Below, one piece after another: positions 1 through 47,042 of a stretch of DNA of 47,042 nucleotides; the stretch's first letter is position 1; the number at the start of each line of letters is the position of its first letter. Origin of the DNA: Planctomycetota bacterium (GTDB lineage Bacteria > Planctomycetota > UBA8742 > UBA2392); NCBI GenBank assembly GCA_019912315.1, contig JAIOJA010000068.1, forward strand, positions 1-47,042, written 5' to 3'. The translations under genes were made by a program, and so were the position numbers. The notes under the pieces are model-generated. The model ran no database searches, was not told where the DNA came from, and worked only from the letters and a program-made list of their open reading frames with translations.

Positions 1-67
1 TGGCAAGCGCAGCGGGCGCAGTCGCGGCATCGGCGGGATTCAAGGCGGCAGCAGTTTCACGTTCCAT
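1..67 (-). CDS. N-terminal fragment of an unidentified protein (runs off the window edge)
   Basis: Reading the minus strand from the ATG at 67, an open frame of 22 codons continues to the window edge and begins MERETAAALNPADAATAP. A GGAG ribosome binding site lies 6 nt before this ATG, which is why I prefer it to the in-frame ATG at 90. The visible part is Ala-rich and has no recognisable domain, so the function is unknown. Confidence 0.4.
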   Translation of the reverse strand, partial: MERETAAALNPADAATAPAALA

Positions 68-507
68 GGCGTTCTCCAAAAGGGACGCCATCAAGCTAAC
101 ATGGCCTGCGACACAACCGGACGCTGGTGGTCATGCAGTTCCTGGAATGTGCCTCCAGTTGCCGGATCCTTCGTCGTCCCACTGTAGTAATTGCCGGATT
201 TGTTGGCTGGGGAGGTCAACATCCCTGCGGACGACCCTAACGACGTTCTCGTCCGACCTGCTTCATCAAGCTCGTTTGATGCAAACCGCCAGTGACATTC
301 TGTTGTCGGAGACGCATCACGTTTTTGGCGAACTACCACGGTTGGTAGCGGGCTGGGGGATTGGGGCATGGTCAGTGCCTGCGACATGGCTTCAATTGTA
401 CCCTGTGTGCCAGCATAGAGCACCGAAACTTCGGTTTATGGCGAGAACATTAGAAGCAGTATCTAAAACGTTGAAGTAGGCGCTTAACGCTTGCCGATAC
501 AGTCGGC
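68..507. other. Stretch with no recognisable gene
   Basis: About 440 bases between the partial gene at the left edge and the transposase remnant. Overlapping open frames exist on both strands (66-479 plus, 91-423 minus), but neither translation resembles a known family or has a convincing ribosome binding site. I see no tRNA, array or clear terminator. Next to an insertion-sequence remnant and a RAYT element, it may be decayed or mobile-element flanking DNA. Confidence 0.4.
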
Positions 508-605
508 ATGGAACTTACTGACGCGCAATGGGCCCTTCTGGAGCCCCTCATTCCCGTTCCCGTGCGGCGGGCCGACGGCAAGGGCCGTCCGTCCCACGGG
601 AAAAG
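508..605 (+). pseudogene. IS5-family-like transposase, N-terminal remnant
   Basis: The frame from the ATG at 508 reads MELTDAQWALLEPLIPVPV, then RRADGKGRPSHGKR. This is the characteristic start of IS5-group (DDE) transposases, which normally continue for 250 or more residues. Here the similarity stops after about 33 residues, at the REP-like repeat at 606-627, and no transposase core follows. What I see is therefore only the first tenth of the gene, probably interrupted by arrival of the RAYT element. No terminal inverted repeat pair for the IS was found. Confidence 0.7.
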
Positions 606-627
606 AAAAGGGGTCAGGCTACTTTTT
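606..627 (+). repeat. REP-like repeat, left boundary of the RAYT element
   Basis: The sequence is AAAAGGGGTCAGGCTACTTTTT. Its first 14 bases recur exactly at 1102-1115, inside the RAYT gene. Its last 11 bases (617-627, GGCTACTTTTT) recur in inverted orientation at 1386-1396, at the 3' end of the same gene. RAYT proteins are known to act on short repetitive extragenic palindrome-type sequences, so this is a good candidate recognition sequence. Confidence 0.7.
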
Positions 628-662
628 GTTGCCCCATTTATTGGCGGTTGTAGACTGATCCC

Positions 663-1394
663 ATGCCTCGGCCTGTTCGCAAATCTCCCGGTGATGCCTG
701 CTGCCATGTTATCAACCGGGGTAACGGGCGGGCCAACGTCTTCCACAAAGAGGACGACTTCCTCGCCTTCGAGCGCATCCTGTCCCTTGGCTGCGAGCGC
801 CATTCCATGCGCGTGCTGGCCTGGTGTCTGATGAACAACCATTTTCATCTGGTGCTCTGGCCGCGCCGCAAGGACGACCTGCCGCGCTTCATGCAGTGGG
901 TGACGACCTGTCACGTGCGGCGCTACCACCGGCACTATGAGGGCTCGGGGCATGTGTGGCAGGGGCGCTACAAAAGTTTCATCTGCCAGCCTGATCAGCA
1001 CCTGCTTAGCGTGCTGCGTTACGTCGAGCGCAACCCGGTGCGGGCCGGCATGGTCAAGCGCGCGCAGGACTGGCGGTTCTCGAGTGCGTGGCCGCCGGCC
1101 CAAAAGGGGTCAGGCACCCGCCTGCGCCAAGGCTCCGGCGCGAGCCAGACCGCTGTTGAGCCAGACCTCCAGCCCGCGTACCCACTTTCGCATTACCTGA
1201 CTGTCGGGCCGATCAAGCGCCCGAAGCCTTGGCTGCGGTTCGTCAACCGCGAAGAAGAAGCCGAGAAGCTGGAGCGTTTGCGTGAGGCCGTGGCACGTAA
1301 CGCCCCCTTCGGCGACGACGCCTGGCAGAAAAAGACGGCCAAAAGGCTGGGGCTGCAATCGACAATCAGGCCACGCGGGCGGCCTAAAAAGTAG
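663..1394 (+). CDS. REP-associated tyrosine transposase (RAYT, Y1_Tnp family)
   Basis: This 243-residue protein is a Y1/HUH single-strand transposase of the REP-associated type (COG1943-like), the class thought to mobilise REP sequences. The HUH motif is at H60-F61-H62 within CLMNNHFHLVLWP. The likely catalytic tyrosine is Y120 in the family signature LRYVERNPVRAG. The C-terminus (FGDDAWQKKTAKRLGLQST, ending RPRGRPKK) is typical and looks complete. Residues about 146-175 are an unusual insert between the DWRFSSAWP segment and the C-terminal region, and the insert begins with a copy of the REP-like 14-mer. An 11-bp inverted repeat brackets the gene, and it sits on a truncated IS5-like remnant. 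No strong ribosome binding site precedes the ATG. Confidence 0.9.
   Translation: MPRPVRKSPGDACCHVINRGNGRANVFHKEDDFLAFERILSLGCERHSMRVLAWCLMNNHFHLVLWPRRKDDLPRFMQWVTTCHVRRYHRHYEGSGHVWQGRYKSFICQPDQHLLSVLRYVERNPVRAGMVKRAQDWRFSSAWPPAQKGSGTRLRQGSGASQTAVEPDLQPAYPLSHYLTVGPIKRPKPWLRFVNREEEAEKLERLREAVARNAPFGDDAWQKKTAKRLGLQSTIRPRGRPKK
1102..1118 (+). repeat. Internal copy of the REP-like repeat, in frame within the RAYT gene
   Basis: AAAAGGGGTCAGGC at 1102-1115 is identical to 606-619 and is followed here by ACC. It is translated as part of K-G-S-G-T at about residues 147-151 without breaking the frame. Confidence 0.7.
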
Positions 1395-1396
1395 CC
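1386..1396 (-). repeat. Right boundary inverted repeat of the RAYT element
   Basis: AAAAAGTAGCC is the exact reverse complement of GGCTACTTTTT at 617-627. It overlaps the RAYT stop codon, so the pair delimits a segment of about 780 bp that contains just the RAYT gene. Confidence 0.6.
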
Positions 1397-1429
1397 GGCC
1401 TGTCGAGCGGGGCTCCTTAGGAGGCCGGC
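1394..1429. terminator. Hairpin between convergent genes
   Basis: GCCGGCCT (1394-1401) and AGGCCGGC (1422-1429) form a perfect 8-bp stem with a 20-nt loop. It spans the ends of the convergent RAYT and radical SAM genes. The loop is long and there is no T-run, so a terminator role is only possible. Confidence 0.35.
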
Positions 1430-3060
1430 AACCCTTCCCGATAGGAAATGCTCAAAGGTGGCTTCGCTGCCTGGGGCACTCGGTACTCGCGACGGATCAG
1501 CTTCGGGTGCTGGAACCAGTTCAACTTCAGCGTCAGGGCCGTCCAGATCGAGGCCGGTACGGCGCCGCCCGCCAGCAGGCGCTCTTTCAAGCTGGGCTTG
1601 CCAAAGACTTCGTACACACGTTGTTGCAGACGCCCCAGCTCGCGGCGCGCCTGGCGTGTTGGTCCGAACAGGCGCCCCGGCAGGAATGCGGGGTAGGCCG
1701 CGCGGATGAAGCCGGCGAACATGGCGGCTTTCTTGCGCATGATCGGGATGGGCGAGTCTTTCCATTTCAGGTAGCCGTTCAGGGCGACCTCGATCGTGCG
1801 GTAGATTGACGGCCCAAGACGGTCAAAGTCCTGCCGGAAGCAGTCGGCCTGCAGATCTTCGATCTGGCGTGCGGACATCGTCTCGTGCTTCACCAGCGAA
1901 TAGAAGCCAGTGCCCTTGTGCCAGTAGTGTGTTTTCGGGTCGTCCTCGATTTCCTGGTGAAACAGCTTTTCCTTCTTCACGCGATCGAAGAACGGCGTGC
2001 CGGGTACGGGGCCGTAAATCAGGAACTGTGAGAACGCGGGTTTCAGGGCAAGCAGCCCGTCGAGTTCCTCCTGAATGATCTCCGGAGTCTGGTAGGGGAA
2101 GCCGACGATCATGGATGCCAGCACGGTAATGCCGTGTTCGCGGAACTCATTGAAGACTTCATCCACCGGGCGCCCGGACTGCTTGGCGAAGCCCGAGCGT
2201 GTGCCCTCGTAGCCGATCCAGATGCCGTCGATCCCCATCTCCATGATCTCGGTGACGGTGAAGCGGCTGAGCGCGCGGACGCTGGCGAAACAGAACACCG
2301 AGATGGCCTTGCCGCCTTCGATCACGCAGTCGCGGAACTCCATGGCGCGCTCGCGGTTCAGCAGGAAATCTTCGTCCATGATCATGATGTTCATGTCCGG
2401 GTCGATCTCGTGGTACTTGAGCACGACGTTGTAGATGTCGCGCCCGGTGGGCAGCAGGCGTATGTGGCGGCGCTTGAAGAAGTGCGAGGTGCAGCAGAAG
2501 TCGCAGCCGTTGGCGCAGCCCAGCCCGGCGAAAACGATGCCGGTGCGCGACACGTGCTGACCGAACACGCGCAGGGGGTTGATCACCATGGGGTGAGTGT
2601 AGGGCATTTCGCGTTCGGGCTCACCGAGCAGGCGGCGCATGAAGGCGACACCCTCTTCGCGGCAGATGTGTTCGCCGTAGGGCTTCAATACTTCGTCGTC
2701 GAGTACGGTACCGTGGCTGCCCAGCACAATCTCGGATTGCGGGGCGTATTCGCGCACCAGGGCGACCATCTCCTCCATGATGTGAAAGGTGGCCAGGATG
2801 AACGAGATGCCGACGTAGCTGTAGCCCTTCTTGAGTTCGCGAATCAGCTCGGCCCGCGAGGGGTACTGCAGCACGACGGTGGGGGCGTCGAGGTTGGTGG
2901 CAATGTAGTCGAGCGAAAATTGCGTATGCAGCGAGCGCGGGCTGAACATGCCTTGCGCGCGGGTGACCTGGCCATACAGCAGCTCGTAGCCGACACTGGG
3001 TGCATCTCCGTAGGCCTCGCCGAGTGGGCGGCATACGCTGGTAAGCAGTACGTTTTTCAA
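1417..3060 (-). CDS. B12-binding domain radical SAM protein
   Basis: This 547-residue protein belongs to the cobalamin-dependent radical SAM group. The N-terminal ~150 residues look like the Rossmann-type B12-binding domain (hydrophobic strands, then a GSHGT motif near residue 115). The 4Fe-4S cluster motif CxxxCxxC is seen at C182, C186 and C189 (GCANGCDFC), followed by the usual SAM barrel with GIDGIWIGYEGT. The C-terminal ~150 residues are helical and basic, with no domain I recognise. The family performs methylations and ring or chain rearrangements, and the substrate cannot be told here. It is transcribed divergently from the MOSC gene, with about 200 bp of shared upstream DNA. Confidence 0.85.
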   Translation of the reverse strand: MKNVLLTSVCRPLGEAYGDAPSVGYELLYGQVTRAQGMFSPRSLHTQFSLDYIATNLDAPTVVLQYPSRAELIRELKKGYSYVGISFILATFHIMEEMVALVREYAPQSEIVLGSHGTVLDDEVLKPYGEHICREEGVAFMRRLLGEPEREMPYTHPMVINPLRVFGQHVSRTGIVFAGLGCANGCDFCCTSHFFKRRHIRLLPTGRDIYNVVLKYHEIDPDMNIMIMDEDFLLNRERAMEFRDCVIEGGKAISVFCFASVRALSRFTVTEIMEMGIDGIWIGYEGTRSGFAKQSGRPVDEVFNEFREHGITVLASMIVGFPYQTPEIIQEELDGLLALKPAFSQFLIYGPVPGTPFFDRVKKEKLFHQEIEDDPKTHYWHKGTGFYSLVKHETMSARQIEDLQADCFRQDFDRLGPSIYRTIEVALNGYLKWKDSPIPIMRKKAAMFAGFIRAAYPAFLPGRLFGPTRQARRELGRLQQRVYEVFGKPSLKERLLAGGAVPASIWTALTLKLNWFQHPKLIRREYRVPQAAKPPLSISYREGLPAS

Positions 3061-3262
3061 GATGCGCCTCGGTCTGAACCAAAGCGATCACCATATCCAG
3101 ATATCTGATTATAGCGAGTGGCAACATCGAGTCGGGTGCGGTGTGTCCCGTGGGCGCCGGCAGCGGCACTGAAAATGGGAAATATGTCATGCAATCCAAG
3201 GTGCCCAGTGGGAAACTCCGCGCGCGGACATATTCTGCACGGCTGAGCAGGAGGACTGTGTT

Positions 3263-3724
3263 ATGACAAATGCGAAAGTGCTGGGCTTGGCCATTGGCCC
3301 TGAAGGCAGCGACACTCCGTTGCACCGCGAAGCGCGTGACAGCGTAAAGCTGGTAGAGGGCGCGGGTGTAGAGGGGGACAAGAAGTACGGTCAGAGCAAA
3401 GGGCGGCAGGTCAACCTGCTGTCCGAGCGCAGCTACAAGTGGTTTGAGCGCAACTTTGGGCGTGAGCGTGAGCTGCCGGGCGGCTTTGGCGAGAACATCG
3501 TGATTTCAAGCGAGCTCGACCTCGCCTGGCTGGATCTGGGGCAGCGCATCACAATTGGCGACGCAGTAATCGAGGTGGTAACGCCGCGGTCGCCTTGTGC
3601 CGGCTTTACGGAGGCCGTTGACGGCGTGAAGGTCAGCCATTTTGTCGGACACGTCGGCTGGATGTGCGCGGTTGTAAAATCGGGCACGATCAAAGTCGGT
3701 GACAAGGCGGCACTGGACGAGTGA
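3263..3724 (+). CDS. MOSC domain protein
   Basis: This 153-residue protein is a stand-alone MOSC domain, the fold found at the C-terminus of molybdenum cofactor sulfurases and in YiiM-type proteins. Family features are visible: GRQVNLLSERSY, PGGFGENIV and PRSPCAGF, which carries the conserved cysteine. MOSC proteins bind molybdenum cofactor or carry sulfur from that cysteine; the partner enzyme is not in the window. An AGGAGG ribosome binding site precedes the ATG. Its TGA stop overlaps the ATG of the Sec peroxiredoxin by one base (TGATG), so the two are probably translationally coupled. Confidence 0.85.
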   Translation: MTNAKVLGLAIGPEGSDTPLHREARDSVKLVEGAGVEGDKKYGQSKGRQVNLLSERSYKWFERNFGRERELPGGFGENIVISSELDLAWLDLGQRITIGDAVIEVVTPRSPCAGFTEAVDGVKVSHFVGHVGWMCAVVKSGTIKVGDKAALDE

Positions 3725-4488
3725 TGGGAATGGCGACGCTGATCAGTCTGCTTGGTTTTGCCCTGGTTGTGTTCGGCGCATGGCTGTTCATGCCGGATGC
3801 GCCGGTTGTGCCGGTTCTGAGTGCTGGCGACATGCCCGGATTGATTGTCATGTTTCTGGGCGCGGGCTGGTCGCTGCTCGGGACCGTTCAGTTCATGCGT
3901 TTCGGGCGCGGTTTCATGGCCAAGGGCGCGCTGATTCTTTTGCTTCTGCTGTCGCTGGTCGGCACCGGTGGGATTAGCTGGTGGGTGCTGGCCGGCTCGG
4001 ATGTTCCTGCCCCGGTTGCCTTGGAGGACAAGCCGGTCCCGGCCTTTGAGCTGACCGATCAGAACGGAGAAGTCGTCAGCGATGTGAGCCTGCGAGACCG
4101 CCCCGTGGTGTTGATTTTTACGCGCGGCGTGTGGTGACCGTTCTGCATGAAAGAGCTGCGGGTCGCGCAGTCTGAGTACGAGGCGATAAAGCGGCAGGGT
4201 GGCGAAATCGTCGCGATCACCGCAGGCGCCCCTGAAGACGTGAAGGAGGCCGCCGCGAAGGCGGGGATCACGTTCCCGTTTCTGGCCGATCCCGAATTCA
4301 CGGCAATCGACCACTTCGGCATGAGGCACGAGGGCGCCCTGCCGGATCGCGATGCCGTGCGCCCCGGCGTGTTCTTCCTGGGCACGGACGGCACGGTTGT
4401 TCACTCAATTCAGCCTGCCAGCTATCGGTATACGTTTACGGGCGGGGATATCCGTGATGGGTTCGTCCGTGCCGTGACTTCGCCGTGA
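3724..4488 (+). CDS. Membrane-anchored selenocysteine peroxiredoxin-like protein (AhpC/TSA fold), UGA read as Sec at residue 138
   Basis: Read through the in-frame TGA at 4135-4137, this is one 254-residue protein. Residues 1-95 hold about three hydrophobic segments, so the redox domain is tethered to the inner membrane. Residues ~100-254 are a thioredoxin-fold peroxiredoxin: PVPAFELTDQNGEVV, a strand VVLIFTRGVW, then U138-P-F-C141, followed by FPFLADPE and PGVFFLGTDGTVVHS. In AhpC/TSA and bacterioferritin-comigratory-type proteins this position is Cys (W-C-P-F-C), so UGA stands exactly where the peroxidatic cysteine belongs. A SECIS-like hairpin follows. Without readthrough, both halves would be useless fragments. 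The likely role is reduction of peroxides or disulfides; which face of the membrane is not certain. Confidence 0.92.
4152..4173 (+). promoter_or_regulatory. Predicted bacterial SECIS element of the peroxiredoxin gene
   Basis: After the UGA at 4135-4137, CTGCG (4156-4160) pairs with CGCAG (4166-4170) around the loop GGTCG. Beyond a bulged G4155, AGA (4152-4154) pairs with TCT (4171-4173). The loop starts 23 nt after the UGA. A GGUC apical loop on a short bulged stem within ~16-37 nt of the UGA is what SelB recognises in bacterial SECIS elements. Confidence 0.75.
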
Positions 4489-4558
4489 CGACCAAAAGCT
4501 TGTAACCCCGGCGCTGATCGCTAGATTACGGAACCCCCAAGCTGATACGGTTGCCATC

Positions 4559-5062
4559 ATGAAGACGATTTCGCTGTTCGTCTTGCTTGCGTTTCTTGTT
4601 TCTGCCTGCGCGACCTCGCAGGAGTCGCGACTGGCCATGGAGCCCCGTGCCTACACCGAGGCGATGGACTGGCTGCGTGCCGATCTGATCGAGCTTGACC
4701 AGCATCTTGTTGGTTCACAGTACGACCTTGCTGTGCCCGACGCCGAGCGCGTGCACCAGTACGCCGGCGCTCTGGGGCGCTTCGAGCCCCCGCGTATCAG
4801 CAACGACTGGGCCGCGTTCGAAGAGTACGTCCGCCAGACCGAAGACATGCAACGCGCCACAGACCGTCTGCTGTACCTGGTGGAGCAACGCCGCAAAAGC
4901 GAAGCCAAGGAGCAGTTGTGGGCGGTCGCCGGGCGCTTCAACCGCTTGTCCGCGGAGTACGGCCCGGCCATCGAAGTGCGCCTGCTTGAGCAGGAGGAGA
5001 AACCCTTCGCCAGCCCCGAGGACTACCGCAGCGAATTGCCTGGTGAGTTGCGCTACCGGTAG
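4559..5062 (+). CDS. Predicted lipoprotein of unknown function
   Basis: The 167-residue product starts with a short signal peptide ending in a lipobox, FLVSACATS. The cysteine near residue 18 would be lipidated and the protein attached to a membrane. The rest is helical and charged (TEAMDWLRADLIELDQHL; TDRLLYLVEQRRKSEAKEQL), with no catalytic motif that I recognise. It stands alone between the peroxiredoxin and the zinc-ribbon protein, and no clear ribosome binding site is seen. Confidence 0.7.
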   Translation: MKTISLFVLLAFLVSACATSQESRLAMEPRAYTEAMDWLRADLIELDQHLVGSQYDLAVPDAERVHQYAGALGRFEPPRISNDWAAFEEYVRQTEDMQRATDRLLYLVEQRRKSEAKEQLWAVAGRFNRLSAEYGPAIEVRLLEQEEKPFASPEDYRSELPGELRYR

Positions 5063-5179
5063 GCAATAGCGCGGATTCGTCATGTTTTCGCAACGGTCGT
5101 GATTTCGCCGGACTCCCTTTGGCGATTTGCCCGCAAATGGCTACACTTGGGGATCGCCGGAACTTAGCCAGGAGGACTC

Positions 5180-7243
5180 ATGCCCCTCGCCACCGACTGT
5201 CCCCATTGCCTCAAAGAGTTTACGCTTCCGGACCATCTGTTCGGCAAGCGCATCAAGTGTAAGAGTTGTGGTGGAGTGTTTCGCGTGGGCGGTGCTTCCG
5301 CGCCGCCGACCGCCGATGACTTTGACGCACTCGACGCCGTAAACCAGACACAGGTTGATGCCCCGGCGATGGAGGATATCGGCGCGCCGACCCGTGCCAT
5401 GCCCGGGCGTCGTGGCGATGACTTCGCGACACAGCCGCCTGCTGCGAACGACGAGTTTGCCACCCAGTGGGGCGGGCAACCGGACGACTTCGCCACCGAA
5501 GACATGCACGCGGATGACTTTCAGACCGCCGTACCGCCTACCGGGGCCGTCGATTTCAGCGAGACCGTCCTGCCCGCCGCCGGCTCCTTGGGTGAAGACA
5601 CGGTTGGCGATACCTGGGGAGATACCGCTGCCGGTGATACGCAGGACGGACACTTCGCCGATTCCAGCGATACCGCGCACGACCTGCAGGATGACACCGC
5701 CGTCGACTACATTGACCCGACAACCGGTGATACGGTTGCGGACTACCTGCCCGATGATTCCAGCGACACGGCCGTTGATTACATTCCGAGCGACGAAGAA
5801 ATTGCCGCCGCGCAGGCCGAAGCCGGCGGTTTCGTTGAGGACGTAGTTGAGGACGTAGAAGTTGAGGACGTCGCGGTCGAGGATGTGGAAGTCACAAGCG
5901 ATGCTCCGAAACTTCCGGGCAAAGGGGCCAAGCTGCCCGGCAAAGGCGCGAAGCTGCCGGGCAAGGGTTCGCTCCCCGGCAAGGGCGCGAAACTTCCGGG
6001 CAAGGCCTCGTTGCCAGGCAAGGGTGACCTTCCCAAGGGTACGGCCAAGATTGACAAGGGCGTGAGCCCCCCGAAGGGAAAGAAGCTACCCGCTAAGGCC
6101 GGCAAACCCGGTGAGATTGGCGCGGCCAAGGAAAAGAAAAAGGGCGGCGGGCTGCTGGTGAAGGCGTTGCTGCTGTTCCTGCTGCTGGACCTGGTGGTGT
6201 TCGCGCTGCTGATTTACGTGCCGCAGGTGCGTGATGGCGTTGGTCTTGCCGGTACGCCTTGGTTGAACGACATCGCGAGTACCGTGGGCGGACACGTGGA
6301 CGGCGCGGATACTCCAGCGCCGCCGGACAACACGACCCCGCCAGACGACAATCCCCCGGACGATCCGCCGACGCCACCGGATGATCCACCGACGCCACCG
6401 GACGATCCGCCGACGCCGCCGCCGGACGACCCGCCGTTGCCGCCACCGGACGATCCACCGTTGCCGCCGCCGGACGATCCACCGATGCCGCCGCCGGATG
6501 ATCCACCGATGCCGCCGCCGGATGATCCACCCGCGCTGCCGCCGGATGATCCACCCGCGCTGCCCGACCCGGACCCCCAGCCGGATACAGAGCCGGGGCC
6601 GGACCCGTTCGAGTCGAAGTGGCCAAAGTATGAGCGACCGAAGCCCAAGCCGGCCGAGCCGGGCAGGGCCAGCGATTTCTTTGACGAAGACTTCGACAAC
6701 CCGCGCTATGAGTGGGATTGGCTGCCCAGCGGCGTGAAGTACGTCAAGGGCGTACCGGGCGTACCGGGCGCGCTCGAAGTCAGCGCCGGCAAGATGTTCC
6801 ACATGTCGGGCAATGTTGCCGCCGCCGAGGTGCGCCTGGAGATATGGCGTGACATGGATGCGCCGGATCTCAAGGTCACGGGTGGCAAGGCCAAGGGCTA
6901 TGAAGTGCACTTCCGCTTCATCGACCTTGCAAACTATCACGCGTTGCAGATTCGCGGCGACGGCTACTACCGTATCGTGCGTGTAAGCGGTGGACAGACG
7001 AAGACACTGGTGGGGGACTCAAGCGGCGACTACCTGCCCATCCCGCAGTGGGACCGCGATTCCCTGTACGACACAGTGGTGCTGACGTACCAGGGCGATA
7101 GCGTCGCAGCCAGCTTCAACGGGCGCCGTCTCGCCACCACTGCAAAGGGCACGGCGGGCGCCGGCAAAGTCGGCATCCGCAGCACTAACGGACTCAAGTT
7201 TGCCGTCGAGAAGTTCAGCGTCGACGAAGTGGAAGGCGAGTAA
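5180..7243 (+). CDS. Zinc-ribbon, single-pass membrane protein with proline-rich stalk and C-terminal beta domain
   Basis: This 687-residue modular protein has a good AGGAGG site upstream. Residues 1-36 are a CxxC...CxxC zinc ribbon of the MJ0042/prokaryotic finger type (CPHC, CKSC). Residues ~40-235 are acidic and Asp/Thr-rich (SDTAVDY repeats, EDVEVEDV). Residues ~242-290 are five or six basic LPGKG repeats. A transmembrane segment follows at ~327-349. Residues ~379-464 are a DDPPxPP-repeat linker, probably spanning the periplasm. The C-terminal ~190 residues resemble a LamG/DUF1080-type beta sandwich (VKVTGGKAKGYEVHFRF-like strands, then DSVAASFNGRRLATT). Such architecture is common in planctomycetes. 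The function is unknown; an inside-to-outside binding or signalling role is inferred. Confidence 0.75.
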   Translation: MPLATDCPHCLKEFTLPDHLFGKRIKCKSCGGVFRVGGASAPPTADDFDALDAVNQTQVDAPAMEDIGAPTRAMPGRRGDDFATQPPAANDEFATQWGGQPDDFATEDMHADDFQTAVPPTGAVDFSETVLPAAGSLGEDTVGDTWGDTAAGDTQDGHFADSSDTAHDLQDDTAVDYIDPTTGDTVADYLPDDSSDTAVDYIPSDEEIAAAQAEAGGFVEDVVEDVEVEDVAVEDVEVTSDAPKLPGKGAKLPGKGAKLPGKGSLPGKGAKLPGKASLPGKGDLPKGTAKIDKGVSPPKGKKLPAKAGKPGEIGAAKEKKKGGGLLVKALLLFLLLDLVVFALLIYVPQVRDGVGLAGTPWLNDIASTVGGHVDGADTPAPPDNTTPPDDNPPDDPPTPPDDPPTPPDDPPTPPPDDPPLPPPDDPPLPPPDDPPMPPPDDPPMPPPDDPPALPPDDPPALPDPDPQPDTEPGPDPFESKWPKYERPKPKPAEPGRASDFFDEDFDNPRYEWDWLPSGVKYVKGVPGVPGALEVSAGKMFHMSGNVAAAEVRLEIWRDMDAPDLKVTGGKAKGYEVHFRFIDLANYHALQIRGDGYYRIVRVSGGQTKTLVGDSSGDYLPIPQWDRDSLYDTVVLTYQGDSVAASFNGRRLATTAKGTAGAGKVGIRSTNGLKFAVEKFSVDEVEGE

Positions 7244-7262
7244 AGCGAGTTCTTTCGTATAT

Positions 7263-7296
7263 ACGAAGCCCCCGCGAATGCGGGGGCTTCGTGTTT
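7263..7296 (+). terminator. Rho-independent terminator
   Basis: ACGAAGCCCCCGC (7263-7275) and GCGGGGGCTTCGT (7280-7292) form a perfect 13-bp stem with loop GAAT, followed by GTTT. It closes the zinc-ribbon gene. Confidence 0.85.
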
Positions 7297-7385
7297 GCCG
7301 CGTGCAGCGCAAAAAGATGGACGCACATGCGGGCTGTGGCATTGCATTTGCCGCGCCCGCGATCATATTCCCGCATGAGGTCAGC

Positions 7386-8117
7386 ATGGCGCGCAGCAAC
7401 CCCGATCCCTTCGACTTTCAGCCGGGCAAGATCTTGTCCGGCAAGTATGTGATCGACGAGTTTCTGGGCGGCGGGTGGGAAGGCGAGGCCTACCTGGTAC
7501 GGGAAAAGGCGACGGGATTTAAACGCGTCGCGAAGTTCTACTACCCGGAACGCAACGAGGGCGGCACGTCACTGCGCGAGTACGTGAAGCGCCTCGAAAA
7601 GTTGTCCGACCTCAACAGTGTCATCCGCTACATGCACAGCGATTCCATTCGGCACAAGGGCGAGCGCCTGGATTTCATGGTCTCGACCCACGCACCGGGC
7701 AGGCAACTCAGCTACTACATCAAGAAGCGCGGCGGCGCACTGAAGCCCCTGGAATCACTGTTGATCCTTGAGCAGATTGCGGTCGGGCTCGAAGCGATTC
7801 ACTCTCGCGGCATGTACCACGGCGATGTACATGAGGACAACGTCATGGTTCGCCGCGTGGGCATTCACTACGAAGTCCGATTCCTGGATTTCATCCACCT
7901 GGGGCGCACTACCCGTGAGCGCAAGCGCGACGACGTGTACGACATGCTGACGCTCGTGCGTGACATGACCGGCGGCAAGCGCAAGTACGCTCGCCAGCCG
8001 GAGCTTGTCAAAACGCTGGTCAAGGGCGCGCGGCGGGATCTGATCTACAAGACGTTCCCGACCGCAAGAAGTGTTCTGAAATTCCTGCGCTCGAAGGACG
8101 CGCCGGACTTCGTCTGA
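7386..8117 (+). CDS. Small protein-kinase-fold protein
   Basis: This 243-residue protein has the kinase fold without membrane segments. The glycine loop LGGGWEGEAYLV is near residue 28, the VAIK-type lysine is in VAKFYY, and the catalytic loop is HGDVHEDNVMV (Asp and Asn present, HGD in place of HRD). The DFG position reads DFIHLG, so the metal-binding Asp is kept but the Gly is not. The activation loop is very short and no APE motif is obvious. It resembles RIO/lipopolysaccharide-kinase-like or divergent bacterial Ser/Thr kinases. Activity is plausible but uncertain. I start at the ATG at 7386, as the longer frame begins inside the preceding gene. Confidence 0.75.
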   Translation: MARSNPDPFDFQPGKILSGKYVIDEFLGGGWEGEAYLVREKATGFKRVAKFYYPERNEGGTSLREYVKRLEKLSDLNSVIRYMHSDSIRHKGERLDFMVSTHAPGRQLSYYIKKRGGALKPLESLLILEQIAVGLEAIHSRGMYHGDVHEDNVMVRRVGIHYEVRFLDFIHLGRTTRERKRDDVYDMLTLVRDMTGGKRKYARQPELVKTLVKGARRDLIYKTFPTARSVLKFLRSKDAPDFV

Positions 8118-8119
8118 TT

Positions 8120-10441
8120 CTAGTCCCCGGTGGGGGCTGTCAGGCGGTGCTCTGTGGGCTCGTTGCCGGCGTCGCCGAATGGCACGATCGCGCGATGCTC
8201 TCGCCCGGGGTAAATCACACGCATTTGAACATGGGAGTTCTCCGCATGTTCGATGGTGAACAGCACCAGAAACAGCGGCACATCGCCGACCTCCGCACTG
8301 CGCGCCGCCAGTTCGCGATGCAGCGCAAGCTTGTCCGTAATCCCGTGAAGCGCCATGCGTAGAGTCGCCATTCCCTCCGCGTCTGGTTGTGCCGTCTTGA
8401 CGCCCTGGCGCGCGGCCTCGAGGTTCAGTTCGACTTCGAGGCCCTGGGCAAAGTCCTTGTCGCCCTCATCTTCATCGATGTTCACAAACAGCACGCGCCG
8501 GGCGCCAAAAAGCGCGCCGGGTTTGCGGGCGCCTTCGTCGCGCATGGCCGCAAGGATTGCGCCTTCCCACTGCCCCGTCAGGTCATTGATGCCGCCAACC
8601 AGCGTGGGCGCAAGCTCAACGCGAGGTGTAGAGTGGCGGTAGACGGCATTCTCGGTTGCGATGCCGTGTTGCAGCGCATTGTCGATCTCGTTGAAGACGG
8701 GCGTAAGGTTTGCGGCCTCACCGGGCAGGCGGTCAGCCAGCTTGTCGTCAAGGACCGTCGCCTGGGGCATTTTCTGTTCCTGTATTTTCGCGCCCGCGTT
8801 GAAAGCCATCAACGAAATGAAGCCGAGCCCGGCCAGCACGATGATCACAGCCGCCGCAGTCCGAAGGAATGAGCCACTGCGCTTTTGCGCATAGGCTGGC
8901 GCGCTGTACCAGGCACCGTAGCCACCGGGTGCCGCGTTCAGGCGCTCGCGATACTCGGAGTTCGGCGTAGCGGGTTGGAGGTGCACGGGCACCGGCATGC
9001 CTTTAAAGCTGGGCAGGTCGGCGGGTTTGACGTTTTCGAGCTGACCTTGCGAGGCCGCCCAGCACAGATAGTCAATGTCGGTCAGCATGGCCCGCGCGTC
9101 AGCATAGCGCTGGTGCATGCCGGTCATGGCGCGGTTGACGACCCACTGGGTCGCCATGGGCGTGCCCTGAGGCAGGCGAGAAAGCGCGCCGCTGGTGGGG
9201 AACTCGCCGGACAGCGCGAAGTACATGACGGCGCCTATGCTGTAGACGTCGAACTTGGCGGCATCGACCTGGCGGACTTCACGCCCTTCGAGGGCCAGCT
9301 TCACCATTTCCGGGTCGCGGAAGTATTCCGTGCCGTGGGTCGTGAGCTGGGCCATGGAGCCGAGCGGCGTCATCAGCCCGATGTCGACCAGGTATATTCT
9401 CTCGCCGTTGATGATCAGATTGTCCGGCTTGATGTCCTTATGAAACACGCCCGCTTCGTGGTATTGGGCGATGATCTGCAGCAACTGGTGCACATAGCCC
9501 AGGCTGACGCGGTAATGATTCGCCATCATGCCTGTCGCGCGCGCGTCCTTGATATTGCGCATCACGCCGCCGGTGAGGGTTTCACCGTGGTAGTAGGGCA
9601 TCACGTACCAGAAGGCCGAATCGCCCAGCTTGCTTTCGATGATCAGACCCATCTTCTGGGCAAGCTGCGCCGCCTGGGATTCGCGGATAACACTTTCGAG
9701 GTTCCCGCCCGCGCGCAGGTTGAAATACTTGAGCACGTACAGTGTACCGTTCTCGCCCTCGCTGGCCTTGCGGACTACATAGAGTCGCGCGCTGCTCCCG
9801 CCGCGGGGTAGCTCATCGACGACGACGTATTCTTCCGGGAACTCGGCCGGCGCTTCGCTGTTGTCGTATGCAGCTGTTGCCACGTAGCGGCGCCAGTCCT
9901 TGTTGGCGTGGTCGATGCGTTTTTCAAGGCTGTTGAACAACCCGCCCAATCCAAATGTACGGCTCCACGCGCGCCCGACGCCGACCAATGCCATGCCGGC
10001 CTCTTTCCAGTCTTTGGCGGCTTCATGGCCGAAGGCACGGCGCTGCCCGCGCAGGCGCAGCATGCCCGGCGAGTTCTTGTGCAGGTACATGCTGCCCATC
10101 CATTCGCGGCACAGACGTCCGGCCCAGAAAGTGCTGCTGATGCAGGCCTCGATGGTGTAGCGCAGGAAGTTGACGGCGTCGCCCAGTGACCAAATGGCTG
10201 CAATGACCAGGAAGATCGGCCACAGGAAAAACACGGCGATGATGAAGTGGATGACATTGCCCAGTGTAAGGGGCGGCTTTTCGTTGTTGATGTGGCGGGT
10301 CTGCCACTTCTCTTTCCTGCGGGCCTCTTGTTCGCGGCGCTTCTTGAACCACTTTTCGGTTTTGCGCGCGATCTTCTCGACGTGCTCAGTGAACTGAGCT
10401 TCGCAACTGTCCATGTCCGCGACTGAGGTTTTGTGGCGCAT
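8120..10441 (-). CDS. Membrane Ser/Thr protein kinase
   Basis: This 773-residue protein begins with a basic coiled region (KTEKWFKKRREQEARRK) and a hydrophobic hairpin at ~65-90. A kinase domain lies at ~205-480 with VLKYF lysine, catalytic loop FHKDIKPDNLII and metal motif VDIGL in place of DFG. A single transmembrane segment follows at ~528-550. The C-terminal ~220 residues would be extracytoplasmic and match nothing I know. The HKD and DIG variants keep the essential Asp residues, so activity is plausible. The ATG at 10441 is chosen because AGGGG lies about 10 nt upstream; a TTG ten codons earlier is possible. It lies downstream of the sigma factor with about 250 bp between, and its stop faces the end of the kinase-fold gene. 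Confidence 0.85.
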   Translation of the reverse strand: MRHKTSVADMDSCEAQFTEHVEKIARKTEKWFKKRREQEARRKEKWQTRHINNEKPPLTLGNVIHFIIAVFFLWPIFLVIAAIWSLGDAVNFLRYTIEACISSTFWAGRLCREWMGSMYLHKNSPGMLRLRGQRRAFGHEAAKDWKEAGMALVGVGRAWSRTFGLGGLFNSLEKRIDHANKDWRRYVATAAYDNSEAPAEFPEEYVVVDELPRGGSSARLYVVRKASEGENGTLYVLKYFNLRAGGNLESVIRESQAAQLAQKMGLIIESKLGDSAFWYVMPYYHGETLTGGVMRNIKDARATGMMANHYRVSLGYVHQLLQIIAQYHEAGVFHKDIKPDNLIINGERIYLVDIGLMTPLGSMAQLTTHGTEYFRDPEMVKLALEGREVRQVDAAKFDVYSIGAVMYFALSGEFPTSGALSRLPQGTPMATQWVVNRAMTGMHQRYADARAMLTDIDYLCWAASQGQLENVKPADLPSFKGMPVPVHLQPATPNSEYRERLNAAPGGYGAWYSAPAYAQKRSGSFLRTAAAVIIVLAGLGFISLMAFNAGAKIQEQKMPQATVLDDKLADRLPGEAANLTPVFNEIDNALQHGIATENAVYRHSTPRVELAPTLVGGINDLTGQWEGAILAAMRDEGARKPGALFGARRVLFVNIDEDEGDKDFAQGLEVELNLEAARQGVKTAQPDAEGMATLRMALHGITDKLALHRELAARSAEVGDVPLFLVLFTIEHAENSHVQMRVIYPGREHRAIVPFGDAGNEPTEHRLTAPTGD

Positions 10442-10690
10442 AGGTTTCGGCCCCTGACAAATACGAAACAACCGTGATTCACCGGCTGCCCGTTATTGGG
10501 GACCGCCCATCAAAGATTTCAGGCTCCTATTGAAGCGGTTTTGAGGCCGTTTTGTAAGGGAAAGCCAAGTTTGGCAGTTCGCCAGGTGCGCGATAAACTG
10601 CAAAGGCATTTGACGCGAAGAGCCTGGTGAGCGTTGTGGTTCCGTTGCGTGTGGCAGTTGCAGTCATGACGAACCTGGCGCGAGGCTAGA

Positions 10691-11443
10691 TCAACGAACG
10701 GTCGCCGCGGTCTTCTGGAGCTTGCCGTAGTCGCGGCGGGTTTGTTCGTCGGTCAGGTAGATGTCGCTGAGGGCGTTGTCGAAGGAATCGTCGTCGGCGT
10801 TGGTGAGCCCGCTGCCGTCGAACTGGGCCTTTTCGTCGTCGGTCCATGAATAGCCCATCACGGCGATCTTGACCGCGTCGCGTACCATCCCGCGCACGCG
10901 CTTCAGATAGCGGCTTACGCTGGCTTCGCTGACGCCCATCTTGTCGGCGATTTCCTTGCCCTGGATGCCTTCCGTCAGGCGCTGGCGGTAGCACTCGAAC
11001 TCGGTGAAGTCGGCCTGCTTTTCGACTTCTTTGAGCGCGCGGTACACCTTGGCGCGGAAGACGGCCATCTCGAATTCCATGTCCGGCGGCGCGCTGGTGC
11101 TGACTTCGTACAGGGTCTGGTCCAGCGACATGGGCTTGCTGCCGCCGCCGCGTTTCAGAGCGTTGCGGCTGGTGAGCTCGCTGTAGACCACGTGCTTCGC
11201 AATCGCGTACAGCCAGGTCGAAAACTTCACGCCGCGGTTAGGGTCGAACTTGCCGATCTCAGTGTAGACCCGCGCCAGGGTTTCCTGGCTGACGTCCTTG
11301 ATGGTCTCCTGCCCGAAATAGCGAGACGCAATGCTGCCGATCAGCCGCTCAATGCTGGGGCCGAACACCTCCCACATCTCGTACCACGCGGAAGCGTCGG
11401 CCTTCTTGAGTCGTCCCAGCAGGTCTGTATTAATGGAAATCAA
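10691..11443 (-). CDS. RNA polymerase sigma-70-family (ECF-like) sigma factor
   Basis: This 250-residue protein has a sigma region 2 (KDVSQETLARVYTEIGKFD, then GVKFSTWLYAIAKHVVYSE) and a region 4 helix-turn-helix (QGKEIADKMGVSEASVSRYL). A C-terminal tail of ~60 acidic residues is unusual. The start is TTG at 11443, because a GGGGGG tract sits 6 nt before it and no better ATG is available. The short linker between regions 2 and 4 is typical of extracytoplasmic-function sigma factors. It lies between a membrane kinase and the two secreted selenoprotein genes, so control of either is possible but unproven. No anti-sigma gene is adjacent. Confidence 0.85.
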   Translation of the reverse strand: MISINTDLLGRLKKADASAWYEMWEVFGPSIERLIGSIASRYFGQETIKDVSQETLARVYTEIGKFDPNRGVKFSTWLYAIAKHVVYSELTSRNALKRGGGSKPMSLDQTLYEVSTSAPPDMEFEMAVFRAKVYRALKEVEKQADFTEFECYRQRLTEGIQGKEIADKMGVSEASVSRYLKRVRGMVRDAVKIAVMGYSWTDDEKAQFDGSGLTNADDDSFDNALSDIYLTDEQTRRDYGKLQKTAATVR

Positions 11444-11513
11444 AGCGTGCCCCCCGAATCGTATGTTCTTCCCGAACCCGCCCGGCAGATTTCACGGGCG
11501 CAACCAGCAAAGC

Positions 11514-11541
11514 AAAGACGGCGCCCGAGAGCGCCGTCTTT
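11514..11541 (-). terminator. Terminator of the U-C selenoprotein gene
   Basis: AAAGACGGCGC (11514-11524) and GCGCCGTCTTT (11531-11541) form a perfect 11-bp stem with a 6-nt loop. It lies just past the stop of the minus-strand gene ending at 11560, with a T-rich tail on that strand. Confidence 0.8.
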
Positions 11542-11559
11542 CTTGATTGCTTCGTCTGA

Positions 11560-12483
11560 CTACTTGATTTCGTCGAGAGCTTCCTCGATTTCCTTCTCAA
11601 GGTCAGTCTTGTCCAGATCCTTCTTCAGGCTCTTCAGCCCGTCCGCGTCCTTCTTATTCTTGAGTTCAGCCATTTCGCTGCGGGCCGCGTCAAGAATGTC
11701 GTGGTACATGCGGATGGACTCTTCCTGGGCGTCAAGCCCGACCACACCCTCCTTGAAGTTCTTGAGCAAGTACTTCAGGGCGTTCTTGCGGTCGCTTTTG
11801 GCATCAAGGTAGTCGCGGGCCTTCTCGAGGTTCTTCTGCAGCTTCTCGTTGGCCTTTTCGACTTCCGCAGTCACCTTTTCCAGGTAGGACTTAAGCTGGC
11901 TCGCCTTGGGGACCTTCGTCATGCGGTAGTATTCGTTGCCGTAGCTGTCCGCCACGACGATCGTCAGCTCACCGACGCTGACCTTGTACTCGCGGGAAGG
12001 ATTGTCACTGAGCAGCTTGCTTGTCGGGACAACCGTTTCCTCGGCCCACGGAGAGACTTCACGGTCTTCCGTGTAGCTGATCTGGATGAACACCGCATCC
12101 GACTTGCTGATCTCGGCGAGTTCTTTGTCCGCGAAATCCGCGTCGGTCGCGTTCTCCTCGGCGAAGTAAATCACCAGCGGACGGTTGTCCGTCGCTGCTG
12201 ACTCAAGTGTTGCCGTCGTCGGCTTCTGCCAGGCTGGAATTTCCGAAGGATCGATTGTCCGCGCTACGCGGCGACCCGTTGCGCTACCGCCGCCCATGTT
12301 CGGGCGCGTGACTTTGCCTGAGCCGCTGGATGATCCGCTTCTGCTACTTCCACTTCCACCACCACCTGCAGCGGCACCGCCGCTGCTGGGTCCACATCAG
12401 CCTGCCGCCAGTGGCTGCGCAGTGACGCCAGCCAGCGCAAACGCTCCGGCCGCCAACAGCGCGAGCATTGTAGTCCGCTTCAT
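11560..12483 (-). CDS. Exported thioredoxin-like selenoprotein with an N-terminal Sec-Cys pair (U29-C30)
   Basis: The frame from the ATG at 12483 (AGGGG ribosome site 6 nt before it) is open for 307 residues except for one TGA at 12397-12399. Residues 1-22 form a signal peptide with a likely cut after VTA (VTA|QPLAAG). Next come U29-C30-G-P and a Gly/Ser-rich linker to ~residue 70. A thioredoxin-like region follows (RPLVIYFAEENA; YTEDREVSPWAEETVVPTS; GNEYYRM) with no CxxC, so the U-C pair may be the redox centre. The last ~110 residues are charged helices, probably coiled coil. It is a tandem paralogue of 12675-13547. The family is unknown to me and a Sec-dependent oxidoreductase is inferred. 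Starting at 12297, as an automatic caller would, loses the signal peptide and Sec. Confidence 0.88.
12368..12386 (-). promoter_or_regulatory. Predicted SECIS element for U29 of the Sec-Cys protein
   Basis: On the minus strand GCAGCGGC (12386-12379) and GCCGCUGC (12375-12368) form a perfect 8-bp stem capped by GGU. The loop begins 18 nt after the UGA (12399-12397), the same spacing as the GGUC loop in the E. coli fdhF SECIS. Confidence 0.8.
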
Positions 12484-12629
12484 TGATTCCCCTTCGAGAG
12501 TTTAGGTACGCCCAGCACCTACCTAGCAGTGTAGAAGTAAGAGAAAGACTTACAACAAAATACATGTTTCTAGATGATTGTTTTGTCACGCCGTTTAGTC
12601 CCTGTGCAAACAGACATGGCGGCAAAAAG

Positions 12630-12655
12630 AAAAGGCGCCCTTCAGGGCGCCTTTT
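12630..12655 (-). terminator. Terminator of the Sec-Sec protein gene
   Basis: AAAAGGCGCCC (12630-12640) and GGGCGCCTTTT (12645-12655) pair perfectly around TTCA. On the minus strand the stem runs into TTTTCTTTTT, a strong U-tract, about 20 nt after the stop at 12675. The two paralogues are therefore probably separate transcripts. Confidence 0.9.
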
Positions 12656-12674
12656 CAGTGTTTACTGTTGAAAT

Positions 12675-13547
12675 CTACTTGCCGGTCTTCGGGTCGGTAA
12701 CATTGATGCGAGCGGCTTCCTCCATCGCCTCGTCGACTTCCTTTTCCAGGTCAGTCTTCTTGACGACTTTGGCCATCTCCTTCAGTCCATCAACATCGCC
12801 CTTCTGGACCATTTCTTCCTTCTGGGCGCGAAGTTCGTCCATGACTTCGTGGTACATGCGGATCGACTCTTCGATCGGGGCCCAGCCGGTCTTTCCGTCA
12901 TCAAAATTCTTCATGACGTACTTGAGGACGTTCTTGGTGTCCTCCTTCTCGGCGTACTCCTTGGCTTTGTCGACGTTCTTCTGAAGCTTGCTGATTTCCT
13001 TCTCAACGAGGTCAGCGACCTTCTCGACCATGGCTTGCAGCTTGTCGCAGCGAACCTTGGTGTCCGTGCGATAGAACTCGTTGCCGTACCAGTCGCAGAC
13101 CAGTACGGTTGCCTTGCCGACGGGGATGTCATAGGCAAGGGACGGGTTCTCACTCAGCAGCTTGCTGGTCGGGACCACGCTCTCTTCCGTCCAGGGGGAA
13201 GCTTCGCGGTCGTCGGTGTAGGCGACTTTCATGAACATCGCGCCTGCACGGCTGAGTTCGGCGAAGTCGTCGCCATAAATTTCGAACTCGCTGTCGTTTT
13301 CGTCAGCGAAGTACAGCACGATCGGACGTTGGTCCGCGGCGGCTGATTCGATCGATTCGCTGCCCGTCTTCTGCCACGAGGGCATCTTGGCGGGGTCAGC
13401 AACGGGTTTGACGGTTTTCACTGGGGCCGCAGCACGGCGGACACTAGAGCCTTTGCTTCATCAGCCGGCCGAAAGCGGCTGCGCAACAACGCCAGCGAGC
13501 GAACTCACCGCGATGCTGAGCGCCATGATCGAAAGAAACTTGTTCAT
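12675..13547 (-). CDS. Exported thioredoxin-like selenoprotein with a tandem Sec-Sec pair (U29-U30)
   Basis: From the ATG at 13547 (AAGGAG site 6-7 nt before it) the frame encodes 290 residues with two consecutive TGA codons at 13461-13463 and 13458-13460. The signal peptide ends GVVA|QPLSAG, then U29-U30-S-K-G. The paralogue next door reads GVTA|QPLAAG then U-C, so the sequences match right up to the UGA. The thioredoxin-like region (RPIVLYFADEND; YTDDREASPWTEESVVPTS; GNEFYRT) again lacks CxxC, and a charged helical tail follows. Relative to the paralogue, the second residue is Sec instead of Cys. The gene is divergent from sodB. Starting at the internal GTG (13421) would hide signal peptide and Sec. 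Function is inferred as redox. Confidence 0.82.
13427..13440 (-). promoter_or_regulatory. Possible SECIS hairpin for the U29-U30 pair
   Basis: CCGC (13440-13437) pairs with GCGG (13430-13427) around CGUGCU, a loop containing GU. It begins 21 nt after the second UGA and 24 nt after the first. The stem is short, and this is the weakest SECIS candidate along with the one for U64 of the permease. Confidence 0.45.
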
Positions 13548-13700
13548 CCCAGCTCCTTGGTCTCTACCAAAAGAAAAGTTCGCACCATCTGCACAGGTTT
13601 AGCACGACATCGTGCGTCCCACTCATACGTGTGATGCAGTATCTACTGCTTACACAAATTCTTGAAGGGAAAACTATTCCAAACGGCGGGTTTTCTTTGG

Positions 13701-13728
13701 TTGCTTTGTAAAGGCTAATCTTTATAAA
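13701..13728 (+). promoter_or_regulatory. Candidate sigma-70-type promoter for sodB
   Basis: TTGCTT (13701-13706) and TATAAA (13723-13728) are separated by 16 bp in a locally AT-rich stretch, about 60 bp before the sodB ATG. Confidence 0.5.
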
Positions 13729-13790
13729 AGCTCCCTGGACGATTCACTGAATACGGGCTGATTGCCCGGATTGCCAAACTGGAGAGTGCC

Positions 13791-14375
13791 ATGCCTTTTG
13801 AATTGCCGCCGCTGCCCTGGGAAAAAAATGCCCTTGAGCCCCACATCACCAGCGAAACCCTCGATTACCACTACGGTAAGCACCACAACGCCTACCTGAG
13901 CAAGCTGAATGAGCTGACCGCGGGCAAGCCGGAAGCCGGCAAGACCCTCGAAGAGCTGATCAAGACAACCGAAAGCGGGCTGTTCAACGCCGCAGCGCAG
14001 GTCTGGAACCACACCTTCTACTGGAACTGCATGAAGCCCAAGGGCGGCGGCGAGCCCACGGGCGCGCTGGCCGAGGCAATCAACGGCGCATTCGGCAGCT
14101 TCGACAAGTTCAAGCAGGAATTCAGCACGGCAGCGGCGACCCAGTTCGGCAGCGGCTGGGCCTGGCTGGTAAAGGGCGGTGACGGCAAGCTGAAGATCGT
14201 GAAGACCGGCAACGCCGACTGCCCGATCCGCAATGGCGACAAGCCGCTGCTTACGATCGATGTGTGGGAGCACGCCTACTACATCGATTATCGCAACGCG
14301 CGTCCCAAGTACATCGAGACGTTTCTAAGCAGTCTCGTGAACTGGGACTTCGCTGCCAAGAACTTCGGTGGATAA
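13791..14375 (+). CDS. sodB: Iron superoxide dismutase
   Basis: This 194-residue enzyme converts superoxide to oxygen and hydrogen peroxide. It is full length for bacterial Fe-SOD. Metal ligands are visible: H27 (LDYHYGKHHNAYL), the histidine of AAAQVWNHTFYWN, and Asp and His in DVWEHAYYIDYRN. The AAQVWNHTFYW signature, with its active-site Gln, is the iron form. There is no signal peptide, so it is cytoplasmic. A GGAG site lies 6 nt before the ATG. It is divergent from the Sec-Sec protein gene and followed by a strong hairpin. Its peroxide product is a possible substrate for peroxiredoxins. Confidence 0.95.
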   Translation: MPFELPPLPWEKNALEPHITSETLDYHYGKHHNAYLSKLNELTAGKPEAGKTLEELIKTTESGLFNAAAQVWNHTFYWNCMKPKGGGEPTGALAEAINGAFGSFDKFKQEFSTAAATQFGSGWAWLVKGGDGKLKIVKTGNADCPIRNGDKPLLTIDVWEHAYYIDYRNARPKYIETFLSSLVNWDFAAKNFGG

Positions 14376-14387
14376 TCGGAATCAGCA

Positions 14388-14418
14388 ACGACCCGGGAGC
14401 GTGCTCCCGGGTCGTTTG
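14388..14418. terminator. Strong hairpin between convergent sodB and the TPR kinase
   Basis: ACGACCCGGGAGC (14388-14400) and GCTCCCGGGTCGT (14403-14415) are perfect 13-base complements, followed by TTT on the plus strand. The inner pairs probably open to a 4-nt loop. It likely terminates sodB and may serve the kinase from the other side. Confidence 0.8.
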
Positions 14419-14441
14419 CATTTGTCGGCCTGTTTGCAAAG

Positions 14442-17400
14442 TCACCGGTCAAGCGGGTGGGGTAGATACCCCGTTTCGATACCAATGCCAAGGATCCCGA
14501 CTTTCGGGTGGAAGACCAACTCCTGAAACTTCAGCACCGGGTTGCCGCGTTCATCGTAAACAGGGCTGCCGTCAGCACCTCTTGCCTGCACAGGTTGCCC
14601 TGCCTCATCTCGCTCATAGCGGTGAACTACCATCTCGTACTCGCCGTTTTTCGCCGCGGCAGTGATCGCCGGGCCGACCCCTGTCGGAGCCTTGAGTTGG
14701 CGATCTCCGATTCGGTGAATCACGTCGAACTGCTGTAATCCGAGGGCGTCAGCCTGCATTCGGCGCGCGATGGAGGCGATCACCAGGACCGCATACGGAT
14801 TCATGCGAACGAAACTTGCTTCGTTGTGATTGCGAGCGAACACATCACGGGCCTGTAGCCTCAGGGGGTCGTCACGGTACGGGTTGGTCAGTTGAGTTGT
14901 GCCGCCGTGCACATGCTCAAAGCCTTCCTGCGCCAGACGCACGAAGTCGGACAGGCCCGCAGTCCGTAATTCATCGCTAATTTGCTTACGCTTCGCGCCT
15001 GTCAGTGCATCGAGCTCTGCTTCCATGCGCAGGCGTTCAGCTTCGTCGCTGCCGAGAAAGAGAACTTCGTCTTCCTGATACTGGTACGCAAGCCCCACCA
15101 GCGACTCGGCAAGATCGAACTGGTCCTGCATGGCGATCCATTCCGGCTCCTCGGCGATGACTGGCGAGATGACGGCGCCGATCGCCTGGTAGAAACCTGT
15201 TCGGCGCATGGCGCTTGCGATTGCGCGTCGCACACGCCGCACTTTCACCTGATCAATCCGCGAGGGTGTTTCGCCCAGCTTTCCTTCGGCTGAATCCAGT
15301 GCACCCAATGCCGCCCGAAGCAACTCTCGCTGATTCTCGATTTTCCATGCCTGGTAGGCTTCGTTCGCGTAGCACAGTGCCGCCCCAAGCAATTGATCCG
15401 TACTTTCGGGAACTGCAGTCAGCGAGTTTCGTGCGTCCATCCAGATCTCGCACTCGCGGAGAAGCTGCGTGCCCATGCCAACCGTATTGGCATGCAGGAA
15501 CGCCAGCGCGTCGGCGCTTCGAATGGCTTCGCGCGCTTCGTCATCACGTCCCAGCGCAGTAAGCGTGGTCGCCATCAAGGCCCAGGCGCGATAGTTCGAG
15601 GGCACCACGCGCACGAGCCCGCGGAAAGCCTCGATGGCCTTTTCCATGTTGCCCCGCTCGAACGGGTTGGATGCTCGGGCATTTACTACTTCAAGCAGAT
15701 GCTCATTGCCCTCGCGCATACGAAGATAGGCCAATCCCTGATAGTACCATGCGTCTTGCTCGGTCTCGTCTATGGCCACGGCCTGCGATGTCAGCTCAAT
15801 GCAGCGCGGGTAGTCGAATCTGAAAAACTCGATCTCGCCGAGTTTCGCAAGCGCGTGAGAACGGTCGGGGGCCAGGCGTACAGCCGTCTCCAATGTGTCG
15901 TATGCCTCGTTGATTTTGTCCAGACTTCGGTACGTGACACCAAGAAACAGCCAGGCCTCCGCAAAGTCGGGATCAACTTCTACGGCACGTCGATAGGCCG
16001 GCAGTGCGTTTTCGAATCGGCCCACGTCTCGGTAGGCATCGCCGAGCAATTGCCAATGCTCCACGACGTCGGGCCAGCGATTGGTCAACGCGAGGGCGTC
16101 TTCGATCGCCTGCTCCACCAGGCGATGCCGGCAGAACTCAGCGCGTTCCCTGAGTATCCGCGCTGAATCAGGCGCCATGTTGACAGCGCGACGGTACGGA
16201 CCGGCATCCCAGTTGACCTGGTCGATCCGTCCATAGGCGATGTGGATGGATGGAGTATCCGGGTATCGCGCATTCAGTGCGTCCAGAAGATTTCTGGCTT
16301 CTTCAGTGCGTTCCAGGGCAAGCAGCGACACGGCGCGCATAACCGCAGGCAGAACGCCTTCCTCGTTTTCCAGGAGACCGATGCACGCCAGCTGGTCTTG
16401 CCGCGCGAAAGCCAGAATTCCTCGCAGCAGATTGCTCGAAGTGCTTGTCTTGTAGGCACTGGCGAAGGCGCGGCGGTGGTCTTCGATGAACAGAAAATCG
16501 CGGCGCAGGGCTTCTTCAATCAGTGCCTGTGTGCCGCTCGGGTGCTGTGTTTCCGAAAGCGCGGACACCGCTTCCTCAATCATGCGCGGGTGGGTCTGCC
16601 GTGCAAGAAACTTTGCCAGTTGCGGAACGGTCGCCGTCGGTTTCTGGAGTCGGCCAAGCGTTGCGCACAGCAGGTGTGCCATGTCGAATTCAGCGACACC
16701 GACGGGCCGGCCCAATCCGCGCAACCGGAGCGCCAGTTGCTCAAGCTCGGTGCTGAGCATGCGGATCGTCTGGTCATCCTGAAATCCTGCCAGTTCACGC
16801 ACGTACTGCGTCAGTGTGGGCGCACCCGCCGGACGGGCTTCGCGGCGCAGCCCGCTGCGGGCGTCGTCTAGGCAGGACAGGATTCGTCCGGCCCGCCAAT
16901 CCAACAACTGCGTCTCGCGATCTGCGATGCCCGCATTCAATCGGGCGATTGTCTCGTCGGGCAGCTCGCTTCCGGCGAGAAGATAGCTGGCGAGCTCAAA
17001 GTCGGCGTTCTGAACCGCCAGTTCAACCAGCGCGGTCTGCACCTTGCGCAGGCTCTGAGTCTGGTCCGCAACCCGGTCGGTCGGCTGAACCCCTTCCACC
17101 GTCTGCAGTCGAACCAGTTCCTTCAACTGTGACGCGTAGCCGAGTACTGCCGTGATCAAGGCGCGGTTGCGTTCGCGCTCAGCACTTTCCAGCCTGAAGT
17201 TGGCGTCAGCGACGCCATAGGATTCGACCCGCGTGAACAAATCTCGAAGCAGCAGGTCGGCGTCGTAGCCCGCGATTACCTCTTCAGTCCTGCTGATTGC
17301 GGCCTCGCGAGAGTCCAGCATTTCCTGTGCCTTGCGCGCTTCACTTTCCTCGGCCGCGATTCGTCGAGCTTCTTCTTCCGTTGCTTTGTCGAGTGCTGCC

Positions 17401-18674
17401 CGCGCGGTGTTGCGCTCACTGATGACCTCATCGATCGCGACTCCTGAAACGATTGCAACGGCAATCAGTGCAACGGCACTGACGCTAACCAGTTTCCACT
17501 GGCGCTTCAGGAACCGCTGGATCAACTCGAGCGAGGAGTACTCGTAGCTTTGCAGCGTCTTGCCGTCCCGGAATGCTTTGACTTCGCGCGCGAATTGTAG
17601 CGCTGCCGGCAGACGTTCGCTCTTCGCGCGTGCCATCGCTCGCGCACACAGGACTACCAGTTCTGGAGGTGCTGCCGGTTCGATTTCCGCGAGCGGAACC
17701 GGCGGCTCCGCTACGACGCGCTTTACGATCGAGATCGGGTTGCCGCCGACGTAGGGGGCGCTGCCGGACAGAATTTCGTACAGCACCGCACCGAGTGAAT
17801 AGACGTCACTGAGCTCGTCCACTTCATCGAGTTCGCCGCGGGCTTGCTCCGGTGGCATGTAGCTGGGCGTGCCGATTACGTCCCCGTCGAGAGTTAATTG
17901 CGACGAGTCGGCGGAGTCAGCGGCGATAATGGAACCGGCATGGATCGGGTTGTCTTCGCCCTGCACCCGTGCGAGGCCCCAGTCAAGAACGACCGTCTCG
18001 CCGAACTCGCCAAGCATGATGTTTGAAGGCTTCAGGTCCCGGTGAATCACACCCTTGCTATGGGCGTATGCGATGGCATTGCAGACGTCGTAAAACGCAT
18101 CCAGCAATTGCAGGCGAGCGGCAAGGCGCTCGCGCGGATCTTCGTTGCTGTTGATCTCAACCAGCTTCTGGGCAAGGGTGTGCCCTGCAACGAAACGCAT
18201 GCTGTAGTATGGGCCATTTTCGCCATCTCCAATTTCGTAGACAGGGACAATATTGGGGTGCTCCAGGCGCCCCGTGATTCTCGCCTCGCGCAGAAAGCGT
18301 TCACCGATCGAGTGGGTTGCGGCGTTTTCGCCTGAACCGTCCTGACTGGCGCCGGAAAGAAGCTCTTTCAGGGCGACCTTGCGCCCGATGCTTGTATCCA
18401 CGGCGAGCAGGACGCGCCCCATGCCGCCACGGGCGTGCTCTTTGAGAATCCGATACTGCCCTATGCGCGGACCACCCTGCTCTTTTGCCAGGACACGGGT
18501 TGAGGCGGTTGCGCCCAATACGGGCAGGGCGGAAGACTCGCCCGGCGTGATGTTCAGCAGGGTAGAAGGTGGCGCGGCACCCTCCCGCAGTCGTTCAGCG
18601 GCCGCTTCCGGCGACAGTGTCCCGTTTGCCACATCATGGATCAGTTTTTCGAGCGCGTGCGGTTCCATAGCCAT
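14442..18674 (-). CDS. Giant Ser/Thr protein kinase with TPR repeats
   Basis: This 1410-residue PknB-type protein has a kinase domain at ~70-350: glycine loop HARGGMGRVLLAVD, VALKEL lysine, catalytic HRDLKPSNIML near residue 210, DWGLA in place of DFG, and GTPSYMPPEQARG as the activation segment. One transmembrane helix lies at ~400-420 (VSAVALIAVAIVSGVAI), followed by a Glu/Arg-rich coiled coil. Residues ~800-1080 hold several TPR units (AEAWLFLGVTYRSLDKINEA; AWYYQGLAYLRM; YRAWALMATTLTALGRDDEA). This kinase-TM-TPR layout is typical of planctomycetes. The long extracytoplasmic part probably senses or scaffolds; the substrates are unknown. Confidence 0.92.
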   Translation of the reverse strand: MAMEPHALEKLIHDVANGTLSPEAAAERLREGAAPPSTLLNITPGESSALPVLGATASTRVLAKEQGGPRIGQYRILKEHARGGMGRVLLAVDTSIGRKVALKELLSGASQDGSGENAATHSIGERFLREARITGRLEHPNIVPVYEIGDGENGPYYSMRFVAGHTLAQKLVEINSNEDPRERLAARLQLLDAFYDVCNAIAYAHSKGVIHRDLKPSNIMLGEFGETVVLDWGLARVQGEDNPIHAGSIIAADSADSSQLTLDGDVIGTPSYMPPEQARGELDEVDELSDVYSLGAVLYEILSGSAPYVGGNPISIVKRVVAEPPVPLAEIEPAAPPELVVLCARAMARAKSERLPAALQFAREVKAFRDGKTLQSYEYSSLELIQRFLKRQWKLVSVSAVALIAVAIVSGVAIDEVISERNTARAALDKATEEEARRIAAEESEARKAQEMLDSREAAISRTEEVIAGYDADLLLRDLFTRVESYGVADANFRLESAERERNRALITAVLGYASQLKELVRLQTVEGVQPTDRVADQTQSLRKVQTALVELAVQNADFELASYLLAGSELPDETIARLNAGIADRETQLLDWRAGRILSCLDDARSGLRREARPAGAPTLTQYVRELAGFQDDQTIRMLSTELEQLALRLRGLGRPVGVAEFDMAHLLCATLGRLQKPTATVPQLAKFLARQTHPRMIEEAVSALSETQHPSGTQALIEEALRRDFLFIEDHRRAFASAYKTSTSSNLLRGILAFARQDQLACIGLLENEEGVLPAVMRAVSLLALERTEEARNLLDALNARYPDTPSIHIAYGRIDQVNWDAGPYRRAVNMAPDSARILRERAEFCRHRLVEQAIEDALALTNRWPDVVEHWQLLGDAYRDVGRFENALPAYRRAVEVDPDFAEAWLFLGVTYRSLDKINEAYDTLETAVRLAPDRSHALAKLGEIEFFRFDYPRCIELTSQAVAIDETEQDAWYYQGLAYLRMREGNEHLLEVVNARASNPFERGNMEKAIEAFRGLVRVVPSNYRAWALMATTLTALGRDDEAREAIRSADALAFLHANTVGMGTQLLRECEIWMDARNSLTAVPESTDQLLGAALCYANEAYQAWKIENQRELLRAALGALDSAEGKLGETPSRIDQVKVRRVRRAIASAMRRTGFYQAIGAVISPVIAEEPEWIAMQDQFDLAESLVGLAYQYQEDEVLFLGSDEAERLRMEAELDALTGAKRKQISDELRTAGLSDFVRLAQEGFEHVHGGTTQLTNPYRDDPLRLQARDVFARNHNEASFVRMNPYAVLVIASIARRMQADALGLQQFDVIHRIGDRQLKAPTGVGPAITAAAKNGEYEMVVHRYERDEAGQPVQARGADGSPVYDERGNPVLKFQELVFHPKVGILGIGIETGYLPHPLDR

Positions 18675-18689
18675 CGAATCTACCCGAAA

Positions 18690-19513
18690 CTACAGGAGTT
18701 GCGCGAGTCGGAAACGACGCGTTGCGTATTCCGCATTGTGCACCCAAACGAATGGTTCGTCAGCTTCCGGGGCGGCGAAGTAGGTGTGGTAGTCCTTGAC
18801 CTGGAAGTTGTAGACCTTCACAGGCTCGGCCAGCAGCTCGACCAGCACTTCCGTGACGACCGCCGTGCCTGAGGTCAGGCTAAGCATCTCGCCGACCTTC
18901 TTCCCTCGGTTGCTGCGCAACCTTCAGGGGCGTTTCCTTCGGAAACCCCATGTCCACCCAGTCGTCGGCCGTGAGGCTCCAGAACGGGTGCTCGGCCGTG
19001 CCGGTCAGGGTGTCTTCGCTGTTGCTGCCTTCGGTGCGGTAGCTGAGGTGGACCAGCTCGTTGGTCTCACGGATGTAGGTCTCCACGACGACTTGAAAGC
19101 CCTCCTCGCCGGTCTTGTCACAGCGAGACCAGACCAGGTCGCCCGCTTCCACCGTCTCGATGGCCACAGGCACGGCCTCGCCGGTCTCATCCTGCGCCAG
19201 CACCCCTACCTCGTCATCGCGATGCGCTGACGACGCACATTGACTTCGTCAATCCTTCGACAAAACACTTGGGCCCGCGGATCTTGCCGACCCCGTGCCC
19301 GCCCACCTTGAACAGGGCCATGATCGCGAAGGACGGGTCGCCCGTCTCGACCATGCTGTGCGCGGCCCGGGCCATGTGCACGGCGTCCGCCGCCCTGATG
19401 ACCCCCTGCGCCACCTTGAGCATCTTCGCGCCGAAGGTGCCGCAGTGCTTGACCAGTCCGTGGGGGCGCCAACGTCTTTCACGAAGGCGGCCCGGCCGCC
19501 CGCGCGACGTCAA
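18690..19513 (-). pseudogene. Decayed Hint (pre-toxin) domain protein
   Basis: Three frames together spell a Hint module of the type found in polymorphic toxins. The first (to ~19214) has MARAAHSMVETGDPSFAIM and the splice-start cysteine GPKCFVEG. The second (19203-18880) has VLAQDETGEAVPVAIETVE, then AGDLVWSRCDKTGEEGF and TGTAEHPFWS. The third (18920-18690) has VKVYNFQVKDYHTYF and FVWVHNAEY. A normal gene would run through all three, so at least two frameshifts break it. A further shift upstream, near KDVGAPTDWS (~19480), suggests decay there too. No toxin or immunity domain follows; the frame ends soon after the VHNA motif, right before the giant kinase. Confidence 0.75.
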
Positions 19514-19543
19514 GGTCAGACATGGGCGCTACGCTTCCGCACT

Positions 19544-19571
19544 CCCGGGGCGCCTTTTTGGGCGCCCCGGG
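19544..19571. terminator. GC-rich hairpin downstream of the GAPDH-like gene
   Basis: CCCGGGGCGCC (19544-19554) and GGCGCCCCGGG (19561-19571) pair perfectly around TTTTTG. It sits 10 nt past the stop of the minus-strand gene. The U-tail is weak on either side. Confidence 0.55.
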
Positions 19572-19581
19572 GTTGTTTCGC

Positions 19582-20658
19582 CTAGACTTCCGGGAAGAAC
19601 CAGGGTTTGAGGCACTGGATGCGCTCGTTGTAGTCGCTCGGGTTGATCAGCCAGCAGGCGGCGCTGAGACTGCTTAGCAGGCTGTTGCCGTCCTGGGGTG
19701 TGAAGCAGAAGCCGTAGATGTCCTTGCCGCCGATTACGGCCAGGGCTTCGTGCGGGATCACCGTCTGGTTGAGAATTCTGCCGAAGAAGCCGTGGTCGCG
19801 TCCGAAGCTGAACACCTGGTTCGCGCTCTTCTTGTAGGTGATGGCCTGGCGGTCGTCGGCCTTGATATTGCTGATCAGGCGCTCAACACTGGTTTCTTCG
19901 TTCACTCGCAGGTGATAGCGCAGCATGTGCATGTACTGGGTTGGCATCTTGATGGCGCTGCTGAAGAGGTTCTTGAACTCCCAGCCCTTGGTTTTGTACA
20001 GGTGGTAGGCGTCGCGGGCGTGGTGGGTGCCGAAGCTCTCGTCCTTGTGTTTGCCGGCCTCGGGGCTGGCGATGTAGCCGTCATCCTGGCTGACGTCGTT
20101 GGCGCGGCGCATGCAGACGAAGTCGGCGCTGACGAGGTTTTCCGGGTCATCCTTGCTGTTCATGCCGAACAGTTTCATCAGCGCGGTGAGGTTGTGAGTG
20201 TTGCAGCTTACGACGTGAATGAACTTGTCCTCGCCGGCGACGAGGGTTTCGTCGTTGATGCCGCGGGCGTACATCTTGCCGAAGCCGAACTCGCTGCCCT
20301 GGGCGATGTAGCCCTTGCCGCCCTCGGCTGCGGCCTTCATGTAGTACTGCTCTTTGTTCGCAAGGCCGGCGCCGCTGGGTGTGCAGTCGATGACGACACT
20401 GGCGCGCATGATGGCTTCTTCGGTGTCGTAGGTGGCCTTGCAGTCCATCTTGTCGAAGCCGCTCATCTGGTCTTTGCCGGTGGCGAGCTTGGCCCCGCGG
20501 CGCAGCAGATCAACGACCTTGGAGCGGTCTGTCTTGAGGGGCGTGCGCTTGTTGAAGGTTACTTCGTCGATGCCGAGCTGATCTTTGAAGTGGGTGAGCA
20601 TCCCGATCAGGGGCTCGCCGATGGTGCCTGTACCGACCACGTGAACAATGTTGGACAT
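19582..20658 (-). CDS. Archaeal-type (type II) glyceraldehyde-3-phosphate dehydrogenase-like protein
   Basis: This 358-residue protein has an N-terminal Rossmann nucleotide-binding region (VHVVGTGTIGEPLIGML) and a candidate catalytic cysteine in VVSCNTHNLTALMKLFG. That resembles the SCNTT region of GAPDHs. The overall order (VIDCTPSGAG, then the SCNTH segment) matches type II GAPDHs rather than the classical bacterial GapA. I start at the ATG at 20658, because GGAG lies 7 nt upstream. It would oxidise glyceraldehyde 3-phosphate to 1,3-bisphosphoglycerate, but substitutions elsewhere could mean another aldehyde substrate. It stands alone, with no other glycolytic genes nearby. Confidence 0.7.
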   Translation of the reverse strand: MSNIVHVVGTGTIGEPLIGMLTHFKDQLGIDEVTFNKRTPLKTDRSKVVDLLRRGAKLATGKDQMSGFDKMDCKATYDTEEAIMRASVVIDCTPSGAGLANKEQYYMKAAAEGGKGYIAQGSEFGFGKMYARGINDETLVAGEDKFIHVVSCNTHNLTALMKLFGMNSKDDPENLVSADFVCMRRANDVSQDDGYIASPEAGKHKDESFGTHHARDAYHLYKTKGWEFKNLFSSAIKMPTQYMHMLRYHLRVNEETSVERLISNIKADDRQAITYKKSANQVFSFGRDHGFFGRILNQTVIPHEALAVIGGKDIYGFCFTPQDGNSLLSSLSAACWLINPSDYNERIQCLKPWFFPEV

Positions 20659-20888
20659 TTCGTTTCTCCGTGCGGGCATGAAAAAACCGCGACGGGTCGC
20701 TTGCTCAGACCTGTTCGGGCCGAGCCTTCGCAGCTTGTGCGAGGACCTGTCGCGGGATCATGGCGTCCGCTGAATCGTTGTTTCTCTGGCAGCGCTGGGG
20801 CAACGGGCCACCGGGCCGATCAGAGCAATCACGCGATTAACGTAGCACAGAGTTTGCCGCTTCCAATGGGAAGTGGATGAAAAGTGAA

Positions 20889-21125
20889 TTACCCGCGCGA
20901 ATCAATTTCGACTTCAATCATCCGGCGCAGGGCGGTCTCCAGCGCGCCGTCGAGATCAAAGCCTCGGGCGCGCACGCTGGCCCGGACCCGCTTGACCAGC
21001 TCAAGGCGAACGGCGCCGTTGCTGGGCGCGGGCTCGTGCGCTGCGGGGACGGCGGGCGGGCGCACGTCGGCGCGTTTGAGACGTATGGATCGGGTTCGTT
21101 TGGAAATCCGCTTCGTGTGGCTCAT
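20889..21125 (-). CDS. Small basic protein of unknown function
   Basis: This 78-residue protein has a GAGGG ribosome site about 6 nt before its ATG. The N-terminal 25 residues are very basic (KRISKRTRSIRLKRAD). The C-terminal half is a helical segment (VKRVRASVRARGFDLDGAL, then ALRRMIEVEIDSRG). The end vaguely recalls FlgM anti-sigma factors, but the match is too weak for a call. It lies upstream of the GAPDH-like gene on the same strand. Confidence 0.55.
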   Translation of the reverse strand: MSHTKRISKRTRSIRLKRADVRPPAVPAAHEPAPSNGAVRLELVKRVRASVRARGFDLDGALETALRRMIEVEIDSRG

Positions 21126-21205
21126 GGCATCCCTCGATTCGAATGTACTGCGTCCGTATCGAGGTATCGGCAGGTGGGCGCCGCAACTTTAGACAAAAAA
21201 CCGGC

Positions 21206-22114
21206 TCAGTTCGCTTCGGTGCCCGCCTCATCCAGAATGGTGGGCTCTTCGCTGCTTTCTTCGGGTTTGGGCACGAACTCGGTGTCGCTTGCCTGTTCGG
21301 CGTCGGCGGGTTTGGGCACACGCTCCGTGGCGAGTCCCTGCTCCAGTTTTTCCTTGTCGACCTTTGTGGTCTCAACCAGCTTGGGCACGCGTTCTGTGGC
21401 CAGCCCGTGTTCGATGTTGTCCTTGTCCACCTTGGCTGTTTCGACGAGTCTCGGCGGCTTGTCCAGCTTTTCTGTAGCCAGGTGGTCCTGGGGCTTGGCG
21501 ACCTTCTCCGTGGCGATGCCGCGCGCGTCCATTTCTTCCTGGGTCAGGCGGCGGGTGGCCTGTGCCTCGGCGGCGATGGCGGCCTCCATGGCGCGGTCGG
21601 CCTCGCCGTCCTGGGTGGCATCGGAGTCCTTGCCCTTGGTCGGTTTGCCGCTTCCGTGGAAGATCTCTTCAACCAGCCCCGGCGGGCGCCCGGTGTTCTT
21701 GATCAACATGGGCTCGCCCGTGTAGTCGGGGGGCATGGCGTGGTGCCTGGGTGCGAAGGGAACGGCCTTGTAAATCAGGCTGAGAATCGCGGCGAGGTCA
21801 CCGAGGTCGGTGTCTTCGGGCAGTGCCGCGGCGTAAACAATGGCGTGCTTGCGGATTTCCTTGGCGCGATTGGCGGCGAAAACCCCGAGCGACATTTTTT
21901 GAAGTTTGACGAGGTTTTCCTTGATGGACTCGTCGCCCCGGTGAACGCCGAACAGGATCGGCTCGCGCCCGCTACTGCCCACGCCGTTGCCGACTTTCTT
22001 CAGCTTGGCGCCCATGACGGCATAGACGCCGCATGTGGATGCGAGCTCCGGCACGTCGGACATCGGCGTACGAAGCAACCACCAGCCTTTCCAGTCGAGA
22101 TTAAAACTCTTCAC
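21206..22114 (-). CDS. Protein with an N-terminal globular domain and a C-terminal tandem-repeat tail
   Basis: A GTG start at 22114 follows a GGAGG site, giving about 302 residues. Residues 1-140 look globular (DWKGWWLLRTPMSDVPEL, then GVYAVMGAKLKKVG and ILFGVHRGDESIKENL), a mix I do not recognise. The last ~110 residues are a charged repeat region built on the units LATERVPKLVETTKVDK and LATERVPKPADAEQ, with earlier degenerate versions. The repeats suggest an unstructured or binding tail. No signal peptide or membrane segment is seen. Confidence 0.6.
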   Translation of the reverse strand: MKSFNLDWKGWWLLRTPMSDVPELASTCGVYAVMGAKLKKVGNGVGSSGREPILFGVHRGDESIKENLVKLQKMSLGVFAANRAKEIRKHAIVYAAALPEDTDLGDLAAILSLIYKAVPFAPRHHAMPPDYTGEPMLIKNTGRPPGLVEEIFHGSGKPTKGKDSDATQDGEADRAMEAAIAAEAQATRRLTQEEMDARGIATEKVAKPQDHLATEKLDKPPRLVETAKVDKDNIEHGLATERVPKLVETTKVDKEKLEQGLATERVPKPADAEQASDTEFVPKPEESSEEPTILDEAGTEAN

Positions 22115-22127
22115 GGCAAACCTCCAA

Positions 22128-22151
22128 CCTTCGCCAGTGTAACGGCGAAGG
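22128..22151 (-). promoter_or_regulatory. Leader hairpin before the repeat-tail gene
   Basis: CCTTCGCC (22128-22135) and GGCGAAGG (22144-22151) form a perfect 8-bp stem with an 8-nt loop just upstream of the GGAGG site of the gene starting at 22114. It could modulate translation. Confidence 0.35.
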
Positions 22152-22254
22152 CGGCAGCGCACACCCTGCAACCTGATGTCGCCCCGCAGGACGCTTCGGG
22201 GTGCTTTAGTGTAACAAGGGCCGGGGGTTAGCGAAAACGCCAAGCCCAAAGGAA

Positions 22255-22283
22255 ATGGCCAACGGCTCGGGGCCGTTGGCCAT
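22255..22283 (-). terminator. Terminator of the VIT/VWA gene
   Basis: ATGGCCAACGG (22255-22265) and CCGTTGGCCAT (22273-22283) form a perfect 11-bp stem with a 7-nt loop. On the minus strand it is followed by TTTCCTTT. Confidence 0.8.
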
Positions 22284-22299
22284 GCGGATTGGCGGGATA

Positions 22300-24681
22300 C
22301 TATCCGTCCTTGTCGCCCTTTTCCTCGTTCTCGGCTGTGTCGCTGTCGGCAACGATGCGGATGGTGATCTTGCCGTGACGGAAGATCACTTCCTGGCCCA
22401 GGGCAAGAATCCTGGCGACGGACGCATCTTCGGCCAGCTCGAAGTACCGTTCACTCAGATAATCCACGGTTTCCGCACCGAACAGTTCGCCGTTGGTCAG
22501 GTCGCTTTCGAGCCACAGGCCGTCGGTCCAGATGAAGCTGCGGGTGCCGACCGTTTTGATCACGGCGTCGGCCAGTTTCTCGGCCTGCTCGCCGCTCCAG
22601 CCCTCTTCTTTCAGTTTGCGAAGGCGCCGGTCAGAGCGCGACCCGAAGCCCTTGTCTTTGGCCCGTGCGGCGAGGTCATCGGCCGCGTCCTTTTCCGCTT
22701 CTTCAGCTTCGCTGCCGGTCTGGGCGTCGCGGCGGTCTGCGTTGTTCTTGGAGTCTTCGACGGCCTTGCCGCCCTTTTGCTCGGAGGGAAGCTTGGTTCT
22801 CACGCCTCCTGTGATTCCGTCGCCTCCACCTTCGCCGGCGGCGCGTTCGCCGCGGCGGTTTTCGTCCGGCATGGGTGCGCCCGGCCGGGGCATGGGGCGG
22901 GTTTCGTCTTCCACGATGAGGAAGCTGGTGTAGGGCGTCACGATGCCGAACTTGGTGCCCAGTCGGACGATTTCGTTTTTCAGCTCTTCGCTGTAGCCCT
23001 TCAGGTTGATCTGGTCCATCAGATAGCCGACGCGGCGCACGCCCCACATGCGGGGCAGGTAGCCCTTGGCCGCGTCTTTTTCCGTCAGGTTGACGGAGTA
23101 TTCATAGGCGCGCTTTTCGCCGTTGACCGTGCCTTCCAGCAGCAACTGATGCTTGCCCGGCTTGTCGAAACGGCCCAGCACCGAAAGCTGCGTGCCAGCA
23201 AAGACGTCGCCCGGAATCTGCGGGTGCAGGTCGTGCAACTCGGCGCCGTCGATTTTGAGGGTCACGTCGGACAACACAGGCGAGGCGATCTTGTTCGCGA
23301 AGTTGCTGACCTTGACTTCCATGTCTTCCTTGGGCTTCAGGTACTCACGCTGGCCTTTGCCTTCCTCGGCCAGCGTGTCCAGCAGCCAGGTGTTGACGTC
23401 GTTGCCGACACCGAAGGGGAACATGCGGACGTGCTCGGTGCGTTTTTCGCGGGCAAGCTTGGCTAGCGCCTTCACGTCCGTGATCTCGCCCATCGTCGGG
23501 ATGCCGTCAGACAGCAGGATCACGTAGCAGGGGCGCGCGGCGCGGCCTTCTTCAGCGCCGGTGGCCGCCAGTTCGTACGCGAACGAAATGGCTTGCTCCA
23601 GGTTCGTGCCGCCCGTGGCCTCAAGCTTTTCGATCTTCGCTACGGCGTCCTGTTTGGCTTCTTTGCTGGCCGGCGTCAGCTTGTCATGCAGTTTGCGGGC
23701 TTCGGTTGAGAACGTAACCAGGGCGAAGCGGTCTTTCTCGTTGAGCTTGTTGACCATGAACGTCATGGCCTTGCGGGCCTGGTCGATCTTGCCGTCTTCG
23801 TCCATGCTGCCGCTGGTATCGAGCACGACAATCACGTCCTTGGGCAGAATCTCGTTGTCCGTGAGTTTCACCTTCGGGGTAAGCAGCGCGAGAAAGTAGC
23901 CGGCATCTTCGCCTTCGCGGAAGCTCATGACGTTCGCGGCAACCGCGCCGTCAGCGTGTCCGTAGAACAGTTCAAAGTCGTTGCTGGGCTGGTTGTCCTT
24001 CAACTCCAGCCCGATGACGGCTTCGTTTTCACCCTTGCGGATGATCTCGACACTGTGGGTCGGCGAGTAAATCGTGCGCAGGGCCTGCTCGCCTTTCAGA
24101 GTCACCTTCACGCTGATGCTGCTGACGGGAAGGGGGCAGAAGCCTTCGGTGCGCAGGGGGTAGCGGAAGCTCACGAGCCCGCTGTCGTAGGGCAGGAGCT
24201 CTGTGTAGGTGAATTTGATGGTGAGATCCTTTTGCGGCAGGATCGGGAAGACGCTGGCCTGGAACAGCCCGCGCCCGGCGTATTCGAGCAGCCCCGGATC
24301 GATCATGCGGCGGACGGTGTCCGTGTAGATCTGTTTGGCCTTGTCCGCGCCCAGCAGCTCGCCTTTGACCATTTTGTCGTTCATGGTCATCTGAAAGTCG
24401 CTGATGGCGGCTTCGGGCGGCAGGGGGAACATGTAAGTGCCCTCAAGCTGCCAACTGTTCGGGTTGTAAAATGTTTGGGTGACGGTAGTTGTGGCGGATT
24501 GACCGTCTACGACCGTCTCAACGGCGTGTGCGCGGATCTCGATCTGCTGCGCGGACGGTACGGGGCGCGGCTCGGGACGCGGTCGAATACGCCGGTCAAA
24601 AGCTATGCCCTGTGCGGACACCGAAGCCGCGCAGAACATTGTTGCTAAAGCAAGCAAGTAGAAGGACTTGTGAATAGTCAT
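22300..24681 (-). CDS. Exported VIT domain / von Willebrand factor A domain protein
   Basis: This 793-residue protein has a signal peptide ending near ASVSAQG (residue ~24). A VIT domain follows (VTQTFYNPNSWQLEGTYMF, then FPLPPEAAISDFQM), as in inter-alpha-trypsin inhibitor heavy chains. A VWA domain comes next, with the metal-site motif VVLDTSGSMDEDGK and FALVTFSTEARKL. The C-terminal third is Lys/Glu-rich with RRDAQTGSEAEEAEKDAADD. The VWA domain probably binds metal-dependent ligands outside the cytoplasm. VIT-VWA proteins are common in planctomycetes and their targets are usually unknown. It appears to be a single-gene unit with its own terminator. Confidence 0.9.
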   Translation of the reverse strand: MTIHKSFYLLALATMFCAASVSAQGIAFDRRIRPRPEPRPVPSAQQIEIRAHAVETVVDGQSATTTVTQTFYNPNSWQLEGTYMFPLPPEAAISDFQMTMNDKMVKGELLGADKAKQIYTDTVRRMIDPGLLEYAGRGLFQASVFPILPQKDLTIKFTYTELLPYDSGLVSFRYPLRTEGFCPLPVSSISVKVTLKGEQALRTIYSPTHSVEIIRKGENEAVIGLELKDNQPSNDFELFYGHADGAVAANVMSFREGEDAGYFLALLTPKVKLTDNEILPKDVIVVLDTSGSMDEDGKIDQARKAMTFMVNKLNEKDRFALVTFSTEARKLHDKLTPASKEAKQDAVAKIEKLEATGGTNLEQAISFAYELAATGAEEGRAARPCYVILLSDGIPTMGEITDVKALAKLAREKRTEHVRMFPFGVGNDVNTWLLDTLAEEGKGQREYLKPKEDMEVKVSNFANKIASPVLSDVTLKIDGAELHDLHPQIPGDVFAGTQLSVLGRFDKPGKHQLLLEGTVNGEKRAYEYSVNLTEKDAAKGYLPRMWGVRRVGYLMDQINLKGYSEELKNEIVRLGTKFGIVTPYTSFLIVEDETRPMPRPGAPMPDENRRGERAAGEGGGDGITGGVRTKLPSEQKGGKAVEDSKNNADRRDAQTGSEAEEAEKDAADDLAARAKDKGFGSRSDRRLRKLKEEGWSGEQAEKLADAVIKTVGTRSFIWTDGLWLESDLTNGELFGAETVDYLSERYFELAEDASVARILALGQEVIFRHGKITIRIVADSDTAENEEKGDKDG

Positions 24682-24766
24682 GGGGTAACCCTCATAGAAC
24701 CATTTGGCGTGCCAGAACTAGGACGGCAACGCTGGTCAGCGAGTTCCCCAATAGTAAGGAAATCTC

Positions 24767-25426
24767 CTACTTCGAAACGCCGGCTTTTTCGGGCTTAACC
24801 GGCAGGATGCGCACCGATTGGGCTACCTGAAGTAACCTCTTTTCGGCGTACAGGTTCACGGCCTCGGGGTAGGCTTCGCGCTCGGCTTCCATTACCCGCT
24901 CCTGGAGCGTTTCCGGCGTGTCGCCCGGCTGGACCGGCACTTTGCGCTGCAGGATGATCGGCCCGTGGTCGTACTCCTCGTCGACGTAGTGAACCGTGCA
25001 GCCCGATTCCTTCTCGCCGGATTTGACGACCTTCTGGTGCACCTTGATGCCGTACATGCCTTTGCCACCGAACTTCGGCAGCAGGCTTGGGTGAATGTTC
25101 AGAATCTTGCCTTTGTAGCGCTCGGGCACGTGCAGGTAGCTCAGGAAGCCGGCCAAAATGACCACGTCCGGCTTCACCGCGCTGACCATTTTGAACACCT
25201 GGCGCGAGAAGGCCGCGGCGTCGAGGTAGTCCTTGCGTTCCACGACCTGCACGGGAACGCCAAATTTCTGTGCACGGGCGATGCCGCCGACACCGGACTT
25301 GCTGCTGACGACGCCGACGCAATCCATGTGGCAGGTGCCGTCGTCGGCGCGCTGCAACAGGTTTTCCATGGTGGTGCCGGAGCCTGAAATCAGGATCACG
25401 GCGCGGATTCTTGGCTGTTCTGGCAT
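24767..25426 (-). CDS. purN: Phosphoribosylglycinamide formyltransferase
   Basis: This 219-residue enzyme transfers a formyl group from 10-formyltetrahydrofolate to GAR in purine synthesis. Seen: the nucleotide-site loop LISGSGTTMENLL near residue 13, the N10-formyl-binding motif LNIHPSLLPKFGGKGMYG, and the C-terminal motif HYVDEEYDHGPIILQ. In the family, the catalytic residues are the Asn and His of the NIHPS motif and the Asp of EYDHGP. The length is normal. It lies downstream of ileS on the same strand, with about 110 bp including a hairpin between. No other pur genes are nearby. Confidence 0.92.
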   Translation of the reverse strand: MPEQPRIRAVILISGSGTTMENLLQRADDGTCHMDCVGVVSSKSGVGGIARAQKFGVPVQVVERKDYLDAAAFSRQVFKMVSAVKPDVVILAGFLSYLHVPERYKGKILNIHPSLLPKFGGKGMYGIKVHQKVVKSGEKESGCTVHYVDEEYDHGPIILQRKVPVQPGDTPETLQERVMEAEREAYPEAVNLYAEKRLLQVAQSVRILPVKPEKAGVSK

Positions 25427-25503
25427 GGATCGGTCCTGGACACTTCAGCTAAAAAGATACACCGCAGGCGCAAACTGTCCAGAACAAGCGGGTTTGGGGA
25501 AAA

Positions 25504-25529
25504 GGGCCCGCGGCAGATGCCACGGGCCC
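25504..25529 (-). terminator. Terminator between ileS and purN
   Basis: GGGCCCG (25504-25510) pairs with CGGGCCC (25523-25529), with inner GGCA/TGCC pairs. On the minus strand it is followed by TTTCCCC just after the ileS stop. Confidence 0.7.
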
Positions 25530-25535
25530 ATGCGA

Positions 25536-28481
25536 TTACCCGTCCACCACTCCCGCGCAGCGCGTGCACAGGAAGGCGTGTTCCTTCACGCTGCCGACGT
25601 CGCCCGTGCGCCGGAAACAACGGACGCAGGCGGTGTCTTCGAGTGCCTGGACTTTCACGAACAATCCCTTTACGTCCGTGGCCGGCTCGAACTCCTGCAA
25701 TGCCGCGTGGTCCGATGCGCCGTCCAGCTTCACGCGACTGACGTTGAGTGCCTCGGCCAATTCCGGCTCCAGTGTTTCGGGCGGGCCGAACGTTGCAAGC
25801 TGTTTCATCAGCTCGGCGTTCACTCCCAGGGTCACATGCGCGTCGTAGCCCTTGCCGATCACCTTTTCCTTGCGCAGGCGGTCGAGTACACGGTCGCTTT
25901 CGGCCTTCAGCTTGAACAGCAATCCGAAACGCGAATCCAGCGCCGTGTCGCGCTTGCCTTCACCCGCAGCAGTCGGCCAGGGCGCAAGATGGACACTGTC
26001 CGGCGTGCCGGGCCAGCGCGGGATGTGCTGCCACATTTCCTCGGTCGTGTGTACCAGCACCGGCGTCATCAGGCGCATCAGCACGTCGGCGATCACCCAG
26101 TAGGCGGTCTGGGCACTGCGTCGACTGACGCTCTCGGCGCCTTCGCAATACAGGCGGTCCTTGCAGACGTCGATGTACTGGCTGCTGAGGGTCACGTTCG
26201 CGAAGTGCACCAGCGCCCGGGTGGCCGTGTGGAACTCGTAGCGTTCCCATGAGCCTGTCACTTCGTCGATCACGCGCTGGCACTGGGACAACGCCCACTT
26301 GTCCAGGGGCTGCAGGTCATCGTACTTGACCGCGTGCTTGTCCGGCACGAAGTCGAACAGGTTGCTCACCAGCGCGCGGAACGTGTTACGCAGCTTGCGA
26401 TAGCTTTCGCCGGCGCCGCGTACGAGATCGTACGTGACCGGGATCGGCTCACTGGTGTTCGAGCTCGCGAAGTACAGGCGCAGCAGGTCCGCGCTCAGGT
26501 CTTTCACGCCCTTGTCGATTGCCCAGATGTTGCCCTTGCTTTTGCTGCCTTTTAGGCCGTTTTCATCGACGACGAATGCGCTGGTTAAACACTGCTTGAA
26601 GGGGCTTACACCCTGAGTCGCGACACTCAGGATCAACGAGACCTGGAACCAGCCGCGGTGCTGGTCGTCGCCTTCCAGGTACAGCCCGGCCGGGAATTTG
26701 TCTTTCAATTCCTCGTTGGTAAGCATCACGGCACGATGGCTTGAGCCGGATTCAAACCAGACGTCGAAGATGTCATCCATCTTCTTCAACTCGCGTCCTT
26801 TAAATTCATCCGGGCGCACGGCGTCCGGCAGCAGCTTGTCGACAGGCCAGTTGGCGTCGTCGTACCAGACGTTGCTGCCGTGCTCGGCGACGAGCGCGAC
26901 AACGTGATCCACGGTCTGCGTGCTGATGCAGACTTTGCCGGTCTCCGGGTCCATGAAGCCGGGGATCGGGATGCCCCAGAAACGCTGGCGCGAGATGCAC
27001 CAGTCGGGCCGGTTCTCGACCATCGCGCTGATGCGTTTTTCGCCCCAGGCGGGGAACCACTGGACGTTCTTGATTTCGTCCAGGATGCGCTGGCGCAGGG
27101 TCTTGGTCTGGCCTGCTTCGACGTGATCGACGTTGACGAACCATTGTTCAGTCGCGCGGAAGATTACGGGCGTGTGGGTGCGCCAGCAGTGCGGGTAGCT
27201 GTGCATGAACTTTTCGCTGTGCAGCAGGTCGCCTTGCTCGCGCAGCTTTTCGACGACGTTGTCGTTGTGCTTCCAGATCTGTTTGCCGTTGATGAAGGCG
27301 AACCAACCGTTGTCGTCTGGGTGATTCGCGGGCAGGTTCAACTCTTCGCGCAGGCGGTCATCCGAGTAATAGTGTCCGGTGGGGGAGACCGGGCAGACGG
27401 GACGGTCGGCGTTGAACCAGTCGTGATTCTTGCCGGTCTCGAAGTCCTCTTTACCGTGCCCGGGCGCGGTGTGGACCAGACCAGTACCGTCTTCGAGTGT
27501 CACGTAGTCTGCGAACACGACCGGACATTCGCTGCCCCACAACGGGTGCGAATAGGTTACCCCCGCCAGTGCCTCACCACGGAAGTGCTTTAAGACCTTG
27601 TGTTCGGTGACGCCGGACTTTTCGAGGACTGCTTCCCGCAGTTCTTCGGCCAGCACCGTTCGTTCGGACTTGCCGTCGCGGTCATATTCAACCAGCGCGT
27701 ACTCCGCGTCCTTGGCGACCGCGATGGCGAGGTTGGCCGGCATGGTCCAGGGCGTCGTCGTCCAGATCAGCAGCGCAACGTCGTCAACACCTGCGACTTG
27801 CGCGCGCGCGCGCATGCGCAGGTAGATGCTGACATCTTCGCGGTCCTCGTACTCGAGCTCAGCTTCGGCCAGGGCTGACTGCGCCGCCCATGACCAGTGA
27901 ACGCTGCGTTGCGCGCGCGTGATGTAGCCCTTGTCGAACAGGTCCCGGAAGACGCGCAGGACGTTGGATTCGTACTCCGGGCTGGTGGTCAGATACGGAC
28001 GCTGCCAGTCGCCAAGCGTGCCGGTGGTCTTGAACTGCCCGCGTTGCTTGTCGACGTAGCCGTTGGCGTACTCGAGGCATCGCTCGCGCAGCTGAACCGA
28101 CGTCATTTCCTCGGGCTTCTTGCCTCCGAGCTCTTTCAGCACATTGTGCTCGATCGGCAGCCCGTGGCAGTCCCAGCCGGGCACGTAGGGCGAATCAAAG
28201 CCCTGCATGGTCCGGAATTTCACGACCATGTCCTTCAGGATTTTGTTCATGCCGGTGCCGGTGTGGGCGTCGCCGTTGGCGTAGGGGGGACCGTCGTGCA
28301 GCACCCAGGGCTTGCCGCCCTTGCGCGCGGCGCGGATCTGCCCGTACAGGTCTTCCTCTTCCCACTTGGCTTGCAGGGCCGGCTCTTTCTCGGTCAGCCC
28401 GCCCTTCATGGAGAACTCGGTCTGCGGCAGCAGGACCGTCGATTTGTAGCGCGCCTTGGCGGCTTTTGCGTCTTCAGTCAT
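25536..28481 (-). CDS. ileS: Isoleucyl-tRNA synthetase
   Basis: This 981-residue class I enzyme charges tRNA-Ile. Seen: the HIGH-region motif DGPPYANGDAHTGTGMNKI, the editing domain (WTTTPWTMPANLA), the KMSKS-region LKGSKSKGN, and a C-terminal zinc site CVRCFRRTG...CTRC. Length and order match bacterial IleS with the C-terminal zinc finger. I start at the ATG at 28481 with a GAGG site 6 nt upstream; a longer frame to 28499 exists. Its 5' end is about 90 bp from the end of the Trm112 gene on the same strand. Confidence 0.96.
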   Translation of the reverse strand: MTEDAKAAKARYKSTVLLPQTEFSMKGGLTEKEPALQAKWEEEDLYGQIRAARKGGKPWVLHDGPPYANGDAHTGTGMNKILKDMVVKFRTMQGFDSPYVPGWDCHGLPIEHNVLKELGGKKPEEMTSVQLRERCLEYANGYVDKQRGQFKTTGTLGDWQRPYLTTSPEYESNVLRVFRDLFDKGYITRAQRSVHWSWAAQSALAEAELEYEDREDVSIYLRMRARAQVAGVDDVALLIWTTTPWTMPANLAIAVAKDAEYALVEYDRDGKSERTVLAEELREAVLEKSGVTEHKVLKHFRGEALAGVTYSHPLWGSECPVVFADYVTLEDGTGLVHTAPGHGKEDFETGKNHDWFNADRPVCPVSPTGHYYSDDRLREELNLPANHPDDNGWFAFINGKQIWKHNDNVVEKLREQGDLLHSEKFMHSYPHCWRTHTPVIFRATEQWFVNVDHVEAGQTKTLRQRILDEIKNVQWFPAWGEKRISAMVENRPDWCISRQRFWGIPIPGFMDPETGKVCISTQTVDHVVALVAEHGSNVWYDDANWPVDKLLPDAVRPDEFKGRELKKMDDIFDVWFESGSSHRAVMLTNEELKDKFPAGLYLEGDDQHRGWFQVSLILSVATQGVSPFKQCLTSAFVVDENGLKGSKSKGNIWAIDKGVKDLSADLLRLYFASSNTSEPIPVTYDLVRGAGESYRKLRNTFRALVSNLFDFVPDKHAVKYDDLQPLDKWALSQCQRVIDEVTGSWERYEFHTATRALVHFANVTLSSQYIDVCKDRLYCEGAESVSRRSAQTAYWVIADVLMRLMTPVLVHTTEEMWQHIPRWPGTPDSVHLAPWPTAAGEGKRDTALDSRFGLLFKLKAESDRVLDRLRKEKVIGKGYDAHVTLGVNAELMKQLATFGPPETLEPELAEALNVSRVKLDGASDHAALQEFEPATDVKGLFVKVQALEDTACVRCFRRTGDVGSVKEHAFLCTRCAGVVDG

Positions 28482-28573
28482 GGCAATCCTCGTGAGCACG
28501 GCAACGCCTCCGCCGCGCGGGTTTCGTGTTTAGCTTGATGGTGAATGGTTACAACGACGTGGCCGGGCTGCGA

Positions 28574-28795
28574 TTAGAGTTCCGCCAGCTCGGCGTCGGT
28601 AATTCGCTCAGCTTCGTCGATGAGCAGGATGGGTATGCCGTCTTCTATGCGGTAGGCCTTGCGGGATTCCTTGCACAGCAGGCGGTCGCCCTTCAGAACC
28701 AGTGGCTTATGGCTTTCCGGACAGACCAGCATGGCCAGAAAGTCCGGGTCGAGGGTATGCTCGGCTTTGGTTGTTTTGTCGGTTTCTTCGGCCAT
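28574..28795 (-). CDS. Trm112/UPF0434 family protein
   Basis: This is a small protein of ~73 residues from the ATG at 28795 (a longer version could begin at a TTG at 28831). The core reads LAMLVCPESHKPLVLKGDR, then LLCKESRKAYRIEDGIPILL. That matches YcaR/Trm112-like zinc-ribbon proteins, although only one Cys of each pair is clear. Bacterial members are small accessory proteins often found near ribosome or LPS genes. It is divergent from rpmH. Confidence 0.75.
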   Translation of the reverse strand: MAEETDKTTKAEHTLDPDFLAMLVCPESHKPLVLKGDRLLCKESRKAYRIEDGIPILLIDEAERITDAELAEL

Positions 28796-28840
28796 GGCGC
28801 ACATGCTATGGAACGCCTGAATGTTGCACAAGACTGGGGG

Positions 28841-28869
28841 TTGACAGTCCTTAAGAAGGGCACTACTTT
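28841..28869 (+). promoter_or_regulatory. Candidate rpmH promoter
   Basis: TTGACA (28841-28846), a consensus -35, is followed after 17 bp by TACTTT (28864-28869). This gives a ~20-nt leader before the rpmH ATG at 28897. Confidence 0.6.
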
Positions 28870-28896
28870 TCCCCGCCTTGAACCGCAGGTGTAGCG

Positions 28897-29139
28897 ATGA
28901 AGAAGAAGATTCGTAGTTCCAACGTCAAGCGTAACCGTACCCACGGTTTCCGTTCTCGCATGAAGACCGCCGACGGTCGCCAGGTTTTGGCACGCCGCCG
29001 CCGCAAGGGGCGCAAGAAGCTCACTGTCAGCGACGAGAACAAGGTAAAGCACCAGGGCGCGCCGCGCACGGTGCTTGAGCGCCGCCGCAAGCAGCGCGAA
29101 GCCCTGCGCCAGAAGCGCAAGCGCGCCGGCAAGATCTAG
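28897..29139 (+). CDS. rpmH: Ribosomal protein L34 with long C-terminal extension
   Basis: The first ~45 of 80 residues are clear L34 of the large subunit: [18 protein letters not shown], then [19 protein letters not shown]34 is normally only 44-50 residues. Here ~35 extra residues follow ([20 protein letters not shown] and a basic end), a highly charged likely helix. The usual neighbours rnpA and dnaA are absent, and the gene stands alone between Trm112 and an lptG-like gene, with its own promoter and a hairpin after it. Confidence 0.9.
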
Positions 29140-29161
29140 CGATTTTGGATTAGGATTATGG

Positions 29162-29186
29162 ATCGGGCGGCCATTGGCCGCCCGAT
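29162..29186. terminator. Bidirectional-type terminator
   Basis: ATCGGGCGGCC (29162-29172) and GGCCGCCCGAT (29176-29186) form a perfect 11-bp stem with a 3-nt loop, then TTTCGTT. It lies between convergent rpmH and the lptG-like gene. Confidence 0.85.
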
Positions 29187-29190
29187 TTCG

Positions 29191-30249
29191 TTACGCCCGC
29201 CAGTACAGCACGCCGGCGATGATACCGAACAGGACCGGGGCGACGCTGGCCCCGACAATCGGTGACAGCCCGCCAGCCTGGGACATGGTTTCGAACCAGA
29301 ACTGGAGTATCTGGTAGCCTACTACCGCCAGTATCGCGAGGCTGCCGGCTTTGAACGCGCTGCGTCCTGACCTCGCGATAATCAGCCCGATCCCGCAGAC
29401 CAGCAGGATGACGCCCGACAACGGGTGCCACAGCTCGTGTATCAGCGCAACGCGCAGGTCGCGATCGTCCGGGTTTTCCCAGGATTCGTTGAACAGCTGG
29501 CTCAGCGGCTTGTCACCGTAGCTGCGTTTGCGGCGGGCGAAGTCGGCGGGGTAGATCTGCCCGTAGGGCAGCGCGCCGTCGAACGTCGTCGGGTCGCCGT
29601 TCTCGACGGGTTCGGTCGCCGTCAGCGCCGCGAGGTCGTAAACAGTGGATTTTCCCGGCGACCACCAGCGGGTCTGGTCGTCGATCCAGTTCAGTTCAGG
29701 GGCGACGATTACGCGGGTGCCGTCGCGGCTCATGATGCGCACGTCGCTGACAGTGCGCGTGTCCAGGTTGTAGTTGCGCACGAACCAGACGTTGCCGTCG
29801 TCGTCACGCACGCTGATGCGTTTGCCCTTGCGGTACTCAAACGCGCCATAGGGCGACTCGCGCGCGCTGTCAGCCAGCTGCGGCAGCGCGAACTGGCGCA
29901 GCCCCAGCCCCAACAATCCAAGCAGCAAGGCCGGGATCAGCACGGCTGCCAGGGCCCGGCGCTGGCCAACACCCGCGGCTTCCATCAGCAGCAACTCGCG
30001 TGAACGAATCAGGCGCGCTACGGCGAACATGCCGCTTGCGATGATCATGAAGGGGTACAGCAGGTACAGAATCGGCGGCAGGTTGTAGGCGTAAAACAGC
30101 AGCGTGCCCTTGGCGACGTCCGGAAAATTCTGGATCTTGTCCATGTTCAACAGCACGTCCACAACCAGGAAGACCGTCGTAAACAGCGCCAGCACCAGCA
30201 GCAGGCTCTGCACGAACACACTCAGGAAGTAGCGGTCGAAACGCTTCAT
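29191..30249 (-). CDS. lptG: LptF/LptG-family LPS export permease (LptG-like)
   Basis: This 352-residue protein has the family pattern: N-terminal membrane helices (MKRFDRYFLSVFVQSLLLVL; FLVVDVLLNMDKIQNF), a central periplasmic beta domain, and about three C-terminal helices. It would form part of the transporter that extracts LPS from the inner membrane. I start at the ATG at 30249 (MKRFDRYF); the longer frame to 30339 lacks support. The assignment to LptG rather than LptF rests on the N-terminal pattern and is moderate. The partner-like gene is at 31256-32383, on the same strand but separated by an oppositely oriented kinase gene. Confidence 0.75.
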   Translation of the reverse strand: MKRFDRYFLSVFVQSLLLVLALFTTVFLVVDVLLNMDKIQNFPDVAKGTLLFYAYNLPPILYLLYPFMIIASGMFAVARLIRSRELLLMEAAGVGQRRALAAVLIPALLLGLLGLGLRQFALPQLADSARESPYGAFEYRKGKRISVRDDDGNVWFVRNYNLDTRTVSDVRIMSRDGTRVIVAPELNWIDDQTRWWSPGKSTVYDLAALTATEPVENGDPTTFDGALPYGQIYPADFARRKRSYGDKPLSQLFNESWENPDDRDLRVALIHELWHPLSGVILLVCGIGLIIARSGRSAFKAGSLAILAVVGYQILQFWFETMSQAGGLSPIVGASVAPVLFGIIAGVLYWRA

Positions 30250-30413
30250 GGTCACAGTCTCGCGCGCACGATACCTCAGAGAAGCAGCGCCTGCCAACGG
30301 GCTGCGAGTCGTTGCGAAAAACCGCCGTGTCCGCGGCATTGCCGAATCGGGGGCGGCTGGAATACACTGCGTGTGCAGTCTGTTGGCGGTCGTTTGGAAG
30401 CAGTGCGGAATTC

Positions 30414-31259
30414 ATGAACGAACTATCAGTCATTCATCCGGAACGGGCGGCGCCCGTATCTCAGCGCAGGGGAGCCTCGCGCGGCGGTGATCGTGAACTG
30501 GTGCAGGCCGCGGAGCAGGTGCTGGGGCACAGCGATTTCGAAGATGTGCTTCAGCTTTCGCGCCGCGGCGGGCTTGCGCTGATTCACCATGAAGGTGAGT
30601 TGCGCGTGTTTAAGTTCATTAGTTGTCAGGCCGACTGGAAGAAGCGCTGGGCGCGCCGTATTGGCTGGAACCCGGCCCGTCGTGCACATCGCATGTCCCG
30701 CGCCCTGTCGGACGCCGGCATTCTTGTCTGCCCCGTTGAGCAGCACGGCACCGTGAAGCTGGACACGGCGCCGCGGGCGGTGTGGACAATCAGCCGCTAT
30801 GTTGAGTACGGGCTGACACTTCGCCAGCTTAAGGAAAAGACGCAACCCGGCAGGCGTTCGCCCTCGCACCCGATGGTGCAGGAAATGTTCACCGCCGCGA
30901 TCAGCCTGTTGCGACGCCTGCACGACGCGGGTTTTGAGCACCGGGACTATCACGCGGGCAACCTGCTGGTGACGGCCATCAAGGGCGAAGAGATTACGCA
31001 GGGCAACGCGCAGCTTCATCTGGTTGATCTGGAAACAGTCATGCAGCGCGAAGTTGACGCTGTGCGGCGCTCGCGCGACCTGAGCCGCTTCCTGGACAAT
31101 TTCGTGGAGCCAGAGGATTACCGGCAGGTCATCGACCAGGCCCTTGCCGACTACGCACCCGACAAGCCCTCGCTGTTGAAGAGCATCCTCGCCACGCGAC
31201 GCATGAACGGGCTGCTGGCCAAGAAGGGCATCCGGGATCGCGACCGCGAAGAGTTCTAG
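30414..31259 (+). CDS. WaaP/Kdo-kinase-like protein
   Basis: This 281-residue kinase-fold protein carries the LPS-kinase-type catalytic loop HRDYHAGNLLV and a metal-binding Asp in LVDLETV. The nucleotide-binding part is recognisable from LRVFKFISCQADWKKRW. Relatives (WaaP/KdkA) phosphorylate core sugars of lipopolysaccharide at the inner membrane, and the flanking LptF/G genes support an envelope role. I start at the ATG at 30414. Its TAG stop overlaps the stop of the convergent lptF-like gene within CTAG at 31256-31259. Confidence 0.75.
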   Translation: MNELSVIHPERAAPVSQRRGASRGGDRELVQAAEQVLGHSDFEDVLQLSRRGGLALIHHEGELRVFKFISCQADWKKRWARRIGWNPARRAHRMSRALSDAGILVCPVEQHGTVKLDTAPRAVWTISRYVEYGLTLRQLKEKTQPGRRSPSHPMVQEMFTAAISLLRRLHDAGFEHRDYHAGNLLVTAIKGEEITQGNAQLHLVDLETVMQREVDAVRRSRDLSRFLDNFVEPEDYRQVIDQALADYAPDKPSLLKSILATRRMNGLLAKKGIRDRDREEF

Positions 31260-32383
31260 ACCCCGCGCCCGCGGAACAGCGCCCCCACAACCACAAGGAT
31301 CGCCGCCAGCGTTGCCGCGGGCGCCAGGCACATGGCAACTTCCGGGGGCAGATTGGCCGTCTCCGCAAGGGATGTCGCCATGGTCATCAACGGATAGTAG
31401 CCCAGTGCGCTGGGAATCACCCCTGCGCCGATCGCGAACAGGCGGTTGGGATGGTTCACCAGCGACGCCAGCAGCGCACCCAGCAGGGGCAGAAGCAGCC
31501 CCGCGCCGCACAATCCCGTCCGGCGCACCAGCTCAGCGGCCGCGGCGCGCTGCTTGCTGTCCGCTACCACATCTTTGCGAATGTCCTCAAGCAGCGCCAT
31601 GGTGCGCATGGCCTTCGGCGCATCCGGGTCTTCTTCGCTGCCGAAATCAAACGGCACCCGCAACTCGTTGATGCGATCCGCCACAAGTGGCGCGCCGGCC
31701 GGCCGGCCCGAGCTTGGTTCAAACTCAACCAGTCGTGGCTCGATACACTGCGAAAGCACCAGCGTGCCCGAGTGGCGCAAGTAGCTGATAGAGGCGCTGC
31801 GGGCGCTCAGTGACGCCAGCAGCCCCAGGTCGTTGTAGACAAGTATCTTCAGCCCTTCGTACTGCCGCCCGCGCAGGGACTCATAGCTGATGTCAATGCT
31901 GGCGTCCGGGCCACCGCGCCCAGGAAAGCGCAGCTCGCGCGGGCCCTGAGGCGGGGCGTCGATGAAATCCGCGAGGGCCTGCCGTTGCAGCGAGTGGCGC
32001 TGCGCGTATGCGTCAGGTCCCAGTTCCGAAACGCCGACCCAGGAAATGGCCGCCACAACGATCCCGAGCGGCAGCAGCATCACGTAGGGGCGCCAGGGTG
32101 CGACGCCCGAGGCAGCGAGCAGCAGCAGTTCGCGCTCGCCGCGCATACGCCCGAACACCAGCGTCGCGGCGAAAAGCGCGCTCATGGGAAGCGTCATCGG
32201 CAGCAGGCTGATCCAGAGCGACGGCGCGAAGGACATCAGGGTGTTGAAGTGGGGGGTGACTTCGAAGCGGTTGACGATCTGGTACAGGCTGAGCGCCGTG
32301 AACAGAAACGTCAGCCCGATCACACTGATCAGCGTCAACAGTGTCACGTCGCGCACCACCACAACATCGACGCGCGATATCAT
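31256..32383 (-). CDS. lptF: LptF/LptG-family LPS export permease (LptF-like)
   Basis: This 375-residue membrane protein has N-terminal helices (LISVIGLTFLFTALSLYQIV; LPMTLPMSALFAATLVF), a loop with GRMRGERELLLLAASG as seen in LptF/G, a periplasmic domain, and C-terminal helices. Its ATG overlaps the aroC stop (ATGA, 32380-32383), so it is translated with aroC. The LptF label is by contrast with the LptG-like protein at 29191-30249. Confidence 0.75.
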   Translation of the reverse strand: MISRVDVVVVRDVTLLTLISVIGLTFLFTALSLYQIVNRFEVTPHFNTLMSFAPSLWISLLPMTLPMSALFAATLVFGRMRGERELLLLAASGVAPWRPYVMLLPLGIVVAAISWVGVSELGPDAYAQRHSLQRQALADFIDAPPQGPRELRFPGRGGPDASIDISYESLRGRQYEGLKILVYNDLGLLASLSARSASISYLRHSGTLVLSQCIEPRLVEFEPSSGRPAGAPLVADRINELRVPFDFGSEEDPDAPKAMRTMALLEDIRKDVVADSKQRAAAAELVRRTGLCGAGLLLPLLGALLASLVNHPNRLFAIGAGVIPSALGYYPLMTMATSLAETANLPPEVAMCLAPAATLAAILVVVGALFRGRGV

Positions 32384-33555
32384 GCGCCTTCCCCGAATGG
32401 CTTCAGGCTTGCCAGATAGCCCTCGAGATTTCTCTGTTGCTCAAGCACGCTGTCGCCGCCCGTCTTTTCAAGCAGCGCCTGGGCGATCACTATGGCTACC
32501 GCGCACTCGGCGACAATCGCCGCGGCCGGGACCGCGCAGGTATCACTGCGCTCGGTGCTGGCCTTGGCCGCCTTGCCTGTTGACACGTCAACGGTGTCGA
32601 GCGGGTTCATCAGCGTGCTGATCGGCTTCATGTGAACCCGGCAGACCAGGGGCTCGCCGTTGGTCACGCCCCCTTCAAGCCCGCCCGCGTTGTTGCCGCC
32701 CCGCGCGTAAGGGCTGCGACCGGCGGCGGGTGCCATGGGCAGTACCGGGTCGTGCACCTTGCTGCCGCGACGCTTGGCGCACTCGGCGCCAAGCCCGATC
32801 TCGACCGCCTTCATGGCCTGGATGCTCATGAGTGCCTGGCCGATGCGTCCGTCGAGCCTGGTGTCCGACTGGTTGTGACTGCCGAGCCCGGGCGGCAGGT
32901 TGAGCGCGACAACTTCGATGCTGCCGCCGAGTGTGTCGCCTTCAGCCTTGGCCGCGTCAATGGCTGTTGTTAGCGCCGCGTCGTGGTCGCGCTCGATGGT
33001 TCCGAAATCGGCGGCATCGCGCGCGCTGCGGGCCGCGCCGGCGTTCCTGAAAATCTGCGAGTAGCCCTTGCCCATGGGCGCGTCGGCTTGCACATCACCG
33101 ATACTGAGCACATGGGCGACGATCTCGATGCCGAATTCGCGCAGCAGGCTCTGGCAGACGCTTCCGACCATGACGCGCGCGGCGGTTTCACGGGCGCTTG
33201 CGCGCTCGAGTACGTCGCGAGCGTTGCGCGAGCCAATCTTCAGCACGCCCGCCAGATCTACGTGGCCAGGGCGGACGTTGGGCAGGTCCGGTGCTTTGTC
33301 GAGGCGCGAGTCTTTGTTGTAAACGACCAGTGTCAGCGGACTGCCTATGGTGACACCCTTGCGCACGCCGCTCAGCACGGTGACTTCATCGCGCTCAAGG
33401 TTCTGGCGCCCGCCGCGCCCGTAGCCACCCTGACGGCGCTTTAGCTGTGCGTTGATCCAGTCCGTGTCCAGTTCATGCCCGAACGGAAACCCGAACACGG
33501 ATGCAATCACGCCCGGGCCGTGCGATTCACCAGCAGTCGAGAATGTCAGCGCCAT
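32380..33555 (-). CDS. aroC: Chorismate synthase
   Basis: This 391-residue enzyme makes chorismate from EPSP with reduced FMN, the last shikimate step. Seen: STAGESHGPG at the N-terminus, GYGRGGRQ, the signature RASARETAARV near residue 120, and GSKVHDPVLPM. Start at the ATG at 33555, with AGGA 5 nt upstream. It is full length. The downstream overlap with lptF makes an aroC-lptF unit, an odd pairing that probably reflects shared transcription only. Confidence 0.95.
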   Translation of the reverse strand: MALTFSTAGESHGPGVIASVFGFPFGHELDTDWINAQLKRRQGGYGRGGRQNLERDEVTVLSGVRKGVTIGSPLTLVVYNKDSRLDKAPDLPNVRPGHVDLAGVLKIGSRNARDVLERASARETAARVMVGSVCQSLLREFGIEIVAHVLSIGDVQADAPMGKGYSQIFRNAGAARSARDAADFGTIERDHDAALTTAIDAAKAEGDTLGGSIEVVALNLPPGLGSHNQSDTRLDGRIGQALMSIQAMKAVEIGLGAECAKRRGSKVHDPVLPMAPAAGRSPYARGGNNAGGLEGGVTNGEPLVCRVHMKPISTLMNPLDTVDVSTGKAAKASTERSDTCAVPAAAIVAECAVAIVIAQALLEKTGGDSVLEQQRNLEGYLASLKPFGEGA

Positions 33556-33577
33556 GACCGTCCTGAACAGCGAACAA

Positions 33578-33644
33578 CCAATATCCAATAACTCAAGCGA
33601 AGACGGAACCCTGTCTACATTGGTAACTGGTTATTGGTCATTGG
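33578..33644. repeat. AT-rich imperfect inverted repeat before aroC
   Basis: CCAATATCCAATAAC (33578-33592) and GTTATTGGTCATTGG (33630-33644) match as inverted repeats except at two positions. They are strikingly AT-rich for this genome. The right arm is followed by further GGTTATT units. It lies in the 100-bp gap between aroC and the nitroreductase gene. Confidence 0.6.
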
Positions 33645-33658
33645 TTATTTGCTGTTGA

Positions 33659-34288
33659 TCAGGGCTCGAAGGGCAGCCTGGCCGGAAAGGGCTTGAGCTT
33701 GCCTTCGCCGTCGATCACGTGCGCCTTAACGGCGGGGCCTTTGCGCGGGCGCGGTCTAAGCTCTTCGTCCGGCTCGCCGTAGCCAATGGGCAGCACGGCC
33801 TGGCAGCTCCAGTTCTCGTCCACGCCGAGCAGTTTATTGAAGTCGCGCGTCAGGCTGGGCGTATAGGTCAGCGAATGAATGCCCTCGATTTCGAGCGCGT
33901 TGATGAAGTTCGCGACGCTAAGCCACACACTCTGCAACCAGAAGGGCAGGTCGCGCCGACCAAACACGGCGACCAGGTACGGGGCTGTCTCCGCGAACTC
34001 CTTGACCGGGGTGATCATGTGGTCCACGAAGAACGCTTTTAGCCAGTCCGGGCTGCTGTCGTGGAACTTGACGTCGGCTTTCTCGCAAAGCTCGCGGACT
34101 TTGTCGCGAATCGCGCCGCGCTCAATCAGCACGTACTCCCATGGCTGGGTGTTGGCGCCGCTGGGCGCGCGCATCGCGGCAATCAGCGCGCGCTCAAGCT
34201 TGTTGGGCTCAATGGCGCGGTCCGTAAAGAAGCGACGCGAGCGCCGTCGGCGCAGGAGTGCTTGAAAATCCGCGGGGTCTACGCTCAC
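33659..34288 (-). CDS. Nitroreductase-family flavoprotein
   Basis: This 209-residue protein of the FMN-dependent nitroreductase fold has RRRSRRFFTDRAIEPNKLER and APSGANTQPWEYVLIE, which form the FMN-binding region. Later come WLQSVWLSVANFINALEIEG and GYGEPDEE. It transfers electrons from NAD(P)H to a flavin-reducible substrate that is not predictable. The GTG start at 34288 overlaps the Skp stop (GTGA), so it is the last gene of the bamA-skp group. Confidence 0.85.
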   Translation of the reverse strand: MSVDPADFQALLRRRRSRRFFTDRAIEPNKLERALIAAMRAPSGANTQPWEYVLIERGAIRDKVRELCEKADVKFHDSSPDWLKAFFVDHMITPVKEFAETAPYLVAVFGRRDLPFWLQSVWLSVANFINALEIEGIHSLTYTPSLTRDFNKLLGVDENWSCQAVLPIGYGEPDEELRPRPRKGPAVKAHVIDGEGKLKPFPARLPFEP

Positions 34289-34941
34289 TTGATCCGGTCG
34301 ATAATGGCCTGGGTGATGTCGGTAACGTACGCGTTGGTGTTGGCTTTCAGGCCCGGTGCGTGAAGCACGGGCTTGCTCATGAGAGTCTGGGAGTACACTC
34401 CGCCCGTGAAGAAGCCGACTTCTTCCGTCTCGAGGGTGTAGTCCTGCAGCACGATGTCGTAGCCCTCAAGCTGTACGAATTTCACAAGCTCATCCATCAC
34501 CTTTTTGAGCACGTCCTTCTGGTACTGGTTCAGGAGCGCCTGCAGATAGCCCTTCTGTACTTCCATGGCGGCTTTCTGGGCCTCTTCCATGGCCTTGATC
34601 TCCGCGACCTTGGACAGCAGGTCATCCGGATCGTCGCCGCGCAGACGGGCGCGCTGGTACTCGTCGCGCATGGTGCTGTAGTCCGCCTTCATTTTTTCGT
34701 TCTGGCGTTTGATGTCGTCCTGCGCGTTTTCCCAGTCGATCTTGAGCGCGCCGAACCACTTCGACTGGCGCGAGGCTTCTTCCAGGTTGATCACCGCGAT
34801 GCGTACGGCCGTCGTGGCGCGCGGCTTCGCGGCCTCGACCGGTGCGGGCTCAATCGTGTTCAGCAGACTGCCCGCATAGCCGGCGGTGACCGCCACGAGC
34901 ACCAGTGCGGCAATTCCCAGCAATTTGAATTTCGTCGTCAT
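34285..34941 (-). CDS. skp: OmpH/Skp-like periplasmic chaperone
   Basis: This ~218-residue protein has an N-terminal hydrophobic signal or anchor (FKLLGIAALVLVAVTAGYAG). A VRIAVINLEEASRQS start, characteristic of OmpH/Skp, leads into long Lys/Glu/Gln-rich coiled helices (DDIKRQNEKMKADYSTMRDE; EAQKAAMEVQKGYLQ). Skp holds unfolded outer-membrane proteins for BamA, whose gene lies directly upstream on the same strand. I start at the ATG at 34941 (GGAG 9 nt before); an ATG three codons earlier is possible. Confidence 0.85.
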   Translation of the reverse strand: MTTKFKLLGIAALVLVAVTAGYAGSLLNTIEPAPVEAAKPRATTAVRIAVINLEEASRQSKWFGALKIDWENAQDDIKRQNEKMKADYSTMRDEYQRARLRGDDPDDLLSKVAEIKAMEEAQKAAMEVQKGYLQALLNQYQKDVLKKVMDELVKFVQLEGYDIVLQDYTLETEEVGFFTGGVYSQTLMSKPVLHAPGLKANTNAYVTDITQAIIDRIK

Positions 34942-35052
34942 CGTCGTCATCTCCGTTCGGCCCCGCCGGATGTTCTCCAAAACCCGCCCCGCGTCAAGCT
35001 GTGAATGCCTTCGTGAAGGCAATCCGGGTTAGTACGCGCAAACCCGGATCAG

Positions 35053-38000
35053 CTAGAAGCCGAAGCCGAGGTTGATGCTGATGACTTCTTCGCGGTTGCC
35101 CGGCTGGTTGATGATCGGGAAGCCGAAATCCAGTGCGAAAGGCACCGGCAGAATCGGTAGCAGCAGGCGCAACCCGAAGCCGCCGCTGACGGTCCAGCCT
35201 TTCGGGTCGAAGGTGTTCAGGGTTGGCGACAGCTCGCCCGCATCGACAAAGGCCACCAGCCACAGGTTGCCCGGGAAGATCGGGAAGCGCAGCTCGGCGA
35301 ATCCGGTGACCATGAAGTTGCCGCCGATCGCGATATCGTTGCGGCTGGGACCGACGCCGGCGTACTCGAAGCCGCGCAGCGTCCCGCGCCCGCTGATGCT
35401 GTTGCCGCCGAGCAGAAAACGCTGCCCGAAGGGGATTCGCTCCGTGTCCGTGTGAACGTCCTGCCAGTAGGCGCTGGCGTTCAAGGCCAGCACAAGGGTG
35501 CGGATACTGTCCACCTTGGCGATCGGCAGGTACAGGTTTCCGATCGCCCTCATGCTCCAGAAGTCGAGCGTGCCGCCGAGCAGCAGGCCGCCGGTGTACG
35601 AGTAGCGGTATGAAAGCTCCCAGCCCGTGGTCGGGAACTGCGGGTTGTCCGTGGTGTGCCAGGAAATCTCGGTCCAGAGGGTGCTCAGGGTTTCACTGCC
35701 CTCGTCGTCCTTGATTACTTGCGGCGCATTGCTGGCGATATCGCCGATGTCGATGATCTCGTAGCTGTAGCCGAAGCGCCAGATTACGTCGGGAAGCACG
35801 CGCCAGCCCACGTAGGGGTCCAATCCGGTGCGCGTACGTGTGTAGTCGCCGCGGTCGAGGCTCGAGTACTCGCCCGAGATTCCGCCCGCGAGAGGGTAGC
35901 CGAACAACCAGGGCTCGTCGAAGCTGATGCGGTACACCTGCTGGCGATCCAGCGGCGGCTGGGCCGTGAACGTCAGCGTTTGCCCGCCGCCTGTGAAGCT
36001 GAAGTTGGGCTCGCCCCATAGCCAGCTCACGAGCGAGCTGATGTCGAAATTGCGCAAGGTCAGGTCAACGCTGGCCGTGAAGCCCGTGGAGGAATTGAAG
36101 CCGGCCGCGAAGTTGAAGCTGTTGGTGCGCCCTTCGACGACATCGTAGTCGATGTCGGTGTATTCGACGATTCCGTCTGCCGTGACGACTACGCGCGGTG
36201 CGGTGCGGCTGGTGACGCCCTGGCCCGGCGCGCCCTGTTCAAACCACTGTGTGCGGCGCATGCGGTTGTCGCTGTTGCGCTGGCGGTTTCGGTCGTAGAC
36301 ATCGCCGGGGTAAAGATCGATGTAGCGCCGGATGACCTCATCGCGCGTGTCTTCGTTGCCGCGGATGTTTACGGTGCCGACGTAGCTCTTGTAGCCTTGG
36401 CGCAGGCGGATGATCATTTCCGTGCGGCGCACGGGCCACGGGGTTTCCCAGTCGGTCTCGACGAACTCCTTGCGGGTTTCGACGCGCACGAACTCGACCT
36501 CGATGTTCGAATAGCCGCGGTCGGCCAGCAGGGCGCGAATCGCGCCGATGTAGCCTTCGCTCAGTTTCGCGGGCTCGCCTGCAATCGCGAACTCGTCCCA
36601 TGGAATAGGCGTGGTCAGGTCGAAGCTGGCGAAATGACGCCCCTGAGCCGGGTTGATCTTGCCGGCCATATAGTCGCCGCCGAATCGCCCGTAGGAATCC
36701 TCCGGCGTGATCTGGGCAACCTCTACGCCCATCCACTCGAAGAGTTCTTCCCAGGTGATGATCGGGTCTTCGAATTCGGCGGGCTCAGTGCCCTGGGGAA
36801 CCTTGGGCGCGTTAGTCGAGTACTCAAGCCGGATGTTTGTTACGGCGTAAGACGAGCCCGCGTCAACGTGAAAGATCAGGTTGACGCGGTCGCGGGTTTC
36901 GTTCAATTCAAAGTTCGCGAACGACACACTGGCGTCAAGCCAGCCCCGCGAGCGGAAGTAGCTTTGCAGGGTTTCCGCGTCGCGCTGCACGTCGGCCTCT
37001 ACGAACGGCGCGCCTTCCTGGGAGCGCATTTCCTCGCCCAGGGCCGCGGCCTTCTCGGCAGCGCTGCTGGCAAGGAACTCGTACCAGAAGGACATGAGCG
37101 GTCCGAAAAACCCGCCTATGCGCTTTCCATCAAGGGCGTCGTTGCCGGGCGAGCCGACATCGTCGATGCCCGTGAACCGGATATCGCCGATCAGCCACTG
37201 CGAGCCCTCCAGCACTTCAAAAATCAGCACCAGCTTGCCGCCGTATCCGTCTTCGATCAGTCCTTCGCATACGTCGAGCGTGTCCTGCTTCAACTGTCCA
37301 TAGTTCGCCAGCAGGTCATCCCGGTTGAACAGCAACGGCAGGCTGATCACGCGCGGATGCACCGTGATGTCGGGAAAGCCCTGCACGCGGTAGTAGCCCT
37401 TGATCTGCTCAACGGCGCCGGTGATGTTGGCCGCATTGGCGTCGGTAACGATATCGCCGTCAAAGGCGGCGCGCGGGAAGTAGCGCGGGCTTACGAGTTG
37501 CCCGTCTTCGGGCGTCGTGGGGAGCTCGCGAATCGGCTCAATGCCCGCGATCACGCGCTCAAGTGTGCTTTCGAAGCCCACCTGGTACACGCACGAGAAC
37601 TGCACGATGGAAAGCGGCTGGTTCTGAATCACTCGCAGCAGCAGATCAACGCCCTCGGCCGTGTATTCGAAATCGGCGCGGATATCCAGAAAGCCGCCCG
37701 TGTCGTACATGCGCTTGATGTCGGCATCGAGGCGCCGGATGCTGAACTCGGCCTGCTCGGCCGTGTCCATCTGGGCCCGTGCGCGCCAGAAATCTTTCAC
37801 GCCGTTTTCTGACCAGCGCCCGTTCAGGGGCGCGACCACGCGTATGCGCTTCACAAGTGGCTGAACAAAAATCAGCTTGATCTTCACCGTTTCGGCCGTC
37901 GCGTCGTAGACGATTTCGGATTCGACCTCGCGGAACATGTGGCTGATGTCTGTAAGGAAGGTGATGTCCTTCTTCAGATCGTCCAGCTTGAAGGCGCCTC

Positions 38001-38190
38001 CCTGGCGGGTGCGCATGGATTCAAAGATTTTGCGGCGGGTGGCGCTGTCGGGGGCACGCTCGAAGACTTTGCCCTCGGACTTCACCAGCAGCTCAATGGC
38101 ACTGACCGGCTTGCCCAGCGAGCCCACGGGCTGCGAAAACAGCAGCGGCGGGGCCACGAAAAACAGACAAAGAAGCAACCAGCGCAACAC
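35053..38190 (-). CDS. bamA: Outer-membrane assembly protein BamA (Omp85 family)
   Basis: This 1045-residue protein has a signal peptide (LLLCLFFVAPPLLFSQP), several periplasmic POTRA-like domains (e.g. SSYAVTNIRLEY; KSYVGTVNIRGNEDTRDEV), and a C-terminal barrel ending INLGFGF with an aromatic final residue. The Omp85 signature region GRGTLRGFEYAGVGPSRND is present (RGF motif). BamA inserts beta-barrel proteins into the outer membrane, so the cell is diderm. It is longer than E. coli BamA (~810), with enlarged POTRA/linker regions. Start is GTG at 38190 with a GGGGG tract close upstream. The skp gene follows. Confidence 0.93.
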   Translation of the reverse strand: MLRWLLLCLFFVAPPLLFSQPVGSLGKPVSAIELLVKSEGKVFERAPDSATRRKIFESMRTRQGGAFKLDDLKKDITFLTDISHMFREVESEIVYDATAETVKIKLIFVQPLVKRIRVVAPLNGRWSENGVKDFWRARAQMDTAEQAEFSIRRLDADIKRMYDTGGFLDIRADFEYTAEGVDLLLRVIQNQPLSIVQFSCVYQVGFESTLERVIAGIEPIRELPTTPEDGQLVSPRYFPRAAFDGDIVTDANAANITGAVEQIKGYYRVQGFPDITVHPRVISLPLLFNRDDLLANYGQLKQDTLDVCEGLIEDGYGGKLVLIFEVLEGSQWLIGDIRFTGIDDVGSPGNDALDGKRIGGFFGPLMSFWYEFLASSAAEKAAALGEEMRSQEGAPFVEADVQRDAETLQSYFRSRGWLDASVSFANFELNETRDRVNLIFHVDAGSSYAVTNIRLEYSTNAPKVPQGTEPAEFEDPIITWEELFEWMGVEVAQITPEDSYGRFGGDYMAGKINPAQGRHFASFDLTTPIPWDEFAIAGEPAKLSEGYIGAIRALLADRGYSNIEVEFVRVETRKEFVETDWETPWPVRRTEMIIRLRQGYKSYVGTVNIRGNEDTRDEVIRRYIDLYPGDVYDRNRQRNSDNRMRRTQWFEQGAPGQGVTSRTAPRVVVTADGIVEYTDIDYDVVEGRTNSFNFAAGFNSSTGFTASVDLTLRNFDISSLVSWLWGEPNFSFTGGGQTLTFTAQPPLDRQQVYRISFDEPWLFGYPLAGGISGEYSSLDRGDYTRTRTGLDPYVGWRVLPDVIWRFGYSYEIIDIGDIASNAPQVIKDDEGSETLSTLWTEISWHTTDNPQFPTTGWELSYRYSYTGGLLLGGTLDFWSMRAIGNLYLPIAKVDSIRTLVLALNASAYWQDVHTDTERIPFGQRFLLGGNSISGRGTLRGFEYAGVGPSRNDIAIGGNFMVTGFAELRFPIFPGNLWLVAFVDAGELSPTLNTFDPKGWTVSGGFGLRLLLPILPVPFALDFGFPIINQPGNREEVISINLGFGF

Positions 38191-38296
38191 ATGCCCCCAA
38201 AAGGAGTAGCGGGGTGTTATAGGGGCAGAGACAGCCGGGTTCTAGGTTCTGCGTTCCGGGTTTTCGTCATTACCTTGGCCCGGCGTGATTCAGAAC

Positions 38297-39433
38297 TCAG
38301 AACGTCAGCACGACCTTGCCGGCCTCGCCCTTCAGCATTTTCTCAATGCCGCCGCGGAATTCGGTGTAGGGCAGAACTTCCGTGATCACCTTACGCAGCT
38401 TCTCGCGGGCTTCGGGCAGGCGCACCAGATCTCGCACCTTGTACCAGGTGTCGTAGATACGGCGCCCGATGATGCCCTGGATCGTCACCCCGTTGAAGAT
38501 CACGTCCTTGCTGTAGTCGTCGAAGGTGTAGGCGCTGTCCTTGGTCAGGCCGAAAGCCACCACTTTGCCGCCCCGACGCACGGATTTTACCGCGTTCGTG
38601 ATGGCGTCCGGGTGCCCGGACATTTCCAGCGCGACGTCCGGGCCGTCGTGACCGGCCGCTTCGCGCACAAGTGCCTGGATGCGTGCGCGCTCGGCGGCGC
38701 GTTCTTCGGGCGTGCGCGCGATCTTGCCCAGGATGACGCTGTCGCAGCCGATCTCTTTGGCGATGCGCGCGCGGGTTTCACTGATCTCGACGGTGATGAC
38801 CTGCTTCGCGCCGTGCATCAGCGCGATGATGGCGCTGAACATGCCGATAGGCCCGAGTCCGTAAATCACCACGCGCTGGTCCTTCAGCGGGAAGTGCGCC
38901 GCCGCGTGCATGGCGTTACCCAATGGTTCCTGCACAGCGGCGATTTCGAAGGGCAGCTCGGCGTCGTTCTTCCAGATGCAGCTTGAGGGCAGGGCGATGT
39001 AGCGCGCCCAGGCGCCGTCGCGGTCGAAGCCGATAATCTTGTCGTTGACGCAGACGTGCTTTTCGCCGCTCAAACACTGGTAGCACTTACCGCACACAAC
39101 GTGGCTCTCGGCGCTGACGAAATCGCCGACGCTGAGCTTTACGTCCGGGTCGTCCATGATGGTGCCGACTTCGCTGCCTATTTCGACGACATGGCCGCAG
39201 AACTCGTGCCCGGCGATCACGCCGTGTTTGAAATTGTCGCTGGCGCGCAGCAGCTTGGGGCGGATCGATTCGTCCCACTGATACAGGTGAAGGTCGCTGC
39301 CGCAGACGGCCGCGGCGCGGACCTCGATCAGCACCTCGTCGGGTTTGATTTTAGGTACAGGTGCTTCGCGAACCTCCATGGCGCCCGCGCTGGCGGACAC
39401 AAGCTGAATGGAGGGCATAGTGGTAGGGTTCAT
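38297..39433 (-). CDS. tdh: Zinc-dependent medium-chain dehydrogenase, L-threonine 3-dehydrogenase-like
   Basis: This 378-residue MDR enzyme has the catalytic zinc site in AAAVCGSDLHLYQWDE, GHEFCGHVVE, and the structural zinc cysteines CGKCYQCLSGEKHVC. The NAD site is VVIYGLGPIGMFSAIIAL. The CGSDLHLYQWDE stretch is close to threonine dehydrogenase (CGTDxHIYxWD), which oxidises threonine to 2-amino-3-ketobutyrate. Sorbitol or other polyol dehydrogenases remain possible. No kbl partner gene is adjacent. An AAGGAA site lies upstream of its ATG. Confidence 0.75.
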   Translation of the reverse strand: MNPTTMPSIQLVSASAGAMEVREAPVPKIKPDEVLIEVRAAAVCGSDLHLYQWDESIRPKLLRASDNFKHGVIAGHEFCGHVVEIGSEVGTIMDDPDVKLSVGDFVSAESHVVCGKCYQCLSGEKHVCVNDKIIGFDRDGAWARYIALPSSCIWKNDAELPFEIAAVQEPLGNAMHAAAHFPLKDQRVVIYGLGPIGMFSAIIALMHGAKQVITVEISETRARIAKEIGCDSVILGKIARTPEERAAERARIQALVREAAGHDGPDVALEMSGHPDAITNAVKSVRRGGKVVAFGLTKDSAYTFDDYSKDVIFNGVTIQGIIGRRIYDTWYKVRDLVRLPEAREKLRKVITEVLPYTEFRGGIEKMLKGEAGKVVLTF

Positions 39434-39518
39434 GGACGCGCTTCCTTCGCCCGGCTGAGGCCCATGTTATAGCGGCAAAGACCCCATTTGAAAGGGGAGT
39501 CGGGCGTGTCACGGACTG

Positions 39519-39527
39519 TGCTATAGT
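39519..39527 (+). promoter_or_regulatory. Extended -10 promoter, possibly giving a leaderless mRNA
   Basis: TGCTATAGT at 39519-39527 is an extended -10 element (TGn followed by TATAGT). The next gene's ATG lies 7 nt after it (39534), about where transcription would start, so no Shine-Dalgarno leader would exist. Confidence 0.45.
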
Positions 39528-39533
39528 GCCGGG

Positions 39534-40097
39534 ATGGACGAGCCGATCCCGATGGACGACGCCCTCTTTGCCTTTGCCGACAAGCTTGAGCGTGCGGGCA
39601 TCGAGTACATGTTGACCGGAAGCCTGGCTCTTTGCTTTCACGCCGAGCCAAGAGATACGAACGATGTGGACATCGTGATAAAGGCACGCGTTTCCGATGT
39701 GCCCACAATCCTGGCGATGTTTCCTGAAGAGGAAGGCTGGTACTGGAACGAAGACACAGCGACCCGTGCGATTGAAAATGAAAAGATGTTTAATGTCGTG
39801 CAGTCACTTTCCGGCTTCAAGTTTGACTTGATCGCCTTGAAGTCATCGGAGATTGAACAGGAGAAGTTCGCGCGGCGTGTTCGGTACAGCAAGGACGGCC
39901 GAACGATCTGGGTCATCCGTCCTGAAGATTTGTTGCTCTCAAAGCTCGAGTGGGGCAAGCGCAATAACTCCGCATTGCAGGCCACAGATGTACGAACCTT
40001 GCTGCGCGACGTGCCGGACCTGGACTGGCAGTACCTGAACCCTCGCATCGACAGGCTTGGCCTGAGGAAGTGGTTTGAGGATGCACGTACCGCTTGA
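39534..40097 (+). CDS. Nucleotidyltransferase-fold protein (AbiEii/DUF-type)
   Basis: This 187-residue protein has a MNT-like signature: the GSLALCFHAEPRDTNDVDI motif (residues ~24-42) with the GS...D-x-D pattern of nucleotidyltransferases. RPEDLLLSKLEWGKRNNSAL follows near residue 133. Such proteins act as nucleotidyl-transfer enzymes, including in AbiE-type toxin-antitoxin pairs. The next gene overlaps it (40081), so the two form a pair. The substrate is unknown. Confidence 0.7.
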   Translation: MDEPIPMDDALFAFADKLERAGIEYMLTGSLALCFHAEPRDTNDVDIVIKARVSDVPTILAMFPEEEGWYWNEDTATRAIENEKMFNVVQSLSGFKFDLIALKSSEIEQEKFARRVRYSKDGRTIWVIRPEDLLLSKLEWGKRNNSALQATDVRTLLRDVPDLDWQYLNPRIDRLGLRKWFEDARTA

Positions 40098-40341
40098 TAC
40101 GACCCCGGACGCAGCCGATGTTCAGCGACGCGCATATGCCGCAATGGACGGCTTTGAACGCATTCGGGTGACGGCTGGAATGCGTGCGCGGGTTCTGCGA
40201 TTGCTGAAATTCAAGTACAGCGAACCCGAGGATATCCTGAGCCACCTGTTTCGGCACACCGTCCCGGCGGCTGAATTGAGCGAAGCTATTGCCCGACTGA
40301 AGTCTCAACAGCGGTCGGCCGACAACCCAACCGCACGTTGA
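40081..40341 (+). CDS. Small helical partner of the nucleotidyltransferase
   Basis: This 86-residue protein overlaps the previous gene by 17 bases. It is helical and basic (MRARVLRLLKFKYSEPEDIL, then SHLFRHTVPAAELSEAIARL), with no domain I recognise. Overlap and gene order suggest it works with the nucleotidyltransferase, perhaps as the antitoxin or substrate-recognition half, but this is inference. Confidence 0.55.
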   Translation: MHVPLDTTPDAADVQRRAYAAMDGFERIRVTAGMRARVLRLLKFKYSEPEDILSHLFRHTVPAAELSEAIARLKSQQRSADNPTAR

Positions 40342-40433
40342 CCTCTTTGCGCCTCTGTTTACGCGCAGTCGATGTTCTTTTTCCGGAACCCGTACCTCCC
40401 GTTTCCCGTTCATAGGGCGTGAAGGGGGATGCC

Positions 40434-41747
40434 ATGAAACGCGCGCCGCTGTGGATCGGGATTGTGGCCTTGTGGCTGGCACTTGGAGCCGTGGGAGCCT
40501 GGCTGGTGTTGACGCCGGCTGAGGCGCCGCCGACGGCCGCGAAACCGGAACTTGCCCTTCTCGAAGACGCGTTCCCTTCTGAAACCGCACCGCTGCGGCA
40601 AACCGTGCCCGAGTTGCCGGATGACCCGCCGGCGATGCCGCCTGCAGAGCCCACGGTCGAGAAACATGCCGAGTCCATCGAGCCGCCGGAACTGACCGAA
40701 AAGCCCGAAGTCGCCGAGGAAACAACCGGCTTTGCCCGCACCGACCTGCGCACCGAAAAGGGCAGCGCGGCCGTAACCGACCTGAACAATTTCCGCGACC
40801 TGGAGATCGGCGGCACGCTGACGCTGGGCGGCGGCGAGGTATCGATCAGCGGCAACGTGAGCATCGATAAGGCCGGCAAGCTGGACGCCTCACGGGCGAC
40901 GCTGGTGTTCGATGGCGCCGACCAGACCCTCGAGGGCGAGTTGTCCGCCAAGAAGGTGATCCTGCGTGGCGGCACCAAGCGCATCCGCGCCGGCACCTGG
41001 GGCACCAACGGAAATCAAAACGCCGAGCCCGGCAAGGCCGGTCTATACGTCGAGGCCGGTACGACCCTGATTATCGAAGCGGGCGGCAAGTGGACGACGC
41101 CGAACCCGTACGGCTTCCAGATCGCTGGCAATCTGGTGATCGACGGCGGCGAGTTCGTGTGCCGCTTCAGCAATGGCAACGGCACCGACCGTGGCGAGAA
41201 GTCGTGGCTTGAGGGCAGCACGCTGACCATCTACTCGGGCAAGTTCGTCGGCAACGGCGACGCGGACTTCAGCGGCGCGACGATCACCATTCACGACGGC
41301 TCGCTTGAAATCAACGACGACATCTGGAGTACCGGCGATGCGTTGACGATCCACGGCGGCAGCATGCGCAATACCACCGGCGGCGGCATGTTCGCCATGA
41401 CCGGCACGGTGCAGGTGCATGGCGGCAAGTTGCAGGTGTACCAGAACAGCTCTCGCAGCCTGCGCGTCGGCAAAGAGACCAGCCTCTACTGCACCGGCGG
41501 CGAAATCTCGATTAACGGACGCGCTGCCACGGGCGACTCCGGCGGCATTCTGCTGCAGTCCAGCGCGACCCTGCCGGACCTGGTGATCAACGCATCCACA
41601 AGGATTCACAAGGACACGCCGGAGACGGCTTATCTTAGCGTCAATGGTGACATGCAGATCGCGAAGGGCCAGAAGTTCGAGGCTCACGGGCGCCAGGTGA
41701 TCAGCAACTTCGTGCAGACCCCGGAATCCGGCGAGTTTGTTCCCTAG
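40434..41747 (+). CDS. Membrane-anchored beta-rich (right-handed beta-helix-like) protein
   Basis: This 437-residue protein has an AGGGGG site before its ATG. An N-terminal hydrophobic segment (APLWIGIVALWLALGAVG) is followed by a Pro/Glu-rich linker to ~residue 100. The rest is short repeating strands with regular Gly turns (LEIGGTLTLGGGEVSISGNV; LTIYSGKFVGNGDADFSG; ATITIHDGSLEINDD), suggesting a parallel beta-helix or solenoid exposed outside the membrane. There are no catalytic motifs. It is last before the convergent ABC operon and could be an adhesin or surface structure. Confidence 0.65.
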   Translation: MKRAPLWIGIVALWLALGAVGAWLVLTPAEAPPTAAKPELALLEDAFPSETAPLRQTVPELPDDPPAMPPAEPTVEKHAESIEPPELTEKPEVAEETTGFARTDLRTEKGSAAVTDLNNFRDLEIGGTLTLGGGEVSISGNVSIDKAGKLDASRATLVFDGADQTLEGELSAKKVILRGGTKRIRAGTWGTNGNQNAEPGKAGLYVEAGTTLIIEAGGKWTTPNPYGFQIAGNLVIDGGEFVCRFSNGNGTDRGEKSWLEGSTLTIYSGKFVGNGDADFSGATITIHDGSLEINDDIWSTGDALTIHGGSMRNTTGGGMFAMTGTVQVHGGKLQVYQNSSRSLRVGKETSLYCTGGEISINGRAATGDSGGILLQSSATLPDLVINASTRIHKDTPETAYLSVNGDMQIAKGQKFEAHGRQVISNFVQTPESGEFVP

Positions 41748-41804
41748 CAATACGGCACCGGATTGTTCGTGCAGAACCGGCAGGCATCCGATTGGACGTG
41801 CGGT

Positions 41805-42956
41805 TCAACTATAGTGGAGCGCTTCCGGAATCTTCATTCGAGCCCCCTTGATGGCAGGAAAGAGAGCGCCAAAGATTCCGATCACGAGGGCGACAACCAA
41901 ACCCGCCAGCAGGGCCCACTCGTCCACATTGATGCTGAACGCACCCTTGTTGAACTTGGTTGAAATCCCGTTGGCCTGCCACGCCAGTGCCATGCCGATT
42001 GCGCCACCCATCAAGGCGAGAGTGGTCGACTCCAGGACAAACGACTGCACGATGTCTTTGGGTGGGTATCCGAGAGTCTTCAGCGTTCCGATCTCACGAA
42101 TACGGCCTAGCACGCTGGCGTACATCGTGTTCATACCTGACACCAGCCCACCGATTGTCGCGATTACCGCCAGGAAGACCGCGAGAAGAATGATGCGTTC
42201 AAAACCTTCGGCAAGGTCACGGTAGTACTCTCGCTCCGCGACTGCTTTCACCTGGATGTCGTTACGGCTGTTCAAGGACTGAATCAGTGTGGGCATCTCG
42301 CCTTCGTGTTCCAGCTTGATCAGCGCGCTCGAATAACTGTCTCGAACGAACACTGCCATCGAGTCATTGAGGTCCATCAGGATTTCGCTGTCCATGGCGG
42401 TCCCGCTGGCGTCAAAGCGCCCGACGATTTTCCAGGTATCGTTCGAGATAACGATCTCATTGCCGACCACCAGCGACTCGCGCGGAACTCCAAGCGCCGT
42501 ATGTGTCAGCGATCCAACTACGAGGTTTCGCCCCGGGCTTGGCGGCTCACCCTCTACCATTCTCAGCAGCGTGTTAACTTCGAACAATTTCTCGCTGACG
42601 CCGCGCACTACGCCGGGGCGGTTCTCGTGCTCGCCTACGCTTACACGCGTGTCCTGCAAAGTTTCGGGCGAGATCAAAGGCTCGCCCAGCGCGTTCTTGC
42701 GGATCTGCGGCAGACCCTTCAGCAGATTGTAATCTGTTTTGGAGATCTTGCTGAAAGTCTGGTTCGCGGCTTTTCGGTCGATCACGATAATGTTGTCGGG
42801 GGAGCCCGAATTGCGCGCGGAATTCAGCAACCCACCAGCGAAGGCGAACATCACCACACTGACTGCGACCACCAGCACGACCGCGAACAGCGTAAGCAAC
42901 GTGCGCACTTTACGGCGCATCAGGTTGCGAATGCTGTAGCGCAGCGGAATCTTCAT
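41805..42956 (-). CDS. ABC transporter permease (MacB/FtsX family), second subunit
   Basis: This 383-residue protein has the MacB_PCD/FtsX pattern: one N-terminal helix (TLLTLFAVVLVVAVSVVMFA), a ~230-residue extracytoplasmic domain, then three C-terminal helices (LAVFLAVIATIGGLVSGMNT; LRTL-like REIGTLKTLGYPPKDI; ALLAGLVVALVIGIFGALF). It ends the efflux operon and starts immediately after the TAA of the Sec permease. It contains no in-frame UGA, in contrast with its partner. The two permeases probably form a heterodimer with the ATPase at 44096. Confidence 0.88.
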   Translation of the reverse strand: MKIPLRYSIRNLMRRKVRTLLTLFAVVLVVAVSVVMFAFAGGLLNSARNSGSPDNIIVIDRKAANQTFSKISKTDYNLLKGLPQIRKNALGEPLISPETLQDTRVSVGEHENRPGVVRGVSEKLFEVNTLLRMVEGEPPSPGRNLVVGSLTHTALGVPRESLVVGNEIVISNDTWKIVGRFDASGTAMDSEILMDLNDSMAVFVRDSYSSALIKLEHEGEMPTLIQSLNSRNDIQVKAVAEREYYRDLAEGFERIILLAVFLAVIATIGGLVSGMNTMYASVLGRIREIGTLKTLGYPPKDIVQSFVLESTTLALMGGAIGMALAWQANGISTKFNKGAFSINVDEWALLAGLVVALVIGIFGALFPAIKGARMKIPEALHYS

Positions 42957-44099
42957 TTAGTCCGCACTCCCGATGGCATCGACCATCTTCATGCGTGAGG
43001 CGCGGAAGCCCGGCCACATGCTGCCGACTACACCAATTACCAGGGAGACCCCCAACGCACTTGCGATCACATCCCAAGGCATGGAAACCGCCAGGTTCAG
43101 GCTGCGCGCCTGCACCGTGACGTCCTGAAGCTGCAGCACCAGCCAGGCCGAGCACGTACCCATGACTCCGCCAAGCAGGCAAATCATGGCGGCCTCGGCA
43201 ACCACCATCAGCATGACCATCCAGCGCTTGAAGCCAAGAGTTCGCAACATGCCGATCTGGCGCGTACGGTCGCGCACGGACATCGAGATGGTGTTGCCGA
43301 CCGACACAAAGACGACAATCAAAGTGATCAGAATGACCAGCGATGACAGGCTGATCATGTCATTCAAGTCTTCGATCATGCCGCTGACATAGGCGGTCTC
43401 GGCTTGGGTACTGGTACCGACCGGGCCGTCCATCGCGTCGATTTCGCCAGCCACAACGTCGGCCTTCGCGCCCTGTTTCAGCTTGACCATGATGGAGTTC
43501 GCTTTACCGCGGCGGTCGTACTGATCCTGGACGTACTCGATGTCGGCGATGATGGTGTTGTCCTGCTCCTCGTTGCCACTGAAGTAGATGCCGCTGACGG
43601 TCATGATGATGCCGAGCTGGTCGCGCAGATCGACGCTATCGCCGTGTTTCCAACCCTTGCGTTTGGCGATGCTGGCACCGAGTAACGCGCCATCACGTGT
43701 CGCCCGGAATTCGTCGATGCTGCCCGACGTGAGTTTGTAGTCGCGGAACATCTGAAACTTCGTCTTGTCGATGCCGTGGACAATGACCTTGTCCGGCTCG
43801 AAACTTCAGCAACTTGTGGTGGAAATGTAGACCGGCATGGCGTCCTCAACCTGAGGATTCTCAGCGACCTTCCGGGCATAGCTGTCCGGAAGCTCGCTCT
43901 GCGTCTGTCACCACGTGTTCTGCTCAAGCATGATCAGGTTGTTGTTTTCGCCCGCCCGGGTGACCACGCCCCGCATGGTGCTTTGCATACTCTGAAAAAA
44001 CGCGAACACGAACACGGCCACGCTCACACCCAGTACCGTCAGCCCCGCGCGCAGCTTGTTGTTCTTCATGTTCTTGAAAGCAAGCTTCAGAATTTTCAT
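42957..44099 (-). CDS. ABC transporter permease (MacB/FtsX family) with two UGA-encoded selenocysteines, U64 and C97-U98
   Basis: Read from the ATG at 44099 through TGAs at 43908-43910 and 43806-43808, the frame gives a full 380-residue permease. It has a TM helix at ~15-40 ([20 protein letters not shown]), an extracytoplasmic domain, and C-terminal helices ([38 protein letters not shown]). U64 sits in [15 protein letters not shown]98 follows Cys97 in [19 protein letters not shown]. Reading stops at either UGA would leave a 63-residue stub and lose the C-terminal helices. The frame is uninterrupted otherwise, its start overlaps the ATPase stop (ATGA), and a canonical SECIS follows U98. The three redox residues in the outer domain could bind metal or switch by oxidation. 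Function is inferred. Confidence 0.85.
43773..43797 (-). promoter_or_regulatory. Predicted SECIS element for U98 of the permease
   Basis: GGACAA (43794-43789) and UUGUCC (43783-43778) pair perfectly around the loop GGUCA, and outer GCC/GGC pairs (43797-43795 with 43775-43773) extend the stem past a small bulge. The loop begins 17 nt after the UGA. GGUC is the SelB-recognised loop of the E. coli fdhF SECIS. Confidence 0.85.
43864..43897 (-). promoter_or_regulatory. Possible SECIS-like hairpin for U64 of the permease
   Basis: CUUCCGG (43892-43886) pairs with CCGGAAG (43875-43869), and GCGA/UCGC (43897-43894 with 43867-43864) extend the stem past a G-G mismatch. It starts 10 nt after the UGA. 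The 10-nt loop (ACAGCUAUGC) lacks GGU, so it is less canonical than the one for U98. Confidence 0.45.
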
Positions 44100-44812
44100 A
44101 CGGCCTCCTCGAGTGTTTCCGTAATGGCGTGTCTGTCGTGCAGGACACCCTTATCAAGGTGAAGCTGCGTTCCCGCCACCGCTGCGGCGTGCGGGTCGTG
44201 GGTGACAAGAATGATGGTTTTGTTGAAGCGTTCGTTCAGTTGCTTCAGGATGTCCAGCACGTCCTCCTCACTTTGCGCATCGAGGTTGCCCGTGGGTTCA
44301 TCCGCCATGATGATCTTTGGGTCCGTCACGATGGCGCGTGCAATCGCGACACGTTGCTGTTGGCCGCCCGAAAGCTGCCGGGGGTAGTGCTTCATGCGGT
44401 CGTTGAGGCCGACCGCCGTCAGCGCCATCTCAGCCTGCTGTCTGCGCCGACGCCCACTGAGCGGCAGCAGCAGCAGCGGCAACTCGACGTTCTCCAGCGC
44501 CGTCAGCACGGGCAGTAGATTGAACTGCTGAAAGATGTACCCGATGTTGCGGTTGCGCCAGCGCGCCAGCTTGGAATCACTGAGCTTGCTGATGTCAATG
44601 CCGTCAACCGTAACCGTTCCGGCAGACGCGTTGTCTATGCCCGCGATGATGTTCATCAACGTGGATTTGCCGGACCCAGATGGGCCCATCAGCGAAAGGA
44701 ACTCACCCTCGGCGATGTCCAGATTCAGATCATTCAACGGAGTCACTTTCGTCTCGCCGGTGTCGTAGGTCTTGCGCAGTCCTCGCACTTCCACGAGCTT
44801 CTTTGCCATCAT
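44096..44812 (-). CDS. ABC transporter ATPase (MacB/LolD type)
   Basis: This 238-residue ATPase has Walker A (GPSGSGKST near residue 43), Q-loop ([20 protein letters not shown]), the signature [15 protein letters not shown], Walker B ([12 protein letters not shown]) and the H-loop (LVTHDPHAA). It powers the two permeases. Its start overlaps the adaptor's stop (ATGATGA), and its own TGA stop overlaps the Sec permease start. This shows that UGA works as a normal stop here. A second ATG one codon later is possible. Confidence 0.93.
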
Positions 44813-46350
44813 TGCCGTGCCTCCAGCTCAAGTCGGACAGGGGCTCCGTCATCCAGCAACGCAAGCCCGGTGATGGCAACCATGTCGCCCTGCGAGACAC
44901 CTGCGACCACTTTGAACCCCTGGCTCAGCTCTTCTCCGAGTTCGACTTCACGAAGTTCTGCCAAGGCGCCACGAATCCGGAACACGTAACTCTTTCCGTC
45001 GCGTTTGTGAATCGCGGCGGGAGGCAACACCAGCGGCAACGCCTCATTCTGTTCCAGTTCGGGTCTGGGGTGAAAGTCTACGGTGACCGTCATGTCCTTG
45101 CGCAGGCTCTCGTCGGGTTCGTCGATACTCACGATTGCTCGTATCGTGTCGCGCGCGAGGTTGGCCTGCGGGTTGATTCGAATGACTCGACCCGTGTAGG
45201 GCTTGCCCTTTCGAGCCGCCAACTTGATTGTGCAAGCCTGCCCGACAAACAGGGCCGCGGCCTGTTCCTGGCGCACGTCGACTCGGCACTGCATTGCGCT
45301 CGGGTCATAGAGCGTAAACAACGCCATTTCTTTTTCAGACAGAACGGCGCCCGTGGGTGCGAGAACTTCCAGGATGCGGCCCGATCGCGGGGACTTGACG
45401 GTGCATTGTTCGACGCGCCAGTTTGCCAACTCTTCCGCGTATTCTTCCGCTTCAAGCTGAGCTTTTGCCGCCTCAAGTTCCGCCTTCGCTTGCTGAATGT
45501 CCTCCACTCGTGTGCCCGCCTGAATCAGCTCCAGTTTCCGCTCCGCCTCGGAGAACTCGGTGCGGGCCACTTCAATATCCACTTCTCTGTGCCCGGCCTG
45601 GAGGCGGCGTAGGTCCTGCTTCAGGGACAAGACTCGTTCTTCGGCGCTGCACGCCAGGGACTCGCTCTCTTCAGCCAGCGCAAGGGCAACCTGGTGACTC
45701 TCTGCCAACTTATTCAGCCGATCCGCGCGAGCTCTTTTTTGCACCGCGAGGGCGACCGCTTCCCGAACATTCGCCTCGGCCTTCTGGATGTCTTCCTCGC
45801 GATTCCCGGCGAGTATGCGATCCAGCTTTGCTCTGGCGCTGTCTCTGGTTGCTTTGGCGATCTCAATTTCTTCAGGACGAGAACCGGCGCTGAGCAGCGA
45901 CAAGTGGGCGGTGGCCGCGCTCACCCGGTGCTTGCACGCCGCTACTCGCGCCTCAACTTCCCATAACTCCGTTTCATAAACTTCGCTGTTCACGACGGCC
46001 ACGCGACTGCCACTCTTGACTTCCAGCCCTTCTACGGCAAACGAAGCGTCGACCCGCCCCGGCACCATGGCACTGACCGTGACCGGGTAGGGCCATTGAG
46101 GTTCAATCCACCCACCTGCGGTGAACTCGATCTGCGAGTCAGGGCGAAGATACTCGACGGTATGCGTCGTAACAGCCACCCCGCCGTCAGCGGCACCTTG
46201 CGACTTGTGGACGTACTGGAGGTAGCCGAGCGCGCCCAACACCAGCACCAGCGCAAAGGTCGCGAAGCGCCAGAAACGGGACACTCCGTCTGGCTTGGCA
46301 AAGTCCTCTTCAGGGATGTCCAGTCGCAACATTTCAAGATCGACAGCCAT
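44809..46350 (-). CDS. Membrane-fusion (HlyD/MacA-type) efflux adaptor
   Basis: This 513-residue protein has a short cytoplasmic N-terminus and one transmembrane helix at ~29-46 ([18 protein letters not shown]). A lipoyl-like half ([17 protein letters not shown]) follows, then a long coiled-coil hairpin (~110-300, with [20 protein letters not shown]). The second lipoyl and beta-barrel parts are at [19 protein letters not shown], and the C-terminal domain is at [20 protein letters not shown]. It links the inner-membrane ABC pump to the outer membrane. As first gene of the operon, it is expressed with the ATPase and both permeases. Confidence 0.9.
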
Positions 46351-46513
46351 GTACCAGCCCTTGCCTTGTATAGCGGTGCGGACATTCTAATTCCGTAGCG
46401 GACTACGAGTGCCAGCCTTTGTCGTACTGTAGCCGATGCCTGCGATTGGGTCGCTAGCAGGTTGGTCTCGTACTGGTACCATACCACCAACACCACCAGG
46501 ACGGAGCTACCTG

Positions 46514-46888
46514 ATGTCCTCAACCCAACTTGACCGCTTTGCCGAGGCCGCACTGACAGCCCTGCTGGCGCGGGGTGATTTCGATGACGCCGACGCGCTC
46601 GCCCGTGAAGCCTTTCGGATCGCACGCGCCATGATGTCCGAGCGCGCGCGCCAGGACGAGTTGCCAGACAGCGGACTGATGGATTCCGGTGTGCTTGACC
46701 AGAAAATTGAGAAACTCGACCTGCCCCTGCGCATCCTAAAAAAACTGCGCGGCATCGGTATCGACACCATCCGCGACCTCACGCTCACGACCGACAAGGC
46801 TGTGCGCGATACCGGGCTTGGCGACGAAAGCCTGGCGGAAATCCGCGGCGCACTGCACCGCCACGGTCTGATCCTCGCGGCGACGTAG
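46514..46888 (+). CDS. RNA polymerase alpha C-terminal-domain-like protein
   Basis: This 124-residue protein starts at the ATG at 46514 with a GGAG site 8 nt upstream; the longer frame from 46436 is not supported. The C-terminal half matches the alpha-CTD helix pattern: KLDLPLRILKKLRGIGIDTI, then RDLTLTTDKAVRDTGLGDES and LAEIRGALHRHGL. Unlike true RpoA it has no N-terminal assembly domain; the first 60 residues are a charged helix. It may bind DNA or a sigma factor like a free alpha-CTD, but this is inferred. It is divergent from the efflux operon. Confidence 0.75.
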   Translation: MSSTQLDRFAEAALTALLARGDFDDADALAREAFRIARAMMSERARQDELPDSGLMDSGVLDQKIEKLDLPLRILKKLRGIGIDTIRDLTLTTDKAVRDTGLGDESLAEIRGALHRHGLILAAT

Positions 46889-46978
46889 ACGCCCCCGCAA
46901 ACCGCATTTTCAGGCAGTCGTCTGACTTGTCGCACCCCTTGTTAGGCTTTTCGTGTCTGACCAACAAGGAGTCTCGAC

Positions 46979-47042
46979 ATGAACAAGGCACAACGAAAAC
47001 GACGCGCCCAGGAAATCAAGCGCAAGGCCAAAGAGGCCCGCC
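46979..47042 (+). CDS. N-terminal fragment of an unidentified basic protein (runs off the window)
   Basis: The ATG at 46979 follows an AAGGAG site 8 nt upstream. The 21 visible residues, MNKAQRKRRAQEIKRKAKEA and one more Arg, are extremely basic and probably helical. The remainder lies outside the window, so no identity can be given. Confidence 0.6.
   Translation, partial: MNKAQRKRRAQEIKRKAKEAR

Follow-up and report, generated by a model that had tools for sequence, protein, structure and literature searches.

The question raised by this locus is whether a permease gene interrupted by two in-frame TGA codons is nonetheless translated to its end, and with which amino acid at the two sites. 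The gene, here called PERM1, is the third in a tight four-gene operon ordered adaptor, ATPase, PERM1 and PERM2. It lies in the window, by which we mean the whole 47,042-nt stretch of Planctomycetota DNA that was analysed; the stretch makes up contig C37 of a metagenome-assembled genome (MAG) of 4.01 Mb and 89% completeness. It is very probable that both UGA codons of PERM1, 64 and 98, are decoded as selenocysteine (Sec), judging from the conserved frame, from the fixed positions at which UGA and Cys trade places, from Sec genes that are all present in the genome and from the stem that follows UGA64. The features of the locus are as follows:

44809..46350, minus strand: HlyD-type periplasmic adaptor gene, UGA-terminated (Pfam and NCBIfam)
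44096..44812, minus strand: ABC ATPase gene, LolD/MacB-type by best scores, which lie below the cut-offs of those families (Pfam and NCBIfam)
42957..44099, minus strand: PERM1, MacB/FtsX-type ABC permease gene, predicted selenoprotein (frame, Pfam and alignment)
43908..43910, minus strand: UGA codon 64 of PERM1, predicted Sec (UGA in 15 and Cys in 29 other aligned genes)
43863..43898, minus strand: SECIS-like stem after UGA64, in which 43898-43886 pairs with 43875-43863 with one mismatch (-24 kcal/mol)
43806..43808, minus strand: UGA codon 98 of PERM1, predicted Sec beside Cys97 (UGA in 9/9 same-family genes that cover the codon)
43778..43794, minus strand: SECIS-like hairpin after UGA98, GGACAA-GGUCA-UUGUCC (loop 17 nt from the UGA)
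41805..42956, minus strand: PERM2, second FtsX/MacB-type permease gene, without in-frame stop or Cys (translation and Pfam)

Translation of PERM1 gives 380 residues followed by TAA, and the only internal stops are the TGAs at codon 64 (NTW-stop-QTQ) and codon 98 (TTSC-stop-SF), which agrees with the single frame broken by just two TGAs of the original prediction. The operon junctions are intact, as had also been claimed: the stop codon of the ATPase gene (TGA, 44098-44096) sits within an ATGA overlap with the PERM1 ATG, and the PERM1 TAA (42959-42957) directly abuts the PERM2 ATG (42956). The adaptor gene likewise stops at a TGA (44811-44809). Because the adaptor and ATPase genes both end in TGA, UGA keeps its role as a terminator here, and recoding, if it occurs, has to be confined to particular sites.

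PERM1 scores above the Pfam cut-offs for FtsX (PF02687) and MacB_PCD (PF12704), with 74.8 and 67.5 bits, and is predicted to be an exporter subunit; the same two domains are found in PERM2, ABC_tran in the ATPase and HlyD_D23/HlyD_3 in the adaptor. An AlphaFold model made from 27 sequences, with Cys standing in for Sec, has a pLDDT of 87.8 and a pTM of 0.79, and its nearest PDB match is MacB (5gko, E 2e-20, TMq 0.64); other structural matches are LolE, a Streptococcus ABC transporter and the heme exporter HrtBA. The stretch 53-240 is predicted by homology to be extracytoplasmic, and Sec64 and Cys97-Sec98 would both be placed in this domain outside the cytoplasmic membrane. In the model, codon 64 follows the strand 54-59 and codons 97-98 follow the strand 84-94 of the same predicted domain, and we infer that the two sites are neighbours in the fold.

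The joined PERM1 protein was searched against 60 genomes (its own and relatives), yielding 30 loci; removal of a C-terminal fragment (L025) and two outgroup paralogues (L043 and L045) left 27 subfamily genes. A search of 392 genomes of the phylum added five UGA genes, picked for their UGA, and 13 Cys genes, namely those that were new among the 30 loci listed from that search, which brought the set to 45. UGA is borne by 18 of the 45 genes, from 18 genomes of the phylum, a proportion that is not a phylum frequency because five of the genes were chosen for having UGA. All 29 in-frame stops in the set are TGA, at codon 64 in 16 genes, codon 97 in four and codon 98 in nine. Position 64 is Cys in the other 29 genes and position 97 is Cys in the other 41, and so all 45 have Cys or UGA at both positions, while the outgroup genes L043 and L045 have neither; the cysteines that the original prediction had mentioned for related permeases do exist. 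The combinations encountered are U64/C97-U98 (the family of the window), C64/C97-U98 (L017 and L018), U64/C97, U64/U97 and C64/C97. The matches listed from the 392-genome search include at least 18 genes with in-frame stops, and again every stop is TGA.

Within the window's own family a close orthologue is present in 10/16 genomes, in one as a fragment (L025); the remaining six, three of them of the same genus, are without one, which may reflect true absence or incomplete MAGs. At 55-66% amino-acid identity, eight same-family genes retain at least one of the two UGAs, and UGA is also present in genes at about 28% identity. Among 260 database proteins matching PERM1, the best 120 were looked at, and 25 of these (P0002-P0026) are full-length. 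Ten full-length relatives were read: nine combine Cys64 with Cys97, and in the tenth, P0024 (42% identity), Trp64 goes with Cys97-Cys98. The TGG of a Trp codon is one base from TGA. By eye, position 98 is Cys in P0024, P0063 and P0067, so that homologues carry Cys at each of the two positions, 64 and 98, on which the Sec proposal was staked. P0063 has Cys97-Cys98, and P0067, which is outside the 45 genes, has an apparent Gly97-Cys98 (also by eye), an exception to Cys or Sec at 97. A further 44 of the best 120 (P0027-P0070) are only 199-295 aa long and 37-91% identical to the C-terminal part of PERM1. Six were read, and the start lies beyond codon 98 in four of them and between codons 64 and 97 in the other two; we infer from this what looks like truncation by gene callers at the UGAs, which suggests that a conserved family is being cut short in annotation.

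The sequence downstream of the UGAs evolves as a coding frame. Over codons 99-379, divergence between PERM1 and eight relatives is 0.25-0.34 at codon position 1, 0.17-0.24 at position 2 (the lowest in 8/8 comparisons) and 0.40-0.54 at position 3 (the highest in 8/8), a pattern typical of sequence that is translated. More noise is seen in the 33 codons of segment 65-97, with position 3 highest in 7/8 comparisons and position 2 lowest in 4/8.

Could the UGAs nevertheless be true stops in a pseudogene or split gene, from which a 264-residue ATG-started fragment (42957-43751) or nothing at all is made? The short database proteins would fit this picture, gene callers apparently letting such frames end at a stop. 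Such a fragment lacks TM1 and the start of the extracytoplasmic domain, and it is hard to see under this reading why the UGAs are kept in eight same-family genes and recur at about 28% identity, why relatives have Cys in their place and why TAA and TAG are missing among the 29 stops; we regard it as very improbable. Much the same small probability attaches to UGA being read as Trp, or by near-cognate read-through. The Trp64 of P0024 speaks for Trp, but genes without UGA have Cys at 64 in 29/29 cases and at 97 in 41/41, the operon has two genes with UGA as their last codon, and the genome has a complete set of Sec genes including a selD with a UGA in its active-site motif. Sequencing or assembly error, a concern with any window taken from a MAG and one that the original prediction had named, is the least probable of all, its chance being close to nil: one or both UGAs are found in 17 other genomes, and errors in this one MAG do not account for TGAs that recur in others. 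All three explanations were rejected.

Sec decoding makes demands on the host, and these are matched by its gene content. SelB and tRNA-Sec would decode both PERM1 UGAs by way of the stems that follow them, and in the adaptor and ATPase genes of the operon the final UGA would go on acting as a stop. The host MAG has a tRNA-Sec (selC; 72.9 bits, anticodon tca according to ARAGORN), selA (553 bits), selB (332 bits) and selD (396 bits), in other words the complete Sec machinery that the original prediction called for. The selD gene (L102, G000:C52:40679-41602) has one in-frame TGA, which falls within HGAGUGCK. This we take to be the SelD active-site motif, and the genome thus appears to have a second, canonical selenoprotein in SelD, itself predicted to contain Sec. 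selA and the tRNA-Sec gene lie within ~2.2 kb on the same strand (G000:C13:24808-26957), with selB and selD on other contigs.

The Sec genes were surveyed in the 60-genome set, the five genomes of L082-L086 being outside it. All 13 genomes with a UGA-bearing permease are over the cut-offs for both selA and selB, compared with 32/47 (selA) and 29/47 (selB) of the genomes without one. The association between selA and the UGA permease (Fisher p 0.026, 60 genomes) is modest because Sec use is common in the phylum; selenoproteins have been reported in Planctomycetes in the available part of an earlier study (PMC4807772). Genomes with the U64/U97 form have extra SelB-like proteins (three over the cut-off in G030; two over and one just under in G051). 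This feature is non-specific, as the Cys-form genomes G038 and G053 have two each.

Bacterial SECIS elements are modelled, in the available part of a 2026 review, with a 3-9 nt loop that has a G in its first two positions and lies 16-37 nt from the UGA, and with a folding energy of <=-7.5 kcal/mol (PMC13188914). Both stems in the window fit the model as given there: that of UGA64 has -24.2 kcal/mol and a GCUA loop ~25 nt downstream, and that of UGA98 has -16.8 kcal/mol and the GGUCA loop at 17 nt. The latter is the stem that the original prediction had pointed out, and it is real in the window; the stronger candidate at UGA64 was overlooked. To put these energies into context, the window has 1,457 TGA trinucleotides on both strands (the two of PERM1 included), and with the loop required 14-37 nt downstream, stems of <=-24.0 kcal/mol occur at 0.27% of them and stems of <=-16 kcal/mol at 9.8%, the median being -10.0. 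The true stops of the adaptor and ATPase genes, which serve as controls within the operon, have stems of -10.9 and -7.0.

Folding energies were also compared with those of random synonymous recodings, giving a z and a p per gene. At codon 64 the UGA genes have a median z of -2.17 (n=16; p<0.05 in 9/16) and the Cys genes one of +0.19 (n=29; p<0.05 in 0/29), a difference with a Mann-Whitney p of 2.3e-4 (2.8e-6 for raw energies), where the rows are related genes and the p values overstate their independence. In six UGA64 genes (L020, L022, L026, L033, L084 and L086) the stem is no stronger than expected from recoding (z -0.48 to +0.70). The UGA64 stem corresponds to columns 13-25 with 36-48 of alignment A4, with one mismatch. 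In seven same-family UGA64 genes 74% of cells are paired in the register i+j=61, against 23-57% when the register is slid, and the pair 21-40 of A4 is seen as GC, CG, UA and UG. The covariation is modest in comparison with shuffles, of which 26/500 reach the score and 45/500 the paired percentage.

At UGA98 the window gene is the only one to pass the synonymous test (z -2.52, p 0.02); the other 8/9 same-family genes are not significant (z -1.06 to +2.17), and no compensated pair was seen in the hairpin. The corresponding test at codon 97 is non-specific, with 4/16 Cys rows at p<0.05; it covered two UGA97 rows, L033, which reached p<0.05, and L040, which fell short, with L084 and L086 outside the test. 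The GGUCA loop at 17 nt is common to L017, L018 and the UGA97 of L033. At 3/22 sites no candidate with a G in the first two loop positions was found. An alternative UGA98 hairpin, GUCCAC-GGN-GUGGAC with its loop at 30 nt, is 90.7% paired across nine sequences with one compensated pair, and was set aside because the conserved protein sequence may explain much of the pairing. Known RNA families yielded just a chance Guanidine-III match at the site (11.6 bits, E 3.9) and none over threshold in the whole window.

What might a Sec-containing permease do? PERM1, the Cys-free PERM2, the ATPase and the HlyD-type adaptor would together make up a MacAB-like pump, in which the Sec/Cys cluster may act as a reactive soft-ligand site that catches a thiol- or selenol-binding substrate for export, candidates being a soft metal, a metalloid or an organometal. 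We favour such substrate capture over a redox switch, tentatively and at slightly less than even chances, because of the adjacent Cys-Sec, the third chalcogen and the metal or metalloid role of listed Sec transporters; most of the Sec transporters in the available part of the review are implicated in metal or metalloid resistance, and CU motifs are tabulated there for SaoC, SaoB, SaoL, HgcA and MbdU (PMC13188914). With Sec decoding unchanged, the Sec/Cys residues could instead form a selenenylsulfide or disulfide that gates or senses, and we hold this redox switch to be a credible rival, if a somewhat doubtful one. It would account for the joint presence of Cys or Sec at 64 and 97 in 45/45 genes and of neither in L043 and L045, both sites do follow strand ends (54-59 and 84-94) of one predicted domain, and the review, in its available part, expects redox functions for most uncharacterised selenoproteins (PMC13188914). 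Against it, Pfam finds no thioredoxin-like domain, UxxC and CxxU motifs are absent from the sites, no obvious thiol-redox partner was seen among 20 neighbours (9 of them without a Pfam match), and Sec98, as a third chalcogen, would be superfluous for a simple switch. A bolder form of the soft-ligand reading is a three-chalcogen selenolate-thiolate cluster of Sec64, Cys97 and Sec98 in the outer domain, capturing a soft metal or organometal in an ABC export pump; this we consider speculative and rather unlikely. If true, such a pump would depend on selenium for efflux and would owe its form to Sec and Cys having replaced each other repeatedly across Planctomycetota.

The neighbourhood was searched for clues to a substrate by comparing 20 flanking ORFs of 12 loci with Pfam: nine had no match, the rest were mixed, and the sole informative neighbour was an OEP gene downstream of the operon in L083, a candidate outer-membrane factor for a tripartite pump of the MacAB-TolC kind. 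These neighbours point to no substrate and do not settle the choice between ligand site and redox switch. Like PERM2, the ATPase of the window operon has no Cys, and the adaptor has Cys373, which is kept in 8/8 same-family adaptors as opposed to 2/9 others. It could be a potential partner for the Sec site of PERM1.

Among the closest known systems are the MacB-type permeases (MacB, LolC/E, HrtB and YbbP), which PERM1 resembles in having FtsX and MacB_PCD domains above cut-off, in its MacB-like fold and in the ATPase and HlyD-type adaptor encoded in its operon. The window differs from MacB-type systems in its separate ATPase gene and its two permeases, and in the Cys/Sec pair of the outer domain. 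The MacB macrolide exporter proper (NF007826) was rejected, with 43.4 bits against an equivalog cut-off of 966 and an ATPase that is separate rather than fused. SaoP membership was also dismissed, since NF040733 is absent from the nine NCBIfam matches of PERM1 (P0001) at E <= 0.001. SaoP probably belongs to another permease type.

The review counts 119 selenoprotein families or subfamilies, of which, in its available part, one is an ABC permease, SaoP (PMC13188914). The original statement that no described selenocysteine ABC permease is known has to be qualified, as SaoP (NF040733) is listed as a predicted selenoprotein. PERM1 and SaoP are alike as ABC permeases predicted to contain Sec, with one Sec listed for SaoP and two in PERM1. 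In the available part of the same catalogue, the SO_0444 family Cu/Zn efflux transporter and a Sec-containing cation ATPase are export proteins with a predicted Sec near Cys (UxC, UxxC), belonging to other families going by their tabulated domain ids, and SaoC, SaoB, SaoL, HgcA and MbdU share the adjacent Cys-Sec of PERM1 97-98 and none is listed as a MacB/FtsX permease (PMC13188914). No MacB, FtsX or LolC-type selenoprotein was found in what is available of the 119-family catalogue, no MacB/FtsX-type selenoprotein or Sec ABC exporter was found in the open-access literature, and the word 'permease' is absent from the main text of PMC1794560 and PMC12013277. The PERM1 family seems not to have been listed among selenoproteins before, and it is unusual for Sec to be placed, twice over, in a polytopic exporter subunit.

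The history of the sites can be read from a tree of 47 genes, outgroups included, in which position 64 must have switched between U and C three times or more, the starred branches forcing three. UGA64 genes are at the base of both large clades, making it possible that Sec was ancestral at 64 and was later replaced by Cys. In L017 and L018, Sec seems to have given way to Cys at 64 inside the genus of the window, provided that the drawn rooting of the tree is right. The resulting natural series of CC, UC, CCU, UCU and UU forms makes it possible to test directly what a transporter gains from having Sec instead of Cys.

Elsewhere in the same 47-kb stretch, positions 663-1394 are occupied by an ORF that, by its sequence, presumably resembles a REP-associated (Y1) transposase, and the translation of 5180-7243 shows long repeats of LPGKG and of Pro-Asp as well as a zinc-ribbon-like motif at its N terminus.
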